The notes under the pieces were generated by a model. The model saw only the letters and a program-made list of their open reading frames with translations. It had not been told where the DNA came from and searched no databases. The position numbers and the translations under genes are program-made. A DNA stretch of 58,263 nt from Ignavibacteria bacterium (GTDB taxonomy: Bacteria; Bacteroidota; Ignavibacteria; UBA10030): NCBI GenBank assembly GCA_016873805.1, contig VGVZ01000022.1, forward strand, positions 1-58,263, in the 5' to 3' direction. The first letter of the stretch is position 1; each line of letters starts with the position of its first letter. Below are positions 1 to 58,263 of this stretch, one piece after another.

Positions 1-805
1 AAAGGTCTTCGTTCTCGCGGGGTCAAGAGACTTCACGGGGGCCGCGGCACTCTGTGCAAACGCCTGCTTGAAATCGGGTGCAGGAGCTGTTGTGCTCGGG
101 GTCCCGGAGTCGGTATTTCCGATCGTCGCAAAGAAAGTCGCTGAGCCAATCGTTGTTCCTTTGGCGGCTACCAAGGATGGCACACTGGGGCGTGGGGCGG
201 TGACGAAGATCCATGAACGGTTGGCATGGGCGGATGTGGTCGTGATCGGCCCAGGTCTCTCGCAGAACGAGGAGACTGCCTACGTCGTTTTGCAGGTGCT
301 GAGATCTGGCTTTGAACGAATCGTGCTTGATGCCGACGGGTTGAACATTGTGGCGACCCGCGGTCTGGGTTTCTTCCGCCGAAGCCAATCGCGATTCATT
401 CTGACTCCGCACGCGGGGGAACTCTCACGAATCACAAAAATTCCATCATCCATGATCGAACAGAACCGGATCGAGATCGCCCGATCGACTGCGAAGAAGA
501 CGGGGGCTACCGTCGTCCTCAAAGGTGCTCCGAGCGTCACTGCCGGTCGCGATGGTCTCGTCTACATCAATTCCACAGGAAACCCTGGAATGGCCACGGT
601 GGGTTCAGGGGACGTTTTGGCAGGTCTCATCGGCGGCCTGTGGGCACAGGGGGCGGAAGAGGTGTCTGCGGCTGTTGCCGGAGTTTACGTTCACGGCCTG
701 GCAGGTGATCTGGCTTCAGCGAAACTCGGTGAGCGAAGCATCGTCGCGGGTGATCTCGTCGCGCTGACGCCGCATGCGTTCAGCCAGGTGGGGGGCAAGT
801 GTTGA
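1..805 (+). CDS. nnrD: ADP-dependent NAD(P)H-hydrate dehydratase (Nnr C-terminal domain), 5' truncated
   Basis: Repairs hydrated NADH or NADPH by ATP/ADP-dependent dehydration. The reading frame is open from base 2, so the start (and possibly the N-terminal epimerase half of a bifunctional Nnr protein) lies outside the window. The visible 267 residues contain the ribokinase-like fold signatures: GSRDFTGAA followed by a Gly/Ala-rich helix near the start, and NPGMATVGSGDVLAG near residue 200, which matches the family's ATP-binding and catalytic Asp motif (usually NPGMATGGTGDVL). The TGA stop overlaps the start of the VanZ-like gene. Family assignment is firm; whether the whole gene is one- or two-domain cannot be seen. 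Confidence 0.93.
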   Translation, partial: KVFVLAGSRDFTGAAALCANACLKSGAGAVVLGVPESVFPIVAKKVAEPIVVPLAATKDGTLGRGAVTKIHERLAWADVVVIGPGLSQNEETAYVVLQVLRSGFERIVLDADGLNIVATRGLGFFRRSQSRFILTPHAGELSRITKIPSSMIEQNRIEIARSTAKKTGATVVLKGAPSVTAGRDGLVYINSTGNPGMATVGSGDVLAGLIGGLWAQGAEEVSAAVAGVYVHGLAGDLASAKLGERSIVAGDLVALTPHAFSQVGGKC

Positions 806-1194
806 GGATGAAGAAATTCCTCACCTTCCAATTCCCCTTCATTCTGTGGATGATCTGCATTCTTGGACTCTCTTCGATCCCGAGTTTTCCCACGTTCAAA
901 GCACTTCTTTCGCTGGACAAGGTCGGCCATATCGTGATGTTTCTGATTCTGACTTGGCTTGCGTGGCGGGCGTTCCATTTTCAGGATCGAGTTGAATGGC
1001 TGCGCAGGCATGCCCTGCTCTCCGGTTTTCTGTTCGCCGGATTCTATGGCGGCGCCACTGAGATCTATCAAATGGCCCTTCCGAATCGCACGGCCGATAT
1101 CTATGATGTTGTCGCAAACATCGTAGGGGCCGGGATATTCTTCGTGTGGCGTGTGTATCGTCGCCGTTCGGCTGGCCAGGCGTCTGGGTCGTAG
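799..1194 (+). CDS. VanZ-like family membrane protein
   Basis: Small integral membrane protein (131 aa) of the VanZ-like family; its biochemical role is unknown in most bacteria. Hydrophobic segments occupy roughly residues 10-27, 37-52, 70-85 and 100-117. The conserved pattern DKVGHIVMF, then an E-I-Y-Q helix, then R-x-x-D-x-x-D-V-V-A-N is present and is typical of the family. The start may be GTG at 799 (overlapping the nnrD stop by 7 nt, with a G-rich site just upstream) or ATG at 808. Translational coupling to nnrD is likely either way. Confidence 0.85.
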   Translation: MLRMKKFLTFQFPFILWMICILGLSSIPSFPTFKALLSLDKVGHIVMFLILTWLAWRAFHFQDRVEWLRRHALLSGFLFAGFYGGATEIYQMALPNRTADIYDVVANIVGAGIFFVWRVYRRRSAGQASGS

Positions 1195-1210
1195 CTCACG
1201 AAGAATGCGT

Positions 1211-1239
1211 TTGACAACTGTGCATTTTCTCCATATATT
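1211..1239 (+). promoter_or_regulatory. Sigma-70-type promoter for the tonB gene
   Basis: TTGACA at 1211-1216, a 17-nt spacer, then TATATT at 1234-1239. The predicted start is about 1246, giving a 30-nt leader to the tonB ATG at 1277. It is a perfect -35 with a near-consensus -10 in the only AT-rich part of the gap. Confidence 0.75.
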
Positions 1240-1276
1240 TTACGCAGACAAGTAAGCAAAGCTGGAGATTCCTTCA

Positions 1277-1918
1277 ATGGTTCGCAAAAACCCAAAAGTC
1301 GACCTCAAATTCAAGTATCAAAAGACATTTGAGGTTTCATTGATGATCGCCCTGGCGCTGATGATCGTGGCCTTCAAGTTTTTCCCGGATGTTGAGAAGC
1401 CGAAGGGAATTCTCGCCGCCCAGCAGGAGATCGTCGACGTCGAGGATATCGAGATCACGAAGCAGGAGAATCGTCCACCTCCGCCCCCGCGTCCACCCAT
1501 CCCGATTGAGGCGCCGACAGACGATGCGCTTGATGACATCGAGATCAGGGATACGGAAATAAACGTTCGCGAAGAAGTAGCTCCGCCGCCGCCGAAGCAG
1601 GAGGAAGAGGAAGAAGTGTACTTCGTGGCAGTGGAAGATTTGCCCGAACCGATCGGCGGAATTGCCGCAATTCAACGGGCCGTGGTCTACCCCGAGATTG
1701 CGAAGCGGGCGGGAGTCGAGGGCACGGTCTTCATCGAGGCGTTCGTTGATGAATCAGGAAGTGTCACCAGGACGCTCGTCGTCAAGGGTATTGGCGCCGG
1801 TTGTGACGAAGCGGCTCAGGAAGCCGTGATGAAGACGAAATTCAAGCCCGGCAAACAGCGCGGGAAGCCGGTGAAGGTGCGGATGTCCATCCCCATTCGG
1901 TTCAGACTGCAGAAGTAG
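1277..1918 (+). CDS. tonB: TonB-family energy transducer
   Basis: Couples inner-membrane proton motive force (through ExbB/ExbD) to outer-membrane TonB-dependent receptors. The 213-aa protein has a short cytoplasmic N-terminus, one membrane anchor at about residues 20-38, an acidic, proline-rich periplasmic linker (two PPPP-type runs near residues 66-76 and 102-105) and a C-terminal TonB domain at about 125-213. The domain shows YPEIAKRAGVEGTVFIEAFV and ends in a PVKVRMSIPIRF strand. ExbB/ExbD are not adjacent. Its own promoter lies upstream and an intrinsic terminator follows, so it is probably monocistronic. Confidence 0.93.
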   Translation: MVRKNPKVDLKFKYQKTFEVSLMIALALMIVAFKFFPDVEKPKGILAAQQEIVDVEDIEITKQENRPPPPPRPPIPIEAPTDDALDDIEIRDTEINVREEVAPPPPKQEEEEEVYFVAVEDLPEPIGGIAAIQRAVVYPEIAKRAGVEGTVFIEAFVDESGSVTRTLVVKGIGAGCDEAAQEAVMKTKFKPGKQRGKPVKVRMSIPIRFRLQK

Positions 1919-1944
1919 CCGAACGCGCCACATCGTGGTTTGTC

Positions 1945-1980
1945 AATCCGCCGTGGGAAGAAAACCGCGGCGGATTTTTC
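1945..1980 (+). terminator. Rho-independent terminator after tonB
   Basis: AATCCGCCG at 1945-1953 pairs perfectly with CGGCGGATT at 1968-1976, extended inward by three more pairs around an A-rich loop and followed by TTTTT. It ends the tonB transcript 26 nt past the stop codon. Confidence 0.85.
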
Positions 1981-2011
1981 TTGATATGATCATTCGGGAT
2001 AATTCCAGAGC

Positions 2012-3148
2012 GTGAGATTCACACTTCTCCAGACTGACGGGAGAGCGAGAGCGGGGCGAATCGAAACCGATCACGGTGCCGTCGAAACTCCGGTGTTCAT
2101 GGCCGTGGGAACTCAAGGGGCCGTGAAGGCGATTCAACAGCGAGAGCTCGAGGAAGTGGGCGCGCAAATCATCCTCGGCAATACGTACCACCTCTACTTG
2201 CGCCCGGGAGAGTCGCTGATCGAAAAGGCCGGAGGACTCCATCGGTTCATCAACTGGAGACGCCCCATCCTCACCGACAGCGGCGGCTACCAGATATTCA
2301 GCCTGTCCGATCTCAGAACGATCGAGGAGTCCGGCGTGAGCTTTCGATCGCATCTCGATGGAGGGCTCCACCGGTTCACTCCCGAATCCGTCGTGACGAT
2401 TCAGCGACAGCTTGGATCGGACATCATGATGGTTCTTGACGAATGCGCTCCCTACCCTTGCGAGCGGGAGTATGCAGAGGCGTCGAATGAGTTGACACTC
2501 CGCTGGGCGGAACGGTGCAAAATGCAGTTCGAACGGGAGGCGCCGCGATACGGGCACAGCCAGGCCCTGTTTGGGATCGTTCAGGGAAGCGTGTACCCCG
2601 ATCTCAGAGAGCAGAGTGCGCGTTCGCTGGTGACGATGGAGTTTGATGGTTACGCTCTAGGGGGATTGGCGGTGGGCGAACCCGCAGAAACAATGTACGA
2701 GATGATCAGCATCACGGAACCGCACTTGCCGGATCACAAACCACGCTACCTGATGGGAGTGGGAACTCCGGCAAATCTGCTGGAGGCAGTCGAACGAGGG
2801 ATCGATATGTTCGACTGCGTGATGCCGACCCGAAACGGACGAAACGGAATGATGTTCACGCGCAGTGGAACCATCAACCTGAGAAATGCGGTACACAAGG
2901 AAGATCTTTCACCGGCCGATGAGGATTGTTCGTGCTATACCTGTCGGTCGTTCTCGAGGGCATATTTGCGACACATTTTCGTGTCGCGGGAAATCCTCGC
3001 CCTCCAGCTCGCCACTATCCACAATCTTGCCTTCTATAACTGGCTGATGTCGTCCGCGCGTACGGCAATTCTCGAATCACGCTACGCGCAATGGAAAGAT
3101 GCAACATTGAGAAACATGCAACACCCCGAAACCATGCAGACACACTGA
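2012..3148 (+). CDS. tgt: Queuine/preQ1 tRNA-guanine transglycosylase
   Basis: Exchanges guanine-34 for preQ1 in tRNAs with GUN anticodons during queuosine synthesis. The 378-aa protein is standard length. Visible active-site features: TDSGGYQ with Asp89 (general acid/base), the nucleophile Asp268 in FDCVMPTRNGRNG, and the zinc site Cys306, Cys308, Cys311 (CSCYTC) with His337. The start is GTG at 2012, as no ATG lies near the conserved N-terminus. A QueD-like gene at 47346 could feed the same pathway, though that gene sits with folE and two SDRs. Confidence 0.97.
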   Translation: MRFTLLQTDGRARAGRIETDHGAVETPVFMAVGTQGAVKAIQQRELEEVGAQIILGNTYHLYLRPGESLIEKAGGLHRFINWRRPILTDSGGYQIFSLSDLRTIEESGVSFRSHLDGGLHRFTPESVVTIQRQLGSDIMMVLDECAPYPCEREYAEASNELTLRWAERCKMQFEREAPRYGHSQALFGIVQGSVYPDLREQSARSLVTMEFDGYALGGLAVGEPAETMYEMISITEPHLPDHKPRYLMGVGTPANLLEAVERGIDMFDCVMPTRNGRNGMMFTRSGTINLRNAVHKEDLSPADEDCSCYTCRSFSRAYLRHIFVSREILALQLATIHNLAFYNWLMSSARTAILESRYAQWKDATLRNMQHPETMQTH

Positions 3149-3179
3149 CAAATCACCATCACGTTTGACGGAGGACTCC

Positions 3180-3503
3180 TTGATCACCGATTATGTCATC
3201 CTCATGGCACAACCCCAGGGCGAAGGGGGAAGCGGTTTGACGAGCACGCTCATCATGTTCGCGCTCATCTTTCTCATCTTCTATTTCATGATTATCCGCC
3301 CACAGCAGAAGAGACAGAAAGAACGTCAGAAGATGCTCGACGCCGTCAAGAAAGGGGACAAGGTGGTAACGTCCGGCGGGATTCACGGCACCGTCGTCGG
3401 ACTGGAAGAAAAAACATTGTTGGTTCAGATTGCCGACAACGTGAAAGTGAAAATTGAACGCGGTTCGGTTACGGCGATCACGCGTGAGTCGGAGGGTTCC
3501 TAA
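3180..3503 (+). CDS. yajC: Sec translocon accessory protein YajC
   Basis: Accessory inner-membrane subunit associated with SecDF. With the TTG start at 3180 the protein has 107 aa. This start is chosen because GGAGG (3170-3174) lies 5 nt upstream; the in-frame TTG at 3165 has no such site. One membrane helix spans about residues 21-38 (IMFALIFLIFYFMIIRPQ). The basic cytoplasmic domain that follows has the family pattern RPQQKRQKE and GDKVVTSGGIHGTVVGL. It lies directly after tgt, the same order as tgt-yajC in many bacteria. Confidence 0.95.
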   Translation: MITDYVILMAQPQGEGGSGLTSTLIMFALIFLIFYFMIIRPQQKRQKERQKMLDAVKKGDKVVTSGGIHGTVVGLEEKTLLVQIADNVKVKIERGSVTAITRESEGS

Positions 3504-3548
3504 ACGATTCCTGATGTGTCATCCGGATCGTCTGACACGGAGACCACC

Positions 3549-4787
3549 ATGACAGAAAAGATGACTTCTCACTTCAATACCATCGACCAGGCCATCGAAG
3601 AAATTCGTTCCGGGAAGGTCGTCATTGTTGTGGACGACGAGGATCGTGAGAATGAGGGCGATTTTGTCGTGGCGGGATCGGAGGTGACTCCCGAGGTCGT
3701 CAATTTTATGGTGAAAGAGGGGCGAGGAGTCCTCTGTGCCCCCCTTTCGTCAAAACGCGCCAAAGAGCTCGCGCTCGCGCCGATGGTGGAATCGAACACC
3801 TCCCTTCATGAAACCCCGTTCACAGTCTCGATCGACTATATCCACGGAACGACGACGGGAGTGTCGGCCGCTGATCGGGCCGCGACAATCAAAGCCTTGA
3901 TCGACCGTAACGCGAAGCCGAGCGACTTCGCTCGCCCCGGGCACGTCTTCCCGCTGCGCGCATCCGACGGAGGCGTGCTCCGCCGGGCGGGTCATACGGA
4001 AGCCGTCGTGGACCTCTGCCGGCTCGCGGGTCTTCCGCCCGTTGGCGTTCTGTGCGAGATCCTGAACGAAGATGGATCCATGGCACGTGTTCCAGATCTC
4101 ACGAAGATCGCCAAACAGTTTGACCTCAAAATCGTTACCGTCCGAAACCTGATCGAATACCGGATGGAACGAGAGAAACTCGTTCACAGAATCGTTTCCA
4201 CCCACCTCCCATCCAAGATCGGCTCGTTTGAGCTGCATCTCTATCGGAGTGATACGGACGAAAAGGAGCACCTTGCCCTCGTGAAGGGGGAGATCTCTCC
4301 TGATCATCCGACGTTGGTCCGCGTCCACAGCGAATGTCTTACCGGAGACGTCTTTGGATCGCTTCGCTGTGATTGCAGCGACCAGCTGTCTGCGGCTTTG
4401 AGTATGGTCGAACGGGAAGGCCGGGGCGTGGTGCTCTATATGAGGCAGGAGGGACGGGGCATCGGTCTGCAAAACAAGCTTCGCGCGTACAAGCTCCAGG
4501 ATGAAGGGTGGGATACCGTCGAAGCCAATGAGAAGCTCGGCTTTCGACCGGATCTGCGCGACTACGGTATCGGGGCGCAAATCCTGAAGGACCTTGGGGT
4601 CGGCAAGATGCGGCTGATGACCAACAATCCCAAAAAAATCATCGGCCTGGATGCATACGGGCTTGAAATCGTCGAACGGATCCCTCTCGAAATCGATCCC
4701 AATCTCGTCAATCAGAACTACCTGGCGGCCAAACGAGACAAGCTTGGCCATCTCATCCTGATCGATAAGCCGAAACAATCGCCATAA
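3549..4787 (+). CDS. ribBA: Bifunctional DHBP synthase / GTP cyclohydrolase II
   Basis: Supplies both precursors of riboflavin: 3,4-dihydroxy-2-butanone 4-phosphate from ribulose 5-phosphate (N-terminal half) and the pyrimidine precursor from GTP (C-terminal half). ATG 3549 (412 aa) is preferred because GGAG lies 6 nt upstream. The RibB half shows [12 protein letters not shown] and RAGHTEA; the RibA half shows the zinc-site pattern [17 protein letters not shown] and the catalytic RQEGRGIGL. The last 22 codons lie inside a 339-bp segment repeated at 6207-6545, but this copy is the complete gene. Confidence 0.97.
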
Positions 4788-5059
4788 TTCCCCATTGCGC
4801 TCTTCGAGCGCTGTCTGATCTCATCTGCTCTCCCTGCGTGGTATGCACGAACAAAGTGCCGAAAACATCCAACACATCCTGAGTCAAGCGCTCTCGCGTG
4901 GCGGCGAATTTGCCGAGATATTCTATGAACGCACGCAGTCGACCTCCATCAGCTTCAACGAGCGGAAGGTGAAGGGGATCTCCAGCGGAGTCTCCGAGGG
5001 GATCGGGATCCGCGTTGTGTCAGGGGAGAGGACCGGTTACGCTTACAGCGACGATCTTC
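4721..5059. repeat. 339-bp direct repeat, upstream copy (ribBA tail plus tldD head)
   Basis: Identical by eye over all 339 bases to 6207-6545 (offset 1486). It begins at CCTGGCGGCC in the ribBA 3' end, includes the ribBA stop and intergenic space, and ends at GACGATCTTC inside the tldD reading frame (codon 72). The two copies enclose a unique 1147-bp insert (5060-6206). Confidence 0.95.
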
Positions 5060-5085
5060 TGAGAAGGGGAGTTTCGGCTATGTGA
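4843..5085 (+). pseudogene. Truncated duplicate 5' fragment of tldD
   Basis: The first 72 codons are identical to the intact tldD at 6329. After 5059 the frame leaves the repeat and ends after eight unrelated residues at a TGA (5083-5085), giving an 80-aa remnant without the metalloprotease core. It is a by-product of the duplication around the hicBA/transposase insert and is unlikely to be functional, though it keeps the native tldD upstream sequence and could be translated. Confidence 0.9.
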
Positions 5086-5325
5086 TTTACATCCGGCCCG
5101 AGCATTACGAGAGAGCGTCCGCCGCGTTGGGGGTGTAGGAAGGATCAAGAAAGAATCCGCACTGCAGAGCGGTGGCCTGTTGATGCACTTCAGCGAGATG
5201 CCCCGGCTTCCAGCTTCACGCTGAACACGGCGTATGAGGTGCTCGGTTTTCCCCATTTTGTGCGGTCTCGGACTGAGATCTGTTTGCGGGGATGCTTGGT
5301 CCGCTCTCGAGGCCTTACGTCTCAA
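5060..5325. other. Left part of the accessory insert, no intact gene seen
   Basis: Unique sequence between the truncated tldD copy and hicA. All six frames are short. One forward frame reads SFGYVIYIRPEHYERASAAL before a stop, which looks like the C-terminal end of some protein, but I do not recognise it. The segment is probably debris carried in with the insert. Confidence 0.5.
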
Positions 5326-5532
5326 CTACAATCTCTGAAATTCCTCCAACGTAAGCCGAGCCTGCTTGAGGATCTTCCTGAATGTACTTTCGGGAACATC
5401 CCCTGTGTGCATAGGGACATAGGTTTGCCTGCCGTCCGGATGGCGCAACACTTTGTGGGAGCCCGATTGTCGTCTCTCTTCGAACCCGGCCCGCAGGAGT
5501 TTTGCCAGAACCTCACGGGCGGAGAACGGCAT
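5326..5532 (-). CDS. hicA: HicA-family toxin (mRNA interferase)
   Basis: Predicted small toxin (68 aa) that cleaves mRNA; the fold resembles a double-stranded-RNA-binding domain. Family hallmarks: N-terminal [15 protein letters not shown], the catalytic-His segment [16 protein letters not shown], a VPMH strand, and a C-terminal helix LTLEEFQRL. It is transcribed leftward after hicB, overlapping the hicB 3' end by 20 nt, so translation is probably coupled. The gene lies inside the insert bounded by the 339-bp repeats, as expected for an acquired TA module. Confidence 0.88.
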
Positions 5533-5761
5533 CGTTGACCTCGATGGTAGAATAGAGTGTTTCTGATTCTACCGGCGCAGGCTCGCCGTTTGCCATCTTT
5601 TCTTCAATCCATAGTTTCACAAGGTCGATGGCAGCATTCCGGGCTCCATCAATTCCTGCGCCGTGTGTGGTGATATCCAGAGCGGGAATATGGGCATAGT
5701 AATAGCCCGCCGGAAAAGATGGGTCGGTGATTTTCTCATAGATGATCGAATATGTCATCAT
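5513..5761 (-). CDS. hicB: HicB-family antitoxin
   Basis: Antitoxin partner of HicA. With the ATG at 5761 (RBS-like AAGGGA about 5 nt upstream) the protein has 82 aa and a partial RNase H-like HicB fold: MTYSIIYEK strand, [18 protein letters not shown], a helix containing [15 protein letters not shown], and a closing acidic tail. No separate DNA-binding domain is visible. The adjacent codon at 5758 is an alternative start. A promoter matching TTGATT-17-TACTTT lies just upstream. HicB usually represses its own operon, though how a protein this short would do so is unclear. Confidence 0.85.
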
Positions 5762-5789
5762 TGTTCCCTTCTCGCTTTGAAGCCCTTGT

Positions 5790-5818
5790 AAAGTAGAGTA
5801 CTCCAGAGAGATAATCAA
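5790..5818 (-). promoter_or_regulatory. Predicted hicBA promoter
   Basis: On the minus strand, TTGATT (5818-5813), a 17-nt spacer and TACTTT (5795-5790), about 29 nt upstream of the hicB start. It is a good match to the promoter pattern used elsewhere in the window. Confidence 0.5.
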
Positions 5819-5925
5819 CTAGAAGTCTGTCCGAGTAATATTTTTCAGTTGTTGAAGAAAACGAGTGATCGTGTATTATATTTGTAACCGTAGCGTCGAT
5901 CCCAATCACCATCGAGTGCATCGCA

Positions 5926-6273
5926 ATGGCAAACACGTACCATCCTTACGACGCGGACCAGCCTTTCCTGATGCCACCGTCGTTGACGGAGTGGCTGCCG
6001 AAGGACCACCTCGTCTATTTTGTAAGAGACCTCCTCACGGAGATCGATCTGTCACCGATCACCTGGATGTACGGGCGGGAAGAACGGCGCTATCCCCCGT
6101 ATCACCCCATGGCGATGACGGGAATCCGTTTGTACGGGTACAGCACTGGGGTCACATCCTCTCGGAAGCTGGAGAAACGGTGTCAGGAAGACGTTGCCTT
6201 TCGTCTCCTGGCGGCCAAACGAGACAAGCTTGGCCATCTCATCCTGATCGATAAGCCGAAACAATCGCCATAA
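5926..6273 (+). pseudogene. IS1182-like transposase N-terminal fragment fused to the RibBA tail
   Basis: The first ~97 residues match the N-terminus of IS1182-type transposases: a YHPYDADQPFLMPPSLTEWL start, HLVYFVRDLL, YPPYHPMAM, GYSTGV and SSRKLEKRCQEDVAFRLLAA. At 6207 the frame enters the second copy of the 339-bp repeat and continues as the last residues of RibBA ([18 protein letters not shown]). The catalytic DDE domain is absent, so the element is dead. In this family the DVAFR-LAA stretch normally continues to a longer protein; the junction falls at a 12-bp stretch (CCTGGCGGCCAA) that both parents could share. Confidence 0.88.
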
Positions 6274-6545
6274 TTCCCCATTGCGCTCTTCGAGCGCTGT
6301 CTGATCTCATCTGCTCTCCCTGCGTGGTATGCACGAACAAAGTGCCGAAAACATCCAACACATCCTGAGTCAAGCGCTCTCGCGTGGCGGCGAATTTGCC
6401 GAGATATTCTATGAACGCACGCAGTCGACCTCCATCAGCTTCAACGAGCGGAAGGTGAAGGGGATCTCCAGCGGAGTCTCCGAGGGGATCGGGATCCGCG
6501 TTGTGTCAGGGGAGAGGACCGGTTACGCTTACAGCGACGATCTTC
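6207..6545. repeat. 339-bp direct repeat, downstream copy (ribBA tail plus tldD head)
   Basis: Second copy of the segment at 4721-5059, with no difference seen. Here the ribBA tail is joined to a transposase fragment on the left, and the tldD head continues into the full tldD gene on the right, so the pair leaves ribBA and tldD both intact. Confidence 0.95.
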
Positions 6546-7729
6546 GACTGGTGGCGTTACTCGAATCGGCACACGTGGCCGCCTGCGTTGCCTCCGGCGA
6601 TGCCCGTGTCACTCCCCGACCCGCGCGGCAGATCGAAAAGATCGGCGCCCGCAGCAATCGTCCGTTGGATCTGGTTGATGCCTCCGCGAAGACCGGATTA
6701 CTCTATCGCGCGGACGAGGCGGCACGGGAGTCCGATAGTCAAGTCAGGGAGGTAAGCTGTTCCTACGGAGAGAACACCCGGCGTATCTGGGTGGCGAATT
6801 CCGACGGGCTCTGGAGGGAAGCCGAGGACGACTTGTTCCGGATGTCCATCGCGGTGATTGTCGTGGAGGGCGGAAAGCGGGAGTCGGGGATGGAATTTCT
6901 TGGAGGTCGATTTGGATTCGAATACTTTGACGCGCATCCGCCGGAAACGGCCGCACTGAGGGCGACGGAACAGGCGATCACAAAATTGAAAGCACGTCCG
7001 GCCCCTGCGGGTCAGTTTCCAGTCGTCGTGAATGCCGGCTGGGGAGGAGTACTGGTGCATGAAGGGGTGGGACATGGCCTTGAGGGGGATTTCAACCGAA
7101 AGGGAACATCGATCTACTCAGGAAGATTCGGTCAATCGGTCGCGTCACCGCTCGTGACGATCATCGATGACGGCACGATTCCTAATGGACGTGGCTCGCT
7201 TCCGATCGATGACGAAGGGACTCCGATGCAACGAACCACGCTCATCGAACATGGCGTGCTGGTCGGGTTTCTGTACGATCGACTGAACGCGAAACTCGAC
7301 GGCGTAGTATCCACGGGCAACGGGCGACGTGAGAGCTACCGACACATTCCGTATCCGCGAATGCGAAATACCTTCATCGCCGCAGGCACCGACACGCCTG
7401 ACGATTTGATGCGTTCGGTGAAACGCGGAATCTTCGCAAAGCATCTTGGGGGAGGCCAGGTCGATATCGTCAGCGGCAACTTTGTCTTCGAAATCAGCGA
7501 AGGATATTTGATTGAGGGGGGAGAGATTACCGTTCCGGTCCGGGGGGCCAACCTCATCGGGAACGGACCGGATGCAATGCGCAGCGTGATTGGTGTCGGC
7601 AACGATCTCGAAATCGAAAAACGAGTCGGCTCGTGCGGCAAGGAGGGCCAGTATGTTCCGGTTGGCGTCGGTCAGCCCACGATCCTCATCCGGGAGATGA
7701 CCATCGGAGGAACCGAATGGACCGGCTAG
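6329..7729 (+). CDS. tldD: TldD/PmbA-family metalloprotease, TldD-like
   Basis: Zinc-dependent peptidase of the TldD family, which in Enterobacteria works with TldE/PmbA in microcin maturation and CcdA degradation; the role elsewhere is less clear. The 466-aa protein has the usual length. It carries the HExxxH zinc motif (HEGVGH, residues 244-249) followed by GLEGDF, the substrate-contact region RRESYRHIPYPRMRNTF, and the C-terminal GNDLEIEKRVGSCGKEGQ block. The PmbA partner is not in the window. The first 72 codons and the upstream region lie in the 339-bp repeat, so its transcription may now start within the insert or repeat. Confidence 0.95.
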   Translation: MHEQSAENIQHILSQALSRGGEFAEIFYERTQSTSISFNERKVKGISSGVSEGIGIRVVSGERTGYAYSDDLRLVALLESAHVAACVASGDARVTPRPARQIEKIGARSNRPLDLVDASAKTGLLYRADEAARESDSQVREVSCSYGENTRRIWVANSDGLWREAEDDLFRMSIAVIVVEGGKRESGMEFLGGRFGFEYFDAHPPETAALRATEQAITKLKARPAPAGQFPVVVNAGWGGVLVHEGVGHGLEGDFNRKGTSIYSGRFGQSVASPLVTIIDDGTIPNGRGSLPIDDEGTPMQRTTLIEHGVLVGFLYDRLNAKLDGVVSTGNGRRESYRHIPYPRMRNTFIAAGTDTPDDLMRSVKRGIFAKHLGGGQVDIVSGNFVFEISEGYLIEGGEITVPVRGANLIGNGPDAMRSVIGVGNDLEIEKRVGSCGKEGQYVPVGVGQPTILIREMTIGGTEWTG

Positions 7730-7802
7730 GGACAAGCCGTTTTCGATTTTCGCTTGCGTCTGAATTCAAATTCTCCTACTTTTTGGGTGGAAATGACGAC
7801 CG

Positions 7803-7835
7803 GCCACCATCGATTGATGATGGCTTTTCTTTTTG
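7803..7835 (+). terminator. Intrinsic terminator after tldD
   Basis: GCCACCATC at 7803-7811 pairs with GATGATGGC (7816-7824) with one C/A mismatch and a 4-nt loop, followed by TTTTCTTTTT. It lies 74 nt past the tldD stop. Confidence 0.75.
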
Positions 7836-7891
7836 ATGTCGCTCCGTGATCGCAGGATGATCATGGAGTGCATTTGTTTTCAGGAGGTGCA

Positions 7892-8371
7892 ATGGGAGAC
7901 AACGGAAGCATCTACTTAACCCGCGAACGAATCGTCGAGCTCGAGCAGGAACTCCGCGATCTGAAGATCAACGGACGCGCGGATATCGCTCAGAAGATTG
8001 CCGACGCGCGAAGCTACGGTGACCTGAGCGAGAATGCCGAATACGATGCCGCAAAAGAGGCCCAACAGCATCTCGAACTGCGCATCGCCAAGCTCGAGGA
8101 AACTCTCTCGCGAGCCCGCATCATTGAAAGCTCCGAGCTCCCAAACGACAAAGTCTATATCCTCTCTCTGGTCACGCTTCACGACCTCAAGACGGATGAG
8201 CAGATCGAGTATCGCCTCGTTTCTCCGGAGGAGGCCGATTTCGACAAGAACAAGATATCCATCACCTCCCCCATCGGAAAAGCCCTCATGGGAAGACGCG
8301 CTGGCGAGACGGTGCAAGTGAAAGTCCCTGCCGGCGTGCTCGAGTACAAAATCTTGCAGCTCTCCCGCTGA
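7892..8371 (+). CDS. greA: Transcription elongation factor GreA
   Basis: Binds the RNA polymerase secondary channel and stimulates cleavage of backtracked transcripts. ATG 7892 is chosen because AGGAGG (7882-7887) lies 4 nt upstream, giving the normal 159 aa. The N-terminal antiparallel coiled coil (about 1-75) has the conserved acidic tip GDLSENAEYDAAK that reaches the active site; the C-terminal FKBP-like domain includes the SPIGKALMGRRAGETVQV signature. It lies 8 nt upstream of the CYTH gene, suggesting one transcript. Confidence 0.97.
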   Translation: MGDNGSIYLTRERIVELEQELRDLKINGRADIAQKIADARSYGDLSENAEYDAAKEAQQHLELRIAKLEETLSRARIIESSELPNDKVYILSLVTLHDLKTDEQIEYRLVSPEEADFDKNKISITSPIGKALMGRRAGETVQVKVPAGVLEYKILQLSR

Positions 8372-8379
8372 CCGACCGA

Positions 8380-8925
8380 ATGCCCGCCAATCTCGAACTC
8401 AAAGCTCACTACACATCGGCCGAAGATGCTTCCGCCATCGCCGCCAAATTCATCAAGAACGAACCGGAACTCCTGTTGCAGGTCGATACCTACTTTGACG
8501 TGCGCGACGGTCGACTCAAACTCCGGGAATTCGGTCTCGATGACGCCGAACTCATCTACTATCATCGATCCAATCAAAGAACGGAACGGATTTCGGAGTA
8601 CTCCACTATCCCGATCCATGACGTCGAGGGTGTGAAACAACTTCTCAGCGGACGGCTCGGGCTGAAGACTGTGGTCGACAAACGTCGACTTGTTTTTCTT
8701 TACGAAAATGCGCGCATCCACATCGATATTGTGAAAGATCTTGGCACATTCATCGAGTTTGAGGTGATGGTGACCAGGGGACGAAGGCAGGCCCATCGCC
8801 TCATGCACCAACTCCGCGAGAAATTCGAGATTCGGGACGATCAACTCGTTGGACCATCGTATTCTGACCTGCTGATCGCAAAAGCCCCGACCGTGATATC
8901 CACGTTGAACCCTGAGACGCATTGA
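8380..8925 (+). CDS. CYTH-domain protein (class IV adenylate cyclase / ThTPase-like)
   Basis: The 181-aa protein fits the CYTH (CyaB-thiamine triphosphatase) tunnel fold that binds triphosphates with divalent cations. An N-terminal NLELKA resembles the ExExK signature. Further charged strands follow: QVDTYFDVRDGRLKLREF, VDKRRLVFLYENARIHIDIV, and LGTFIEFEVMV, which matches the CYTH G-x-F-x-E-x-E pattern. The C-terminal YSDLL motif is typical of CyaB-type members. The substrate cannot be told from sequence (cAMP synthesis, thiamine triphosphate or inorganic triphosphate). It follows greA by 8 nt. Confidence 0.85.
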   Translation: MPANLELKAHYTSAEDASAIAAKFIKNEPELLLQVDTYFDVRDGRLKLREFGLDDAELIYYHRSNQRTERISEYSTIPIHDVEGVKQLLSGRLGLKTVVDKRRLVFLYENARIHIDIVKDLGTFIEFEVMVTRGRRQAHRLMHQLREKFEIRDDQLVGPSYSDLLIAKAPTVISTLNPETH

Positions 8926-8950
8926 TTGATCACCAACCGATCGGAGAAAC

Positions 8951-10060
8951 ATGAAATCGTGCATCAAAAACCTTTTCCTTGCAGTTCTCTTCCTTCTCCT
9001 GTATTCGGAGCTCCTGGCCCTCGAGCCGTCGGAACGCCCAAGAAATGTCATCGTCATGATCGGCGATGGAATGGGAGTCGCGCATATCACCGCGGGTCGC
9101 ACGTTCAAGGGGAAGCTGGAGCTTGAGAATTTCAAGCACATGGGGTTGCTGCTGACGCACATCCCAGGAGAAAAGTACGTCGGTGAATCGGCCGGGGGCG
9201 CTTCGGCGATCAGCTGCGGCGTGAAGACATACTACGGGATTGCGGTACATCCTGACGGGACTGCGGCAGAATCGGTTATGGAAGTCGCCCAGGCCGCCGG
9301 CAAGGGGACCGGCGTCATTGTCACGTGCAGCATAACGGATGCAACGCCGGCTGCGTTCGTTGCGCATGTGAAGAGCAGAAAGATGGAATTCGAGATTGCC
9401 GAACAGATTGCGACCTCCAAAATGGACCTCCTTCTGGGGGGCGGCTGGGGCTGGTTTCTGCCGGAGTCGAAAGGGGGACGCCGCAAGGATGGGAAGGATC
9501 TGATCGGCGAGATGGAAAGTGGGGGATTCACGTTCGTCAAGGATGAGGAGGCATTCCGTCAGCTGAAGGCCCAACCCCAGCGCAAGATCCTTTTCCTGTT
9601 TGCGGAGAATCACGTTGGGAATGCTCAATCGCGTCGTCCCTCTCTTAAAGAGAAAACCGCCTTCGCCCTATCAATGTTTGAGAAGGGGAAGAATGGTTTT
9701 GTGCTCATGATTGAGGGTTCGCAGATCGACTGGGCGGCCCACGACAACAATTCCGATCAGATTCTGTTGGAAATGGCAGATTTTGACGACGCGGTGGGAG
9801 TCGCCATCGATTTTGTGAAACGGAATCCAGAAACACTTCTCATCGTCGCTGCCGATCACGAAACCGGCGGCTATGCATTGAACGACGGTTCCCTTGAAAA
9901 CAAAACGGTCGTCGGGAAATTCACGACGGCCGGTCACACGGGCTCGATGGTTCCGATTTTTGCTATGGGTGTGGGTGCGGATGCGTTCACCGGGATCTAC
10001 GATAACACAATGGTCGGAAAGAAGTTGCTGGAAATGTTGAAAGGGAAGAGAGGAAAATAA
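8951..10060 (+). CDS. Secreted alkaline phosphatase family protein
   Basis: Phosphomonoesterase of the PhoA superfamily, predicted to be exported by an N-terminal signal peptide (about residues 1-24). Metal and catalytic positions are visible: Asp39 in MIGDGMG, nucleophile Ser80 in GESAGGASAISCGVKTY, Thr/Asp in TDATPAAF, Glu-x4-Asp-x3-His in IEGSQIDWAAH, AADHETGGY, and the last zinc ligand in TAGHTG. The residue before the nucleophile is Glu rather than the usual Asp (ESA instead of DSA). At 369 aa it is shorter than E. coli PhoA. No pho-box was recognised upstream. Confidence 0.92.
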   Translation: MKSCIKNLFLAVLFLLLYSELLALEPSERPRNVIVMIGDGMGVAHITAGRTFKGKLELENFKHMGLLLTHIPGEKYVGESAGGASAISCGVKTYYGIAVHPDGTAAESVMEVAQAAGKGTGVIVTCSITDATPAAFVAHVKSRKMEFEIAEQIATSKMDLLLGGGWGWFLPESKGGRRKDGKDLIGEMESGGFTFVKDEEAFRQLKAQPQRKILFLFAENHVGNAQSRRPSLKEKTAFALSMFEKGKNGFVLMIEGSQIDWAAHDNNSDQILLEMADFDDAVGVAIDFVKRNPETLLIVAADHETGGYALNDGSLENKTVVGKFTTAGHTGSMVPIFAMGVGADAFTGIYDNTMVGKKLLEMLKGKRGK

Positions 10061-10121
10061 GACCTGCCGCTCTGCTGAATGATATAATTCCTCTTGCAAA
10101 TGTCTCGCGTGAAGATTAGAC

Positions 10122-10150
10122 TTGCATACAGCAGCTGCAATGAGTATATT
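10122..10150 (+). promoter_or_regulatory. Promoter for the tRNA Gly-Cys-Leu cluster
   Basis: TTGCAT (10122-10127), a 17-nt spacer and TATATT (10145-10150), 70 nt before tRNA-Gly. It is the best promoter match in the 160-bp gap after the phosphatase gene. Confidence 0.6.
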
Positions 10151-10219
10151 ATCGCCGTTGCTGATCCGGATTGCAGAGCTGATGTTCTGGGCCAGCAATT
10201 TCTGTCAGAGGCACCACAA

Positions 10220-10292
<73 letters not shown>

Positions 10293-10376
10293 CTGTCCCG
10301 GCGCTTCTCGGTGACGGGACAAACCGACAATCCCGCTCTGCCGGGGTTGCCGTTGTTCACTTCCACGATGAACTTG

Positions 10377-10415
10377 CCCCGTTGCCACCAAATCCCACCT
10401 GGCAACGGGGTTTTT
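10377..10415 (+). terminator. Strong intrinsic terminator between tRNA-Gly and tRNA-Cys
   Basis: CCCCGTTGCCA (10377-10387) pairs perfectly over 11 bp with TGGCAACGGGG (10400-10410) and is followed by TTTTT. It probably ends the tRNA-Gly transcript. A second, shorter hairpin (TGTCCCG/CGGGACA, 10294-10321) lies right behind tRNA-Gly. Confidence 0.85.
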
Positions 10416-10465
10416 GTTATCCGGCAGGGGAGAGTCGGAGTGGAACGCTCGCAAGATTACTGATT

Positions 10466-10537
10466 GGCGCCGTACCCAAGTGGTAAGGGAGAGGTCTGCA
10501 AAACCTTTATTCGGCGGTTCGAATCCGCCCGGCGCCT
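10466..10537 (+). tRNA. tRNA-Cys (GCA)
   Basis: 72-nt cloverleaf. Acceptor GGCGCCG pairs with CGGCGCC; anticodon loop CTGCAAA gives GCA; T-arm GGCGG-TTCGAAT-CCGCC is intact. Confidence 0.95.
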
Positions 10538-10542
10538 CATGA

Positions 10543-10614
10543 GAATGCGGAATGTGGAATGTGGATTACGGAATGAGAGAACGTTCCGCAATCGGAATTC
10601 TGCATTCCGCATTC
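10543..10614. repeat. Inverted repeat between tRNA-Cys and tRNA-Leu
   Basis: GAATGCGGAATG (10543-10554) is repeated in perfect inverted orientation at 10603-10614. The inner part has a second pairing, CGGAA/TTCCG, and imperfect GGAATGTGG iterations. The transcript would fold into one branched hairpin between the two tRNAs. It may be a processing structure or a small interspersed repeat; no T-run follows, so it is not a terminator. Confidence 0.6.
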
Positions 10615-10619
10615 ATCTT

Positions 10620-10705
10620 GCCGGGGTGGCGAAACTGGTAGACGCTCAGGACTTAAAATCCTGTGTTCCGCAAGGGACGTGCGGGTTCGAATCCCGCCTC
10701 CGGCA
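10620..10705 (+). tRNA. tRNA-Leu (TAA)
   Basis: 86-nt class II tRNA. Acceptor GCCGGGG pairs with CTCCGGC (one G-T); anticodon loop CTTAAAA gives TAA; a long variable arm (TGTTCCGCAAGGGACGT) precedes the T-arm GCGGG-TTCGAAT-CCCGC. Confidence 0.95.
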
Positions 10706-10731
10706 CGAGCAGCGACAACAACTTTCCCAAC

Positions 10732-11001
10732 ATGCCGCAGTACATCGGCGCGATGAACACCATCGAACAGAGAAAAAAGACAGACGAGCTCAAGCCCTAT
10801 CATCCAAAGATGGACCGCGCGGACGCCGAGATCTTCGGCATGATCGCCAAGCGAATCAAAGACGACGAAGATCTGGACAAACTGACGCAGGAAAAGCTTG
10901 AAACTCTCCACAGACGCTACGTCGTGCGTAAGTCGAAGCAAGACGCCGAGGAACTCTGGAAGAAGCTCACCGGTGGATCCTCGAAGGACAAAGGAGATTG
11001 A
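10732..11001 (+). CDS. Small charged hypothetical protein
   Basis: I do not recognise this family. The 89-aa frame (alternative ATG at 10753 gives 82 aa) is rich in Lys, Glu and Asp, and predicted mostly helical: an N-terminal TDELKPYHPKMDRADAEIF, then DDEDLDKLTQEKLETLHRRY and a Lys-rich tail. It starts 26 nt after tRNA-Leu and its stop overlaps the leader of the aldo-keto reductase, whose RBS lies inside it. No clear Shine-Dalgarno site precedes either start. The tight fit to the next gene supports it being real. Confidence 0.6.
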   Translation: MPQYIGAMNTIEQRKKTDELKPYHPKMDRADAEIFGMIAKRIKDDEDLDKLTQEKLETLHRRYVVRKSKQDAEELWKKLTGGSSKDKGD

Positions 11002-11003
11002 TC

Positions 11004-11972
11004 GTGAACTATCGCCCTCTCGGCAAGACCGGCCTCAACGTATCAGAAATCGGATACGGCGCGTGGGGTATCGGCGGCGGCCTCTGGCACGGCGAATCCG
11101 ATGCCGAATCCATAAAAGCCCTGCGCAGGGCAGTCGATCTGGGCATGAACTTCTTTGATACTGCGCTCTTTTACGGAGATGGTCATAGTGAGCGACTCAT
11201 CGGCGCCCTGAGAAGGGAGTGTCGCGAGGAAATCCTCATCGCAACGAAAATCCCTCCGATGAATCGGAAATGGCCTGCGCGGGATGGAACGAAACTCCAC
11301 GACGTGTTTCCTGCCTCCTACATCCGTGAATGTACCGAGACGAGCCTCGCAAATCTGGGGGTCGAACGGATCGATGTCCAACAGTTTCACGTCTGGAACG
11401 ACGAATGGACGGACGATGAGGAGTGGATCGAGGAAGTCACCAGACTGCGCAATGAGGGAAAGATCCGGTTTCTGGGGATTTCCATCAACAACCACGAACC
11501 GCACAATGCCATCAAACTGATCCAATCAGGTCGGGTCGATACCGTTCAGGTGATCTTTAACATCTTTGATCAGAGTCCTGAGGATGCGCTGTTTCCGGTG
11601 TGTGAAAGATTCGGCATTGGCGTCATCGCCCGCGTTCCTCTGGATGAGGGAGCTCTGACGGGAAAAATCACTCCAACGACCCTGTTTGAAGAAAAAGAGT
11701 TCCGGAGCTGGTACTTCCGCGGAGATCGGAAAGCTGAAGTATGGGAGCGCGTGAGAACACTCGAGCCGTTGATGGGACCGGAGGCATCGACTCTGTCTGA
11801 GCTTGCACTTCGTTTCTGTCTGCACCATCGGGCAGTCTCGACCGTGATTCCGGGGATGAGAACGGTCTCCCACGTCGAAGCGAACTGTGCCGCATCGGAC
11901 GGAAGAGCCCTTTCGGCCGAAATCGTTGAGAGACTTCGAAGTCACCGATGGGAGAAGAACTATTATCGCTGA
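11004..11972 (+). CDS. Aldo/keto reductase
   Basis: NAD(P)H-dependent reductase with a TIM-barrel fold; the substrate is unknown. GTG 11004 is preferred over TTG 10998 because AAGGAG (10991-10996) then has a 7-nt spacing; the protein has 322 aa. Catalytic residues are visible: Asp52 and Tyr57 (FFDTALFYGDGHSE), Lys82 (IATKIP) and a His in QQFHVWND. The C-terminal STVIPGMRTVSHVEAN is the cofactor-phosphate region. A terminator follows the gene. Confidence 0.93.
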   Translation: MNYRPLGKTGLNVSEIGYGAWGIGGGLWHGESDAESIKALRRAVDLGMNFFDTALFYGDGHSERLIGALRRECREEILIATKIPPMNRKWPARDGTKLHDVFPASYIRECTETSLANLGVERIDVQQFHVWNDEWTDDEEWIEEVTRLRNEGKIRFLGISINNHEPHNAIKLIQSGRVDTVQVIFNIFDQSPEDALFPVCERFGIGVIARVPLDEGALTGKITPTTLFEEKEFRSWYFRGDRKAEVWERVRTLEPLMGPEASTLSELALRFCLHHRAVSTVIPGMRTVSHVEANCAASDGRALSAEIVERLRSHRWEKNYYR

Positions 11973-11992
11973 TGTTCGGAAGACCGAATTGT

Positions 11993-12020
11993 ACGCGTGC
12001 GGAATATTTCCGCGCGTTTC
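11993..12020 (+). terminator. Intrinsic terminator after the aldo/keto reductase gene
   Basis: ACGCG-(TG bulge)-CGGAA pairs with TTCCGCGCGT around a 3-nt loop and is followed by a short T-rich stretch (TTTCTTG), 20 nt past the stop codon. The tRNA-Val promoter begins at its 3' edge. Confidence 0.6.
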
Positions 12021-12049
12021 TTGATTGTTCCCGTATTTTTGGCTATAAT
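12021..12049 (+). promoter_or_regulatory. Promoter of tRNA-Val
   Basis: TTGATT (12021-12026), 17-nt spacer, consensus TATAAT (12044-12049), 22 nt before the tRNA 5' end. Confidence 0.8.
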
Positions 12050-12071
12050 ATCACACCTTTTTGAGAACAAG

Positions 12072-12145
12072 GGGCTCTTAGCTCAGCTGGCTAGAGCGCT
12101 ACCTTGACATGGTAGAGGTCATAGGTTCGAGTCCTATAGAGCCCA
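12072..12145 (+). tRNA. tRNA-Val (GAC)
   Basis: 74-nt cloverleaf. Acceptor GGGCTCT pairs with AGAGCCC; anticodon stem CTACC/GGTAG with loop TTGACAT gives GAC; T-arm ATAGG-TTCGAGT-CCTAT. Confidence 0.96.
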
Positions 12146-12197
12146 CACCGACACGATGTTGTTTGCCCGAGACTAGCGCGGAGGGGGAAGATCTCGT

Positions 12198-12224
12198 AAT
12201 CGGACATTGCTCCGATTTTTTTTG
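12198..12224 (+). terminator. Hairpin with T8 run between tRNA-Val and thrS (terminator or attenuator)
   Basis: AATCGGA (12198-12204) pairs with TCCGATT (12211-12217) and runs directly into eight T residues. It ends 10 nt before the thrS ATG, so it either ends the tRNA-Val transcript or acts as an attenuator in the thrS leader. Confidence 0.75.
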
Positions 12225-12234
12225 TTTCTGACGA

Positions 12235-14175
12235 ATGAGCACAATCACACTCACATTTCCGGATCGCTCAACAAGAGAATTCGAAAGCGGGACAGCGGGC
12301 CTTGCGATCGCACAGAGCATCAGCAGTCGCTTGGCAAAAGACGCGATTGCCGTGCTCGTGAACGACGAAGTTTGGGATCTTGGCCGCCCCATCAGTTCGG
12401 ATGCTTCCGTTCGAATTCTGAAGTGGGAGGATGAGGGGGGAAAATACGCATACTGGCACAGTTCGGCCCATCTGATGGCGGAGGCAATCGAGGCCCTCTT
12501 TCCGGGAACGAAGTTTGGGATCGGCCCGCCGGTAGAGAACGGATTTTATTACGACATCGATACGCAAGATCATGCTCTGACCGCGGAAGATCTGCAGAAG
12601 ATCGAAGAGAAGATGTATCAGTTGGCCGAGCGTGATGTTCCGTTCATCCGCGAGGAAACAGACTGGAAGAGAGCCGTTGAGTATTTCCAGAAGAAAGGGG
12701 ATCCATACAAGCTTGAGCTTCTGAACGAGTTGCGCGATCAGCCGATCTCGATGTATCACTCGGGGAACTTCACCGATCTTTGCTACGGTCCCCATATCCC
12801 ATCGACAGGCCGCATCAGAGCAATCAAACTGCTGAGCATCGCGGGCGCCTACTGGCGCGGGAATGAAAAGAACAAGATGCTCCAGCGCGTCTATGGTGTG
12901 ACCTTCCCGACGAAGAAGGAACTTGACGAGCATCTGTTCCGACTCGAGGAGGCGAAACGGCGCGACCATCGTAAAGTGGGACAGGAGCTCGAGCTCTTTC
13001 TCCTGACACCGAAGGTGGGCGGAGGTCTGCCCCTGTGGTTGCCAAAAGGCACCGTTATCCGGGAAACACTCGAGAATTTCCTCCGAGTCGAGCAGAAGAA
13101 ACGCGGCTATCTGCCGGTGGTGACCCCGCATATTGGGAATATCGAACTCTACAAGACAAGCGGTCACTACCCGTACTACAAGGAGAGCCAGTTTGCACCG
13201 ATCGGTGTGGACGAAGAGCAGTACTTGCTCAAACCGATGAATTGTCCGCACCATTTTCAGATCTACGCGTCCAAGCCGCGCAGCTACCGCGATCTGCCGG
13301 TCCGTCTGGCTGAATTCGGCACGGTCTATCGATACGAGCAATCGGGTGAGCTCAACGGCCTGATCCGCGTCCGTTCGTTTACAGTCGATGACTCGCACAT
13401 GTTTGTCCGCCATGATCAGTTGAAGGACGAACTGCTCTCTGTGATCGATCTGATCAAACACGTGTTCGTGACCCTCGGCTTCACGGATTTCAAAACCCGC
13501 CTCTCGTTCCGCGATCCGAAGAACCGGGACAAGTTTGGTGGGAGCGACGACCTTTGGGAACGCTCGGAACGTGAAATCCGCGAGGTTGCAGATGAATCGA
13601 AGCTCGATTACGTCGTCGCGGTGGGTGAGGCGGCGTTCTATGGGCCGAAGATCGATTTCATGGTGCGGGATGTTCTGGGGAGGACGTGGCAGCTCGGAAC
13701 AGTTCAGGTCGATTACGTGATGCCGGAACGTTTCAATCTCGAGTATGTCGGGAGTGACGGCCAGAAGCACCGGCCCGTGGTCATTCACCGCGCACCGTTC
13801 GGCTCGCTGGAGCGATTCATCGGAATCATGATCGAGCACTTCGGTGGAGATTTTCCCCTCTGGCTGGCGCCGATTCAGGCCGTCGTCATCCCAATTACGG
13901 ACAAGCACCTGGACTACGCCAAAGAGGTTTTTGCCGAGTTCAAGAGCGCCGGAATCCGTTGTGAACTTGACGACCGAAATGAGAAGGTTGGATACAAAAT
14001 CCGGGAATGGGAAACGAAGAAGATTCCTTATATGCTGGTTGTCGGCGACAAAGAACAGGCGAGCGGAACGATCTCCGTGCGCCGGCGAATGAAAGGGGAC
14101 ATCGGCGCGGTCGACGCCCGTTCGTTCCTGCGTCAGGTACTTGATGTGATCGAGAACAAGCAACTCACACTATAG
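12235..14175 (+). CDS. thrS: Threonyl-tRNA synthetase
   Basis: Charges tRNA-Thr. The 646-aa protein has the full bacterial architecture: TGS domain (1-60), editing domain with HSSAHLMAEAI near residue 80 and its partner Cys/His region (FTDLCYGPHI), class II catalytic core with the zinc-site MNCPHH, motif 2 (FGTVYRYEQSGEL) and motif 3 (HRAPFGSLERF), then the anticodon-binding domain from about 540. No Shine-Dalgarno site precedes the ATG, and a terminator hairpin ends 10 nt upstream, so leader control is possible. It is the first gene of the thrS-infC-rpmI-rplT block. Confidence 0.98.
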   Translation: MSTITLTFPDRSTREFESGTAGLAIAQSISSRLAKDAIAVLVNDEVWDLGRPISSDASVRILKWEDEGGKYAYWHSSAHLMAEAIEALFPGTKFGIGPPVENGFYYDIDTQDHALTAEDLQKIEEKMYQLAERDVPFIREETDWKRAVEYFQKKGDPYKLELLNELRDQPISMYHSGNFTDLCYGPHIPSTGRIRAIKLLSIAGAYWRGNEKNKMLQRVYGVTFPTKKELDEHLFRLEEAKRRDHRKVGQELELFLLTPKVGGGLPLWLPKGTVIRETLENFLRVEQKKRGYLPVVTPHIGNIELYKTSGHYPYYKESQFAPIGVDEEQYLLKPMNCPHHFQIYASKPRSYRDLPVRLAEFGTVYRYEQSGELNGLIRVRSFTVDDSHMFVRHDQLKDELLSVIDLIKHVFVTLGFTDFKTRLSFRDPKNRDKFGGSDDLWERSEREIREVADESKLDYVVAVGEAAFYGPKIDFMVRDVLGRTWQLGTVQVDYVMPERFNLEYVGSDGQKHRPVVIHRAPFGSLERFIGIMIEHFGGDFPLWLAPIQAVVIPITDKHLDYAKEVFAEFKSAGIRCELDDRNEKVGYKIREWETKKIPYMLVVGDKEQASGTISVRRRMKGDIGAVDARSFLRQVLDVIENKQLTL

Positions 14176-14186
14176 GAGATCTGCCT

Positions 14187-14738
14187 ATTAAGCAGCAACG
14201 CGCACGTATCAACACCGAGATCAGAGTACCCCGCGTCCGCGTGATCGGAAGCGACGGTCAGCAGGTTGGTCTCCTTCCGACCAGTGAAGCCATCCAGATG
14301 GCTGTGCGGGAGGGTTTGGACCTCATCGAAATCGTACCGAACGCCGATCCGCCGGTCTGCAAACTGATGGATTTCGGCAAGTACAAGTACGAATTGGCGA
14401 AGAAGGAGAAGCTTCAGAGGAAGCACCAGCATGTCACCCTTGTGAAGGAGATACGGTTCCATCCGAATACCGACACGCATGACTTCGATTTCAAGGTTCG
14501 CCACGCGAGAGCGTTCCTCGAAGATGGGCACAAGGTGAAGGCGACGGTCGTCTTCAAAGGGCGCGAGATCACCTACAAGGAGCAGGGAGAGTTGTTGTTG
14601 AACCGTTTTACGGAAAAAGTGGAAGATCTTGCCAAGGTGGAGCAGGCTCCGAAAATGGAAGGACGCCAGATGATCGCCTACTATGTCCTCGATCGGGCGA
14701 AAAAGAAGAGTTCAGAAAAAGCAAAACAGAATACTTAG
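14187..14738 (+). CDS. infC: Translation initiation factor IF-3 (ATT start)
   Basis: Binds the 30S subunit and checks start-codon selection. The frame has no upstream ATG/GTG/TTG giving the conserved N-terminus; the first usable codon is ATT at 14187, preceded 8 nt upstream by AGGAG. Starting there gives 183 aa beginning with the typical [12 protein letters not shown]. The next GTG (14241) would delete 18 conserved residues. A rare start is the known basis of infC autoregulation, so the ATT start is well supported. The linker and C-domain signature [17 protein letters not shown] is present. Confidence 0.95.
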
Positions 14739-14760
14739 TGATCGCGAAGGGATTGAGATC

Positions 14761-14955
14761 ATGCCAAAGATGAAAAGCCGCCGAAGCGCCGCGAAGTGCT
14801 TCAAAGTCACCGCGACGGGCAAAATCAAGCGGCGGAAAGCGTTTCGAAGTCACATTCTTACAAGCAAATCGAGAAAGCGAAAGCGCCATTTGCGGAAGCC
14901 TGGATTGGTTTCGAAAGAAGAGACGCTCCGCGTCAAGAGATTCTTACTCGCGTAA
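14761..14955 (+). CDS. rpmI: 50S ribosomal protein L35
   Basis: Structural protein of the large ribosomal subunit, 64 aa, strongly basic. It begins [17 protein letters not shown], as in the family, and contains the [17 protein letters not shown] block. It lies 22 nt after infC and 23 nt before rplT, forming the standard infC-rpmI-rplT operon in which L20 usually represses translation. Confidence 0.98.
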
Positions 14956-14978
14956 CGTACGATTGAAGGAAGAAGTCT

Positions 14979-15326
14979 ATGCCACGTTCACAAAATAAGG
15001 TCGCGTCTCACCGTCGACGAAAGAAGGTTCTCGAGCAGGCAAAAGGATACTGGGGTGCGCGAAGCAAGGTGTACACGATTGCCAAGCACCACGTTGAGAA
15101 GGCGCTCTCACACGCGTACAATGATCGGAGACTCAAGAAGAGAGAATTCCGCGGTCTGTGGATTACGCGCATCAACGCAGGGGCCCGCCTTCACGGTACG
15201 ACCTATGCAAAACTGATGTCGGGACTCGAGGAAAAGCAGGTTGCGATCAACCGAAAAGTGCTCGCCGATCTCGCTGCAAACCATCCTCAGACGTTTGCGG
15301 AGATCGTGAAGTTCGCTGTCGCTTGA
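14979..15326 (+). CDS. rplT: 50S ribosomal protein L20
   Basis: Early-assembly protein of the large subunit, 115 aa. It begins MPRSQNKVASHRRRKKVLEQAKG and has the LWITRINAGARLHG segment characteristic of L20. GAAGGA lies upstream of the ATG. In other bacteria L20 feeds back on its own operon by binding a pseudoknot or rRNA mimic; no such structure was worked out here. The 127-nt gap to pheS contains a CTTCCCAC/GTGGGAAG pairing that may be a leader or terminator. Confidence 0.98.
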   Translation: MPRSQNKVASHRRRKKVLEQAKGYWGARSKVYTIAKHHVEKALSHAYNDRRLKKREFRGLWITRINAGARLHGTTYAKLMSGLEEKQVAINRKVLADLAANHPQTFAEIVKFAVA

Positions 15327-15453
15327 TCCTGATAATCTTCCCACATGCTCAGACAATTGGTGAAATCACCCGTTGGGGATGGTCCGGCGTCCGTGGGAAG
15401 ACTTTTCCGTTGCAGTGATTGTTCCCCTCTCATCGCCAATCTCGGAATCTCGA

Positions 15454-16464
15454 ATGCGCGATCCCATCCAAAGCATACTTGACGCATTCCGGCGCGAACT
15501 GGCAGCTGCATCCACCGCCGCCGATCTTGAACCGATTCGCATCAAGTACCTTGCGCGCAAAGGCCAAATCGCCGCCCTCTACGATGGCCTCCGAGACGTT
15601 CCCGCGACGGAAAAACCTGCGGTCGGCAAAGAGATCAATGAGTTACGCGATATCCTCCAACGAGAGCTCGATGCAAAACGCGAGGGCATAGAATCCTCGC
15701 GTGTCCAATCGACGTCGAACCTCGACCTCTCTCTTCCGGGTCGCCCCAGGCCAATCGGCACGAAACATCCGATCACTCAAACGATTGATGAGATCAAGAC
15801 GATCTTCGCGCGGATGGGCTTCACCGTCGCCGATGGTCCGGAAATCGAAACGGACTACTACAACTTCGAAGCGCTGAATTTTCCCCCCGAACATCCTGCG
15901 CGCGACATGCAGGATACCTTCTTCGTCGCAAACAAGGTTGTGCTCAGAACGCATACTTCCCCCGTCCAGATTCGTGTCATGGAATCGCAGCCGCCGCCCG
16001 TGCGTGTGATCATCCCCGGAAGGGTATATCGAAACGAGGCCGTGAGCACGCGCAGTCACGTGCTATTCCACCAGATCGAAGGATTGTACGTCGATCGTGG
16101 CGTGACGTTCAGCGAGCTCAAGGGGACCCTTGTGAGTTTCGTCAGGCAATTCTATGGAAGCGACGTGAAGTACAAATTTCGACCGACGTTTTTTCCGTTT
16201 ACCGAGCCAAGCGCCGATATGTACATTTCGTGTTTCATTTGCTCCGGCAAAGGATGCCGCGTCTGCAAGTTCGGGGGTTGGCTGGAAATCCTCGGCTCGG
16301 GAATGGTCCATCCGAACCTGTACAAATACGTCGGGTACGATCCGGAGGCGGTCTCAGGATATGCCTTCGGGATGGGAATCGAACGGATTGCCATGCTCCG
16401 CTACGGAATCGACGATATCCGTCTGTTCTTCGAGAACGACATCCGTTTCCTGAAGATGTTCTAG
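15454..16464 (+). CDS. pheS: Phenylalanyl-tRNA synthetase alpha subunit
   Basis: Catalytic subunit of the alpha2-beta2 PheRS. ATG 15454 gives 336 aa starting MRDPIQSILDAFRREL, matching the N-terminal coiled coil that contacts tRNA; the longer open frame upstream is not conserved-looking. Class II motifs: motif 1 HPITQTIDEIKTIFARMGF, motif 2 PGRVYRNEAVSTRSH, motif 3 GMGIERIAMLRYG. A CFICSGKGCRVCKFGGW insertion holds four cysteines that could bind zinc, a form common outside the Proteobacteria. pheT follows after 31 nt. Confidence 0.97.
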   Translation: MRDPIQSILDAFRRELAAASTAADLEPIRIKYLARKGQIAALYDGLRDVPATEKPAVGKEINELRDILQRELDAKREGIESSRVQSTSNLDLSLPGRPRPIGTKHPITQTIDEIKTIFARMGFTVADGPEIETDYYNFEALNFPPEHPARDMQDTFFVANKVVLRTHTSPVQIRVMESQPPPVRVIIPGRVYRNEAVSTRSHVLFHQIEGLYVDRGVTFSELKGTLVSFVRQFYGSDVKYKFRPTFFPFTEPSADMYISCFICSGKGCRVCKFGGWLEILGSGMVHPNLYKYVGYDPEAVSGYAFGMGIERIAMLRYGIDDIRLFFENDIRFLKMF

Positions 16465-16495
16465 GAACGCTACGCTCAGATGATCGGCAGAAGCT

Positions 16496-18916
16496 ATGCG
16501 CATCTCACATGAATGGTTGAACGAATACATTGAAATCGGTCTCTCGCCCGATCGGTTGGCTGAAGGGCTGTCCATGCTCGGATTGGAGGTCGCTGAATAC
16601 CACAGCATCGGCGAATCCTACGACGGCTTTGTCGTTGGGAACGTCATCGGGATAGAGAAGCATCCAAACGCGGACAAACTCACGGTGTGTCGCGTTAACA
16701 TCGGAAAGAAAGATCTGCAAATCGTGTGCGGTGCCTCCAACGTCGAGGTCGGCCAGAAAGTGGCTGTGGGACTGGTCGGAGCAACTGTTCCCCGCAATCA
16801 GCACGATCCGTCGGGAAAGCCCTTCCGACTTGAGCACGTGAAGATCCGAGGCGTTGAATCCGAGGGAATGATTTGTTCGGAGTACGAGCTTGACCTGGGA
16901 GACGATGCCGACAATATCCTGGTGTTGGATGGAAAAGCGAGACCCGGAACACCCCTGGCGAAACATCTCGGGAAGAGAGATGTCTACTACGAAATGGAAC
17001 CCACTGCGAATAGAGGTGACTGGTTGAGCCACATCGGCGTGGCGAGAGAAGTGAGCGCCTTAACCGGAAAGAAGTGGAAGCTTCCCACTTCCAAACTTCG
17101 CGAGTCATCGGTGAAGACGGCACGTCATGCCAAAGTTCGAATCCTCGACAGGGAAGGATGTCCGAGGTATACAGCTCGCGTGATCCGCAACGTGACCGTT
17201 GGGCCGTCGCCGCAGTGGATGCAGGAAAGACTCCTGGCAGTCGGTCTCCGGCCTATCAACAACATTGTGGACATCACCAACTATGTTCTGATGGAAACCG
17301 GTCAGCCGCTTCATGCCTTTGACTACGACCTGATTGCCGGCGGAACCATTGTCGTCAGATGCGCCCAAGAGGGAGAGAAGTTCACAACACTCGATGGAAA
17401 AGAGCGGACTCTCTCCTCATCCACGTTGCTCATATGCGACGCCGAAAAGCCCGTTGCCATCGCGGGGGTGATGGGCGGCATGAACTCAGAAATCAGTGAC
17501 CAGACCACCAACGTGTTGCTTGAGAGTGCCTATTTCGATCCTCGATCCATCAGACGGACCTCAAAGGCACTGGGTCTCTCGACGGATGCATCGCAGCGAT
17601 TCGAGCGTGCAGTCGACGTTGAGATGGTCGTCTACGCTTCAGACCGCGCGGCCGAGTTCCTGCGAAGCGTTGCCGGCGGTGAAGTCTTGAAGGGAATCAT
17701 TGACGTCTATCCGAGGAAGATGGTGACCCGGAAGTGCCCGCTTCGTGTCGATCGCACGAATGCAACTCTGGGGACGGGGATATCGTCGCGCGAGATCTCC
17801 TCATTGCTCAAGCGACTCGGTTTCAAGGCGAAACAGAGCACGAAGATCCAGTTAGAAGTGGCGATTCCGAGTCATCGGAACGATGTCCACGAAGAGATCG
17901 ATTTGATCGAGGAAGTCGCGAGGGTTTTCGGATATGACAAGATCGAAACCAAAATGCGTGGCGCCGTCCGATTTGCAGAAGTGTCCGAGCCCAGAGATTT
18001 TCTTGACGAGGTACGGTTGTACTGGGAGGGAGCCGGATTCAATGAAATGATCGCGAACAGTCTGCTGAACAAATCGGACGCGGCCCTCCCGGGAGAACCC
18101 TCCATTGGTGTTCTCAATCCTGTAAGCGTGGAAATGGCGGCACTGCGAACGAGTATGATCCCCGGAGCATTGCACGTCGTTCAGGGAAACCTGAATCAGT
18201 TCCATAAGAACCTCCGGCTGTTCGAGGTAGGAAGGACGTACCACTTCGGCAAAGAAGGCGAGGCGACTCCTGTGCCGGGCCATCGCGAGGAGCACAGACT
18301 GTTGATCGTTGTCACCGGAAAAGTGTTGCCGCAGCAGTACGGTATCGAAGTCCGCGACGTGGACATCTTCGATCTAAAGGGAGAAGTGGAATCATTCCTT
18401 ACCAAGTTTTTCCTTGACAAACACCGCTTTATTTGTTATGATAGCCACAAACCTTTAAGTGTCGACAACATAGACGTTGAAATTCAAGACACTTACGTGG
18501 GTTTTCTTGGTAAGATCAGGAAGGAAGTCCTCACCGAATTCGACATCGGTCAGGATGTCTTCATTTGCGAGTTGAAGCTGGACAAAATGTCCGAACTTCG
18601 GCAGAGAGGCCACAAGGTCTCTCCACTTCCTCGATATCCGGCGGTCGTGCGCGACCTCGCGTTCGTGGTTCCAATGGAGCTTCCGTTTGGTGATCTTGAG
18701 CGCGTGATCCGAGGTGCGGGAGGGCCCATGTTGCGCGACGTTGTGCTTTTCGATGTTTTTGTCGGGGAGAACCTGGGTACCGGGCTGAAGAGCATGGCGT
18801 GCACCGTCACGTTCCAACCTACCGAGAAGACTCTCACGGATGCTGAAGTCAACGGGCTGGTTCAACGAATCGTCGGTACACTCGGCACTGAGCTCGGGGC
18901 AACGCTCCGTTCGTGA
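16496..18916 (+). CDS. pheT: Phenylalanyl-tRNA synthetase beta subunit
   Basis: The 806-aa beta subunit provides editing and tRNA binding. Domains in order: EMAP/OB-type tRNA-binding domain (about 40-155, with EKHPNADKLTVCRV), B3/B4 editing domain (about 210-400, with NNIVDITNYVLMETGQPLHA), B5 domain (about 405-475), catalytic-like core, and the C-terminal ferredoxin-fold anticodon domain (about 715-806, PRYPAVVRDLAFV). A consensus-like promoter lies inside the gene at 18414-18442. Confidence 0.98.
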   Translation: MRISHEWLNEYIEIGLSPDRLAEGLSMLGLEVAEYHSIGESYDGFVVGNVIGIEKHPNADKLTVCRVNIGKKDLQIVCGASNVEVGQKVAVGLVGATVPRNQHDPSGKPFRLEHVKIRGVESEGMICSEYELDLGDDADNILVLDGKARPGTPLAKHLGKRDVYYEMEPTANRGDWLSHIGVAREVSALTGKKWKLPTSKLRESSVKTARHAKVRILDREGCPRYTARVIRNVTVGPSPQWMQERLLAVGLRPINNIVDITNYVLMETGQPLHAFDYDLIAGGTIVVRCAQEGEKFTTLDGKERTLSSSTLLICDAEKPVAIAGVMGGMNSEISDQTTNVLLESAYFDPRSIRRTSKALGLSTDASQRFERAVDVEMVVYASDRAAEFLRSVAGGEVLKGIIDVYPRKMVTRKCPLRVDRTNATLGTGISSREISSLLKRLGFKAKQSTKIQLEVAIPSHRNDVHEEIDLIEEVARVFGYDKIETKMRGAVRFAEVSEPRDFLDEVRLYWEGAGFNEMIANSLLNKSDAALPGEPSIGVLNPVSVEMAALRTSMIPGALHVVQGNLNQFHKNLRLFEVGRTYHFGKEGEATPVPGHREEHRLLIVVTGKVLPQQYGIEVRDVDIFDLKGEVESFLTKFFLDKHRFICYDSHKPLSVDNIDVEIQDTYVGFLGKIRKEVLTEFDIGQDVFICELKLDKMSELRQRGHKVSPLPRYPAVVRDLAFVVPMELPFGDLERVIRGAGGPMLRDVVLFDVFVGENLGTGLKSMACTVTFQPTEKTLTDAEVNGLVQRIVGTLGTELGATLRS
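18414..18442 (+). promoter_or_regulatory. Consensus-like promoter inside pheT
   Basis: TTGACA (18414-18419), 17-nt spacer, TATGAT (18437-18442), in a locally AT-rich stretch of pheT. It points at the zapB-like and zapA genes and could drive them independently of the pheST transcript. It may also be a chance match within coding sequence. Confidence 0.45.
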
Positions 18917-18959
18917 GCGGAGTGAACGCGACGCATGACAACCCTGAAGGAGCACACGC

Positions 18960-19301
18960 GTGGCTGATGCGCCTGTGGAACCGGAGGTCAGAACAGGGAT
19001 CAACAAGGAAATTGTTGAATCTTCGCTCGCGCATTTGTGGGAAAAAGTACGCAGGGTCTCGGATCTCGTTCTCCGATTGAAGCAGGAGAACCGGGGTCTG
19101 AAATCAAAGATCCAGCAGTACGAGGGCAATCAGGCGACTATCACGCGCGAACTCGAATCACTCAAGGCCGAACTTGAACGAACGCGCGCACGGCTTCAAC
19201 AAGAACAATCGAACGGAAGCGGCTTTGTCACCAAGGAGGAAAAGGAGGCGTTTGTCCTAAGAATCAAGGAGCTGATTGGAAAGCTGAATTCTCGACTCTG
19301 A
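18960..19301 (+). CDS. Coiled-coil protein, ZapB-like
   Basis: The 113-aa protein is almost wholly helical. Residues 20-105 form a heptad-rich coiled coil (LWEKVRRVSDLVLRLKQENR, then long Glu/Leu/Arg repeats) ending with IKELIGKLNSRL. The GTG start at 18960 is fixed by AAGGAG 7 nt upstream. Position between pheT and zapA, and the size and coiled-coil character, suggest a divisome ZapB-type partner of ZapA; sequence alone does not prove it. Confidence 0.75.
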   Translation: MADAPVEPEVRTGINKEIVESSLAHLWEKVRRVSDLVLRLKQENRGLKSKIQQYEGNQATITRELESLKAELERTRARLQQEQSNGSGFVTKEEKEAFVLRIKELIGKLNSRL

Positions 19302-19360
19302 TCTGTGTGTTACGCAGGCAGTTTCTTTGAGCTTCACAGTTCTAGGCAACGAGACTCTCA

Positions 19361-19684
19361 TTGACGACGAAAGCGAAGATGAACGGGAAGAGCATCAAGG
19401 TCAAGATCTTCGGCTCGGAATACCCTCTGAAGGGAGAGGATGAGAGCCAGACGAAGAAGATCGCGTCGCATGTCGATGCCATGCTCGGCAAGATTCATGA
19501 GAAGATTCCTGAGCAACCACCGCTGACCGTGGCCGTTCTCGCCGCATTGAATATTTCTGAGGATTTGATGCGGGAACGAGAGAATCAGCAACAGGTTTCT
19601 GAACACTTGCATTCTGAGCTTACGAAGCTCTCGAACTATCTCGACAATTGCCTCGACGATAGTGCCGAGTCAGAACCCTCGTAG
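19361..19684 (+). CDS. zapA: Cell division protein ZapA
   Basis: Promotes FtsZ bundling at the Z-ring. The 107-aa frame (TTG start; ATG 19379 would give 101 aa and is equally possible) shows the ZapA fold: KVKIFGSEYPLKGEDE strand region, then helices with QTKKIASHVDAMLGKI and LTVAVLAALNISEDLM, and a C-terminal coiled coil. The order pheT / coiled-coil gene / zapA / 6S RNA / rny fits a conserved FCB-group block. Confidence 0.92.
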   Translation: MTTKAKMNGKSIKVKIFGSEYPLKGEDESQTKKIASHVDAMLGKIHEKIPEQPPLTVAVLAALNISEDLMRERENQQQVSEHLHSELTKLSNYLDNCLDDSAESEPS

Positions 19685-19756
19685 CATCTTCGGTGTTCTT
19701 TGTTTGGTGACAGGCGAAATTCGTATAAGCCGCACCGTTTGCCGCTATCAATAACT

Positions 19757-19940
19757 TATTAAAGAACCTGACAAGTTGCTTTAATAGGGAGCTTGACTCG
19801 CAAGCGTGGAGCACAGGCCATGACCGTCTTCGCACGGGGCTTGCGCGATGACTCCTGATCCATCAGGAAGAGCGAGGCTGGTGGAAGTGTGAAATGCTTG
19901 GGCAGGCACCCACCGTGTTAGAACAGAGGTTCTTCTAATA
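19757..19940 (+). ncRNA. ssrS: 6S RNA candidate (ssrS)
   Basis: The 313-bp gap between zapA and rny holds no gene but folds into a long rod. The closing stem is TATTA (19757-19761)/TAATA (19936-19940) plus AGAACCT (19763-19769)/AGGTTCT (19927-19933). The distal arm ends in CCTGA-TCCA-TCAGG (19853-19866). The 184-nt length, rod shape with an unpaired middle, and position next to zapA all fit 6S RNA, which mimics open promoter DNA to hold sigma-70 RNA polymerase. An 8-T run follows at 19971-19978. Ends are approximate. Confidence 0.65.
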
Positions 19941-19997
19941 CATCGTTGATAGGGGGTAGGCGCGTGCGGTTTTTTTTGTGGGGAAGGCAAGAAGACT

Positions 19998-21563
19998 ATG
20001 AATGAACTGGCAACAATCATTCCGGCTATCGTCGGGATCATCGGCCTCGGATTTGCCGCGGGCTGGTATCTCAACGTCTGGCTGGGGAAGAACAAAATCG
20101 CAGGAGCTGAGGAGCGCGCAAAACGGATCCTCGAAGACTCCGAACGAGACGCGAATGCCCTCAAGCGTGAAAAACTGCTCGAAGTGAAGGATGAATGGTA
20201 CAAAAAGAAAAAGGAATTCGACAGCGACATTCAATCCAAGCGGAGCAAGCTGCAGTCGTTTGAAAAACAACTGCTGAGCCGGGAGGAGAACATCGACAAG
20301 AAGCTCGACCTTCTGGGCAAGAAAGAGCGCAATGTGCAATCGCTCGAGGAAGAGCTACGTGAGCGTCAGAAGCGGATGGACGAGCGGACGCAGGAACTCT
20401 CGCGACTCATCGAGGAGCAAAACGTTCGTCTTGAGCGAGTATCCGGACTTACGCGCGACGAAGCCAAGCGATACCTGCACGACAACCTGATCGAGGCGGC
20501 GAAGAGTGAGGCGGCCCAAAGTCTCAAGGAGGTTCGGGACAGGGGAAGGGAAGAATGCCGCCGCGAGGCACAGAAGATCGTGATCCAGGCCATCCAACGG
20601 ACGGCGGCTGACCATACCGTCGAGACAACCGTCAGCGTGCTGAATCTCGAGGGGGATGAGATGAAGGGGAGGATCATCGGCCGCGAAGGAAGAAACATCC
20701 GCGCATTTGAAGCAGCCACAGGCGTCGATGTAATCGTCGATGATACCCCCGAAGCAGTCATCCTCTCAGGATTCGATCCGTTCCGGCGGGAAGTGGCTCG
20801 TGTCGCTCTTGAACGACTCATTGCAGATGGACGCATTCATCCGGCACGCATCGAAGAAGTGGTCACAAAAGTCCGGAACGAACTGGAAGAAGAAGTGGTG
20901 CGGATCGGCGAGAACACCCTTCTCGAAGTTGGACTCCACGGTGCGCATCAGGAAGTCGTCCGGCACATCGGCCGAATGAAATATCGATCGAGCTACGGTC
21001 AGAACCTGCTGCAGCACAGTATCGAGGTTTCGTTCCTCATGGGATTGATGGCGGCGGAATTGCGTTTGGATCCCATCCTCGCGAAGCGCGCAGGACTATT
21101 GCATGATATCGGGAAGACCGTCGAAAAAACCGTCGAAGGTCCCCATGCCCTCATCGGCTACGAGCTGTGCAAGAAATGCAACGAGCATCCCATCGTCTGC
21201 AACGCGGTCGGTTCGCATCACGAAGATATCCCGATGGAACATCCCATCGCGAGTCTCCTGCAGGCCGCCGATGCGATTAGCGGCGCGCGACCAGGCGCAA
21301 GGCGCGAGTCGGTCGAAGGCTATGTCAAGCGACTCGAAAAACTTGAGGGAGTGGCCAAGTCGTTCAATGGCGTCGTCAACAGCTATGCGATTCAAGCAGG
21401 CCGCGAGGTTCGCGTGATCGTGAATCATGAGCTGGTCGATGACGCCGCGGCGGATCAACTCTCGCAAGATATCGCTGCCAAGATCCAGCACGAAATGGAG
21501 TATCCCGGACAGATCAAGGTGACGGTGATTCGCGAGTTCCGATCTGTCGCGATCGCAAAGTAG
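19998..21563 (+). CDS. rny: Ribonuclease Y
   Basis: Membrane-anchored endoribonuclease that starts mRNA decay. The 521-aa protein has an N-terminal membrane helix (about 5-27), a long coiled coil (about 35-190), a KH domain with GRIIGREGRNIRAFEAATGV near residue 220, and an HD domain with LLHDIGKTVE and SHHEDI. The size is standard. It follows the 6S RNA candidate and may use a promoter within that gap. Confidence 0.97.
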   Translation: MNELATIIPAIVGIIGLGFAAGWYLNVWLGKNKIAGAEERAKRILEDSERDANALKREKLLEVKDEWYKKKKEFDSDIQSKRSKLQSFEKQLLSREENIDKKLDLLGKKERNVQSLEEELRERQKRMDERTQELSRLIEEQNVRLERVSGLTRDEAKRYLHDNLIEAAKSEAAQSLKEVRDRGREECRREAQKIVIQAIQRTAADHTVETTVSVLNLEGDEMKGRIIGREGRNIRAFEAATGVDVIVDDTPEAVILSGFDPFRREVARVALERLIADGRIHPARIEEVVTKVRNELEEEVVRIGENTLLEVGLHGAHQEVVRHIGRMKYRSSYGQNLLQHSIEVSFLMGLMAAELRLDPILAKRAGLLHDIGKTVEKTVEGPHALIGYELCKKCNEHPIVCNAVGSHHEDIPMEHPIASLLQAADAISGARPGARRESVEGYVKRLEKLEGVAKSFNGVVNSYAIQAGREVRVIVNHELVDDAAADQLSQDIAAKIQHEMEYPGQIKVTVIREFRSVAIAK

Positions 21564-21624
21564 ATCGCCCTGCTGTAGAGACCTGCCCACACGTTGATGG
21601 TCCGTCGCGTCGAGGAAGAACCCC

Positions 21625-22239
21625 ATGCTCCGAATCGGTGTTACCGGTGGAATCGGCAGTGGAAAGACCACCGTATGCCGTTTCTTCGAAGAGCTCGGGG
21701 TTCCGGTTCTCTCTGCCGACAAAATCGCGAAGTCCCTTTCCGAAACGGATCCGCAGATCCGGACGAAGCTCCGGCGAATCCTTGGCCGCGACGCATACAC
21801 CGCTGACGGGAGATTAAACCGAAAGATCGTTGCGGACGCAATCTTCGCCAATCCGATGCTCGTTCGCAAAGTCAACACTGTTGTCCACCCGAAGGCCGCG
21901 AGCAAGATTCTCAAGCAACTCCGGCGACTCGAACGGAACGGTGAACCACTGGCCATCGTCGAGGCAGCGCTCATCTATGAGGGGGGATTGGACGCGAACC
22001 TTGACGTTGTGATCGTTGTGCACACAGCTCTTCGGAAAAGAAAAGAACGGGCAGCGAGCCGTCGCGGGTTCTCCGCAAAAGACATCATCCGAAGACAGCG
22101 CGCACAGTGGCCGGCGGAGAAAAAAAAGAAACTGGCGGATGTCGTCATCGAGAACAACGGCACCCGACGTGACCTCAAAAGAACCGTCAGGCATCTTCAC
22201 AAGATCCTCATCCTCATGACTACCGGGAAGAAACCCTAA
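21625..22239 (+). CDS. coaE: Dephospho-CoA kinase
   Basis: Last step of CoA synthesis: phosphorylates the 3'-OH of dephospho-CoA. The 204-aa protein begins with the P-loop GVTGGIGSGKTTVCRFF, then VLSADKIAKSL (substrate Asp) and the family's HPKA and EAALIYEGG segments. Its TAA stop overlaps the ATG of the next gene (TAATG), indicating coupled translation with the aminotransferase. Confidence 0.96.
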   Translation: MLRIGVTGGIGSGKTTVCRFFEELGVPVLSADKIAKSLSETDPQIRTKLRRILGRDAYTADGRLNRKIVADAIFANPMLVRKVNTVVHPKAASKILKQLRRLERNGEPLAIVEAALIYEGGLDANLDVVIVVHTALRKRKERAASRRGFSAKDIIRRQRAQWPAEKKKKLADVVIENNGTRRDLKRTVRHLHKILILMTTGKKP

Positions 22240-23426
22240 TGCACGATCTGTTTATTCAGGAAGAGCAATTGTTCTTCCGCACATACAAACGGCTTGGGAT
22301 TGATATAGTCCGCGGCGAAGGCTGTATGCTCTACGATCGGGGGGGAAAACAGTATCTCGACCTCTTTGGAGGACTCGCCGTGAACGCGCTGGGGTACAAT
22401 GTCCCGGCGATCAACCGGGTAGTGCACGATCAGGTTGAAAGATACATGCACCTCTCGAATTTCTTCGTCCAGGAATCCCAGGTCAAATTGGCGAAGAAAT
22501 TGATTGACGCGACTGGGATGAGCCGCGTCTTCTTCACGAACAGCGGTACTGAAGCGATGGAAGGGGCGATCAAACTCGCCCGGAAATGGGGAAAGAACGG
22601 CGGAAAGAAAGTACTGGTGGGACTTTCAAACTCGTTTCACGGACGGACCATGGGCTCTCTCTCCCTCACCGAGCGCGCAAAGTACCGCGAGGGATACGAG
22701 CCCTTTCTTCCGAACATCATCCATGTACAATTCAATGATGTGACGGGATTGAGATCGCACATCGATGCGAGCACTCTGGGGATTGTCTTTGAGCCGATTC
22801 AGGGGGAAGGTGGAGTGCATCCGATCACATCGGAATTCGCTCACGAACTCGTCACCCTCCAAAAAGAATTTGGGTTACTTCTGATCGCTGACGAAATTCA
22901 AACGGGCATTGGAAGGACCGGTCGCTTTCTTGCGTGCGAACATTTCGGGATCCGGCCTGATGTCGTAATTCTCGCCAAAGCCATCGGTGGCGGGCTTCCA
23001 CTCGGAGCTTTTCTCGGCAATCATCGGGTGGCGGAGACGTTTACCTATGGCGTCCACGGGAGCACGTTTGGAGGTAACCCCGTCTCGTGTGCAGCCGGAT
23101 GCGCTGTCATCGATACCATCCTCGGCGATGGACTCGTGACGCAGGCGGCAGCGATCGGCGATTATCTCGTTTCGTCCCTCAATGCGATGAAAGAGATGTT
23201 CCCACGCTCGATCAAAGTGGTGCGCGGGCTTGGCTGCATGATCGGGGTCGAACTGACGAGCGACGCCCAGCCAGTCGTGGATGAGCTGCTGACACGCGGC
23301 ATCCTCGCCAACTGTACGAACACCACAGTGATCCGACTGCTTCCTCCCTATACAGTGACACGGGATCACTGCGATTTCTTTGCTTCGACCCTCAGCGATA
23401 TCCTGAAAGGAAGGGGAACCGATTGA
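22239..23426 (+). CDS. argD: Class III PLP aminotransferase, acetylornithine aminotransferase-like
   Basis: Probably converts N-acetylglutamate semialdehyde and glutamate to acetylornithine, though related 4-aminobutyrate or ornithine aminotransferases are hard to exclude. The 395-aa protein has TNSGTEAMEGAIKLARKW, SFHGRTMGSLSLT, EPIQGEGGV, ADEIQTGIGRTGRF and the PLP lysine in LAKAIGGGLPLGAF. No other arginine gene is in the window, so the exact substrate is an inference. A terminator follows. Confidence 0.85.
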   Translation: MHDLFIQEEQLFFRTYKRLGIDIVRGEGCMLYDRGGKQYLDLFGGLAVNALGYNVPAINRVVHDQVERYMHLSNFFVQESQVKLAKKLIDATGMSRVFFTNSGTEAMEGAIKLARKWGKNGGKKVLVGLSNSFHGRTMGSLSLTERAKYREGYEPFLPNIIHVQFNDVTGLRSHIDASTLGIVFEPIQGEGGVHPITSEFAHELVTLQKEFGLLLIADEIQTGIGRTGRFLACEHFGIRPDVVILAKAIGGGLPLGAFLGNHRVAETFTYGVHGSTFGGNPVSCAAGCAVIDTILGDGLVTQAAAIGDYLVSSLNAMKEMFPRSIKVVRGLGCMIGVELTSDAQPVVDELLTRGILANCTNTTVIRLLPPYTVTRDHCDFFASTLSDILKGRGTD

Positions 23427-23458
23427 TGGATCGCGGAACGAGTAGAACGTTGTGCATG

Positions 23459-23497
23459 CAAATGGAGAGTGCAGAACCTGACTCTCCATTTTCGTTT
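23459..23497 (+). terminator. Intrinsic terminator after the aminotransferase gene
   Basis: AATGGAGAGT (23461-23470) pairs perfectly with ACTCTCCATT (23481-23490) around a 10-nt loop, followed by a T-rich tail (TTCGTTTT). Confidence 0.85.
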
Positions 23498-23519
23498 TGT
23501 CGCCGTGCGTTGCGGTTCC

Positions 23520-23548
23520 TTGTTTGCCCCGGAAAATTTTGGTAATTT
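23520..23548 (+). promoter_or_regulatory. Possible purF promoter
   Basis: TTGTTT (23520-23525), 17-nt spacer, TAATTT (23543-23548), placing transcription start about 25 nt before the purF ATG. The match is weaker than that of other promoters here, but the site lies between a terminator and the gene. Confidence 0.4.
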
Positions 23549-23578
23549 CGACGTCAGATCAACTGTTCAGATCGCGAA

Positions 23579-25069
23579 ATGCTCACGCTCGACTCAGACA
23601 AGCCCAGATGCAATTGCGGAATCTTCGGAATCTTTGGCCATCCCGAGGCCTCGGTGATGACGTATTATGGCCTGCACGCCCTCCAGCACCGAGGTCAGGA
23701 AGCGTCGGGGATCGTTTCGAGTGAATTCAATCGCAGCGGCAAGAAAGGGAAGTTCAACGTCGTTAAGGGAATCGGTCTCGTCTCAGACATTTTCAAGGAC
23801 GACGAAACGCTGAAGACGGTGCTGAATGGAACGGGGGCGATCGGCCACAATCGCTATTCCACCACCGGATCGACCGGCAATAAGGCGAACATTCAGCCGT
23901 TCATGGTGAACTACAAGGGGGGCAATCTCGCCCTTGCCCACAACGGCAACCTCACGAATTTTCACACCTTGCGTGAGCGGCTCGAAAGTGCCGGCACAAT
24001 CTTCCAATCGACCTCCGATAGCGAAATCATTCTCCATCTTACGGCTCGAAGTCAGCAACAAGACCAGGTTCTCCAGATCAAAGAGGCGCTGGAGGCCGTG
24101 ACAGGAGCCTACTCGCTTGTTATCCTCACTGATACAAGCCTGATCGCAGCACGGGATCCGCATGGATTCCGACCGCTGTCGCTTGGAAGGCTCGACGGAT
24201 CATTCGTTGTCGCTTCGGAAACATGTGCGTTTGACATCATTGGGGCAGAGTTTGTTCGAGATGTCGAGCCAGGAGAGCTCTTGATTGTCGATCAGGAAGC
24301 CATCGTCCAGAATGCTCCTCGCTCACTCCGAATCTCCGCTTCGAAGAGCGGCTGTCATCAATGTATCTTCGAATATGTCTATTTCTCCCGACCGGACAGC
24401 CGGATCTTCGGCGAAAGCGTGGATCGAGTGAGAAGAAAACTTGGAAAGCTTCTGGCCGAGGAATCGCCGATCGTGCCGGAGAGTCCGGACGATCCGGTTA
24501 TCGTGATCAGCGTGCCCGACTCGAGCAACACGGCGACGCTGGGATTCGTGAGCCAGAACGTCAAAAAGAATGTGAAGAGTCGATTGGAGATCGGACTGAT
24601 TCGAAGCCACTACGTCGGCCGCACATTTATTCAGCCGATCCAGCACGATCGCGAACTCAAGGTAAAGACCAAGTTCAATACGGTGAAAGGTGTTCTGAAG
24701 GATCGGGTCGTGGTGATCGTTGATGACTCCATTGTGAGAGGGACGACATCGAAGCAGCTCGTCAAGCTCATTCGCGAGGCTGAACCGCGAGAAATCCACT
24801 TTCGCGTCTCCTCGCCACCAATCAAGTTTCCCTGTCACTATGGAATGGATTTTCCCAGTCGCGAGGAGCTCATCGCCAACCGACTCGATCAGGACATCGA
24901 GGCGATTCGACAGGAGCTGGGCGTCGACAGCCTCGCGTATCTCTCGCTCGACAAGCTCCTGGAATCCGTCCCGCATGAAAGCGGAAGCAATTATTGCACG
25001 GCCTGCTTCAGCGGTCAATATCCCGTTCCCATTGACCGAGAAGTCTCAAAAGACGCGCACGACGAATGA
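23579..25069 (+). CDS. purF: Amidophosphoribosyltransferase
   Basis: First committed step of purine synthesis: PRPP plus glutamine to phosphoribosylamine. The 496-aa protein has a 12-residue propeptide (MLTLDSDKPRCN) followed by the N-terminal nucleophile Cys13 in CGIFGIFGH, as in propeptide-processed PurF enzymes. The glutaminase domain continues with YYGLHALQHRGQEASGIV and IGHNRYSTTG; the PRPP loop is VVIVDDSIVRGTTSKQLVKL near residue 380. The stop overlaps the pgsA start by ATGA. Confidence 0.97.
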   Translation: MLTLDSDKPRCNCGIFGIFGHPEASVMTYYGLHALQHRGQEASGIVSSEFNRSGKKGKFNVVKGIGLVSDIFKDDETLKTVLNGTGAIGHNRYSTTGSTGNKANIQPFMVNYKGGNLALAHNGNLTNFHTLRERLESAGTIFQSTSDSEIILHLTARSQQQDQVLQIKEALEAVTGAYSLVILTDTSLIAARDPHGFRPLSLGRLDGSFVVASETCAFDIIGAEFVRDVEPGELLIVDQEAIVQNAPRSLRISASKSGCHQCIFEYVYFSRPDSRIFGESVDRVRRKLGKLLAEESPIVPESPDDPVIVISVPDSSNTATLGFVSQNVKKNVKSRLEIGLIRSHYVGRTFIQPIQHDRELKVKTKFNTVKGVLKDRVVVIVDDSIVRGTTSKQLVKLIREAEPREIHFRVSSPPIKFPCHYGMDFPSREELIANRLDQDIEAIRQELGVDSLAYLSLDKLLESVPHESGSNYCTACFSGQYPVPIDREVSKDAHDE

Positions 25070-25611
25070 ATGCGAAGTCCGGCTGGACCCTCGCAACCTA
25101 TATCAGCGCAAGTCGGATTCTCCTCACGATTCCGGTGGGATGGCTTCTGTTTGAAGGCGGAACGCAAGGACGGCTGTGGGCCGTCGTGATCATCATCATC
25201 GGCGTCGGAACCGATTTCCTGGATGGCTACCTGGCCAGAAGGATGCATCAGGTCTCCGATCTCGGAAAGATCCTCGATCCGTTGGCCGACAAGATTGCCG
25301 TTGGGGCTCTCGCACTCTTCCTGGTCGTGCTCGAGGAGATTCCGCTCTGGTTTGTGGCCGCCGTTGTAGTCCGGGATGCTCTGATTGTGGTCGGTGGTCT
25401 GTACATTCGCCGGAAGAAGAAGATTGTCGCGCAATCGAATATGCTGGGGAAGATCACGGTGAACGTGATTGCATTGTTGCTTGTGATTGCCACCCTCGGA
25501 CTTCCGTCTCTCGAGATCGTCGAGAGCGTGCTCCTGTGGGTCAGCGCTGGTCTTATGATCCTTTCCCTCGGCGTGTATGCGAAGCGGTTGAGCGTTGGAA
25601 GAACCGCGTAG
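25066..25611 (+). CDS. pgsA: CDP-diacylglycerol-glycerol-3-phosphate 3-phosphatidyltransferase
   Basis: Makes phosphatidylglycerol phosphate at the inner membrane. The 181-aa protein has about five membrane helices and the CDP-alcohol phosphotransferase signature D-G-x2-A-R-x8-G-x3-D-x3-D (DFLDGYLAR ... LGKILDPLADK, residues about 45-70). The start overlaps the purF stop (ATGA), so translation is coupled; ftsY follows 8 nt later. Confidence 0.94.
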   Translation: MNAKSGWTLATYISASRILLTIPVGWLLFEGGTQGRLWAVVIIIIGVGTDFLDGYLARRMHQVSDLGKILDPLADKIAVGALALFLVVLEEIPLWFVAAVVVRDALIVVGGLYIRRKKKIVAQSNMLGKITVNVIALLLVIATLGLPSLEIVESVLLWVSAGLMILSLGVYAKRLSVGRTA

Positions 25612-25619
25612 GAGAGTGC

Positions 25620-26576
25620 ATGGGTTTTGGAAATGTGTTTGAAAAGTTCAGGTCGGGTCTGACGAAGACACGCGATTCCTTTGTCGGAAAAGTACAACGC
25701 ATCGTGACGGCGAAAAGTACGATCGACCAGGAAATGATCGACGATCTTGAGGAAGTTTTGATCGGGAGCGACGTCGGTGTGGAAGCGACGGGGGTTATTA
25801 TCGAGCGCATTCAACGACGCGTGAAAGAAGAGAAATACACCTCTCCCACTGAACTCACAAACCTGCTTCGAGATGAGATCGCAAACGTTCTGCGAGGAGA
25901 GAGTCCTCAGGATCGGGGAGGCGTGATCGTGAATGAGGGTCAGCGCCCCTTTGTCGTGATGATCGTGGGGGTGAATGGTGTTGGGAAGACAACCACGATT
26001 GGCAAAATGGCAAACCACTTCCGTGAGGAGGGATTGCGCGTGCTGATTGGAGCCGCCGACACGTTTCGAGCGGCAGCGAACGAACAGCTCGAGGTCTGGG
26101 CCCGTAAGGCGCACGTAGACATTGTGCAGCAAAGGCGGGGAGCCGATCCGGCGGCCGTCGCATTCGATACTGTCGCGTCGGCCAAGGCACGGAATCTCGA
26201 TGTTGTGATCATCGACACGGCAGGGCGACTGCACACGAAGACAAATCTGATGGAAGAGCTCAAAAAGATCAAGCGCGTGCTGGAGAAGCAAACGCCGGGC
26301 GCACCACATGAAACGCTTCTTGTACTCGACGCCACAACGGGTCAGAACGGGCTTCAGCAAGTACGGCAATTCGCCGACGCAATCGGCCTGACCGGCATCG
26401 TGCTCACCAAGCTCGACGGGACGGCAAAAGGGGGAATCGTGCTCGCCATTGCCCGGGAACTCAAGGTCCCCGTGAAATATGTCGGCGTCGGGGAAAAGAT
26501 CGATGATCTGCAACCATTCGATGCTCGCGCCTATGTCGATGCGATGTTCGACGGGCGATCGAGTTCTTTGTCTTGA
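25620..26576 (+). CDS. ftsY: Signal recognition particle receptor FtsY
   Basis: GTPase that docks SRP-ribosome complexes at the membrane. ATG 25620 is chosen for AGGAG about 6 nt upstream and gives 318 aa, a short form without the long acidic A domain of E. coli FtsY. The N domain helix bundle (1-95) precedes the G domain with [36 protein letters not shown] and [10 protein letters not shown], and closes with [12 protein letters not shown]. Confidence 0.97.
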
Positions 26577-26591
26577 AGCTGCGAGACATCT

Positions 26592-27611
26592 ATGAAACTA
26601 TCGTCCACAACTTATGATCTGAAACTCAAGCATACGTTTACCATTGCGCGAAGCTCGAGGGAGATGGAGACAGTGGTGATTGTCGAACTCGCGCACGATG
26701 GGATCGTCGGTTTTGGAGAAGCGTCACCCTCCAGACGGTACGGGGAATCGGTCGAATCGATTCACGCGTTCCTCTCCCGGCTCGAACTTGGACAATTTCG
26801 CGATCCCTTTCAGCTCGAGGCGATCCTGAATTATGTCGATCAACTGGAAGAGGGGAATTCCGCTGCAAAGGCTTCTGTTGATATCGCCCTGCATGATTGG
26901 ATCGGCAAGAAGCTGAACATCCCCCTCTATCAGTATTGGGGACTCGACAAAGCAAGAGCTCCGCTGACATCATTTACAATCGGCATCGACCGGGCCGAAG
27001 TGATCGAGCAAAAAGTCAGGGAGGCGGAGGAATATCCAATCCTCAAAATTAAGCTGGGCTTGGATAATGATGAGGAAATCATGAAGACGATCCGCGGAGT
27101 GACGAAGAAAACACTGCGGGTCGATGCCAACGAGGGTTGGAGGAACAAGGAGATCGCGGTCGAGAAGATCAAATGGCTTGAACAGGAGGGAGTCGAATTT
27201 GTCGAACAACCGATGCCTGCGTCCGACCTTGCGGGCACGGCATGGGTGAGGGAACGAGTCGCTCTCCCATTGATTGCCGACGAGAATTCCATCCGACTGT
27301 GTGATGTCCCGAAACTGCAGGGCGTATTCGACGGAATCAATATCAAGCTGATGAAATGCACCGGCTTGCGGGAAGCGCATCGCATGATCTCGACCGCCCG
27401 GGCGTGCGGACTGAAAATTATGATGGGCTGCATGATCGAGACCTCGGTGGCAATATCCGCCGCGGCCCATCTTTCACCCTTGATCGACTATGCGGACCTG
27501 GATGGGAACGTCCTCACCTCGAATGATCCCTTCGCGGGAGTCACCATCGAAAATGGAAAGTTGGTCCTTCCCGATCACCCGGGAACCGGGGCGGTGAGGA
27601 GAAGTGCTTAG
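26592..27611 (+). CDS. L-Ala-D/L-Glu epimerase-like dipeptide epimerase (enolase superfamily)
   Basis: Predicted to epimerise L-Ala-D-Glu or other dipeptides released from murein. The 339-aa protein has the muconate-lactonising subgroup arrangement: KIKLG with the paired lysines, metal ligands in RVDANEGW, FVEQP and IADEN, and the second catalytic Lys in INIKLMKCTG. A DLDGN motif near the C-terminus matches the Asp-x-Asp that binds the dipeptide amino group in this family. The specific dipeptide cannot be read from sequence. Confidence 0.88.
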   Translation: MKLSSTTYDLKLKHTFTIARSSREMETVVIVELAHDGIVGFGEASPSRRYGESVESIHAFLSRLELGQFRDPFQLEAILNYVDQLEEGNSAAKASVDIALHDWIGKKLNIPLYQYWGLDKARAPLTSFTIGIDRAEVIEQKVREAEEYPILKIKLGLDNDEEIMKTIRGVTKKTLRVDANEGWRNKEIAVEKIKWLEQEGVEFVEQPMPASDLAGTAWVRERVALPLIADENSIRLCDVPKLQGVFDGINIKLMKCTGLREAHRMISTARACGLKIMMGCMIETSVAISAAAHLSPLIDYADLDGNVLTSNDPFAGVTIENGKLVLPDHPGTGAVRRSA

Positions 27612-27612
27612 G

Positions 27613-27819
27613 ATGTTTTTCAGGAGACCCAAATACCGGCGGTTTGATTATGAGCCGCGCTTCTATCAGCCGGAACGCGATCCGGGCGAGAAGTTTCGCG
27701 AGAGGATGCAAAGAGAAATGCGTCGCGCGCGAAAGAAGCGAAAGCCGATCTTTCTCTGGGTCGCCGTCTTTGCACTTATCATCTATTTCTACCTCTACGT
27801 GAGCGGCATCATCCGCTGA
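27613..27819 (+). CDS. Small single-pass membrane protein
   Basis: No function is known to me. The 68-aa protein (71 aa if the GTG at 27604 is used) starts MFFRRPKYRRFDYEPRFYQP, continues with a very basic stretch (MQREMRRARKKRKP), and ends in one membrane helix (IFLWVAVFALIIYFYLYV). Topology is probably N-terminus inside. It overlaps the end of the epimerase gene region and lies 1 nt before mutL, so it is probably cotranscribed. Confidence 0.75.
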   Translation: MFFRRPKYRRFDYEPRFYQPERDPGEKFRERMQREMRRARKKRKPIFLWVAVFALIIYFYLYVSGIIR

Positions 27820-27820
27820 T

Positions 27821-29659
27821 ATGTCCACCAAGATCTGCATACTCGACCAGGATATCGCGAACAAGATCGCCGCCGGCGAAGTCATCCAGCGTCCGGCATC
27901 GGCCGTCAAGGAACTGCTGGAAAATGCAGTAGATGCCGGAGCACGCAGCGTCACCGTTGTGGCGAAGGAGGCAGGGAGGTCTCTCATCCAGGTCGTCGAT
28001 GATGGTGAGGGGATGCTTCGCGACGACGCGCTGCTCTGTTTTCAGAGACATTCGACCAGCAAGATCGTCGCCGCTGAGGATTTGGAAAATATCCGCACAC
28101 TCGGATTCCGAGGCGAAGCGCTCGCTTCGATTGCCGCAGTTGCCCAGGTGGAGATCAAGACGCGGACGAAGTCTGATGAGACGGCGGTGTCTCTCCGGAT
28201 CGAAGGGAGCAAACTCATCGAGGAGTCCCGGGTCGCCGGCCCAATCGGAACCTCTATGGCCGCGCGCAATCTGTTCTTCAATACCCCGGCGCGTCGGCAG
28301 TTCCTCAAGACCAACGCCACCGAGCTTCGGAACATAACCGAGACGGTCACACGCGTGGCGCTTGCCTATCCCGAAATCGCTTTTCGCTATTACCATGACG
28401 ACACGGAGATCTACAATCTCTCATTTGGCAGCGAGGAACAGCGCCTGCGGGCGATTCTTGGAGACCCCCAATTCGATCAGTTGATCCCGGTGGCGGAGTC
28501 GACGCCGTATCTGCGGATTTCCGGATTCGTCGGTCGCCCAACCTTTTTCCGGAAGAGCAGGGCGGAACAGTATCTGTACTTGAATAGGCGGTTCATTGTC
28601 AGCAAGGCACTCAATCACGCCGTCTATCACGCCTATGAACATCTTCTGGAGAAAGGGTCTTTTCCGTTTTTCCTCCTCAACCTGACCATTGATCCCCGAC
28701 ACGTCGATGTCAACGTCCATCCGTCGAAGATGGAGGTGAAGTTTGAGAATGAATCGAATGTCTATCGTGCCGTGCTCTCAGCGGTCCGCCACGCGCTGGG
28801 CGCGCACGATCTTCCGCAGAGCGTCGACCTCGAGAAGGAGACCCGAATGCCGGTTTCCGTCAGCAGGTTGAACACTCCCGGAGAGGACCCGCGCGGCGCA
28901 TCGGCCTTCCCTGGATCTGCAAGATCGTTCGGTCGTGGGGAGCACGCACGCGCAACTCGTCTCGATGCCCTGTTTCAAGAAGGGGACCCCGAGGGTGTTG
29001 CCATCAACTCTTTCGGGTTGCGAAAAGAGGCCGCAGATCGCCTCTACGCGCACGCCGGCAGAATCGACGAGCTGGATGATGGACACCGTGAAACGCGTCC
29101 GATCTGGCAACTCCATAACAAGTATATCCTGTCGCAGGTCAGGACGGGCATCATCATCATCGATCAACATGTCGCGCATGAGCGCATCTTGTATGAGAAA
29201 GCGGTCGCGGGATTCGAAAACAATCTCCCATCCACCCAACAGCTTCTGTTTCCACAGACTGTCGAGCTGACGGCATCGGACTATGCCCTGGTTGAAGAGT
29301 TGCAGCCGCATCTCCAGGGACTCGGGTTCGGCTTGAAGCTGTTCGGGAAGAATACGATTGTCATCGAAGGAATCCCCGTTGACGTGCGTGTCGGAAACGA
29401 AAGACGAATTCTTCAGGATGTTCTCGATGAATACCGCCACATCGAACAGGAAGTGAAGCTCGACGTGAGGGATCGTTTAGCGAAATCATTTGCGTGCAAG
29501 GCGGCGATCAAGGCAGGCGACAGGCTGAAGCCGGAGGAGATGGTCCATCTGGTCGATCAGCTCTTCGCGACGTCGATGCCCTATGTCTGTCCGCACGGGC
29601 GACCGGTGGTGATCAGACTTTCCATAGAAGAATTGGATAAACGCTTTGGACGAACGTAG
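27821..29659 (+). CDS. mutL: DNA mismatch repair protein MutL
   Basis: Links mismatch recognition by MutS to strand incision. The 612-aa protein has the GHKL ATPase domain: KIAAGEVIQRPASAVKELLENA, DDGEGM, RHSTSKI and GFRGEALASIAAV. The C-terminal domain keeps endonuclease-type motifs: DQHVAHERILYE from residue 448 (DQHAxxExxxxE form), ACKAAIKAG and CPHGRP. It is therefore predicted to nick DNA itself, as in bacteria without MutH. It lies directly upstream of the mutase gene. Confidence 0.97.
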   Translation: MSTKICILDQDIANKIAAGEVIQRPASAVKELLENAVDAGARSVTVVAKEAGRSLIQVVDDGEGMLRDDALLCFQRHSTSKIVAAEDLENIRTLGFRGEALASIAAVAQVEIKTRTKSDETAVSLRIEGSKLIEESRVAGPIGTSMAARNLFFNTPARRQFLKTNATELRNITETVTRVALAYPEIAFRYYHDDTEIYNLSFGSEEQRLRAILGDPQFDQLIPVAESTPYLRISGFVGRPTFFRKSRAEQYLYLNRRFIVSKALNHAVYHAYEHLLEKGSFPFFLLNLTIDPRHVDVNVHPSKMEVKFENESNVYRAVLSAVRHALGAHDLPQSVDLEKETRMPVSVSRLNTPGEDPRGASAFPGSARSFGRGEHARATRLDALFQEGDPEGVAINSFGLRKEAADRLYAHAGRIDELDDGHRETRPIWQLHNKYILSQVRTGIIIIDQHVAHERILYEKAVAGFENNLPSTQQLLFPQTVELTASDYALVEELQPHLQGLGFGLKLFGKNTIVIEGIPVDVRVGNERRILQDVLDEYRHIEQEVKLDVRDRLAKSFACKAAIKAGDRLKPEEMVHLVDQLFATSMPYVCPHGRPVVIRLSIEELDKRFGRT

Positions 29660-29683
29660 CATGCAACAGGTGAGGGAGCGATC

Positions 29684-31348
29684 ATGATCTACGACGAGAA
29701 AAGAATGAACACCGAGAAGAAGAAGTGGGAACACAATGTTCGCTCGGCGGGCCGGATGCGTGAAGCGGTCTTTACGACCGTGAGCGGCGCGCCGGTAGAG
29801 ATGCTGTACACACCCGATGATATTGCGCATCTCGATTTCGTTCGTGATATCGGGTACCCGGGAGAATTCCCGTATGCACGCGGCATCCACCCGACGATGT
29901 ACCGTGGACGTTTGTGGACAATGAGGCAGTTTGCAGGATTCGGGACGCCGGAGGATACAAACAAGAGGTATCACTATCTCCTTGATCACGGACAAACAGG
30001 ACTCTCCGTCGCATTCGATCTTCCGACGCTGATGGGCCGCGACGCGGACGATCCGCTTTCGGTCGGAGAAGTCGGGATCTGTGGCGTGGCTGTCAGTTCC
30101 CTTGCGGATATGGAGATTCTCTTTCGAGAGATCAATCTTGGAGAGATATCGACCTCGATGACAATCAACGCTCCTGCACTCATGGTCATGTGCTTTTATC
30201 TCGCCGTGGCCGAGAAGCAGGGTGTCGACTTCACGCGGCTGCGAGGCACAATCCAGGCCGACATCCTCAAAGAATACATTGCGCAAAAGGAGTGGATCTA
30301 TCCCCCCGTACCTTCGATGAAGCTTATCATCGACATGTTTGAATACATGAACAGGGAAGTCCCGCAGTGGAATCCGATTTCCGTGAGCGGCTATCACATC
30401 CGGGAGGCCGGCTCGACCGCGGCGCAGGAACTCGCGTTCACTCTCGCCGATGGATTCGCATACGTGGAGGCCGGCATTGAAAGGGGATTGGACGTTGATG
30501 AGTTTGTCCCACGCATATCGTTCTTCTTCAATGCGCATATGGATTTCTTTGAGGAGATCGCGAAGTACCGGGCAGCCCGACGAATCTGGGCACGGAAACT
30601 CAGAGAGAAGTACGGCGCCAAAAACCCGCGGTCCTGGATGCTTCGGTTTCACACGCAGACGGCAGGTTGCTCGCTGACGGCTCAGCAGCCCGAAAACAAC
30701 ATCGTCCGAACGGCCTTCGAGGCCTTGTCGGGCGTTCTCGGCGGCACGCAATCCCTTCACACGAACTCGATGGATGAAACGCTGGCGTTGCCGTCGGAAA
30801 AAGCCGTGCGCATTGCCCTGCGTACCCAGCAAATCATTGCGCATGAAACAGGGGTGACCAATACGATCGATCCGCTTGCGGGCAGTTACTACCTTGAAAC
30901 CCTCACCAATCGGTTGGAGTCGGAGGCAGAGACCTATTTCGAACGGATTGAGGCGCTTGGGGGAATGATTCCGGCCATCGAAGCAGGTTTCCCGCAGAGG
31001 GAGATTGCGGACGCCGCGTACCGGTATCAACGTGAACTCGACCGAAAAGAAAAGATCATCGTCGGCGTGAATGATTTTGTTCAGGAAGATGAGAAGATCG
31101 AGATCCCGATTCTCGAAATATCCCCGGAGGTCGAAAAGAAGCAGAAACAGCGGCTGGCCGAAGTCCGGCATAGCCGAAATCGGGAAGATGTAAACGCGAA
31201 GATCAATGCGTTGAAAATCGCTGCCGCTGACGGCACGAACGTGATCCCCTCCCTGCTTGCATGCACCCGCGCCTACGTCACGCTGGGGGAGATGTGCCAC
31301 GCGCTGGCCGAAGTCTATGGAGTTTACGAAGAACCGGCGGTGTTCTAG
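29684..31348 (+). CDS. icmA: B12-dependent acyl-CoA mutase large subunit, isobutyryl-CoA mutase type
   Basis: Radical carbon-skeleton rearrangement of an acyl-CoA. The 554-aa protein has only the substrate-binding barrel; the B12-binding subunit is encoded separately at 35572. It resembles methylmalonyl-CoA mutase alpha, but two substrate-selecting positions differ. Where methylmalonyl-CoA mutase has RQY (Tyr89) and VRN (Arg207), this protein has WTMRQF with Phe83 and KEYIAQK with Gln201. Phe/Gln is the signature of isobutyryl-CoA mutase. The conserved His is in [12 protein letters not shown] split large-plus-small layout is also the known IcmA/IcmB form. Substrate is inferred, not shown. Confidence 0.85.
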
Positions 31349-31379
31349 CCGATCCCGCTGATTGAAACGGGGACTACCG

Positions 31380-32261
31380 ATGAAATCGTTCGTCGTCCTT
31401 GCTCGACCACATCATTGGGTGAAGAACGTATTCCTCTTCGCCCCGCTCGTCTTTTCGCAGCACCTCTTTGACGGCGAATACGTGAGCGCATCTATCATAG
31501 CCTTCGTCGTGTTCTGCCTTGTTTCCAGCGTCGTCTACACCGTCAATGACATTGCCGACCGGGATCTCGACCGGGCGCACCCGGTCAAGAGCCGCCGCCC
31601 CGTCGCGTCGGACGCCGTTTCACCTCGACAGGCGGCGATCTTTGCCATCCTCCTCACGGTCGTCGTGCTTCTCCTGGCTCGGAATATGCGTCCGGAATTT
31701 CAGATCGTTGTTGCTCTCTATTTCTTCGTCAACATCCTCTATACGTTCTGGCTGAAGCATATTCTTCTCGTCGATGTCTTCATCGTAGCGGCGGGGTTTA
31801 TGCTGCGCGTTCTCGCAGGAGCATTGGCGATCCACGTCGAGGTCTCGCACTGGCTCATCCTCTGTACGCTCTTCGTATCACTCTTCCTTGCGGTTTCCAA
31901 ACGCCGGGGGGAATTGATGCTGGTACAGAATTCCGTCGAGTTTTCCGGCCGCATAGTTCTCCGGGAATACGAACTCCCTTATCTGGATCAGATCATCACC
32001 ATCTCCGCGGCTGGAATGGCGATTTCGTACGCACTCTACACCGTCGCGGAACGAACCGTTTCGATGTTCGGAACGGAGAATCTGATCTTCACCACCGTCT
32101 TCGTGCTCTTCGGGATCTTTCGCTACATGCATCTCCTCAGAAAGCGGAGTACGGAGGACAATCCGACTTATCTGTTGTTGACCGATCCCGTGATGATCGT
32201 GAACATCGCTCTTTGGTTTCTTTCGTGCATTGCGATCATCTATTCGCGTCGCGTATTCTGA
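31380..32261 (+). CDS. UbiA-family prenyltransferase, decaprenyl-phosphate phosphoribosyltransferase-like
   Basis: Polytopic enzyme (293 aa, about eight membrane helices). The ATG at 31380 is preferred over a TTG 18 nt upstream. The first active-site loop NDIADRDLDRAHPVKSRRP matches the N-D-x2-D-x3-D-x2-H-P-x-K form of Rv3806c-type enzymes that move phosphoribose onto polyprenyl phosphate, rather than the ubiquinone or menaquinone enzymes. The second loop is KRRGELML. It may supply a polyprenyl-linked pentose for cell-surface glycans; partner genes are not in the window. Confidence 0.82.
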   Translation: MKSFVVLARPHHWVKNVFLFAPLVFSQHLFDGEYVSASIIAFVVFCLVSSVVYTVNDIADRDLDRAHPVKSRRPVASDAVSPRQAAIFAILLTVVVLLLARNMRPEFQIVVALYFFVNILYTFWLKHILLVDVFIVAAGFMLRVLAGALAIHVEVSHWLILCTLFVSLFLAVSKRRGELMLVQNSVEFSGRIVLREYELPYLDQIITISAAGMAISYALYTVAERTVSMFGTENLIFTTVFVLFGIFRYMHLLRKRSTEDNPTYLLLTDPVMIVNIALWFLSCIAIIYSRRVF

Positions 32262-32275
32262 GGGTTGATCACAGA

Positions 32276-33415
32276 ATGAAATATCCTGAACCAAAATCGC
32301 CGACACGCATTCGAGACATCGCCGCACCGAAACCGATCGTGGCAGTCGTTGAAACACGTCCCGAGACAATCCTGGACGATATTCAAAAAGCCATGGAGAT
32401 GGCAGGTGTTGAACAGGCGCTCACCCCCGGGAAGCCCACAATCCTGAAGGATAACATCTCGTGGCACTTTCCTTTTCCCGGCGCGAATACAACCCCGTGG
32501 CAACTTGAAGGAACGATCCTTGGACTGCGGACGTACGGCCACCGTGACCTCGTCTGCGTTCAGAATCAAACTGTGGTGACGGATGCCTTCAAGGGCGAGG
32601 ATCTCAACAAATACCGCCCGATCTTTGCGAGGTATGACGTTCCGGTGTTGTTCAATTTCAAGCCGGAGGACATTCGGTGGATTCCATATTCCCCCAGGCA
32701 CTCCCTTCTCGTTCTCGATCAGATCTATCCTGAAGGGATCTATCTCCCTGAATTCTTCCTCGGGAAGAACATCGTTCATCTCCCAACGGTGAAATGCCAT
32801 ATCTACACGACGACAACAGGGGCGATGAAGAACGCATTCGGGGGATTGCTGAACATCCATCGTCACTATACGCACACGTGGATTCATGAGACGCTGGTCG
32901 ATCTGTTGCTGATCCAGAGAGAAATCCATTCCGGTATCTTTGCCGTGATGGACGGGACAACGGCGGGTAACGGACCGGGTCCGCGCACCATGTACCCCGA
33001 AACGAAGAATGTCATTCTCGCCGGCGCAGACCAGGTGGCCATCGACGCCGTGGCGGCGAAGCTTATGGGTTTCGATCCGATGTCGATTGGATACATTGCC
33101 CTGGCACACGCGCGTGGATTGGGATGCGGGGATCCGCGATCAATCGAAGTCCGCGGGATCGATGTCAGCACCACCAATTGGCGCTTCAGCGTGGGCGACA
33201 ACAGCGCCAGCCGGATCGGCGACATTCTCTGGTACGGTCCCCTGAAACATCTCCAACATCTCTTTTTCCGCACGCCTCTCGTCCATCTTTTTGTGTTCGG
33301 CTCTGAATTCTATCACGACTACTACCGATGGCCCCTCAAGGATAGACGAATCTTCCGGCGCTGGACAAAAGAGAGTCAGTGGGGAAGACTGTTTGATTCG
33401 TACCCGTCTATCTAG
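32276..33415 (+). CDS. DUF362 domain-containing protein
   Basis: The 379-aa protein belongs to the DUF362 family, whose biochemical role is not settled. Recognisable features: ILKDNISWHFPFPGANT near residue 60 (family pattern of a Lys/Asn-Pro-type N-terminal strand), LPTVKCHIYTTTTGAMKN followed by AFGGL, VMDGTTAGNGPGP, and ILAGADQVAIDAVAAKLMGFDP. No 4Fe-4S ferredoxin tail is present, unlike some members. It lies 14 nt after the UbiA-family gene and is probably cotranscribed with it. Confidence 0.82.
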   Translation: MKYPEPKSPTRIRDIAAPKPIVAVVETRPETILDDIQKAMEMAGVEQALTPGKPTILKDNISWHFPFPGANTTPWQLEGTILGLRTYGHRDLVCVQNQTVVTDAFKGEDLNKYRPIFARYDVPVLFNFKPEDIRWIPYSPRHSLLVLDQIYPEGIYLPEFFLGKNIVHLPTVKCHIYTTTTGAMKNAFGGLLNIHRHYTHTWIHETLVDLLLIQREIHSGIFAVMDGTTAGNGPGPRTMYPETKNVILAGADQVAIDAVAAKLMGFDPMSIGYIALAHARGLGCGDPRSIEVRGIDVSTTNWRFSVGDNSASRIGDILWYGPLKHLQHLFFRTPLVHLFVFGSEFYHDYYRWPLKDRRIFRRWTKESQWGRLFDSYPSI

Positions 33416-33507
33416 CGTATCAGATCGTTCGCAGCTTCGATGGCAATGTTGTTGGTATCGCGGTTTTCCACATATGGCATTCCGACCGAGATGGTGATCA
33501 CGTACGC

Positions 33508-34389
33508 ATGACGAAAAGAACTGTCGCTGAATTCTATCTGTTTGTCTGCACGTTCATCTGGGGCGGGACGTTTGTCATCGTCAAGCAAGGTCTGGATGAT
33601 GCGTCTCCGCTGATGTTCATCGCTGTGCGGTTCGGCATCGCCTCGGTACTCTTCCTGCTATTCGCCTTCCGTCATCTCAAGAAAATCACATCGAAGGCGA
33701 TTCTCCACGGGAGCATTCTGGGGTTTCTCCTCTGGGTTGGGTTCGCGACGCAAACGATCGGCTTGCAGTATACGACGGCCTCGAAATCGGGATTCATCAC
33801 GGGTCTTCTCGTCATCTTCACCCCGCTCTTCCAGATTCTCATCGAACGGCGGCCGCCCAAAACCGGTAATATTCTCGGCATTATCCTGGTTGTCGTCGGA
33901 CTCTATCTTCTGACCAGTCCGGGAGGGTCTTCCTTCAACATCGGTGACGGCCTCACGCTGATCTGCGCCGCAGTGTTCGGTTTGTATATTGTCTACCTGG
34001 ACCTCTTCTCGAAGGAATCAAGCTTCTGGCAGCTGGCATTCATGCAATTTGTGCTGACCGCATTGCTGTCGACAATTGCATCTCCTTTCTTCGAGGTTCC
34101 CACGTTTGTCCTGACCGGAGATTTGCTCATTGGGCTGGCATATCTTGCGATTCTCGCGACAATTCTGACGTTGACGCTGCAAACCCGATATCAGAAGGAC
34201 ACCACACCGACACGGGCCGCAGTGATTTTTTCACTTGAACCGGTTGTGGCGGCCGCAGTGGCCTATTTCGCACTTGGCGAAACGATCGGAAATCTCGGGA
34301 TCATCGGGGGCTTCCTGATCGTATCGGGGTTGCTGATTTCCGAGCTCTCAGATCGCATCTTCGGAGCAAAAGGGAAAGCTCCGGAATAA
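33508..34389 (+). CDS. EamA/DMT-family transporter
   Basis: Predicted inner-membrane exporter (293 aa) with ten helices arranged as two EamA repeats of five. The first repeat shows the family pattern FIWGGTFVIVKQGLDD and FATQTIGLQYTTASKSGF; the second shows RAAVIFSLEPVVAAAVAYFALGE. The substrate is unknown; relatives export amino acids, nucleosides or metabolites. A 92-nt gap to the preceding DUF362 gene has no clear terminator. Confidence 0.92.
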   Translation: MTKRTVAEFYLFVCTFIWGGTFVIVKQGLDDASPLMFIAVRFGIASVLFLLFAFRHLKKITSKAILHGSILGFLLWVGFATQTIGLQYTTASKSGFITGLLVIFTPLFQILIERRPPKTGNILGIILVVVGLYLLTSPGGSSFNIGDGLTLICAAVFGLYIVYLDLFSKESSFWQLAFMQFVLTALLSTIASPFFEVPTFVLTGDLLIGLAYLAILATILTLTLQTRYQKDTTPTRAAVIFSLEPVVAAAVAYFALGETIGNLGIIGGFLIVSGLLISELSDRIFGAKGKAPE

Positions 34390-34443
34390 AGCATCCCAGG
34401 CCGTTGCGCTCCGCGGCAATTGTGTGACGAAGAAAAAAAAGAC

Positions 34444-34472
34444 TTGTGCCTTACTGAAGGAAGTTCTATATT
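34444..34472 (+). promoter_or_regulatory. Promoter for the small secreted protein gene
   Basis: TTGTGC (34444-34449), 17-nt spacer, TATATT (34467-34472). The predicted start is only about 0-2 nt from the ATG at 34481, which would give a leaderless or nearly leaderless mRNA. Confidence 0.6.
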
Positions 34473-34480
34473 TGACTCGT

Positions 34481-34894
34481 ATGAACATGCGCCTTCTTTC
34501 CATGCTCGCTCTCGTCGTTGCCGTGCTCGCGGTTCACGTGAGCGTTGCGCAGGTGATTAACGGAGCGATCGCTGCCGAGCCTCGTGAAAGTTACATCGTC
34601 TTGCGCTGGTATACGCTTGATGAGACCGGAGTCGACAAGTTTCAGGTCCTCCGTCGCGAAGCGACGCACGGTGATTTCACCGTGGTCGGAGAGGTAGCAC
34701 GAAAAGGGAGCAACTCGACCTACGAATACATCGACAGGTCGGTGTTCAAGTCGAACGGGAGGGTCTTCCAATACGTGGTTCGAGTGATAGGGTCCGGAGG
34801 AGTGATTTCTGAAGAACGGCAAACGAGTGTGTTGTATGGCCTGAGTTCGACCGCGCGGCGGACCTGGGGAAGCATCAAGTCGATGTTCCGATAG
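34481..34894 (+). CDS. Small secreted protein with a fibronectin III-like fold
   Basis: The 137-aa protein starts with a signal peptide (MNMRLLSMLALVVAVLAVHV, cleavage probably near Ala23). The mature part resembles one FN3-type beta-sandwich: SYIVLRWYTLDETGVDKFQV, a tyrosine-bearing EYIDRSVF, and VFQYVVRVIGSGG. Such single domains occur in many FCB-group secreted proteins. No type IX sorting domain is evident. It is probably periplasmic or surface-exposed with an unknown role. A promoter is directly upstream and a terminator directly downstream. Confidence 0.7.
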   Translation: MNMRLLSMLALVVAVLAVHVSVAQVINGAIAAEPRESYIVLRWYTLDETGVDKFQVLRREATHGDFTVVGEVARKGSNSTYEYIDRSVFKSNGRVFQYVVRVIGSGGVISEERQTSVLYGLSSTARRTWGSIKSMFR

Positions 34895-34923
34895 TTCTCC
34901 GGCACAATGATGTTTCACGACCG

Positions 34924-34953
34924 AAAGCGATATGAATAATGTCGCTTTTTTTG
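34924..34953 (+). terminator. Intrinsic terminator just before maf
   Basis: AAAGCGA (34924-34930) pairs with TCGCTTT (34942-34948), followed by a T-run to 34952. The maf ATG begins 5 nt later, so maf must depend on readthrough or on a promoter not recognised here. Confidence 0.75.
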
Positions 34954-34957
34954 TTGT

Positions 34958-35554
34958 ATGCCGAAAGCAAACCGAAGACCACTCATACTCGCATCGCGCT
35001 CACCGCGTCGCCGATTGCTGCTCAAGCAAATCGGATTGAATTTTCTCGTGCGACCCAGCACCGTCGATGAACGATTTCACGATCACGAATCCCCGCGGAG
35101 CGGTGCACTGCGCATCGCGGAGGAGAAGGCAATGGACGTTGCAGGACGATTTCGGCGAGGCATCGTGGTCGGAGCTGATACGATTGTCGTTGTCGGAAGG
35201 GAAGTCCTCGGTAAGCCGGAGACGAAACGGGAAGCACGGGCGATGTTGCGGAAGTTGAGCGGTCGGACGCATATCGTGTACACAGCGATCGTGCTCGTCG
35301 ACGTGGAGACGAAGAAGAAGACGTCTGAGGTCGCACGGACGAAGGTTCAATTCCGGAAGCTGACGACGGAGGAGATTGCTCTCTACGCGGCATCGGGCTC
35401 ACCAATGGACAAGGCAGGGGCGTACGGCATCCAGGATGATTACGGGGCGGTATTCGTTGAGAAGGTCGACGGCTGTTTCTACAATGTGGTTGGTTTTCCC
35501 CTCTCGCGGTTTCATCGCGCGTACGAAAAGCTACTGCGGGAGCTTCACCGATAA
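34958..35554 (+). CDS. maf: Maf-family nucleoside triphosphate pyrophosphatase
   Basis: Hydrolyses non-canonical or UTP/dTTP nucleotides to monophosphates. The 198-aa protein starts near [19 protein letters not shown], and has [22 protein letters not shown] and [11 protein letters not shown]. The SRSPRR and DKAGAYGIQ forms are those of the dTTP/UTP-type YhdE branch rather than the YceF branch. The ATG is 5 nt after a terminator T-run and lacks a clear Shine-Dalgarno site. The B12-binding subunit gene follows 17 nt later. Confidence 0.93.
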
Positions 35555-35571
35555 CGAACTCAGAGGTTTGT

Positions 35572-35988
35572 ATGGGAGATGAACAGAAGATTCGCGTGCT
35601 GATTGCCAAGGCAGGTCTTGATGGTCACGACCGGGGTGCGAAGGTCGTTGCTGCCGCGCTGAGAGACGCCGGGATGGAAGTAATTTATTCCGGATTGCGG
35701 AAGACTCCGGAGATGATTGTGGAGGCGGCTCTCCAGGAGGATGTGGATGTCATCGGCATCAGCCTCCTGAGCGGGGCACACAACACCATCTTTCCCAAAG
35801 TCCTCGCGCTCATGAAGGAGAAGGGACTCGATGATGTTCTGCTGTTCGGTGGCGGCATCATTCCCGAAAAGGATATCGACCAGCTCCGGCGATCGGGAGT
35901 CGGCGAGATCTTCACACCGGGAGCCTCGACCCTCGAGATCATCGAGTACGTAAAGAAATGGATTCAGGAACACCCCCGGAAGGGCTAG
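35572..35988 (+). CDS. icmB: B12-binding subunit of an acyl-CoA mutase
   Basis: The 138-aa protein is a stand-alone adenosylcobalamin-binding domain. Key residues: DGHDRG (Asp17-Gly22, with His19 as the lower cobalt ligand), [12 protein letters not shown] and [12 protein letters not shown]. It is the natural partner of the large subunit at 29684, which lacks this domain. The two genes are separated by 4.2 kb with five unrelated genes in between. It is placed after maf, so the two subunits are not in one operon. Confidence 0.92.
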
Positions 35989-36014
35989 AGGCGCCGAACA
36001 CCTGGCATGGAAAG

Positions 36015-36052
36015 AAAAATCCCGCGCTGAAGTCTGTTCAGGCGGGATTTTT
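36015..36052. terminator. Bidirectional terminator between icmB and cspA
   Basis: AAAATCCCGC (36016-36025) pairs with GCGGGATTTT (36042-36051), with A-run on one side and T-run on the other. It can end both the rightward icmB and the leftward cspA transcripts. Confidence 0.85.
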
Positions 36053-36074
36053 GCTGAATCCGAAGGAACGACAA

Positions 36075-36275
36075 TCACGTTTTGGAAACGTTAACTGCCT
36101 GAAGGCCCTTGGGGCCTTGCTGCACTTCAAACTGCACCGCGTCCCCCTCGTTAAGCGTCTTGTACCCGTCTCCCACGATGGACTTATAATGCACGAACAC
36201 GTCTTCGCCGGTGCTTCGCTTGATAAAGCCGTAGCCCTTCGCATTATTGAACCATTTGACTGTACCCTGCTCCAT
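36075..36275 (-). CDS. cspA: Cold shock protein, CspA family
   Basis: Single-strand nucleic-acid-binding beta-barrel (66 aa) that acts as an RNA chaperone. It has RNP1 (KGYGFIKR) and RNP2 (VFVHYKSI), and begins [14 protein letters not shown]. The ATG at 36275 gives the standard length; the in-frame ATG at 36290 is less likely. It is transcribed leftward with its own terminator. The 400 bp upstream of it hold no other gene and may contain a long cold-responsive leader. Confidence 0.95.
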
Positions 36276-36675
36276 ATGGACACTTCCCATATTGAGTTTA
36301 ACATGTACACCGGTACGTTGTCTCTGACAGTCCAAGAAGAAATCAACCGCGAGGCCGATGTTCTTCTCGTATCGTGCGAGATACAGAAATCGGAAGCGGA
36401 TACGTCCGATGGGAGAACTGCATCATCACTCGGTAGGAGTGCCGCATCAATCGACGCTGTTGAAACAAGAAACGGTGCGGTTAGTTGCGAGTCCAAGATA
36501 CCAACCGCCCCAGAAAGAATCAAGTCTGGCTGGGGTTAACCGGGAGCCGTTCAAACGCTTGGAAATACGAAGAATCCACGGATTTTGTGCAGGAGCGCAG
36601 ATTTCACCGGATGCGATGGTGTTATCCCGGCCTCTGCTTCAGGAGATGTGAATCGAATCCAACGGATCGCATTTG
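36276..36675. other. 400-bp intergenic region between cspA and the polymerase-like gene
   Basis: Should contain the cspA promoter and 5' leader (minus strand) and the 3' end region of the polymerase-like gene. No convincing coding frame, repeat or terminator was recognised. Confidence 0.4.
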
Positions 36676-39039
36676 TCATTCTTTGTCGTCAAGCCAGATC
36701 CGAAAATCTCCCTCCACGGCCTTTCCGCGCTCCGTGTCCGATCGTTCGCGGGCCGCAGATTCCCGGCGTGTGACGATGGCGATGTCACGGGGATCAAACT
36801 CGAAGAGTGAATCGTGCGTAAATAGTTTCTGAAAACTCGCCTCCGAAAACAGCATTTCGAATCGGGCGGCATATTCCCGCAGTCTCATCAGATAGAAGTC
36901 TCTGTTTTCGTCTGGAAAATTCGGGTCCCACTCTTCGGATGGTCGTACGTTCTCGGATATTCGAATGTTCGTTCCTGATCCAGTGACATAGAACGCGACC
37001 GTTTCTCCCACCCCTGCATAGGTTCCCGCGCGCAACAGTGCTTCGTAGGCCGCCGAAGGCTTGCGATCTCCTTTCTCCACCGCCATCTTGTACTCATCGA
37101 GCGACAGGTGAAGCGTCTCTCGTCGTTCAAAATCCCGCACCGTCCACTGGTGTTGGAGAATCGACTGCGCCGAGGCCTGGTAGAGGTTGTGCAGTCCGGC
37201 GATGTTCTCGTTCAGGATATTCGCAATCGCCTGCTCGACAAACCGACGAAGGTACAGCTCGATGCCGTGTGGGAGAATGGACGGCCCATGAATCTGAATC
37301 CGTTGCGACAAGTCGAGCGTGACGTAGTTCTTGCGCTTGAGACTGAGGAGCCGTGGATACGTTCCGCCCACGATGGGCTCAACTCCGGAGGGAAGCGACG
37401 CCAACATGCGTTCAAGAAGCTGCAGTTGCTCGTCCCGACCGATGACATTGTCCGGGGCACTGAAAAAGTGGGCAGAACCGTCGCGGAGAACGAGCTCAGT
37501 GTTGAACAGGGAGGCAATCTGCTGGATCTCGATCCGGAGCTGGGTCGTTGCCTCGACGATCCGTTTGCTCATCGGGGCGTCATTGAGGATCCCTCTCGAC
37601 GATGTGAGATGAGCGTAGAGCCCAGCCAAAAGCGTATTCATTCCTCCTACCTCACTGTCGAAGTGTCGCTCGGCGGAATCAGTTCTCGTTTCTGTCAGAT
37701 TCTGCCGCAGAGCGAGAACCGCATCGAGAAGAGTCCGGACTACATGCAGCTCATCGCGCTCCGGAGATAGGTCCAACGATTGGATGATCCGCGCATGCAG
37801 ATCTGGGAATTCGATTTGCAGGACGTTTGAAAAAAGACCGGTATAGAACAACTCGCTCTCATCCGGGAGAGTTATCGATGTGTCCGATGTTTTGGGGAGC
37901 GCGTGTCGTTGGTCGAGGTAATAACGGAGAATGACGGATTCAATTAGCTGGCTCGGACTTGTTCGCACCAATGAGCCGAGTGGAAACGGCGCGATGCGCG
38001 CAAGAAGGATCGCCCCGGGAAGCAGAACGGTGGAAAGCCGTTCGGTGACTTCCCGTTCGAGGATCGCCTGATTGCGGACCATCTCAGGATCGTCATCCCA
38101 CGATGATCGGAGATGGGAGGGTTGATCGGAGGAGCTTCGGTATTTCTCTTCGCCGAAATACGAGACGAGCAAGTCCCGCGGCGAAGACTTTTCCGCGTGG
38201 CGTCGGAGCGTATCGTACATCGCCACGAGGGATTCAAGGTCGATCACGTGACGTCCGGCGATGTCGTAGGGGGGGTATTCCAATTCGGTCGATGACCGCG
38301 GAAACCGGGGAGCGGATGCTCGCGGTTCCGATCCGTCTCGTCCCAGTGGACACTCAAGTTGATGCAAACTGCAGCGCCGCAGGAGATACGGCAGCGATTC
38401 GGACGTGAGCCGCTGGCCGATGATCAGATCGGGATCTCTTTCACGAACAATTCCGAGGAACGCACTGATGAGTTCCTTCTCGCCCAAGCGTCTTCCATCG
38501 AGAGTCTTTGACCATCCCTTCCCGTCGGAAAGGTCGATAACCACGATCCGATTGCTGCTCTTGGCCGCGATGGGAGATTTACCGCGGGGCGCGACGGCCG
38601 CGAGGGAGACATGCAAGCAGGCGAGGTCTCCAACCTCGAGGCCACGAAAAAGAGTGTTTCCCGATTGAACAAGATACTGCCACGCCGGGTCGGGGTGGGT
38701 GTAGATTGTGCCCAGCTCCGCGTAGCTCGAGGGACTGCTTCCCGTTCGCTTCCGGGTCGACTCAAGAATGAGTCTGATGGCGTCCCAGTATTCGCTCCAG
38801 CGAGGGAATGCTGTGAGGTATCGGAAGAAATTGTGGCCGGCGAGTTCCTTGAGCCAGTACTTCTGCTTGAACTCTGAAAGAAGCGAATCGTCGGAGAGAT
38901 AGAGAAACGGGAAGAATTCGACGTCGCTCGTCGAAATCTTCCCGCCTTCTCTGAGATACAATCTGATGTGCTGGTCGCCCTGCTGCTGAACTGCTACGAC
39001 CTTTCGTGCGGAGCCATGGCCATACAGCAGCGCGTCCAT
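36676..39039 (-). CDS. Inactivated family B DNA polymerase homologue
   Basis: The 787-aa protein aligns along its length with bacterial family B polymerases (Pol II-like and 'DNA polymerase domain' proteins): LIIGQRLTSESLPYLLRRC then LECPLGRDGSEP, LRYYLDQRHALP, and RKNYVTLDLSQRI. The catalytic positions are lost. Exo I (usually D-I-E) is S-L-A at 145-147; Exo II (N-x3-F-D) has Arg210 and Ser215; motif A (D-x2-SLYPS) is E-F-P-D-L-H-A-R at 410-417; motif B lacks K-x3-NSxYG; motif C (DTD) is R-D-G-S at 519-522. It is predicted to bind DNA or partners without synthesis. It starts 6 nt after the slipin gene, so it belongs to the nfeD-slipin operon. Confidence 0.85.
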   Translation of the reverse strand: MDALLYGHGSARKVVAVQQQGDQHIRLYLREGGKISTSDVEFFPFLYLSDDSLLSEFKQKYWLKELAGHNFFRYLTAFPRWSEYWDAIRLILESTRKRTGSSPSSYAELGTIYTHPDPAWQYLVQSGNTLFRGLEVGDLACLHVSLAAVAPRGKSPIAAKSSNRIVVIDLSDGKGWSKTLDGRRLGEKELISAFLGIVRERDPDLIIGQRLTSESLPYLLRRCSLHQLECPLGRDGSEPRASAPRFPRSSTELEYPPYDIAGRHVIDLESLVAMYDTLRRHAEKSSPRDLLVSYFGEEKYRSSSDQPSHLRSSWDDDPEMVRNQAILEREVTERLSTVLLPGAILLARIAPFPLGSLVRTSPSQLIESVILRYYLDQRHALPKTSDTSITLPDESELFYTGLFSNVLQIEFPDLHARIIQSLDLSPERDELHVVRTLLDAVLALRQNLTETRTDSAERHFDSEVGGMNTLLAGLYAHLTSSRGILNDAPMSKRIVEATTQLRIEIQQIASLFNTELVLRDGSAHFFSAPDNVIGRDEQLQLLERMLASLPSGVEPIVGGTYPRLLSLKRKNYVTLDLSQRIQIHGPSILPHGIELYLRRFVEQAIANILNENIAGLHNLYQASAQSILQHQWTVRDFERRETLHLSLDEYKMAVEKGDRKPSAAYEALLRAGTYAGVGETVAFYVTGSGTNIRISENVRPSEEWDPNFPDENRDFYLMRLREYAARFEMLFSEASFQKLFTHDSLFEFDPRDIAIVTRRESAARERSDTERGKAVEGDFRIWLDDKE

Positions 39040-39045
39040 TGTTCC

Positions 39046-39813
39046 TCACTTCCTCTTTGATAATCCTTCGAGAAATGGAGTGATGAGATCGATCGGCACG
39101 GGGAATATGGTCGTCGAATTGTTCTCGGTCGCGATTTCTCGAAGCGTCTGCAAATACCGGAGAGTGAGCGCACTGGGCTGATCGGCCAGGATCTTTGCCG
39201 CATCGGCAAGTCGGGTTGCGGCCTGATACTCGCCTTCCGCAGCGATGACCTTGGAACGGCGTTCGCGCTCGGCTTCCGCCTGCTTGGCCATCGCGCGCTG
39301 CATTTCCTGCGGAAGATCGACGTGCTTGACTTCGACGTTGGAAACCTTGATTCCCCACGGTTCAGTCTGATGGTCGATGATTTCCTGAAGTTGCAGATTG
39401 ATCTTTTCGCGTTCGGAAAGCAGATCGTCAAGTTCGGATTGGCCCAGAACGCTGCGAAGGGTCGTCTGTGAGAGCTGCGAGGTGGCAAAGAGAAAGTTCT
39501 CCACCTCCACAATTGCTTTTTCCGGAAAGACAACGCGGAAATAGACCACCGCATTGACTTTAAGCGATACGTTGTCCTTCGTGATGATATCCTGTGGCGG
39601 GACATCCATCACAACGGTCCGGAGACTCACTTTGACCATCTTATCGATCAACGGGATCAGAATGATGAGCCCGGGGCCCTTCACGCCGACGAGTCTGCCA
39701 AGCCGAAACACGACGCCCCGTTCATATTCCCGAAGAACGCGGATTGCATTTGCCAGAACGATGACGGCAAAGACGATGATAATGACAAAAACAGTCGGAA
39801 AGGCAGGTGCCAT
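39046..39813 (-). CDS. Slipin / SPFH-domain membrane protein
   Basis: Stomatin-like protein (255 aa) that forms membrane microdomains and usually pairs with an NfeD protease. One N-terminal helix (about 6-26) precedes the SPFH domain: [40 protein letters not shown] and [21 protein letters not shown] coiled coil with [16 protein letters not shown] follows. It lies 4 nt downstream of nfeD and 6 nt upstream of the polymerase-like gene, all on the minus strand. Confidence 0.94.
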
Positions 39814-39817
39814 TGTC

Positions 39818-41122
39818 TCACCCTTTCGAGGTTACATGTTTGTTTGATTTGTCTACTTTGAGAACAAAGCCTTCAATTGCGACGACCGTGATCGGTGTCC
39901 CTTTCGGGAGCTTGCCCGCGAGTGACGTGGCATCCCAAATCTCCCCATGGACCCTCACTTTGCCGGCTGGATTCAACTGAGTGGTCGTGATGCCGCTCTC
40001 GCCGACGATTCCCTCGGACCCCGTCGTTGGTTTGAGGCGAAGCGCTTTGATGCCGAACCCAAGGATGAACAGGAAGAAGATGATCGTCAGAACGGCCGTC
40101 GTGATGATCACGCTGCTGGAAATTTCGATGAATTCAAGTCCCGATTCCGAACGGATGAGCATCAGCGATCCCAGAACGAAGGAGATGATGCCTCCGACAG
40201 TCAGCAAGCCATAGCTCACCACTTTGATTTCCGCGATAAATAAGATGATGGAAAAGATAATGAGTGCCAGTCCGGCGTAGTTGATGGGAAGCGTGTGGAG
40301 CGAATAGAACGCCAGGATCAGGCTGATGACGCCGACGACGCCGGGCAGGATGGAACCCGGGTTGTAGAGCTCGAACAACAGCCCGTAGACGCCGAGCATC
40401 AAGAGAATGTAGGCGATATTCGGATCGCTGAGAATGTCGAGAATTTTTTCGGACCAACCCATTTCGAGCGCGGTGATTTCCGCTCCCTTCGTCTCGAGAG
40501 TGACAGTCCCTGCGCTCGTTTCCACGTTCTTCCCGTCGATCTGGGCGAGCAGATCGTCGAGATCCTTGGCGATCAAATCAATCACATTGTCCTTGAGCGC
40601 CTCCGTCTCCGTGATCGACAGGCTTTTTCGTACGGCCTCTTCGGCCCAACCAAGGTTGCGCTTTCGTTTCTCCGCGATGGTCCGAATGAACGCGGCCGCG
40701 TCATTCGTGGCCTTTTCGTTCATGATCGAATCTTGCCCACCCTGGAGTGACACCGGGTGTGCAGCTCCGATGTTTGTCCCGGGTGCCATGGCGGCGATGT
40801 GCGCGGCAAGTGTGACGAATACTCCCGCGGATGCCGCCTGAGAACCGCCGGGCGAAACATAGACGATCACGGGAATCCTGGCGGAGAGAATATCCGCCAC
40901 AATCACACGAGTGGACTTGAGGAGGCCCCCCGGCGTGTTCAGATGCACGATGATACATTCGGCTTCGGCCTTCGTTGCCTTCTCGATGCTCCGGTGCAGG
41001 AATTCAGCAGCGGCTGGATTGATCGCACCATCGATCTTGGCTGTGTATACCGTCTGACTGAAAACATCAGAGATGACAGCAATAACCAGAATGGCAATTA
41101 CGAAGGACGTGTGACGTGGCAT
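39818..41122 (-). CDS. NfeD-family membrane serine protease
   Basis: Full-length NfeD (434 aa): signal peptide, ClpP-like protease domain (about 25-210), four or five membrane helices (about 235-355) and a C-terminal OB-fold (about 370-430). The nucleophile is probably the Ser in [10 protein letters not shown], with a catalytic Lys in IMNEKATND, as in Ser-Lys NfeD proteases. The OB segment shows [20 protein letters not shown]. The partner slipin is the next gene. It is the promoter-proximal gene of a three-gene operon. Confidence 0.94.
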
Positions 41123-41203
41123 GAGGGATACCCCGATTGACGGAAAAATCCTGCAACACGGTTGCCGCGCATTGCAAAAACGTCTCGCTGAGATCTTGGT
41201 TCA

Positions 41204-41269
<66 letters not shown>

Positions 41270-41291
<22 letters not shown>

Positions 41292-41563
41292 GAATTTGTG
41301 ATATGCGCTTTCCTTGAAAACCGGGGTAACTGCTGATCAAGCCACTTTCTTCCTTGGCCGCTTTTCAGGAACCGTTCCCTGGTGTTGGCACTCTTGTGAT
41401 CTAGATCTTCCTCTGAATAGACGAGAATCCAGGGAATCCCACCGCGTGTAAATCTGTTGTGTCCCTGATTATGTTGCCGCAGCCTCGCTTCAGCCGCACC
41501 ACTGGATCTTCCCACATAGCGCTTCTGCAAACTGCTACTCCACAGAACATACACGCAAGCCAT
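41270..41563 (-). CDS. GIY-YIG nuclease-domain protein, copy A
   Basis: Small predicted endonuclease (97 aa as read). The core is complete: [18 protein letters not shown] with GIY-YIG-type tyrosines (Y-V ... Y-V-G), [15 protein letters not shown], an Arg helix and [13 protein letters not shown]. Residues after about 82 read into the 5' end of tRNA-Ser; the TGA stop is supplied by the tRNA D-arm. The gene runs on the same strand toward the tRNA, so an mRNA would run into it. Members of this small family are usually 80-100 aa. Role unknown. Confidence 0.8.
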
Positions 41564-41631
41564 TGGTGTTGTCCGTAAGTCTGACTACCAGTGTGCCAGT
41601 TTCCGCCGAAGGCGGATCCGCCTCAGGCGGA
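41271..41631. repeat. 361-bp tandem repeat, unit A
   Basis: First of two adjacent 361-bp units, each with a tRNA-Ser 5' fragment, a GIY-YIG gene and a double-hairpin palindrome. Three base differences from unit B were seen by eye. A third partial copy is only the 21-bp tRNA fragment at 41993-42013. Confidence 0.93.
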
Positions 41632-41924
41632 CAACCACTCCTGCACCTCTCCGAATTTGTGATATGCGCTTTCCTTGAAAACCGGGGTAGCTGCTGATCA
41701 AGCCACTTTCTTCCTTGGCCGCTTTTCAGAAACCGTTCCCTGGTGTTGGCACTCTTGTGATCTAGATCTTCCTCTGAATAGACGAGAATCCAGGGAATCC
41801 CACCGCGTGTAAATCTGTTGTGTCCCTGATTATGTTGCCGCAGCCTCGCTTCAGCCGCACCACTGGATCTTCCCACATAGCGCTTCTGCAAACTGCTACT
41901 CCACAGAACATACACGCAAGCCAT
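41535..41924 (-). CDS. GIY-YIG nuclease-domain protein, copy B
   Basis: Tandem duplicate of copy A with an identical protein core over about 95 residues. Because the downstream tRNA fragment is split by a 30-bp palindrome, the frame avoids the tRNA-derived stop and continues through the palindrome (SGCPPEADPPSAETGT) toward the next unit, making 129 aa. The extra tail is probably non-functional. Two nearly identical copies suggest a very recent duplication. Confidence 0.78.
   Translation of the reverse strand: MACVYVLWSSSLQKRYVGRSSGAAEARLRQHNQGHNRFTRGGIPWILVYSEEDLDHKSANTRERFLKSGQGRKWLDQQLPRFSRKAHITNSERCRSGCPPEADPPSAETGTLVVRLTDNTNGLRVCSVE
41593..41652 (-). other. tRNA-Ser 5' fragment split by a palindrome, copy 1
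   Basis: Nine bases matching tRNA-Ser (41593-41601) and 21 bases matching its 5' end (41632-41652) are separated by a 30-bp palindrome. The piece covers the acceptor 5' strand, D-arm and start of the anticodon arm; no 3' half follows, so it cannot form a tRNA. Confidence 0.88.
41602..41631. repeat. Double-hairpin palindrome, copy 1
   Basis: Two adjacent 15-bp hairpins: TCCGCC-GAA-GGCGGA and TCCGCC-TCA-GGCGGA. It resembles small interspersed palindromic repeats and interrupts the D-arm sequence of a tRNA-Ser fragment. An identical copy is at 41963-41992. Confidence 0.9.
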
Positions 41925-41992
41925 CGGTGTTGTCCGTAAGTCTGACTACCAGTGTGCCAGTTTCCGCCGAAGGCGGATCCGCCTCAGGCGGA
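41632..41992. repeat. 361-bp tandem repeat, unit B
   Basis: Second unit of the tandem array. Differences from unit A include G for A near 41691, A for G near 41729 and C for T at 41924. Confidence 0.93.
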
Positions 41993-42013
41993 CAACCACT
42001 CCTGCACCTCTCC
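41954..42013 (-). other. tRNA-Ser 5' fragment split by a palindrome, copy 2
   Basis: Same structure as the fragment at 41593-41652: 9 bases (41954-41962), palindrome (41963-41992), and the 21-base tRNA 5' end (41993-42013). It marks the upstream edge of the array. Confidence 0.88.
41963..41992. repeat. Double-hairpin palindrome, copy 2
   Basis: Identical to the 30-bp element at 41602-41631 and in the same position inside the tRNA fragment. Confidence 0.9.
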
Positions 42014-42461
42014 TTGGTGCCTATGTCCAGAAGTGCGTGTCTCCCCTGAAGGTTTGCATGGAGCATGATCTTCTTCGGGATTCCGGACGAGGATCGATTC
42101 GAGATCTGTGGCGAGGTCCGTGCAATTTGGACGAAAAAAGATAGAAAAAGAATGGACGAAAAGCAATTAGAGGAGTACGACAGCTCCACGCTCCGCTGGA
42201 TCCGACGTTCCTTTCGTCGAGGATTAACTTCATTCATCACAACCGCAATTGATCCGAAGTCATAGAACAACGAGAGTCGTTCTGCAAATCTGGGCGCATA
42301 ACGGGATCACCGATCTCCTTCACCGCGTGAATTTGATTTTCACAGGACTTTTCGCTTTGTTTGCCCATCGCGTGGGCGCCGCCGAGGTTGATTCGGGTTC
42401 GCCGACTGCGAAACACGTCAACTGACCAACTCTCCACATCCGACGGTACGGCTGAGCTTCT
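42014..42461. other. 448-bp region with no recognised gene
   Basis: Short frames exist on both strands (for example a 66-codon forward frame at 42065-42265), but none resembles a known protein or has a ribosome-binding site. It should hold the promoters of the tRNA/GIY-YIG unit (leftward) and the response regulator (rightward). Confidence 0.4.
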
Positions 42462-42842
42462 ATGGGGCAAACGGTGTTGGTTGCGGAGGATCAGGAACAC
42501 ATCCGTGCTCTGATCGAATATAAACTCCGAAATTCCGGATATACCGTGGTTTCCGTATCAGACGGGATTTCTGCGTTGGAGAAGAGCCGCGAACTCAAAC
42601 CGGACATCATCCTGCTTGATGTCATGATGCCGCTCATGACCGGATTTGAGGTTCTCTCAGCCTTGAAAGAGGACCAGCAGTTGAAATCGATCCCCGTGCT
42701 GTTGGTGACGGCCCAGAGCAAAGAGGATGAAATCCTGAGAGGGCTGTCGATGGGCGCGGACGATTACATTACAAAACCGTTCAGCCCGAATGAACTGGCT
42801 GCGAGAGTAAAGACTGTTCTTCTGAGACGGGGAATTCGCTGA
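42462..42842 (+). CDS. Single-domain response regulator
   Basis: The 126-aa protein is a CheY-like receiver domain alone. Phosphorylation and switch residues are in place: acidic pair in VAEDQE, phospho-Asp in LLDVMMPLMTG, Thr in LVTAQ, and Lys in TKPFSP. No output domain or sensor kinase is nearby. It is 135 nt upstream of a HEAT-repeat membrane protein and a glycosyltransferase on the same strand, which may be its targets; that is an inference from position. Confidence 0.94.
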   Translation: MGQTVLVAEDQEHIRALIEYKLRNSGYTVVSVSDGISALEKSRELKPDIILLDVMMPLMTGFEVLSALKEDQQLKSIPVLLVTAQSKEDEILRGLSMGADDYITKPFSPNELAARVKTVLLRRGIR

Positions 42843-42977
42843 GCGGATTCCCCTGAGAATTGCCCCCTTCAGATCGCCCCTGCTCATCGGAGTACACGAG
42901 ATGACTCCTTGCCCATAGTCCCGGCGTGCCGGTGAACCCGCACCTGCGTAAAGAATGACAATCAGCACCCTTCCATT

Positions 42978-44120
42978 ATGCCGCTTGTTCTGATCATAAT
43001 GATATCCCTTGCCGTTGCCGCGACGGCATTCGCGACCATCGCAGCAACGATCTTGGTCATCAACAAGTCGCTGAACGTTCGGCGACTGGCGGTGCATCGG
43101 AAGATCTTGACCGGTTACTCGATGCGAGCGGCCGAGCTTATCATTGGTCCGCTTCCCGACAGGATCGCTGGCGTGTCCGCAGGACGCCGATTCAAATACT
43201 ACGAGACGCTCGCGAGTCCCACGAAGAGGATGCACAATCGGCTCGGCAGACGCATCCGCGAACTTCATCGCAATGCTCTGAAAGAAGTTTTGATCGGATT
43301 GGCGCGCGATCTGACAGGAGAATCATTCGAGAGGCTCGTCTATTTCTTCTATTCGTTCGGCTTCGTTCATGAGGAGATTTCGCGACTCACAGATCGTCGA
43401 TGGTGGATTCGGGCTCAAGCGGCTCGTGATCTCGGGCTTATGCGGGCGCGTCGTTCAATTACCGCGCTGACGGCAGCGATCGAAGATTCGGACGCGGACG
43501 TTCAGATGCAGGCGATGCAGGCGCTGATATCGATCGTCGGCGCCGATGCGCTGGGCGCGATTTTCCGGCTCGCGCGCAATATCTCCCCCTGGAGTGCGAT
43601 CGAGCTGTCCCAGGTGGTCCTTCGGTATCGAGACCAGAGTGTACCGTATCTCCTTGAGGGTCTCCGGTCGACCGATCAGTCGGTAGTGCTCTTCTGCATC
43701 GACATGTTGGCGCAAATCGGTTTTGTGAGCGCGGTAGAGCCGTTGCGGGAAATGGCGCAAGCCTACCCGAATGTGACGATTCGCGCGAGAAGCATCGTTG
43801 CGCTGGGAGAATTGGGTGACGAGCGTGCCGAAGGTCTGTTTCGCACGGAGCTGTCGAATCCGAATCCCATTCTCAGAATCGCGGCTATCCAATCGCTTCA
43901 GCGCGTTGGTTCACCGGCAGCCGTGCCGCCCCTGCTTGAGCGCGTGCATTCAGCGCCAATCCAGGAGAGAATCCTGGCGGCGCGAGCTGTTGCCTCGACC
44001 GGGGATCCTGGAGTCGAAGAGTTGAAGAAGCTCGTCGGAGGTGAAGGGAGGCTTGTCGGCAAGATCGCAGAACAGGTGCTCGAGGAGCGAGGAATTTCCG
44101 CCGGGACGAGGATACGATGA
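42978..44120 (+). CDS. HEAT-repeat membrane protein
   Basis: The 380-aa protein has an N-terminal membrane helix (about 3-27), a basic linker, and then five to six HEAT/PBS-type helical repeats from about residue 130. Repeat cores look like IRAQAARDLGLMRARRSI, VQMQAMQALISIVGADAL, IRARSIVALGELGDERA and LRIAAIQSLQRVGSPAAV. Such scaffolds bind partner proteins. The 3' end overlaps the glycosyltransferase start by ATGA, so it is probably translated with it and may hold or regulate it at the membrane. Confidence 0.88.
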   Translation: MPLVLIIMISLAVAATAFATIAATILVINKSLNVRRLAVHRKILTGYSMRAAELIIGPLPDRIAGVSAGRRFKYYETLASPTKRMHNRLGRRIRELHRNALKEVLIGLARDLTGESFERLVYFFYSFGFVHEEISRLTDRRWWIRAQAARDLGLMRARRSITALTAAIEDSDADVQMQAMQALISIVGADALGAIFRLARNISPWSAIELSQVVLRYRDQSVPYLLEGLRSTDQSVVLFCIDMLAQIGFVSAVEPLREMAQAYPNVTIRARSIVALGELGDERAEGLFRTELSNPNPILRIAAIQSLQRVGSPAAVPPLLERVHSAPIQERILAARAVASTGDPGVEELKKLVGGEGRLVGKIAEQVLEERGISAGTRIR

Positions 44121-45559
44121 TCGATATTCTCCACGCCGCACTCTTTACCTATTTTGCGTTTTCCGTGGTGTATTTCATCGCGATCAACTTGGTGTACACC
44201 GTCCTGTTGCTCATTTCCTACCGCGAAGTTCAGTACTACATGAGGCACAATTCCTTCAGCGACTATCGTGTCATGGTCCAGTCGGAACTCGTTCCTCCCG
44301 TATCGATTCTCGCTCCGGCGTACAACGAAGAGGCCACTGTCGTTGAGAGCGTCAAGAGCCTATTGAAACTGAGCTACGGAAAATACGAGGTGGTCGTCAT
44401 CAACGATGGTTCCCGCGACAACACCTTGAAAGAACTTGTCGATGAGTTCGATCTCTTTGCGTCGAAGAAGTTGCACCAGGAAATGATTCGGGCCAAGAAG
44501 GTGCGGGGAATCTACAAGTCGGGACTCCCGCAATACCGGAATCTGATCGTCGTTGACAAGGAAAACGGAGGAAAGGCCGATGCCCTGAATGTGGGGATCA
44601 ATGTGTCGCAGTACGAATATGTGTGCGCCATTGATGCGGATTCCCTCCTCGAAGATGATGCGCTCATGAAGGTGATGAAGCCCTTCATGGAAGATGCTCG
44701 CGTGATTGCGACTGGAGGAATTGTCCGCATCGTCAACGGATGCGAGGTTGTGAATGGGCGGGTTGTTCGGGTGGGATTGTCACGAAAATTCCTGCCGGTC
44801 TTCCAGGTCATCGAGTACTTTCGAGCGTTTCTGTCCGGTCGGATGGCCTGGCATGGCTTGAACGGCTTGTTGATCATCTCCGGAGCATTCGGGATGTTCA
44901 AAAAGAGCGCCGCGATCGAGGCAGGGGGATATTATCCTGCGACCGTGGGAGAGGACATGGAACTTGTGGTCCGGATGCATCGAACGAAGCTGGAAAAGCG
45001 GGAAGAGTATCGCGTGGCATTTGTTCCCGATCCCGTCTGCTGGACAGAAGCACCGGAATCTCTGAATGGACTCGGGAAGCAACGCAATCGATGGCACCGC
45101 GGCCTCCTCGATACGCTCTCCATTCACTCTGATATGCTCCTCAATCGGCGCTACGGTGTCGTCGGCATGGCGGCCATGCCGTATTTCTTCTTCGTCGAAC
45201 TCCTGGGACCGGCTGTGGAATTCTTTGGTTACGTGGTTGTCGTTCTGCTCTTGCTCTTCGGACAGTTCAACTTGGATATGCTTGTCTTGTTCTTTATCGT
45301 TGCCGTCCTCTATGGCGTGATGTTTTCCGTCGGTGCCGTGCTTCTGGAGGAAGTTTCGTTCCGACGTTACCCCAAGCCAGGTGACCTCCTGCTGCTGCTC
45401 TTCATCGGCGTGGTCGAGAACTTCGGATATCGACAATTGACGGCATGGTGGCGCGTCAAAGGATTCATCGATTACTATCGGGGGAAAGAGGGATGGGGAA
45501 CGATCCAGCGAAAGGGATTCGGACCATCAACAAGCGGATCGCAACACGCGAAGAGGTGA
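44117..45559 (+). CDS. Processive family 2 glycosyltransferase
   Basis: The 480-aa membrane protein resembles BcsA/NodC-type polysaccharide synthases. An N-terminal hydrophobic region (about 6-35) precedes the GT-A domain: APAYNEEATVVESVKSLL, INDGSRDNT, the metal-binding DAD in CAIDADSLLEDD, acceptor-site GED and the Q-x2-R-W motif in KQRNRWHRG. Four or so C-terminal helices follow. No PilZ domain is present. The sugar and product are unknown. It overlaps the HEAT gene by 4 nt and ends 2 nt before an opposing tRNA-Ser gene. Confidence 0.92.
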   Translation: MIDILHAALFTYFAFSVVYFIAINLVYTVLLLISYREVQYYMRHNSFSDYRVMVQSELVPPVSILAPAYNEEATVVESVKSLLKLSYGKYEVVVINDGSRDNTLKELVDEFDLFASKKLHQEMIRAKKVRGIYKSGLPQYRNLIVVDKENGGKADALNVGINVSQYEYVCAIDADSLLEDDALMKVMKPFMEDARVIATGGIVRIVNGCEVVNGRVVRVGLSRKFLPVFQVIEYFRAFLSGRMAWHGLNGLLIISGAFGMFKKSAAIEAGGYYPATVGEDMELVVRMHRTKLEKREEYRVAFVPDPVCWTEAPESLNGLGKQRNRWHRGLLDTLSIHSDMLLNRRYGVVGMAAMPYFFFVELLGPAVEFFGYVVVVLLLLFGQFNLDMLVLFFIVAVLYGVMFSVGAVLLEEVSFRRYPKPGDLLLLLFIGVVENFGYRQLTAWWRVKGFIDYYRGKEGWGTIQRKGFGPSTSGSQHAKR

Positions 45560-45561
45560 AG

Positions 45562-45648
45562 CGGAAGGGGAGGGATTCGAACCCTCGATGGCCCGGAGGC
45601 CATTCCGGTTTTCGAGACCGGCCGATTCAACCACTCTCGCACCCTTCC
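45562..45648 (-). tRNA. tRNA-Ser (CGA)
   Basis: 87-nt class II tRNA on the minus strand. Acceptor GGAAGGG pairs with CCCTTCC; anticodon stem CCGGT/ACCGG with loop CTCGAAA gives CGA; variable arm TGGCC-TCCGG-GCCA; T-arm GAGGG-TTCGAAT-CCCTC. Confidence 0.95.
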
Positions 45649-45770
45649 TGATCACAACGCTCCACCAATATACCGAAACCGTCTGCAATTTCAAAGTTTC
45701 CGGACGCATGTCGCTCCCGTGAAACTCTTCTCATCCATCTCGTGTTTGAGCATGTGTCATTCTCACTTCC

Positions 45771-45799
45771 TTGACATTCCTCGGTCGATTGGATATATT
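45771..45799 (+). promoter_or_regulatory. Consensus promoter for the PerR-like gene
   Basis: TTGACA (45771-45776), 17-nt spacer, TATATT (45794-45799), 28 nt before the ATG at 45828. No clear Fur/PerR palindrome was found around it. Confidence 0.8.
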
Positions 45800-45827
45800 G
45801 ACTTCAAGTAATGCAAGCAGGAACGTG

Positions 45828-46223
45828 ATGCAAGAGCCGAACACCAAGCGAAGCAGGCAACGCGAAAAAATCTTCCAGGTCCTCCGGCGCACTCGTTCCC
45901 ATCCGACGGCCGAATGGATCTTCAAAGAAGTCAGGCAGGACGTTCCAAAGATCTCGCTAGGAACAGTCTATCGCAATCTCTCCGTCTTGCGGCGACAGGG
46001 GAGAATCCTTGAGCTCGATTTTGGCGAGGGTATCCGACGATACGATGCGGTTATTCAACCGCACTATCACTTTGTATGCTCACGTTGCGGCTCGGTCTGC
46101 GATATCGACGTGCCGCCGCTGAACGTCGTAACGGAGCAGGCCCGAACAGTGATACCCGGAATTGTGGATTCCCACCGCCTGGACTACATCGGGACCTGCA
46201 ACACCTGCCTCGAACATTCCTAG
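45828..46223 (+). CDS. Fur/PerR-family metalloregulator
   Basis: DNA-binding repressor (131 aa). ATG 45828 is chosen for AGGA 5 nt upstream; the longer frame overlaps the promoter. Winged-helix part with HPTAEWIFKEVRQDV and SLGTVYRNLSVLRRQG; regulatory metal region HYHFVCSRCGSVCDID; structural zinc CxxC pairs (CSRC and CNTC). The immediate neighbours are two peroxiredoxins, which suggests a PerR-like peroxide sensor rather than Fur, but the Asp that separates PerR from Fur was not assigned. Confidence 0.88.
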   Translation: MQEPNTKRSRQREKIFQVLRRTRSHPTAEWIFKEVRQDVPKISLGTVYRNLSVLRRQGRILELDFGEGIRRYDAVIQPHYHFVCSRCGSVCDIDVPPLNVVTEQARTVIPGIVDSHRLDYIGTCNTCLEHS

Positions 46224-46399
46224 CCAGCGCGGCTACCGGGGGGGAGCGGTTCGATCGATTCTCCCCTGAATCCTCTGGCACTTCGCCCTACGAATGATGA
46301 ACGAGTCCGCCAACATCTATCATGTTGGGGGCCGATTGTCCAATACTCCGGATACGACACAACATCATCACACATACTCAATTTCACTGAGGAGGATCT

Positions 46400-46864
46400 A
46401 TGGCTATCAGAGTTGGAGACAAAGCGCCCGATTTCACTCTGTTTGATACGGAAAAGCAATCGAAATCCCTGAAAGATTTTGCCGGCAAGACGACAGTTGT
46501 CGCATTCTTTCCAGGCGCGTTTACCGGAGTCTGCACGAAAGAAATGTGTGCCTTCCGGGATTCGCTGGCAAGATTCAATGAGTTGAAATCAGGTGTCGTC
46601 GCGATCAGTGTTGATGCCCCGTTCTCAAACAAGGCCTTCGCAGCCCAAAACGATCTGAAGTTCCCGATTCTGTCAGACTATGAGCGGACAGTCTCAAAGG
46701 CGTATTGCGGTGTGCACGAGGATTTTGCCGGCCTGAAAGGGTATACGGCCGCCAAACGCTCCATCTTCGTCGTGGATGAACAGGGAACCATCAAGTACGC
46801 ATGGATCTCTGAGAATCCTGGTGTGGAGCCGAACTATGATGAGATCCTGAAAGCGGTGAGCTAG
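46400..46864 (+). CDS. Peroxiredoxin (AhpC/TSA family)
   Basis: Thiol peroxidase (154 aa). Thioredoxin fold with the peroxidatic Cys in PGAFTGVCTKEMCAFRD (PxxxT/S-xx-C form) and a second Cys four residues later; another Cys occurs in KAYCGV. Start ATG 46400 has GAGGAGG upstream with good spacing, so strong translation is expected. It is followed 10 nt later by a BCP-type enzyme and preceded by the PerR-like gene, consistent with peroxide defence. Confidence 0.93.
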   Translation: MAIRVGDKAPDFTLFDTEKQSKSLKDFAGKTTVVAFFPGAFTGVCTKEMCAFRDSLARFNELKSGVVAISVDAPFSNKAFAAQNDLKFPILSDYERTVSKAYCGVHEDFAGLKGYTAAKRSIFVVDEQGTIKYAWISENPGVEPNYDEILKAVS

Positions 46865-46874
46865 GCCCATCCCG

Positions 46875-47339
46875 ATGATCACGGTAGGACAAAAGGCGCC
46901 GGACTTTTCCCTCCCGGCAGGTGATGGTACGAACATTCGTCTCCGGGACTTCAAGGGAAAAAGCGTTGTGGTGTTCTTCTACCCGAAAGACAACACCCCT
47001 GGATGCACCCGAGAGGCGTGCGATTTTCGCGACAACTTCGCCCGTTTGAAAAAGCTCGGTGTGGTCGTCATCGGAATAAGTCCGGATAGCCCCACCTCGC
47101 ACCGCGCATTTGCGAACAAGCACAAACTCCCGTTTCTCCTTCTCAGCGATGAAGGAAAAGAGGTGGCGAAGGCGTTTGGGGTGTGGAAGAAGAAGAAACT
47201 CTATGGGAGAGAATTCATGGGAATCGTTCGGACGACATTTCTGATCGATCCGCGCGGGACGATTGTCCGGAGATTTGACAATGTCCGCGTCGCGAGACAT
47301 GTCGACCAACTGATCGAGTCTCTGAAGCACGGAGGATAA
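46875..47339 (+). CDS. bcp: Thioredoxin-dependent thiol peroxidase, BCP type
   Basis: Peroxiredoxin Q/BCP enzyme (154 aa) that reduces H2O2 and organic peroxides. Peroxidatic Cys in DNTPGCTREACDFRDNF with the resolving Cys five residues on, typical of BCP. Closing strand region VRTTFLIDPRGTIVR is normal. It lies 10 nt after the first peroxiredoxin and 6 nt before the pterin operon, so transcripts may continue into it. Confidence 0.95.
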   Translation: MITVGQKAPDFSLPAGDGTNIRLRDFKGKSVVVFFYPKDNTPGCTREACDFRDNFARLKKLGVVVIGISPDSPTSHRAFANKHKLPFLLLSDEGKEVAKAFGVWKKKKLYGREFMGIVRTTFLIDPRGTIVRRFDNVRVARHVDQLIESLKHGG

Positions 47340-47345
47340 TTCAGA

Positions 47346-47753
47346 ATGGTCTATGTGACCCGGCGGGCGACGTTTAGCGCTTCTCACCGACTCTTCAATC
47401 CCGCTCTCAGCGACGAAGAAAACGAGAAGCTCTACGACAAGTGCGCCAATCCGCGCGGCCACGGGCATAACTATGTCTTGGAAGTGACGGTCGCAGGAAA
47501 GCAGTCTGAGAGATCAGGGTATGTGATCGACCTTAAGATTCTGAAACAAATACTCGAAACGGAGATCATTCGGAAGGTAGATCACAAGCATCTCAATGAG
47601 GACGTTGATTTCCTCAAGGGTGTCATCCCCACGACGGAAAATCTCGCGCGGGAGTTCTGGAAGATTCTCGAACCCAAAATCCCTGTGGGGACACTATGTT
47701 CGATCCGGTTGAGCGAGACGGAGAATAATTCGGTAGAATATCGAGGTGAATAA
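47346..47753 (+). CDS. 6-pyruvoyl-tetrahydropterin / 6-carboxytetrahydropterin synthase family (QueD-like)
   Basis: The 135-aa protein has zinc ligands in FSASHRL and RGHGHNY, catalytic Cys in [12 protein letters not shown], and a terminal Glu in [11 protein letters not shown]. It acts on 7,8-dihydroneopterin triphosphate, the product of the adjacent FolE. The PTPS (biopterin) and QueD (queuosine) branches are hard to tell apart. Linkage with folE and two short-chain dehydrogenases, rather than queC/queE, favours a tetrahydrobiopterin-type pathway. Confidence 0.9.
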
Positions 47754-47757
47754 GTCT

Positions 47758-48336
47758 ATGACAAAGGTGCAGTCGAATGAAAACATTCGCGACGTCGTGA
47801 AGGAACTTCTCCGATACGTTGGGGAAGACCCATCGAGGGAGGGATTGCGCGCCACCCCTGATCGAGTTGCTCGAATGTATCAATTCCTTACGCAGGGATA
47901 TCGCCAAGACATCAAGAGCATCCTCAACGGTGCCGTCTTCAGGGAAAAGTACAATGAGATGGTGATCGTCAAGGAAATCGATTTCTTCAGCCTCTGTGAG
48001 CATCATTTGTTGCCTTTTTTCGGGAAATGTCATGTCGCGTACATTCCCAAGGGACGAATTCTGGGGCTGAGCAAGCTTCCACGCATCGTCGAGGTCTTCG
48101 CACGACGGTTGCAGGTTCAGGAACGTCTGACACAGGAGATTGCCGATACGCTCTACGAATGCCTCAAACCGGAGGGCGTCGCGGTGGTTGTCGAGGCACA
48201 GCATCTCTGCATGATGATGCGGGGCGTCGAGAAGCAAAACTCGATCGCTACGACAAGCGCCATGTTGGGAATCTTTCGGAGCGACGTCAAGACGAGAAGC
48301 GAGTTTCTCACGTTGATCGGTCGGAAGCTGTCATGA
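47758..48336 (+). CDS. folE: GTP cyclohydrolase I
   Basis: Opens GTP to 7,8-dihydroneopterin triphosphate, entry to folate and pterin synthesis. ATG 47758 (192 aa) is preferred over GTG 47746 because GAGGTG lies upstream at a usable distance. Zinc-site Cys/His are in [15 protein letters not shown] and [10 protein letters not shown]; also present is [19 protein letters not shown]. Its stop overlaps the next gene by ATGA. Confidence 0.97.
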
Positions 48337-49064
48337 TTGCCAAGGGGAATCGACCTCGAATCGTCGTGGTGACCGGTGCGAGTGCTGGCATTGGTCGCGC
48401 GCTGGCGGAATGCTTTGCCCGCGGCGGCGACAGCGTTGTTGCGATCGCTCGCTCCAACGCGAAGCTCGACACGTTGATCAGAAAACTGATGTCCGCGGGG
48501 CGTGACGGTACGGCATATGTGTGTGATCTCCGAGACGAGGAGGCCGTCGAAAGGACATTCAGGTCCATTCAACGTCGCGTTGGCCCGATTGATATTCTCA
48601 TCAACAATGCCGGTGTGACGCGATTCAAGAGCTTTTCCGAAACCTCCCTCCGCGATTTCGAAGAAATCCTTGAGACGAATTTGCGGGCGCTCTTCCTCAC
48701 GACAAAAGCGGTGTTGCCGGTGTTCTTGAAAAGGAAGAGGGGGCACATCATCAACGTGCTTTCTTTCGCTGCAAAAAAGACGTATGTCAACTCAAGTGTC
48801 TATGCGGGATCGAAGAGCGGGGCCGCGGCGATGATGGATGCATTGAGGGAAGAGGTCCGTTCGCGGGGAATACAGGTGATGAACGTGTATCCGGGGGCCG
48901 TCCTTACGCGCATGTGGCCTCGAAAGATTCGACACTCGCATGCTGCGCGAATGATCGATCCGAGGATTATTGCCGGAGCAGTGTTCGAGGCGACGAAGCT
49001 GCCTTCGTCGGCCACGATAGAGGAGCTCGTCATTCGTCCCGAACGAGGAGACGTGAACGCATGA
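48333..49064 (+). CDS. Short-chain dehydrogenase/reductase 1 (sepiapterin-reductase candidate)
   Basis: NAD(P)-dependent reductase, 243 aa. Rossmann motif [19 protein letters not shown] in [11 protein letters not shown], catalytic Ser in VLSFAAKK and Tyr-x3-Lys in SVYAGSKSG. Overlaps folE by ATGA and the next SDR by ATGA, so it is probably translated with them. Operon position after PTPS and FolE makes reduction of a 6-pyruvoyl or sepiapterin intermediate plausible; a fatty-acid or sugar substrate cannot be excluded. Confidence 0.85.
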
Positions 49065-49771
49065 ATCTCAAGAAATCAATATCAGTCGTGACGGGTGCCG
49101 GAAGAGGAATCGGCCGGTCGGTCGCGCTGGAATTGGCGAAGGCAGGTTCGACGGTGATCCTTGTTGCCCGGACGGAAAGAGAATTGCGCAATCTCCAACG
49201 AGAGATCGAAGCCTCGGGTGGAAAAGCCGAGACCCGGGTGGCTGACATCACGGATGACACGCGCGTCCGTGAGCTGTTCGGATACGTGAAGGAAACGCAC
49301 GGGCGACTCGATGTACTGATCAATAACGCGGGAATCGGGCGATTTGCTCCGGTTCGGAATCTGGAGCTAAGCGATTTCGACGCCATGTGGAATCTCAACG
49401 TACGGGCGCTTGCGCTGTGCAGCCAGGGCGCCGTGCAGATCATGGAGCCCCAGAACAGCGGTATCATTGTGCAGGTCGCCTCGTTGGCCGGGAAGAACGC
49501 GTTCGTGAATGGAGCGGCCTATGCCGCAACGAAGTGGGCAGTCCTCGGATTCTCGAAGTGCTTGATGCTCGAGGTCCGGGAGCACAATATCAAGGTGATC
49601 GTTGTGTGTCCGGGTTCGGTCGACACCGGCTTTTCGGTTCGCACGCGGGAATCATCGCGGGAAAAAATACTCTCACCAAAGGATGTGGCTGATACGATCA
49701 TGGCTGCACTGCGATTGCCTCCCCAGGCGATGATGAGTGAAATCGATTTGCGACCGACGAATCCAAAATAG
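49061..49771 (+). CDS. Short-chain dehydrogenase/reductase 2
   Basis: Second SDR of the operon, 236 aa, similar in size but clearly divergent from the first. VVTGAGRGIGRSVA, VLINNAGIGRF, QVASLAGKNAF with the catalytic Ser, AAYAATKWAV with Tyr and Lys, and VCPGSVDTGF. Overlaps the first SDR by ATGA. Two reductases in a row after PTPS/FolE would fit the two-step reduction of 6-pyruvoyltetrahydropterin to a tetrahydrobiopterin; this is an inference. Confidence 0.85.
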   Translation: MNLKKSISVVTGAGRGIGRSVALELAKAGSTVILVARTERELRNLQREIEASGGKAETRVADITDDTRVRELFGYVKETHGRLDVLINNAGIGRFAPVRNLELSDFDAMWNLNVRALALCSQGAVQIMEPQNSGIIVQVASLAGKNAFVNGAAYAATKWAVLGFSKCLMLEVREHNIKVIVVCPGSVDTGFSVRTRESSREKILSPKDVADTIMAALRLPPQAMMSEIDLRPTNPK

Positions 49772-49839
49772 GTGGGCGCTGTCTCTCCCCGCGCGACGGA
49801 CACCACGTACGCAACACAGAAGCCGCTGGTACCGGAAAT

Positions 49840-50047
49840 GAAAAAAGGGGCTGTCTCAAAAGATCGCCCAGAGTCACAGTGAGCGACGTCGAACTGTGAC
49901 ATTAGAGCGAAATCGTGGCTTCGACGGAGTCTAGCCCGCCGCATACTTCGACTCCGCTTCCCGAAGGGACCCCTTTGGGGCACTATGACGGCGGGCCTCA
50001 GCCTGACGATTTCGCTCTAAGGAGGACTTCTGAGACGGCCCTTTTCT
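49840..50047. repeat. Long fold-back element with terminal inverted repeats (MITE-like)
   Basis: About 208 bp. Ends are imperfect inverted repeats: AAGGGGCTGTCTCAAAAG on the left and CTTCTGAGACGGCCCTTTT on the right. Inside, TTAGAGCGAAATCGT (49892-49906) pairs perfectly with ACGATTTCGCTCTAA (50006-50020), GCCCGCCG (49934-49941) with CGGCGGGC, and TCACAG with CTGTGA. There is no coding frame. It could be a non-autonomous transposable element or a structured RNA. It fills most of the 304-bp gap between the SDR and Spy-like genes. Confidence 0.72.
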
Positions 50048-50075
50048 CTTGTTTGTCCTGATCTTTGCGAAAGGA

Positions 50076-50576
50076 CTACCAAGGCGTTGGTTGATGCATC
50101 CGCATCCGTAGTCGCATTCCATCTCTCATGCCACGTTGCATCATCATCCCTCCACGCTGTTGTCTCACCTTTCCTGCTGCAAGGGCCTTCTTCCAGACCT
50201 TCTGCTGATCCGGGGTGAGCGTCTTGTTTACGGCGAACCAGTGGTTGATTCTCTGCTGTCGCATTTGCGCGTCGATCTGGGAGATTTCCGCGAGCTTCTT
50301 GTCGACAGCCCCCTTGTCCGGTGCGTCTGCGCGGAGCAGCTCCCGTAATTCGATACCCAGCGTCGACTTCTTGGCGCGGAGTGCGATCATCTGTTTTTGG
50401 GAATCATCGCGCAACTTCTGAAATTCCTTCATCTGAGCATCTGTGAGGTTAAGTTCGTTCACGAAGTTCATGATGCGTTGACCCCCCATCGGTGGCTGCA
50501 TCGCTCTCCGGGGTTGGGCAATCGTTGCGGCACTGATCACGCAGGCCAACAGGGTCAAGAGGAATAGTCTGGTCAT
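50076..50576 (-). CDS. Spy/CpxP-like periplasmic protein
   Basis: The 166-aa protein has a signal peptide (MTRLFLLTLLACVISAATIA) and a helical mature part with two LTxxQ motifs (NLTDAQMKEF and TLTPDQQKVW), the hallmark of Spy/CpxP/ZraP-type stress chaperones and metal sensors. The C-terminus is rich in Met and Arg, unusual and possibly metal- or RNA/DNA-binding. It is divergent from the TPR lipoprotein gene. ATG 50576 gives the normal signal peptide; the longer frame is unlikely. Confidence 0.82.
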   Translation of the reverse strand: MTRLFLLTLLACVISAATIAQPRRAMQPPMGGQRIMNFVNELNLTDAQMKEFQKLRDDSQKQMIALRAKKSTLGIELRELLRADAPDKGAVDKKLAEISQIDAQMRQQRINHWFAVNKTLTPDQQKVWKKALAAGKVRQQRGGMMMQRGMRDGMRLRMRMHQPTPW

Positions 50577-50690
50577 GATGGTTTTTCTCCTTGATTGCAG
50601 AATTGATTTCGTTGGTTCTAACGTGCTTTTGATGTCTGGCGTGTGCAATGGGTTTAATCACGCGGCGGATTCTCTTCGCTGCGAGTCGGC

Positions 50691-50719
50691 TTGATGCTGA
50701 AGGGCTTCTTTGGTATATT
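50691..50719 (+). promoter_or_regulatory. Promoter of the TPR lipoprotein gene
   Basis: TTGATG (50691-50696), 17-nt spacer, TATATT (50714-50719). The expected start lies at or within one or two bases of the ATG at 50726, predicting a leaderless mRNA. Confidence 0.65.
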
Positions 50720-50725
50720 TGCGAC

Positions 50726-52780
50726 ATGGGAGATACCTTCAAAACGATCGGAATTGCGATTCTTTTGCTGATGTTCCTCGTGTCGGGGTGCACGCTGCTG
50801 TCTCCCGTGGGAGCAGTCATCAGTTCCGCCTATGAGAACACAGTGTCGTATTTCAATGCCTACTACAACGCAAGTAAATTGTTCCACGAGGCGGAGGAGG
50901 AGATTCTCGCGCGTTCCCTGGCTCAGCAGGACTTCTTGCAGGGAGAGCGGAGCGCACGATCGACCATTCCTCCTTCAGCCCGACAGAAACTAAATCTCGT
51001 TGTCGACAAATGTTCGAACATCCTCTCGTTTCATCCGCAAAGCGCGCTTGTGGACGACGCCCTGATGCTGATTGGGAAGTCGTACTACTACATGGGCGAA
51101 TACGCGAAAGCAGAAAGAAAATTCACCGAACTTCTGGCTCAGTTTCCCGAAAGCGCATTTGTCCTTGAGAGTCAGCTCTGGCTCGTCAAATCTTCACTTC
51201 ATCTCGCGAATGCTGACCAGTCTGTTGAAATTGCCAGGCGTCTTGTCGCCTCTGCTTTGGAAGATGAGGAGGAAGCGATTGCCGGGCAGGCGTATGTTCT
51301 CCTCGGTGACCACTATGAAAATGCGGGGAACGCCCGAGCGGCGATCGATCACTATACCAGTGCGCTCCCGTTGATGTCGGAGCCGATCGATCAGGCGATC
51401 ACGACGATGAAGATCGGAAAGCTATGGCTCACGTTGGGCGACAGCCGAAATGCCCTTGACGCTCTCAAGCGCGCGCGTGGCCTGACGTCAGATTCACGTC
51501 TGCTGTCACAGAGCGGACTCCTGGCGATACGCGTGACTCGTGAGCTAGGTCAGTATGCGGAATCCCTCGAGTTCTGCAATCTCATGTTGAAGGATTTTCG
51601 GGTTCTCGACTACGCGAGGGAAATCAAGCTCGAAAAGGCCTCGACCTTGGTCGAAATGAAGCGAACGGAGGAGGCGCTCGAATTGCTCGCTACCGTCGAC
51701 ACGTCATCCGTGAGATCGGAATTCAGCACGCGTGCGGCCTTCGCCGCCGGTCAGCTTCACGAAAAGCACCTCCGCGATTATCATAGTGCCGCGGCCTCTT
51801 ATGCCAGAGCGGCACAGTTCAATCTTCCTTCCATCGCACCACAAGCCCAGGCACGTCTTCAAGCCATCACTCGGTATTTCGATTATGTGCGTCAACATAC
51901 CGTCAACGATTCGCTGCTTGCCCTCCCGGACACCATAGTGGTTCCGTTGGACAGCATGTTGATTGTGACGACACCACTGGCCGGAGGGACAGATTCCACG
52001 CAGGAAGCTGTCAAGGTCGATACGCTCTGGAATCGCGTCGTAGTCATCAACCATGATTCTCTGAAAGCCGCGCAGACCAACATCTCGAATCAACTCGGAG
52101 AACTATTCTATTCGGATCTCGACGATCCCGACTCGGCGCTGATCTGGTATAGCCGAGCCCTGAGTGCGAGTCCGGATTCGCTGCAGCTGCCGAGAGCGAT
52201 ATTCGTCGTGGCGGAGTTGCGCCCGCGCGATTCTACGGTAGCCATGGATTATTCCGCCAAGCTTTATCGTTCGCTACTCGCGCGGTTTCCGAATTCATCG
52301 TATGCCGCAATCGCCAAGCAGCGGCTGGGGATTCCCGTTGAGAATCCATCCGAGGATCCGGCGAGCGACATCTACGCGAATGCCGAACGCAAGCTGGACG
52401 AGGGCCTCCTTCGCGATGCCGTGCGGGAATTTCGAGAACTCATTCGCCAGTTTCCCGATTCTCCCCTCGCCGCGCAGAGCGCGTACGCGATCGGCTGGAT
52501 CTTCGAGCACAAACTCTCCCAACCCGATAGCGCGATCGCGAACTACAAGAGAGTTGTCGATCGGTATGGGGAATCACCCTTTTCCGCCCTTGTTCGCCCC
52601 CGCATAGGACTGGCGGTTGCGCCCGTAGAAGAGACAAGGCAGAATGTCCCGGAGGGCGTGCCGTTGGATGATGAGCCGCGCGGGCGCCCTGGCATCCCCG
52701 CTTCTCCGCAGAAAGAGGATGTGGGACCTGATTCACGAAGGGAGAGGGCGGCGACCCAAAAGAAGAATATCAAAGACTAG
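50726..52780 (+). CDS. TPR-repeat lipoprotein, SprE/PorW-like
   Basis: The 684-aa protein has a lipobox (LVSGC, Cys about residue 22) and then many tetratricopeptide-like helical pairs. Early sequence NTVSYFNAYYNASKLFHEAE resembles the N-terminal region of SprE/PorW, a lipoprotein of the type IX secretion/gliding apparatus. TPR cores include ALMLIGKSYYYMGEYAKAER and a C-terminal pair with DAVREFRELIRQFPDSPLAA. The role could equally be in outer-membrane assembly (YfiO/CpoB-like). A Lys/Arg-rich tail ends the protein. pyrK follows 7 nt later. Confidence 0.8.
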   Translation: MGDTFKTIGIAILLLMFLVSGCTLLSPVGAVISSAYENTVSYFNAYYNASKLFHEAEEEILARSLAQQDFLQGERSARSTIPPSARQKLNLVVDKCSNILSFHPQSALVDDALMLIGKSYYYMGEYAKAERKFTELLAQFPESAFVLESQLWLVKSSLHLANADQSVEIARRLVASALEDEEEAIAGQAYVLLGDHYENAGNARAAIDHYTSALPLMSEPIDQAITTMKIGKLWLTLGDSRNALDALKRARGLTSDSRLLSQSGLLAIRVTRELGQYAESLEFCNLMLKDFRVLDYAREIKLEKASTLVEMKRTEEALELLATVDTSSVRSEFSTRAAFAAGQLHEKHLRDYHSAAASYARAAQFNLPSIAPQAQARLQAITRYFDYVRQHTVNDSLLALPDTIVVPLDSMLIVTTPLAGGTDSTQEAVKVDTLWNRVVVINHDSLKAAQTNISNQLGELFYSDLDDPDSALIWYSRALSASPDSLQLPRAIFVVAELRPRDSTVAMDYSAKLYRSLLARFPNSSYAAIAKQRLGIPVENPSEDPASDIYANAERKLDEGLLRDAVREFRELIRQFPDSPLAAQSAYAIGWIFEHKLSQPDSAIANYKRVVDRYGESPFSALVRPRIGLAVAPVEETRQNVPEGVPLDDEPRGRPGIPASPQKEDVGPDSRRERAATQKKNIKD

Positions 52781-52787
52781 AGGGTGC

Positions 52788-53561
52788 ATGGAGTTTTTTC
52801 AGGAACGCGTTCACGTGACCTCGAGAGAGGAAATTGCGCCGGGAATTTTCGTTCTTCGATTCCGCTCGCCTGCGATCGCCCGTCAATGTCGTCCGGGACA
52901 ATTTGTCAACATCCGTTCTGATGCGAGTTTTGTCCCATTGCTCAGAAGGCCCTTCAGCATCTCCGATGTCGACAAGGATGAGATCGAGATGTTGTTCAAC
53001 GTGGTAGGGAAGGGAACTCAAATCCTCTCGCGCAAGATTGCTGGAGATGAGGTAGACCTCATTGGGCCGTTGGGCAGACCTTTCGATTGTTCTCGCACGG
53101 CAACCCATGCGATGCTTGTGGGGGGCGGCTTGGGCGTCGCGCCGTTTCCGTTTCTCACTCGGGCGTTGATCGCGGAAGGACATCGCATCACAAGTTTTGT
53201 CGGTGCCCGTACGGCTGATCAAGTCATTTCGCGAAACATCAAGAATTGTCACGTTGCTACGGACGACGGAACCAAGGGATTTCACGGCACCGTCGTTGAA
53301 CTGCTCCGCTGTTTTCTGGAGAAGGAATCCGTCGACAATGTTCAAATCTACGGATGTGGACCCGCCGCAATGATGAGAGCGCTTTCGAACCTTGCACACG
53401 AGAAAAAGGTGCGGTGTGTGGTCTCGCTCGAAGGCGATATGGCGTGCGGCATCGGAATCTGTCAGGGATGTCCCGTGGAGCGACGTGAGGGGGAGAAGAA
53501 GTATTCCCTCGTCTGCACTGAGGGTCCGGTCTTCGATTGTGAGGAGATTGTCATCCGATGA
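52788..53561 (+). CDS. pyrK: Dihydroorotate dehydrogenase electron-transfer subunit
   Basis: FAD and 2Fe-2S protein (257 aa) that passes electrons from dihydroorotate dehydrogenase B to NAD+. FAD site RRPFSISDV and GPLGRPFD; NAD region GGGLGVAPFPFL; C-terminal iron-sulfur cysteines in DMACGIGICQGCPV plus the later Cys in LVCTEGPVF. ATG 52788 removes a long non-homologous extension. It overlaps pyrD by ATGA. Confidence 0.95.
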   Translation: MEFFQERVHVTSREEIAPGIFVLRFRSPAIARQCRPGQFVNIRSDASFVPLLRRPFSISDVDKDEIEMLFNVVGKGTQILSRKIAGDEVDLIGPLGRPFDCSRTATHAMLVGGGLGVAPFPFLTRALIAEGHRITSFVGARTADQVISRNIKNCHVATDDGTKGFHGTVVELLRCFLEKESVDNVQIYGCGPAAMMRALSNLAHEKKVRCVVSLEGDMACGIGICQGCPVERREGEKKYSLVCTEGPVFDCEEIVIR

Positions 53562-54508
53562 GCCCGGTAACGTCGTTCACTATCCGCAAAACGGAATTCC
53601 AGAACCGCGTGTTCGTGGCCTCGGGCACGTTCGGCTATGGTGACGAGGTCGGGAATCTGGTAGACACGAGTCTCCTGGGCGGCATCATGACAAAGTCGCT
53701 TTCTCTGAAACCCCGAGCGGGCAATCCGCCGAGACGCATTGTCGAGACACCGAGCGGCATGCTGAACTCTATCGGACTGGCCAACATCGGCGTCGAAAAG
53801 TTTCTGAAGGAAAAGCTTCCGTTCCTGCGATCGCTTCGGACCAAGATTATCGCGAATATTGCGGCAAGCAGTACGGACGAGTATTGCGAGGTGCTTCGGC
53901 TCATGGACAGCGAGGAAGGCATCGCGGGCTACGAGATTAACGTCTCCTGCCCCAACGTAAAGGAAGGGGGCCTGTCTTTCGGAACCGACTGTAAAAAGGT
54001 CCGCGAAATCACCGAAAAGCTCCGTCTCCTCACGGATCGGCCTCTCATTATCAAGCTCACACCGAACGTCACGCACATCTCGGAGTTTGCGCGTGCGGCT
54101 CAAGAGGCGGGAGCCGACGCGATTTCGGCGATCAATACGCTCGTCGGGCTGGCCATCGATCTGCGTACACGGAAGCCAAAGCTGTCGACGGTCACAGGCG
54201 GTCTTTCGGGGCCGGCCATCAAGCCGGTAGCCCTGGCGAAAGTGTACGAAATCGCACAAGCCGTTGAGATTCCCATTATCGGCATCGGGGGGATCGCGAG
54301 CACCGAGGACGCACTCGAGTTCCTCATCGTCGGCGCTTCAGCTGTGCAAATTGGAACGATGAATTTTGTAGAACCATCGATCGCTGGTACCATCGCGCGG
54401 GGAATCGAAGAGTATGCTCAACGGCAGAATCTGAAGGATGTTGGAGAACTCGTCGGTACGTTGGATGCAAATATCGAATTTTCACCGCTGTATTCCTGGC
54501 TACACTAG
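53558..54508 (+). CDS. pyrD: Dihydroorotate dehydrogenase B, catalytic subunit
   Basis: FMN enzyme of pyrimidine synthesis (316 aa), class 1B: catalytic Cys in YEINVSCPNVKEGG instead of the Ser of class 2. Other marks are ASGTFGYGDE, NSIGLANIGVE and the FMN phosphate site GIGGIASTEDALEFL with VQIGTMNF. Coupled to pyrK by ATGA overlap, the normal pair of the heterotetramer. Confidence 0.97.
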   Translation: MSPVTSFTIRKTEFQNRVFVASGTFGYGDEVGNLVDTSLLGGIMTKSLSLKPRAGNPPRRIVETPSGMLNSIGLANIGVEKFLKEKLPFLRSLRTKIIANIAASSTDEYCEVLRLMDSEEGIAGYEINVSCPNVKEGGLSFGTDCKKVREITEKLRLLTDRPLIIKLTPNVTHISEFARAAQEAGADAISAINTLVGLAIDLRTRKPKLSTVTGGLSGPAIKPVALAKVYEIAQAVEIPIIGIGGIASTEDALEFLIVGASAVQIGTMNFVEPSIAGTIARGIEEYAQRQNLKDVGELVGTLDANIEFSPLYSWLH

Positions 54509-54523
54509 CGATCCCTTCCTCTT

Positions 54524-55831
54524 GTGAAGACTTACCTTGAGACGTTGAAATTCCTCTACGGGCTTCAGAAACGTGGAATGAAATTCGGTTTGCGCGGCAT
54601 CGAGCAGTTGGCTGCTGCCCTTGGAAATCCTCAAAAACGATTCCCCGCCATTCATGTTGCGGGATCGAATGGGAAGGGCTCGACATCCGCGATGATCGCG
54701 GCGATCCTGCAAAGCGCCGGATACAAGACGGGATTGTATACATCCCCCCATCTGTTGGACTACACAGAAAGGATTCGAATCGATGGGGTACCGATAGCGC
54801 CGCGGGAAGTTATCGAGAGTGCGAAGGGACTGAGGCGCGTCGTGCAACGATCGGGAGCGACGTTTTTCGAAACCACAACGGCGATTGCGTTCAAGCACTT
54901 TGCGGAACATCAGGTCGATGTCGCCGTCGTCGAGACGGGACTGGGCGGGAGACTGGATTCGACGAATATCGTTGATCCGATGGTCACGGTCATCACAACG
55001 ATCTCGCGAGAGCACACCGATGTGCTGGGGAGGACGTTGTCGAACATTGCATTTGAAAAAGCGGGAATCATCAAAAGAGGTGTCCCCTGTGTCACGGGGG
55101 TGCAGTCGAAGACCGGACTTGAAGTAATTCGGGACCGCTGCCGACGCCTGCGCGCTCCCATCGTTGTCCTCGATGTGGTGGAGAGTGGTACGGGTGTCTC
55201 GACGATCGAAAGTTCCTGCATCGATTTGCGCGTCAATGGCACCGAGTACCGGCAACTGAAGGTATCGCTGGCCGGACGATTTCAGATACGCAATGCGGCG
55301 CTTGCGGCGCTTACGGTCCGGGAACTCCGGCGGGTTTCGACCCTCACTCTCAACGACTCACATGTGCGAAAGGGGCTGGGACGGATCCAGGAACTTACCG
55401 GACTGAACGCTCGTCTATCGATTCTCCAAAGGAATCCCCTCATCATTGCCGACGTTGCGCACAATCCCGAGGGGACGGAGCGACTGGTGGAATCTCTCCG
55501 CTCGGTCAATATGGATGGATTCACACTTGTCTTTGGCGTAATGCGGGACAAGAATGTCAAGGCGATGAGTCGAGAACTTCTGAAAGTCGTCGATCGCATT
55601 GTGCTTGTCGAGCCGCGCACGGATCGGGCCCGTCCGGCAAGCGAACTCGTCTCGTTCTTCCGTCAGAGGAGGCGAAATCCGATTGTCGCCGGCACAGTGG
55701 CGGAGGGGATTGAGGCGGCGAAAGCGGTGCGTGGGAAGCAGCGGAGGATCCTGATCACCGGTTCTCACTTTGTTGTTGGCGAGGCAGTGGCACATCTCCA
55801 AGGGAGAAAATACTTGACAATAGGGCAGTAA
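54524..55831 (+). CDS. folC: Folylpolyglutamate synthase / dihydrofolate synthase
   Basis: Adds glutamate to dihydropteroate or folates. The 435-aa protein (GTG start at 54524) has the Mur ligase-type P-loop IHVAGSNGKGSTSAMIA, YTSPHLLDYTERIRI, ETGLGGRLDSTN and DVAHNPEGTERLV. It starts 15 nt after pyrD. The rho promoter overlaps its last codons. Confidence 0.96.
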   Translation: MKTYLETLKFLYGLQKRGMKFGLRGIEQLAAALGNPQKRFPAIHVAGSNGKGSTSAMIAAILQSAGYKTGLYTSPHLLDYTERIRIDGVPIAPREVIESAKGLRRVVQRSGATFFETTTAIAFKHFAEHQVDVAVVETGLGGRLDSTNIVDPMVTVITTISREHTDVLGRTLSNIAFEKAGIIKRGVPCVTGVQSKTGLEVIRDRCRRLRAPIVVLDVVESGTGVSTIESSCIDLRVNGTEYRQLKVSLAGRFQIRNAALAALTVRELRRVSTLTLNDSHVRKGLGRIQELTGLNARLSILQRNPLIIADVAHNPEGTERLVESLRSVNMDGFTLVFGVMRDKNVKAMSRELLKVVDRIVLVEPRTDRARPASELVSFFRQRRRNPIVAGTVAEGIEAAKAVRGKQRRILITGSHFVVGEAVAHLQGRKYLTIGQ

Positions 55832-55842
55832 TGGGCTATATT
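55814..55842 (+). promoter_or_regulatory. Consensus promoter for rho
   Basis: TTGACA (55814-55819), 17-nt spacer, TATATT (55837-55842), overlapping the end of folC. Transcription would begin near 55849 and give a leader of about 190 nt before the rho ATG. Rho commonly limits its own synthesis through such a leader. Confidence 0.8.
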
Positions 55843-56037
55843 GCACCGTGGATTCTGTAGAGGGCGAATCATCTCGCGGTAGCTCCACACAGCTCACTTC
55901 ATCTGTTCAGATCGCATACTCCCAACCTCAGATATCTCAGAAACCCCGAACCCAATAGTCCGCGCGCGCAACGCGCCTCAGTCGCTTGATTTATCTTTCT
56001 CATTTCAATTCCTCACCAATAGTTAGGATGTCACGCC

Positions 56038-57291
56038 ATGTCGATGGACATTACTGAGCTAAAGTCCAAGAAGATTGCTGAACTCAACAAGATCGCAAAA
56101 GATCTGAATATCAGCGGCTACAGCGAATTGCGCAAGCAAGAACTGATTTTCAAGATCCTGGAGGCACAGACAGAGAAGGATGGGTTGAGCTTCAGCCGCG
56201 GCGTTCTGGAAGTTCTGCCGGACGGGTATGGATTTCTCCGATCTGTCGACTACAACTACCTTCCGTCGCCGGATGACATCTATGTTTCTCCTTCGCAGAT
56301 CAAGAAGTTCGGTCTCCGGACGGGCGACAGCGTAACGGGCCAGGTTCGTCCCCCGAAGGAAGGGGAGCGTTTCTTCGCTCTCCTGCGTGTTGAGGCGGTC
56401 AACGACGACCATCCCGATGTGATGCGTGAGCGGACGCTCTTCGACAACCTGACTCCTCTCTATCCGACCGAGCGAATCAAACTCGAAACTGCGCCGGGTG
56501 AATACTCGATGAGAATCCTCGATTTGCTTGCCCCCGTGGGAAAAGGCCAGAGAGGAATGATCGTTTCGCCTCCAAAGGCCGGCAAGACGATCCTCCTCCA
56601 GAAAATCGCAAACAGTATCACCCGCAATCATCCCGAAGTTCGCCTGATAGTCCTCCTGATTGATGAGCGGCCCGAAGAGGTCACCGACATGGAGCGCACG
56701 GTGAACGCGGAGGTCGTCAGCTCAACGTTCGATGAGCCGCCCGAACGACACGTCCAGGTGGCGGACATGGTTCTTGAGAAGGCCAAAAGACTGGTTGAGG
56801 CGAAAAAAGACGTGGTTGTGCTTCTCGACAGTATCACGCGGCTTGCCCGTGCGCACAACACCGTCGTTCCCCACAGCGGCAAGATTCTGTCGGGGGGCGT
56901 CGACGCCAATGCTCTGCACAGACCGAAACGATTCTTCGGCGCAGCCAGAAACATCGAAGAGGGGGGGAGTCTCACCATCATTGCGACCGCTCTGATCGAA
57001 ACAGGAAGCCGGATGGATGAAGTGATTTTCGAGGAGTTCAAGGGAACGGGCAATATGGAAATCGTCCTCGATCGGAAACTGAGTGATCGGCGTATATTCC
57101 CGGCGATCGATGTGAACCGATCAGGAACACGCAAAGAAGAGATGCTCCTGGAATCTGAAGAGCTGAATCGCGTCTGGATTCTCCGAAAGCTTCTCAGCGA
57201 TCTGAATCCGGTCGAGGCGATGGAATTCCTGCTGGAGAAGAAACGGGGAACGAAATCGAATAAGGAATTCCTCAAGTCCATGAGCGGGTAA
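56038..57291 (+). CDS. rho: Transcription termination factor Rho
   Basis: Hexameric RNA helicase/ATPase (417 aa). N-terminal Rho-N helical domain ([20 protein letters not shown]), RNA-binding cold-shock-like domain with [13 protein letters not shown] and [18 protein letters not shown], Walker A PPKAGKT, Walker [16 protein letters not shown], and the R-loop/Q-loop region [19 protein letters not shown]. No large insertion, unlike some Bacteroidota Rho proteins. A 206-bp leader with a strong promoter precedes it. Confidence 0.98.
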
Positions 57292-57377
57292 TCCGGTGAC
57301 CACCATATTCTTTCCGCTGTACGATCTTTCCGTTTCAATCAACCCTTCAGCAAACATTCATTCATACCGGGAAAGTC

Positions 57378-58263
57378 ATGAATACTCCACACCATGACGT
57401 TGTGATCGCGAGCGCCTGCCGCACACCGATCGGCTCGTTCCTGGGAAGCCTCAGCAATGTGACGGCTCCTCAGCTCGGAGCGATTGTCATCGGTGAAGCG
57501 GTTCGCCGCGCAGGAATCAAACCAACGGATGTCGATGAAGTCATTATGGGAAATGTGCTCAGCGCGGGTGAAGGTCAAGCGCCGGCGCGCCAGGCTGCCA
57601 TCTATGCGGGCCTCCCGGAGAGCGTCGAATGTATGACGATCAACAAAGTGTGCGGATCGGGTCTGAAAGCCGTCATGCTCGCCTCGCAGGCAGTGAGTCT
57701 GGGAGATGCGTCGGTCGTCGTTGCCGGCGGAATGGAGAGTATGTCGAATATTCCGTACATGCTCCCCAAGGCACGAGCAGGGTATCGCATGGGTCACGGT
57801 CAGCTGACAGATCTCATGATCTATGATGGATTGTGGGATGTGTACAACGACTATCATATGGGAAACGCCGCTGAGCTTTGCGCCAAAGAGTGTGCGATTC
57901 CCCGTGAAGAGCAGGACGAATTTGCCATCATGAGCTACACTCGAGCGCTCGATGCGACGAAGAACGGACGCTTCAAAAATGAGATCGTGCCGGTGACGGT
58001 CACGGAGAAGGGAAAGGAGATTGTTGTCGAGCAGGACGAAGAACCGGCGAAGGCAAAATTCGAAAAAGTCCCTACTCTTAAACCCGCATTTCAGAAGGAT
58101 GGGACCGTGACAGCGGCGAATGCGTCGAAGATCAACGACGGCGCGGCGGCGGTTGTCGTGATGTCCGCCACCAAGGCACGCGAGCTCGGGATTCGTCCGC
58201 TCGCAAAGATCGTGGCATCGTCCTCTGCGGCAAAGAAACCGGAATGGTTTACAACAGCCCCCA
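57378..58263 (+). CDS. Acetyl-CoA acetyltransferase (thiolase), 3' truncated
   Basis: Condenses or cleaves acyl-CoAs. The frame opens at ATG 57378 and runs off the window after 295 codons. Visible: VVIASACRTPIGSFLGSLS, the acyl-accepting Cys in TINKVCGSGLKAVMLASQ, AGGMESMSNIPYM, and the AANASKINDGAAAVVVMS stretch that precedes the missing C-terminal His/Cys active-site loop. The short N-terminal sequence and loop composition match biosynthetic acetoacetyl-CoA thiolases, but the fatty-acid oxidation type cannot be ruled out. Confidence 0.95.
   Translation, partial: MNTPHHDVVIASACRTPIGSFLGSLSNVTAPQLGAIVIGEAVRRAGIKPTDVDEVIMGNVLSAGEGQAPARQAAIYAGLPESVECMTINKVCGSGLKAVMLASQAVSLGDASVVVAGGMESMSNIPYMLPKARAGYRMGHGQLTDLMIYDGLWDVYNDYHMGNAAELCAKECAIPREEQDEFAIMSYTRALDATKNGRFKNEIVPVTVTEKGKEIVVEQDEEPAKAKFEKVPTLKPAFQKDGTVTAANASKINDGAAAVVVMSATKARELGIRPLAKIVASSSAAKKPEWFTTAP

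Follow-up and report, generated by a model that had tools for sequence, protein, structure and literature searches.

A degenerate family B DNA polymerase homologue in Ignavibacteria, probably inactive and possibly kept for a non-catalytic role

Why should a bacterium carry a full-length gene for a family B DNA polymerase (PolB) in which six of the seven catalytic acids have been replaced? The question is raised by a single open frame of 787 codons on the minus strand of the window (the whole stretch of 58,263 nucleotides that was analysed, from an Ignavibacteria bacterium), with its ATG at 39039-39037 and its stop at 36678-36676. Its product, a family B homologue, is referred to here as P0001 and its gene as polB (Table 1). 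The initial annotation had described an intact frame of 787 amino acids, giving no strand, and had quoted two strings of conserved scaffold; the frame is as described, on the minus strand, and both strings are found in its translation. Coding on the plus strand of the same interval is ruled out, frame 1 being full of stops.

A full-length homologue with degenerate active sites

Both full-length sequence homology and the predicted fold identify P0001 as a family B homologue. Relatives match it over its full length with E-values down to 5.4e-178, the nearest among the genomes compared being ~38% identical over that length; among solved structures the best matches are thermococcal PolBs (a solved archaeal PolB matches at 6.8e-15). 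In Pfam the protein gave just a sub-threshold match to PF03104 (PolB exonuclease) and none to the polymerase domain PF00136, whose sole match in the same genome is a gene on contig C4; the NCBIfam model for DNA polymerase II matched at 4.4e-07, far under its cut-off. A chance or spurious frame is ruled out by the orthologues, by synteny and by codon composition (GC of 0.62/0.42/0.65 at the three codon positions, resembling seven other genes of the window). Assembly error or contamination is likewise ruled out, since the block of flanking genes recurs in relatives and the encoded proteins share 68-75% identity with their counterparts in the six relatives compared.

AlphaFold2, given 52 sequences, predicted an intact PolB fold (pLDDT 85.7, pTM 0.82). 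The top rows of a structural search with this model were archaeal PolBs and engineered forms (4flt, for instance, at Z 28.2 with an rmsd of 3.2 over 677 residues); for Pol epsilon 8b67, Z was 26.7 and rmsd 5.6 over 695. The prediction was repeated with 'dead' members alone, that is, members in which exonuclease and polymerase acids are both lost as judged from the aligned motifs (16 sequences: P0001 and 15 of the other 16, L119 being omitted as close to L032). The same fold was obtained (pLDDT 82.7, pTM 0.78; 4flt at Z 27.5, rmsd 3.1 over 670), so a fold prediction driven by active relatives is ruled out. Superposition on Pol II had been proposed in the initial annotation. E. coli Pol II chains do appear among the structural alignments of the predicted fold, but the profile search puts archaeal PolBs closer than E. 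coli Pol II.

Table 1. Features of the polB locus and of P0001, in window coordinates
Feature	Coordinates	Strand	Basis
P0001, degenerate and apparently G3-derived family B DNA polymerase homologue, 787 aa	36676..39039	-	open frame; full-length relatives; predicted PolB fold (pLDDT 85.7, pTM 0.82)
SPFH/Band 7 (stomatin-like) gene, directly upstream of polB	39046..39813	-	PF01145 4.4e-39; synteny
nfeD gene, upstream of SPFH	39818..41122	-	PF24961, PF25145, PF01957; synteny
Cold-shock domain gene, downstream of polB (start assumed)	36075..36278	-	PF00313; synteny
B12-binding domain gene, syntenic neighbour	35572..35988	+	PF02310
maf gene, syntenic neighbour	34958..35554	+	PF02545
N-terminal domain, residues 1-135, conserved	38635..39039	-	13/13 non-catalytic columns >=95% identical in active members kept (alignment positions 1-140)
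Exo I position, DxE replaced by S145-L-A147	38599..38607	-	alignment
Exo II position, D replaced by S215	38395..38397	-	alignment
Exo III position, YxxxD replaced by Q324...E328	38056..38070	-	alignment
Motif A position, DxxSLYPS replaced by E410-FPDLHAR	37783..37818	-	alignment
Motif B position, K replaced by N468 and NSFYG by AGLYA	37600..37650	-	alignment
Motif C position, E-x-D-T-D replaced by L-R-D520-G-S522	37468..37494	-	alignment
KRKNY (KxY stretch), kept	37324..37338	-	sequence
Thumb region, residues ~598-722 (approximate boundary), conserved	36874..37248	-	0.92 of the 12 conserved columns retained
HDSLFEF (742-748), candidate clamp-binding motif	36796..36816	-	[LMIV]Fx[FI] pattern and end points of structural alignments
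C-terminal tail DFRIWLDDKE	36679..36708	-	I-x-[LFI] tail pattern

The seven catalytic acids were numbered on the active member L014 (exonuclease D145, E147, D215 and D327; polymerase D409, D523 and D525), and the motif labels (Exo I-III, A, B and C) were assigned from general knowledge of family B polymerases. P0001 keeps none of the four exonuclease acids (S145, A147, S215 and E328 stand in their place), and has E410, N468 and S522 where active polymerases have the motif A Asp, the motif B Lys and the second motif C Asp. The sole acid kept is the first motif C Asp, D520, which is not the essential one of the two. The losses that had been read from the sequence at Exo I and Exo II, the assignments of E410, D520 and S522 and the absence of SLYPS and NSxYG are all borne out by the alignment, which adds the Exo III changes (Y to Q, D to E) and the replaced motif B lysine. 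The broader statement that all active sites are eroded holds for six of the seven acids, but D520 remains and two of the six changes are Asp to Glu. The strong case for inactivity rests on the loss of the two essential polymerase metal ligands (Asp to Glu in motif A and Asp to Ser at the second motif C position). No gap interrupts the alignment with active relatives such as L014 around motifs A and C, and a slip of the alignment that would hide intact carboxylates is therefore unlikely. Judged from these motifs, P0001 is very probably catalytically dead.

Distribution, grouping and number of the losses

For comparison, 127 deduplicated homologues picked by length were aligned, 20 near-duplicates and the fragments or broken members L128, L129 and L130 having been removed beforehand. 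All seven acids are present in 90 members, exonuclease acids only (two to four, varying) are lost in 20, and both kinds are lost in 17; loss of polymerase acids only occurs in none of the 127. Each of the 17 dead members lacks D409 or D525, the metal ligands taken as essential, and nine, P0001 included, lack both. The 16 further dead relatives are orthologues of the kind that the initial annotation had proposed to look for, with similar losses and open frames; the length filter would have discarded members with broken frames, so that the openness of all dead frames is partly built in. Counting the genome of P0001, homologues were found in 49 of the 61 genomes of the order and in 29 of the 32 of the family, the near-full-length ones in the order being 28-38% identical to P0001. 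At class level, 101 of 294 genomes match a 20-member profile, other PolB groups being counted in, and 16 class genomes with a match above 700 bits lie outside the 127-member set under their own handles, some perhaps being included as named contigs. By record title, among 80 of 567 confirmed matches, the homologues span several phyla.

A motif C glutamate is described as the most obvious hallmark of G3/B10/Pol epsilon (Kazlauskas et al. 2020, PMC7544198). It is found in 108 of the 110 members with intact polymerase acids, and by this hallmark the group looks like bacterial G3. P0001 has Leu at this position; it is nested among hallmark bearers in the trees and occupies the same syntenic locus. 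In profile searches of solved chains a thermococcal PolB ranked highest; none of the best 60 of 135 rows bears the name Pol epsilon. G3, experimentally uncharacterised in print, is stated to keep conserved exonuclease and polymerase active sites in a survey that drew on 3070 complete genomes (Timinskas et al. 2026, PMC12926913); the genomes compared here are mostly in many contigs. P0001 has in common with bacterial G3 the full-length NTD-exonuclease-polymerase architecture, but it and 16 relatives are without the active sites that the survey describes as conserved. Literature searches for inactive G3 or Ignavibacteria PolBs turned up no report of an inactivated G3 among the titles and abstract openings listed from the open-access literature, supplements being outside reach.

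An archaeal precedent for inactivated PolBs had been invoked in the initial annotation. PolB2 was indeed once called inactivated, but PolB2/Dpo2 is reported to be a robust polymerase despite its changed motif C (PMC8764526), and the precedent turns into the basis of another reading, in which P0001 would still be an enzyme, a low-rate specialised polymerase using E410 and D520. The Glu at motif A, which recurs in several other dead members, and the retained first motif C Asp are consistent with this. The two motif C Asps are, however, described as unequal, PolB2 having lost the less critical first and kept the second (PMC8764526), whereas P0001 has lost the second together with the motif A Asp, SLYPS and the motif B lysine, and some other dead members have lost more, in different ways. 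We regard a surviving polymerase activity as quite improbable. Archaeal PolB2 and bacterial G2 (Rogozin et al. 2008, PMC2527604; PMC8764526; PMC11791011) are like P0001 in that exonuclease and motif C are changed, but PolB2, as described there, keeps the second motif C Asp (HxxxD), is active and belongs to a different group; motif C of P0001 reads LRDGS instead. Among the polymerase families searched (family A was outside the search), the same genome also carries one PolB2-like gene (L001 on contig C4; motif A DFVSMYPS, motif C HAIID), one Y-family and one replicative C-family gene. No link between P0001 and the PolB2-like gene is claimed, since many relatives show another, weaker PolB match as well, regardless of how intact the first one is.

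How often catalysis was lost was assessed on trees of 83, 34, 30 and 42 of the 127 rows. The 83-row PolB tree, built with the catalytic stretches removed by a quick method and containing several long branches (P0001 among them), requires at least seven exonuclease and five polymerase changes; the tree of five flanking proteins (42 rows, four of them less than half filled) requires six and eight, respectively. On the 83-row tree an exonuclease loss is common to 25 of the 26 family members, and the position of P0001 within the family is left open. In the two smaller PolB trees P0001 groups with L006 and L009, which are exonuclease-dead and polymerase-intact (support 95 with the quick method; 94/94 with a careful one). 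A single clade of dead family members is not rejected on the PolB tree (AU P = 0.093 for the full set of rows, 0.056 once four long ones are taken out). On the flank tree a single clade of P0001 and the dead family members is rejected (P = 0.0009), as is a single dead clade in a variant with L017 and without L131 and L132 (P = 0.0008). The order of loss is visible as exonuclease first in the family of P0001 and in the L116 group (whose four sisters are exonuclease-only); on the PolB tree, L029/L031/L120 and L027 each have the two losses on a single branch. The lineage of P0001, as the shared loss shows, first lost the proofreading exonuclease. In the course of events that we propose, it would afterwards have lost the polymerase active site, as an event of its own that is supported by the flanks, the PolB tree not resolving it.

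Selection, decay and the surrounding locus

For a pseudogene, dN/dS near 1 would be expected. By the Nei-Gojobori method the ratio was 0.154 for L021/L028, 0.129 for L032/L119 and 0.100 for L118/L032 (dS 1.9, near saturation), all doubly dead sister pairs; dS was saturated in two more. Five polymerase-intact pairs with finite dS range from 0.034 to 0.173: four are exonuclease-only (0.173, 0.093, 0.138 and 0.088) and one is intact (L023/L034, 0.034 at dS 2.2). The gene of P0001 is itself saturated against L009 and L006 (dN 0.65, dS ~3) and so yields no usable ratio of its own. Its 787 codons are uninterrupted; in a neutral simulation at 0.1 substitutions per site a mean of 5.75 stops arose, and none of 200 runs stayed free of them.

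These figures bear on the reading in which the gene, having lost its use with both activities, is slowly decaying and is open for lack of time. The ratios of 0.10-0.15 in three dead pairs speak against it, as does an internal stop in just one of the 49 genomes with a match in the order, but members with broken frames were filtered from the compared set by length, and the frame in G016 is interrupted by a TGA. The acceleration of polB fits decay as well. Measured from L012, the ratio of PolB to flank distance is 2.49 for P0001 and 1.70-3.50 for 12 dead rows, with no overlap with the 1.33-1.55 of 13 exonuclease-only family rows; within the family, gene-specific acceleration accompanies polymerase loss, and genome-wide fast evolution is ruled out, as the flanking genes show none. 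Decay is also favoured by outright loss of the gene. In relatives, polB is repeatedly accompanied by maf, B12-binding, cold-shock and NfeD genes, a conserved block; in G048, G038 and G055, three genomes that belong to another family, maf-B12 lies beside SPFH-NfeD with polB cleanly deleted, and polB was not found in three of the 32 family genomes, one of which is 55% complete. A conserved locus with clean deletions in three genomes thus describes a gene that is inherited in place yet fully losable, and polB is dispensable in some lineages. Weighed together with the domain-selective conservation described below, ordinary decay fits poorly and slow decay is unlikely, and the gene of P0001 has probably been retained by selection. 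The retained non-catalytic role suggested in the initial annotation thereby gains support from the orthologues, from the low dN/dS of dead sister pairs, from synteny and from domain-selective conservation; as a DNA-binding scaffold, the example it gave, P0001 is plausible.

The neighbourhood suggests a further reading. The start of polB lies six bases past the stop of the SPFH gene, with GAGG just before its ATG; the two genes are probably co-transcribed, and an nfeD-SPFH-polB operon is likely from this arrangement. SPFH is directly upstream of polB in 15 of the 16 other dead members, in 17 of the 20 exonuclease-only members and in 15 of the 84 intact members whose flank was long enough (six more intact were too short), counts that are confounded with descent. 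The dead polymerase could accordingly have been recruited to a membrane or envelope-stress role as partner of the SPFH-NfeD module; the three family genomes without polB show distant SPFH matches only, and Chordopoxvirus F12 is described as a dead PolB with a non-DNA role (PMC4304020). We consider this very improbable. The adjacency is also present beside 15 intact members (e.g. L012, L016 and L024) and therefore predates inactivation, the dead member L027 has no adjacent SPFH, and SPFH-NfeD is kept without polB in three genomes. Co-loss of SPFH as proof of partnership is ruled out, SPFH and polB each occurring without the other. No report of an SPFH-NfeD-polymerase link was found among the literature listed for it.

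Conserved domains and a possible role

Conservation was scored over columns with an identity of 90% or more among the 61 intact members that lie outside the distant L084-L113 set. Of these columns, P0001 keeps 33 of 37 in the N-terminal domain, thumb and tail; in the core formed by exonuclease, palm and fingers the figure is 57 of 116 (Fisher P = 7.8e-6). The intact control L012 has no such lean (36/37 peripheral, 111/117 core), nor do four distant intact members (114/139, 392/468). The lean of P0001 is seen in every one of ten groups of dead members, in nine with P < 0.05 (first member tested); the groups do not stand for ten independent losses. Exonuclease-only groups have a milder erosion of the core (P < 0.05 for L006, L005 and L149), and the intact L151 leans in the opposite direction (P = 0.036). 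L131 and L132, the most diverged dead pair, keep 0.62 of the N-terminal columns, yet 0.92 of the thumb columns and the tail pattern. A restriction of conservation to particular domains and motifs, upheld even in this pair, argues against slow decay.

Two short C-terminal patterns, both picked post hoc, are frequent in the degenerate members. The I-x-[LFI] tail is found in 17/17 dead, 18/20 exonuclease-only and 23/90 intact members, and [LMIV]Fx[FI] before the tail in 15/17 (two dead members lack it), 15/20 and 48/90, respectively, the intact members including distant phyla in both counts. The tail of L030 contains an unresolved base. When the model predicted from dead members was aligned with E. 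coli Pol II chains 1q8i, 3k57 and 3k5o, the alignments stopped at model residues 745-746 and Pol II residues 780-782, where Pol II has its clamp motif; two other Pol II rows stop slightly earlier. The stretch KRKNY, which we take to be the KxY DNA-contact motif of PolB, is intact in P0001 and altered in L123, L125, L127, L131 and L132, among others. A free-standing thumb in G020, where a C-terminal piece lies on a second contig, is ruled out, as the piece sits at the contig end.

On balance, we somewhat favour the view that P0001 is a doubly inactivated, G3-derived orthologue, vertically inherited and kept, without catalysis, for the binding of DNA and of a partner. It would still be made as a full-length PolB fold, as the open frame, selection in dead sisters and structure prediction suggest. 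The thumb and the KxY region could then bind duplex or primer-template DNA, and the C-terminal HDSLFEF and IWLDD motifs a partner, the sliding clamp being a first guess for HDSLFEF. Its role might be that of a scaffold or non-synthesising placeholder which, for instance, holds a stalled primer end or recruits another polymerase. Binding of DNA plus the clamp or another partner as its specific job is a tentative proposal, to which we give slightly less than even weight. More tentative still is its extension to a whole order on the Bacteroidota side, in which a G3-like polymerase may have been turned five to eight times, exonuclease first where the order is visible, into a selected non-catalytic, DNA- and clamp-bound placeholder with N-terminal domain, thumb and C-terminal motifs kept.

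Two known systems are similar in part. The C-terminal half of Pol epsilon is described as an entire exonuclease-polymerase module that persists although inactive, and a role in assembly has been proposed for it (Tahirov et al. 2009, PMC2669801), but it is a fused module of a eukaryotic replicase, whereas here the gene is bacterial and stands alone, and the losses were several and separate. Chordopoxvirus F12 (Yutin et al. 2014, PMC4304020) is reported as a stand-alone inactivated family B polymerase retained for another role, as proposed here for P0001, but it is viral and its lineage and role are unrelated.

If catalysis was lost repeatedly while the remainder of the protein was kept, an important job of these G3-like polymerases would be something other than DNA synthesis, and the domains responsible would be marked. 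Intact, exonuclease-dead and doubly dead orthologues at one locus in related genomes form a natural series for the non-synthetic roles of polymerases. The same series calls for caution in annotation: P0001 fails the Pfam polymerase model, and naming on orthology alone would mislabel 17 of the 127 homologues compared as 'DNA polymerase', provided that the loss of the motifs has its apparent meaning.

C-terminal ends of the polymerases

In eight PolBs of the family to which the polB of the window belongs (L057, L059, L061, L068, L074, L078, L079 and L080), the C-terminus consists of an acidic stretch followed by [IV]PF (for example, DVEDEIPF); several of these are in records titled Rhodothermales, Rhodothermia or Salinibacteraceae. 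Other PolBs of the family end in EEF or DEF. The acidic [IV]PF ending closely resembles the C-terminal tip of SSB; among the papers listed by a literature search, none dealt with a polymerase with an SSB-like C-terminal tip.

Absent and incomplete copies in relatives

In three relatives (L192, L193 and L194), polB is missing between the B12-binding gene and the SPFH gene. One orthologue (L129, G016:C333) is split into two pieces, both of them open, and a single TGA is reported in it; this may be an assembly error, since the G016 genome is 69% complete. Genome G020 carries a full copy besides a C-terminal piece (L199), which may reflect a strain mixture or a duplicate.

PolB2-like genes and antisense frames

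The genome of the window has a second PolB-like gene (L001; also L154), whose neighbourhood differs from the published iRadA-PPB2-PolB2 operons (PMC11791011) in that none of the six neighbouring ORFs tested gave a RecA/RadA-type Pfam match. Separately, there is one family in which the polB locus, or its former site, has a PolB2-like gene a few kilobases away. Elsewhere in the window, two long antisense frames are probably an effect of codon composition.

Coordinates of PolB-related genes and antisense frames
Feature	Location	Strand	Remark
L001; L154	G000:C4:159342-160541		PolB2-like; motif C HAIID
PolB2-like genes near (former) polB locus, one family	L194 2342-4615; G033:C4:83532; G058:C204:12991
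Second, C-terminal polB piece (L199)	G020:C34:13737-14279		at contig end
Open frame, 631 aa	window 12268-14163	-	antisense to plus-strand ORF of similar size
Open frame, 604 aa	window 29486-31300	-	antisense to plus-strand ORF of similar size
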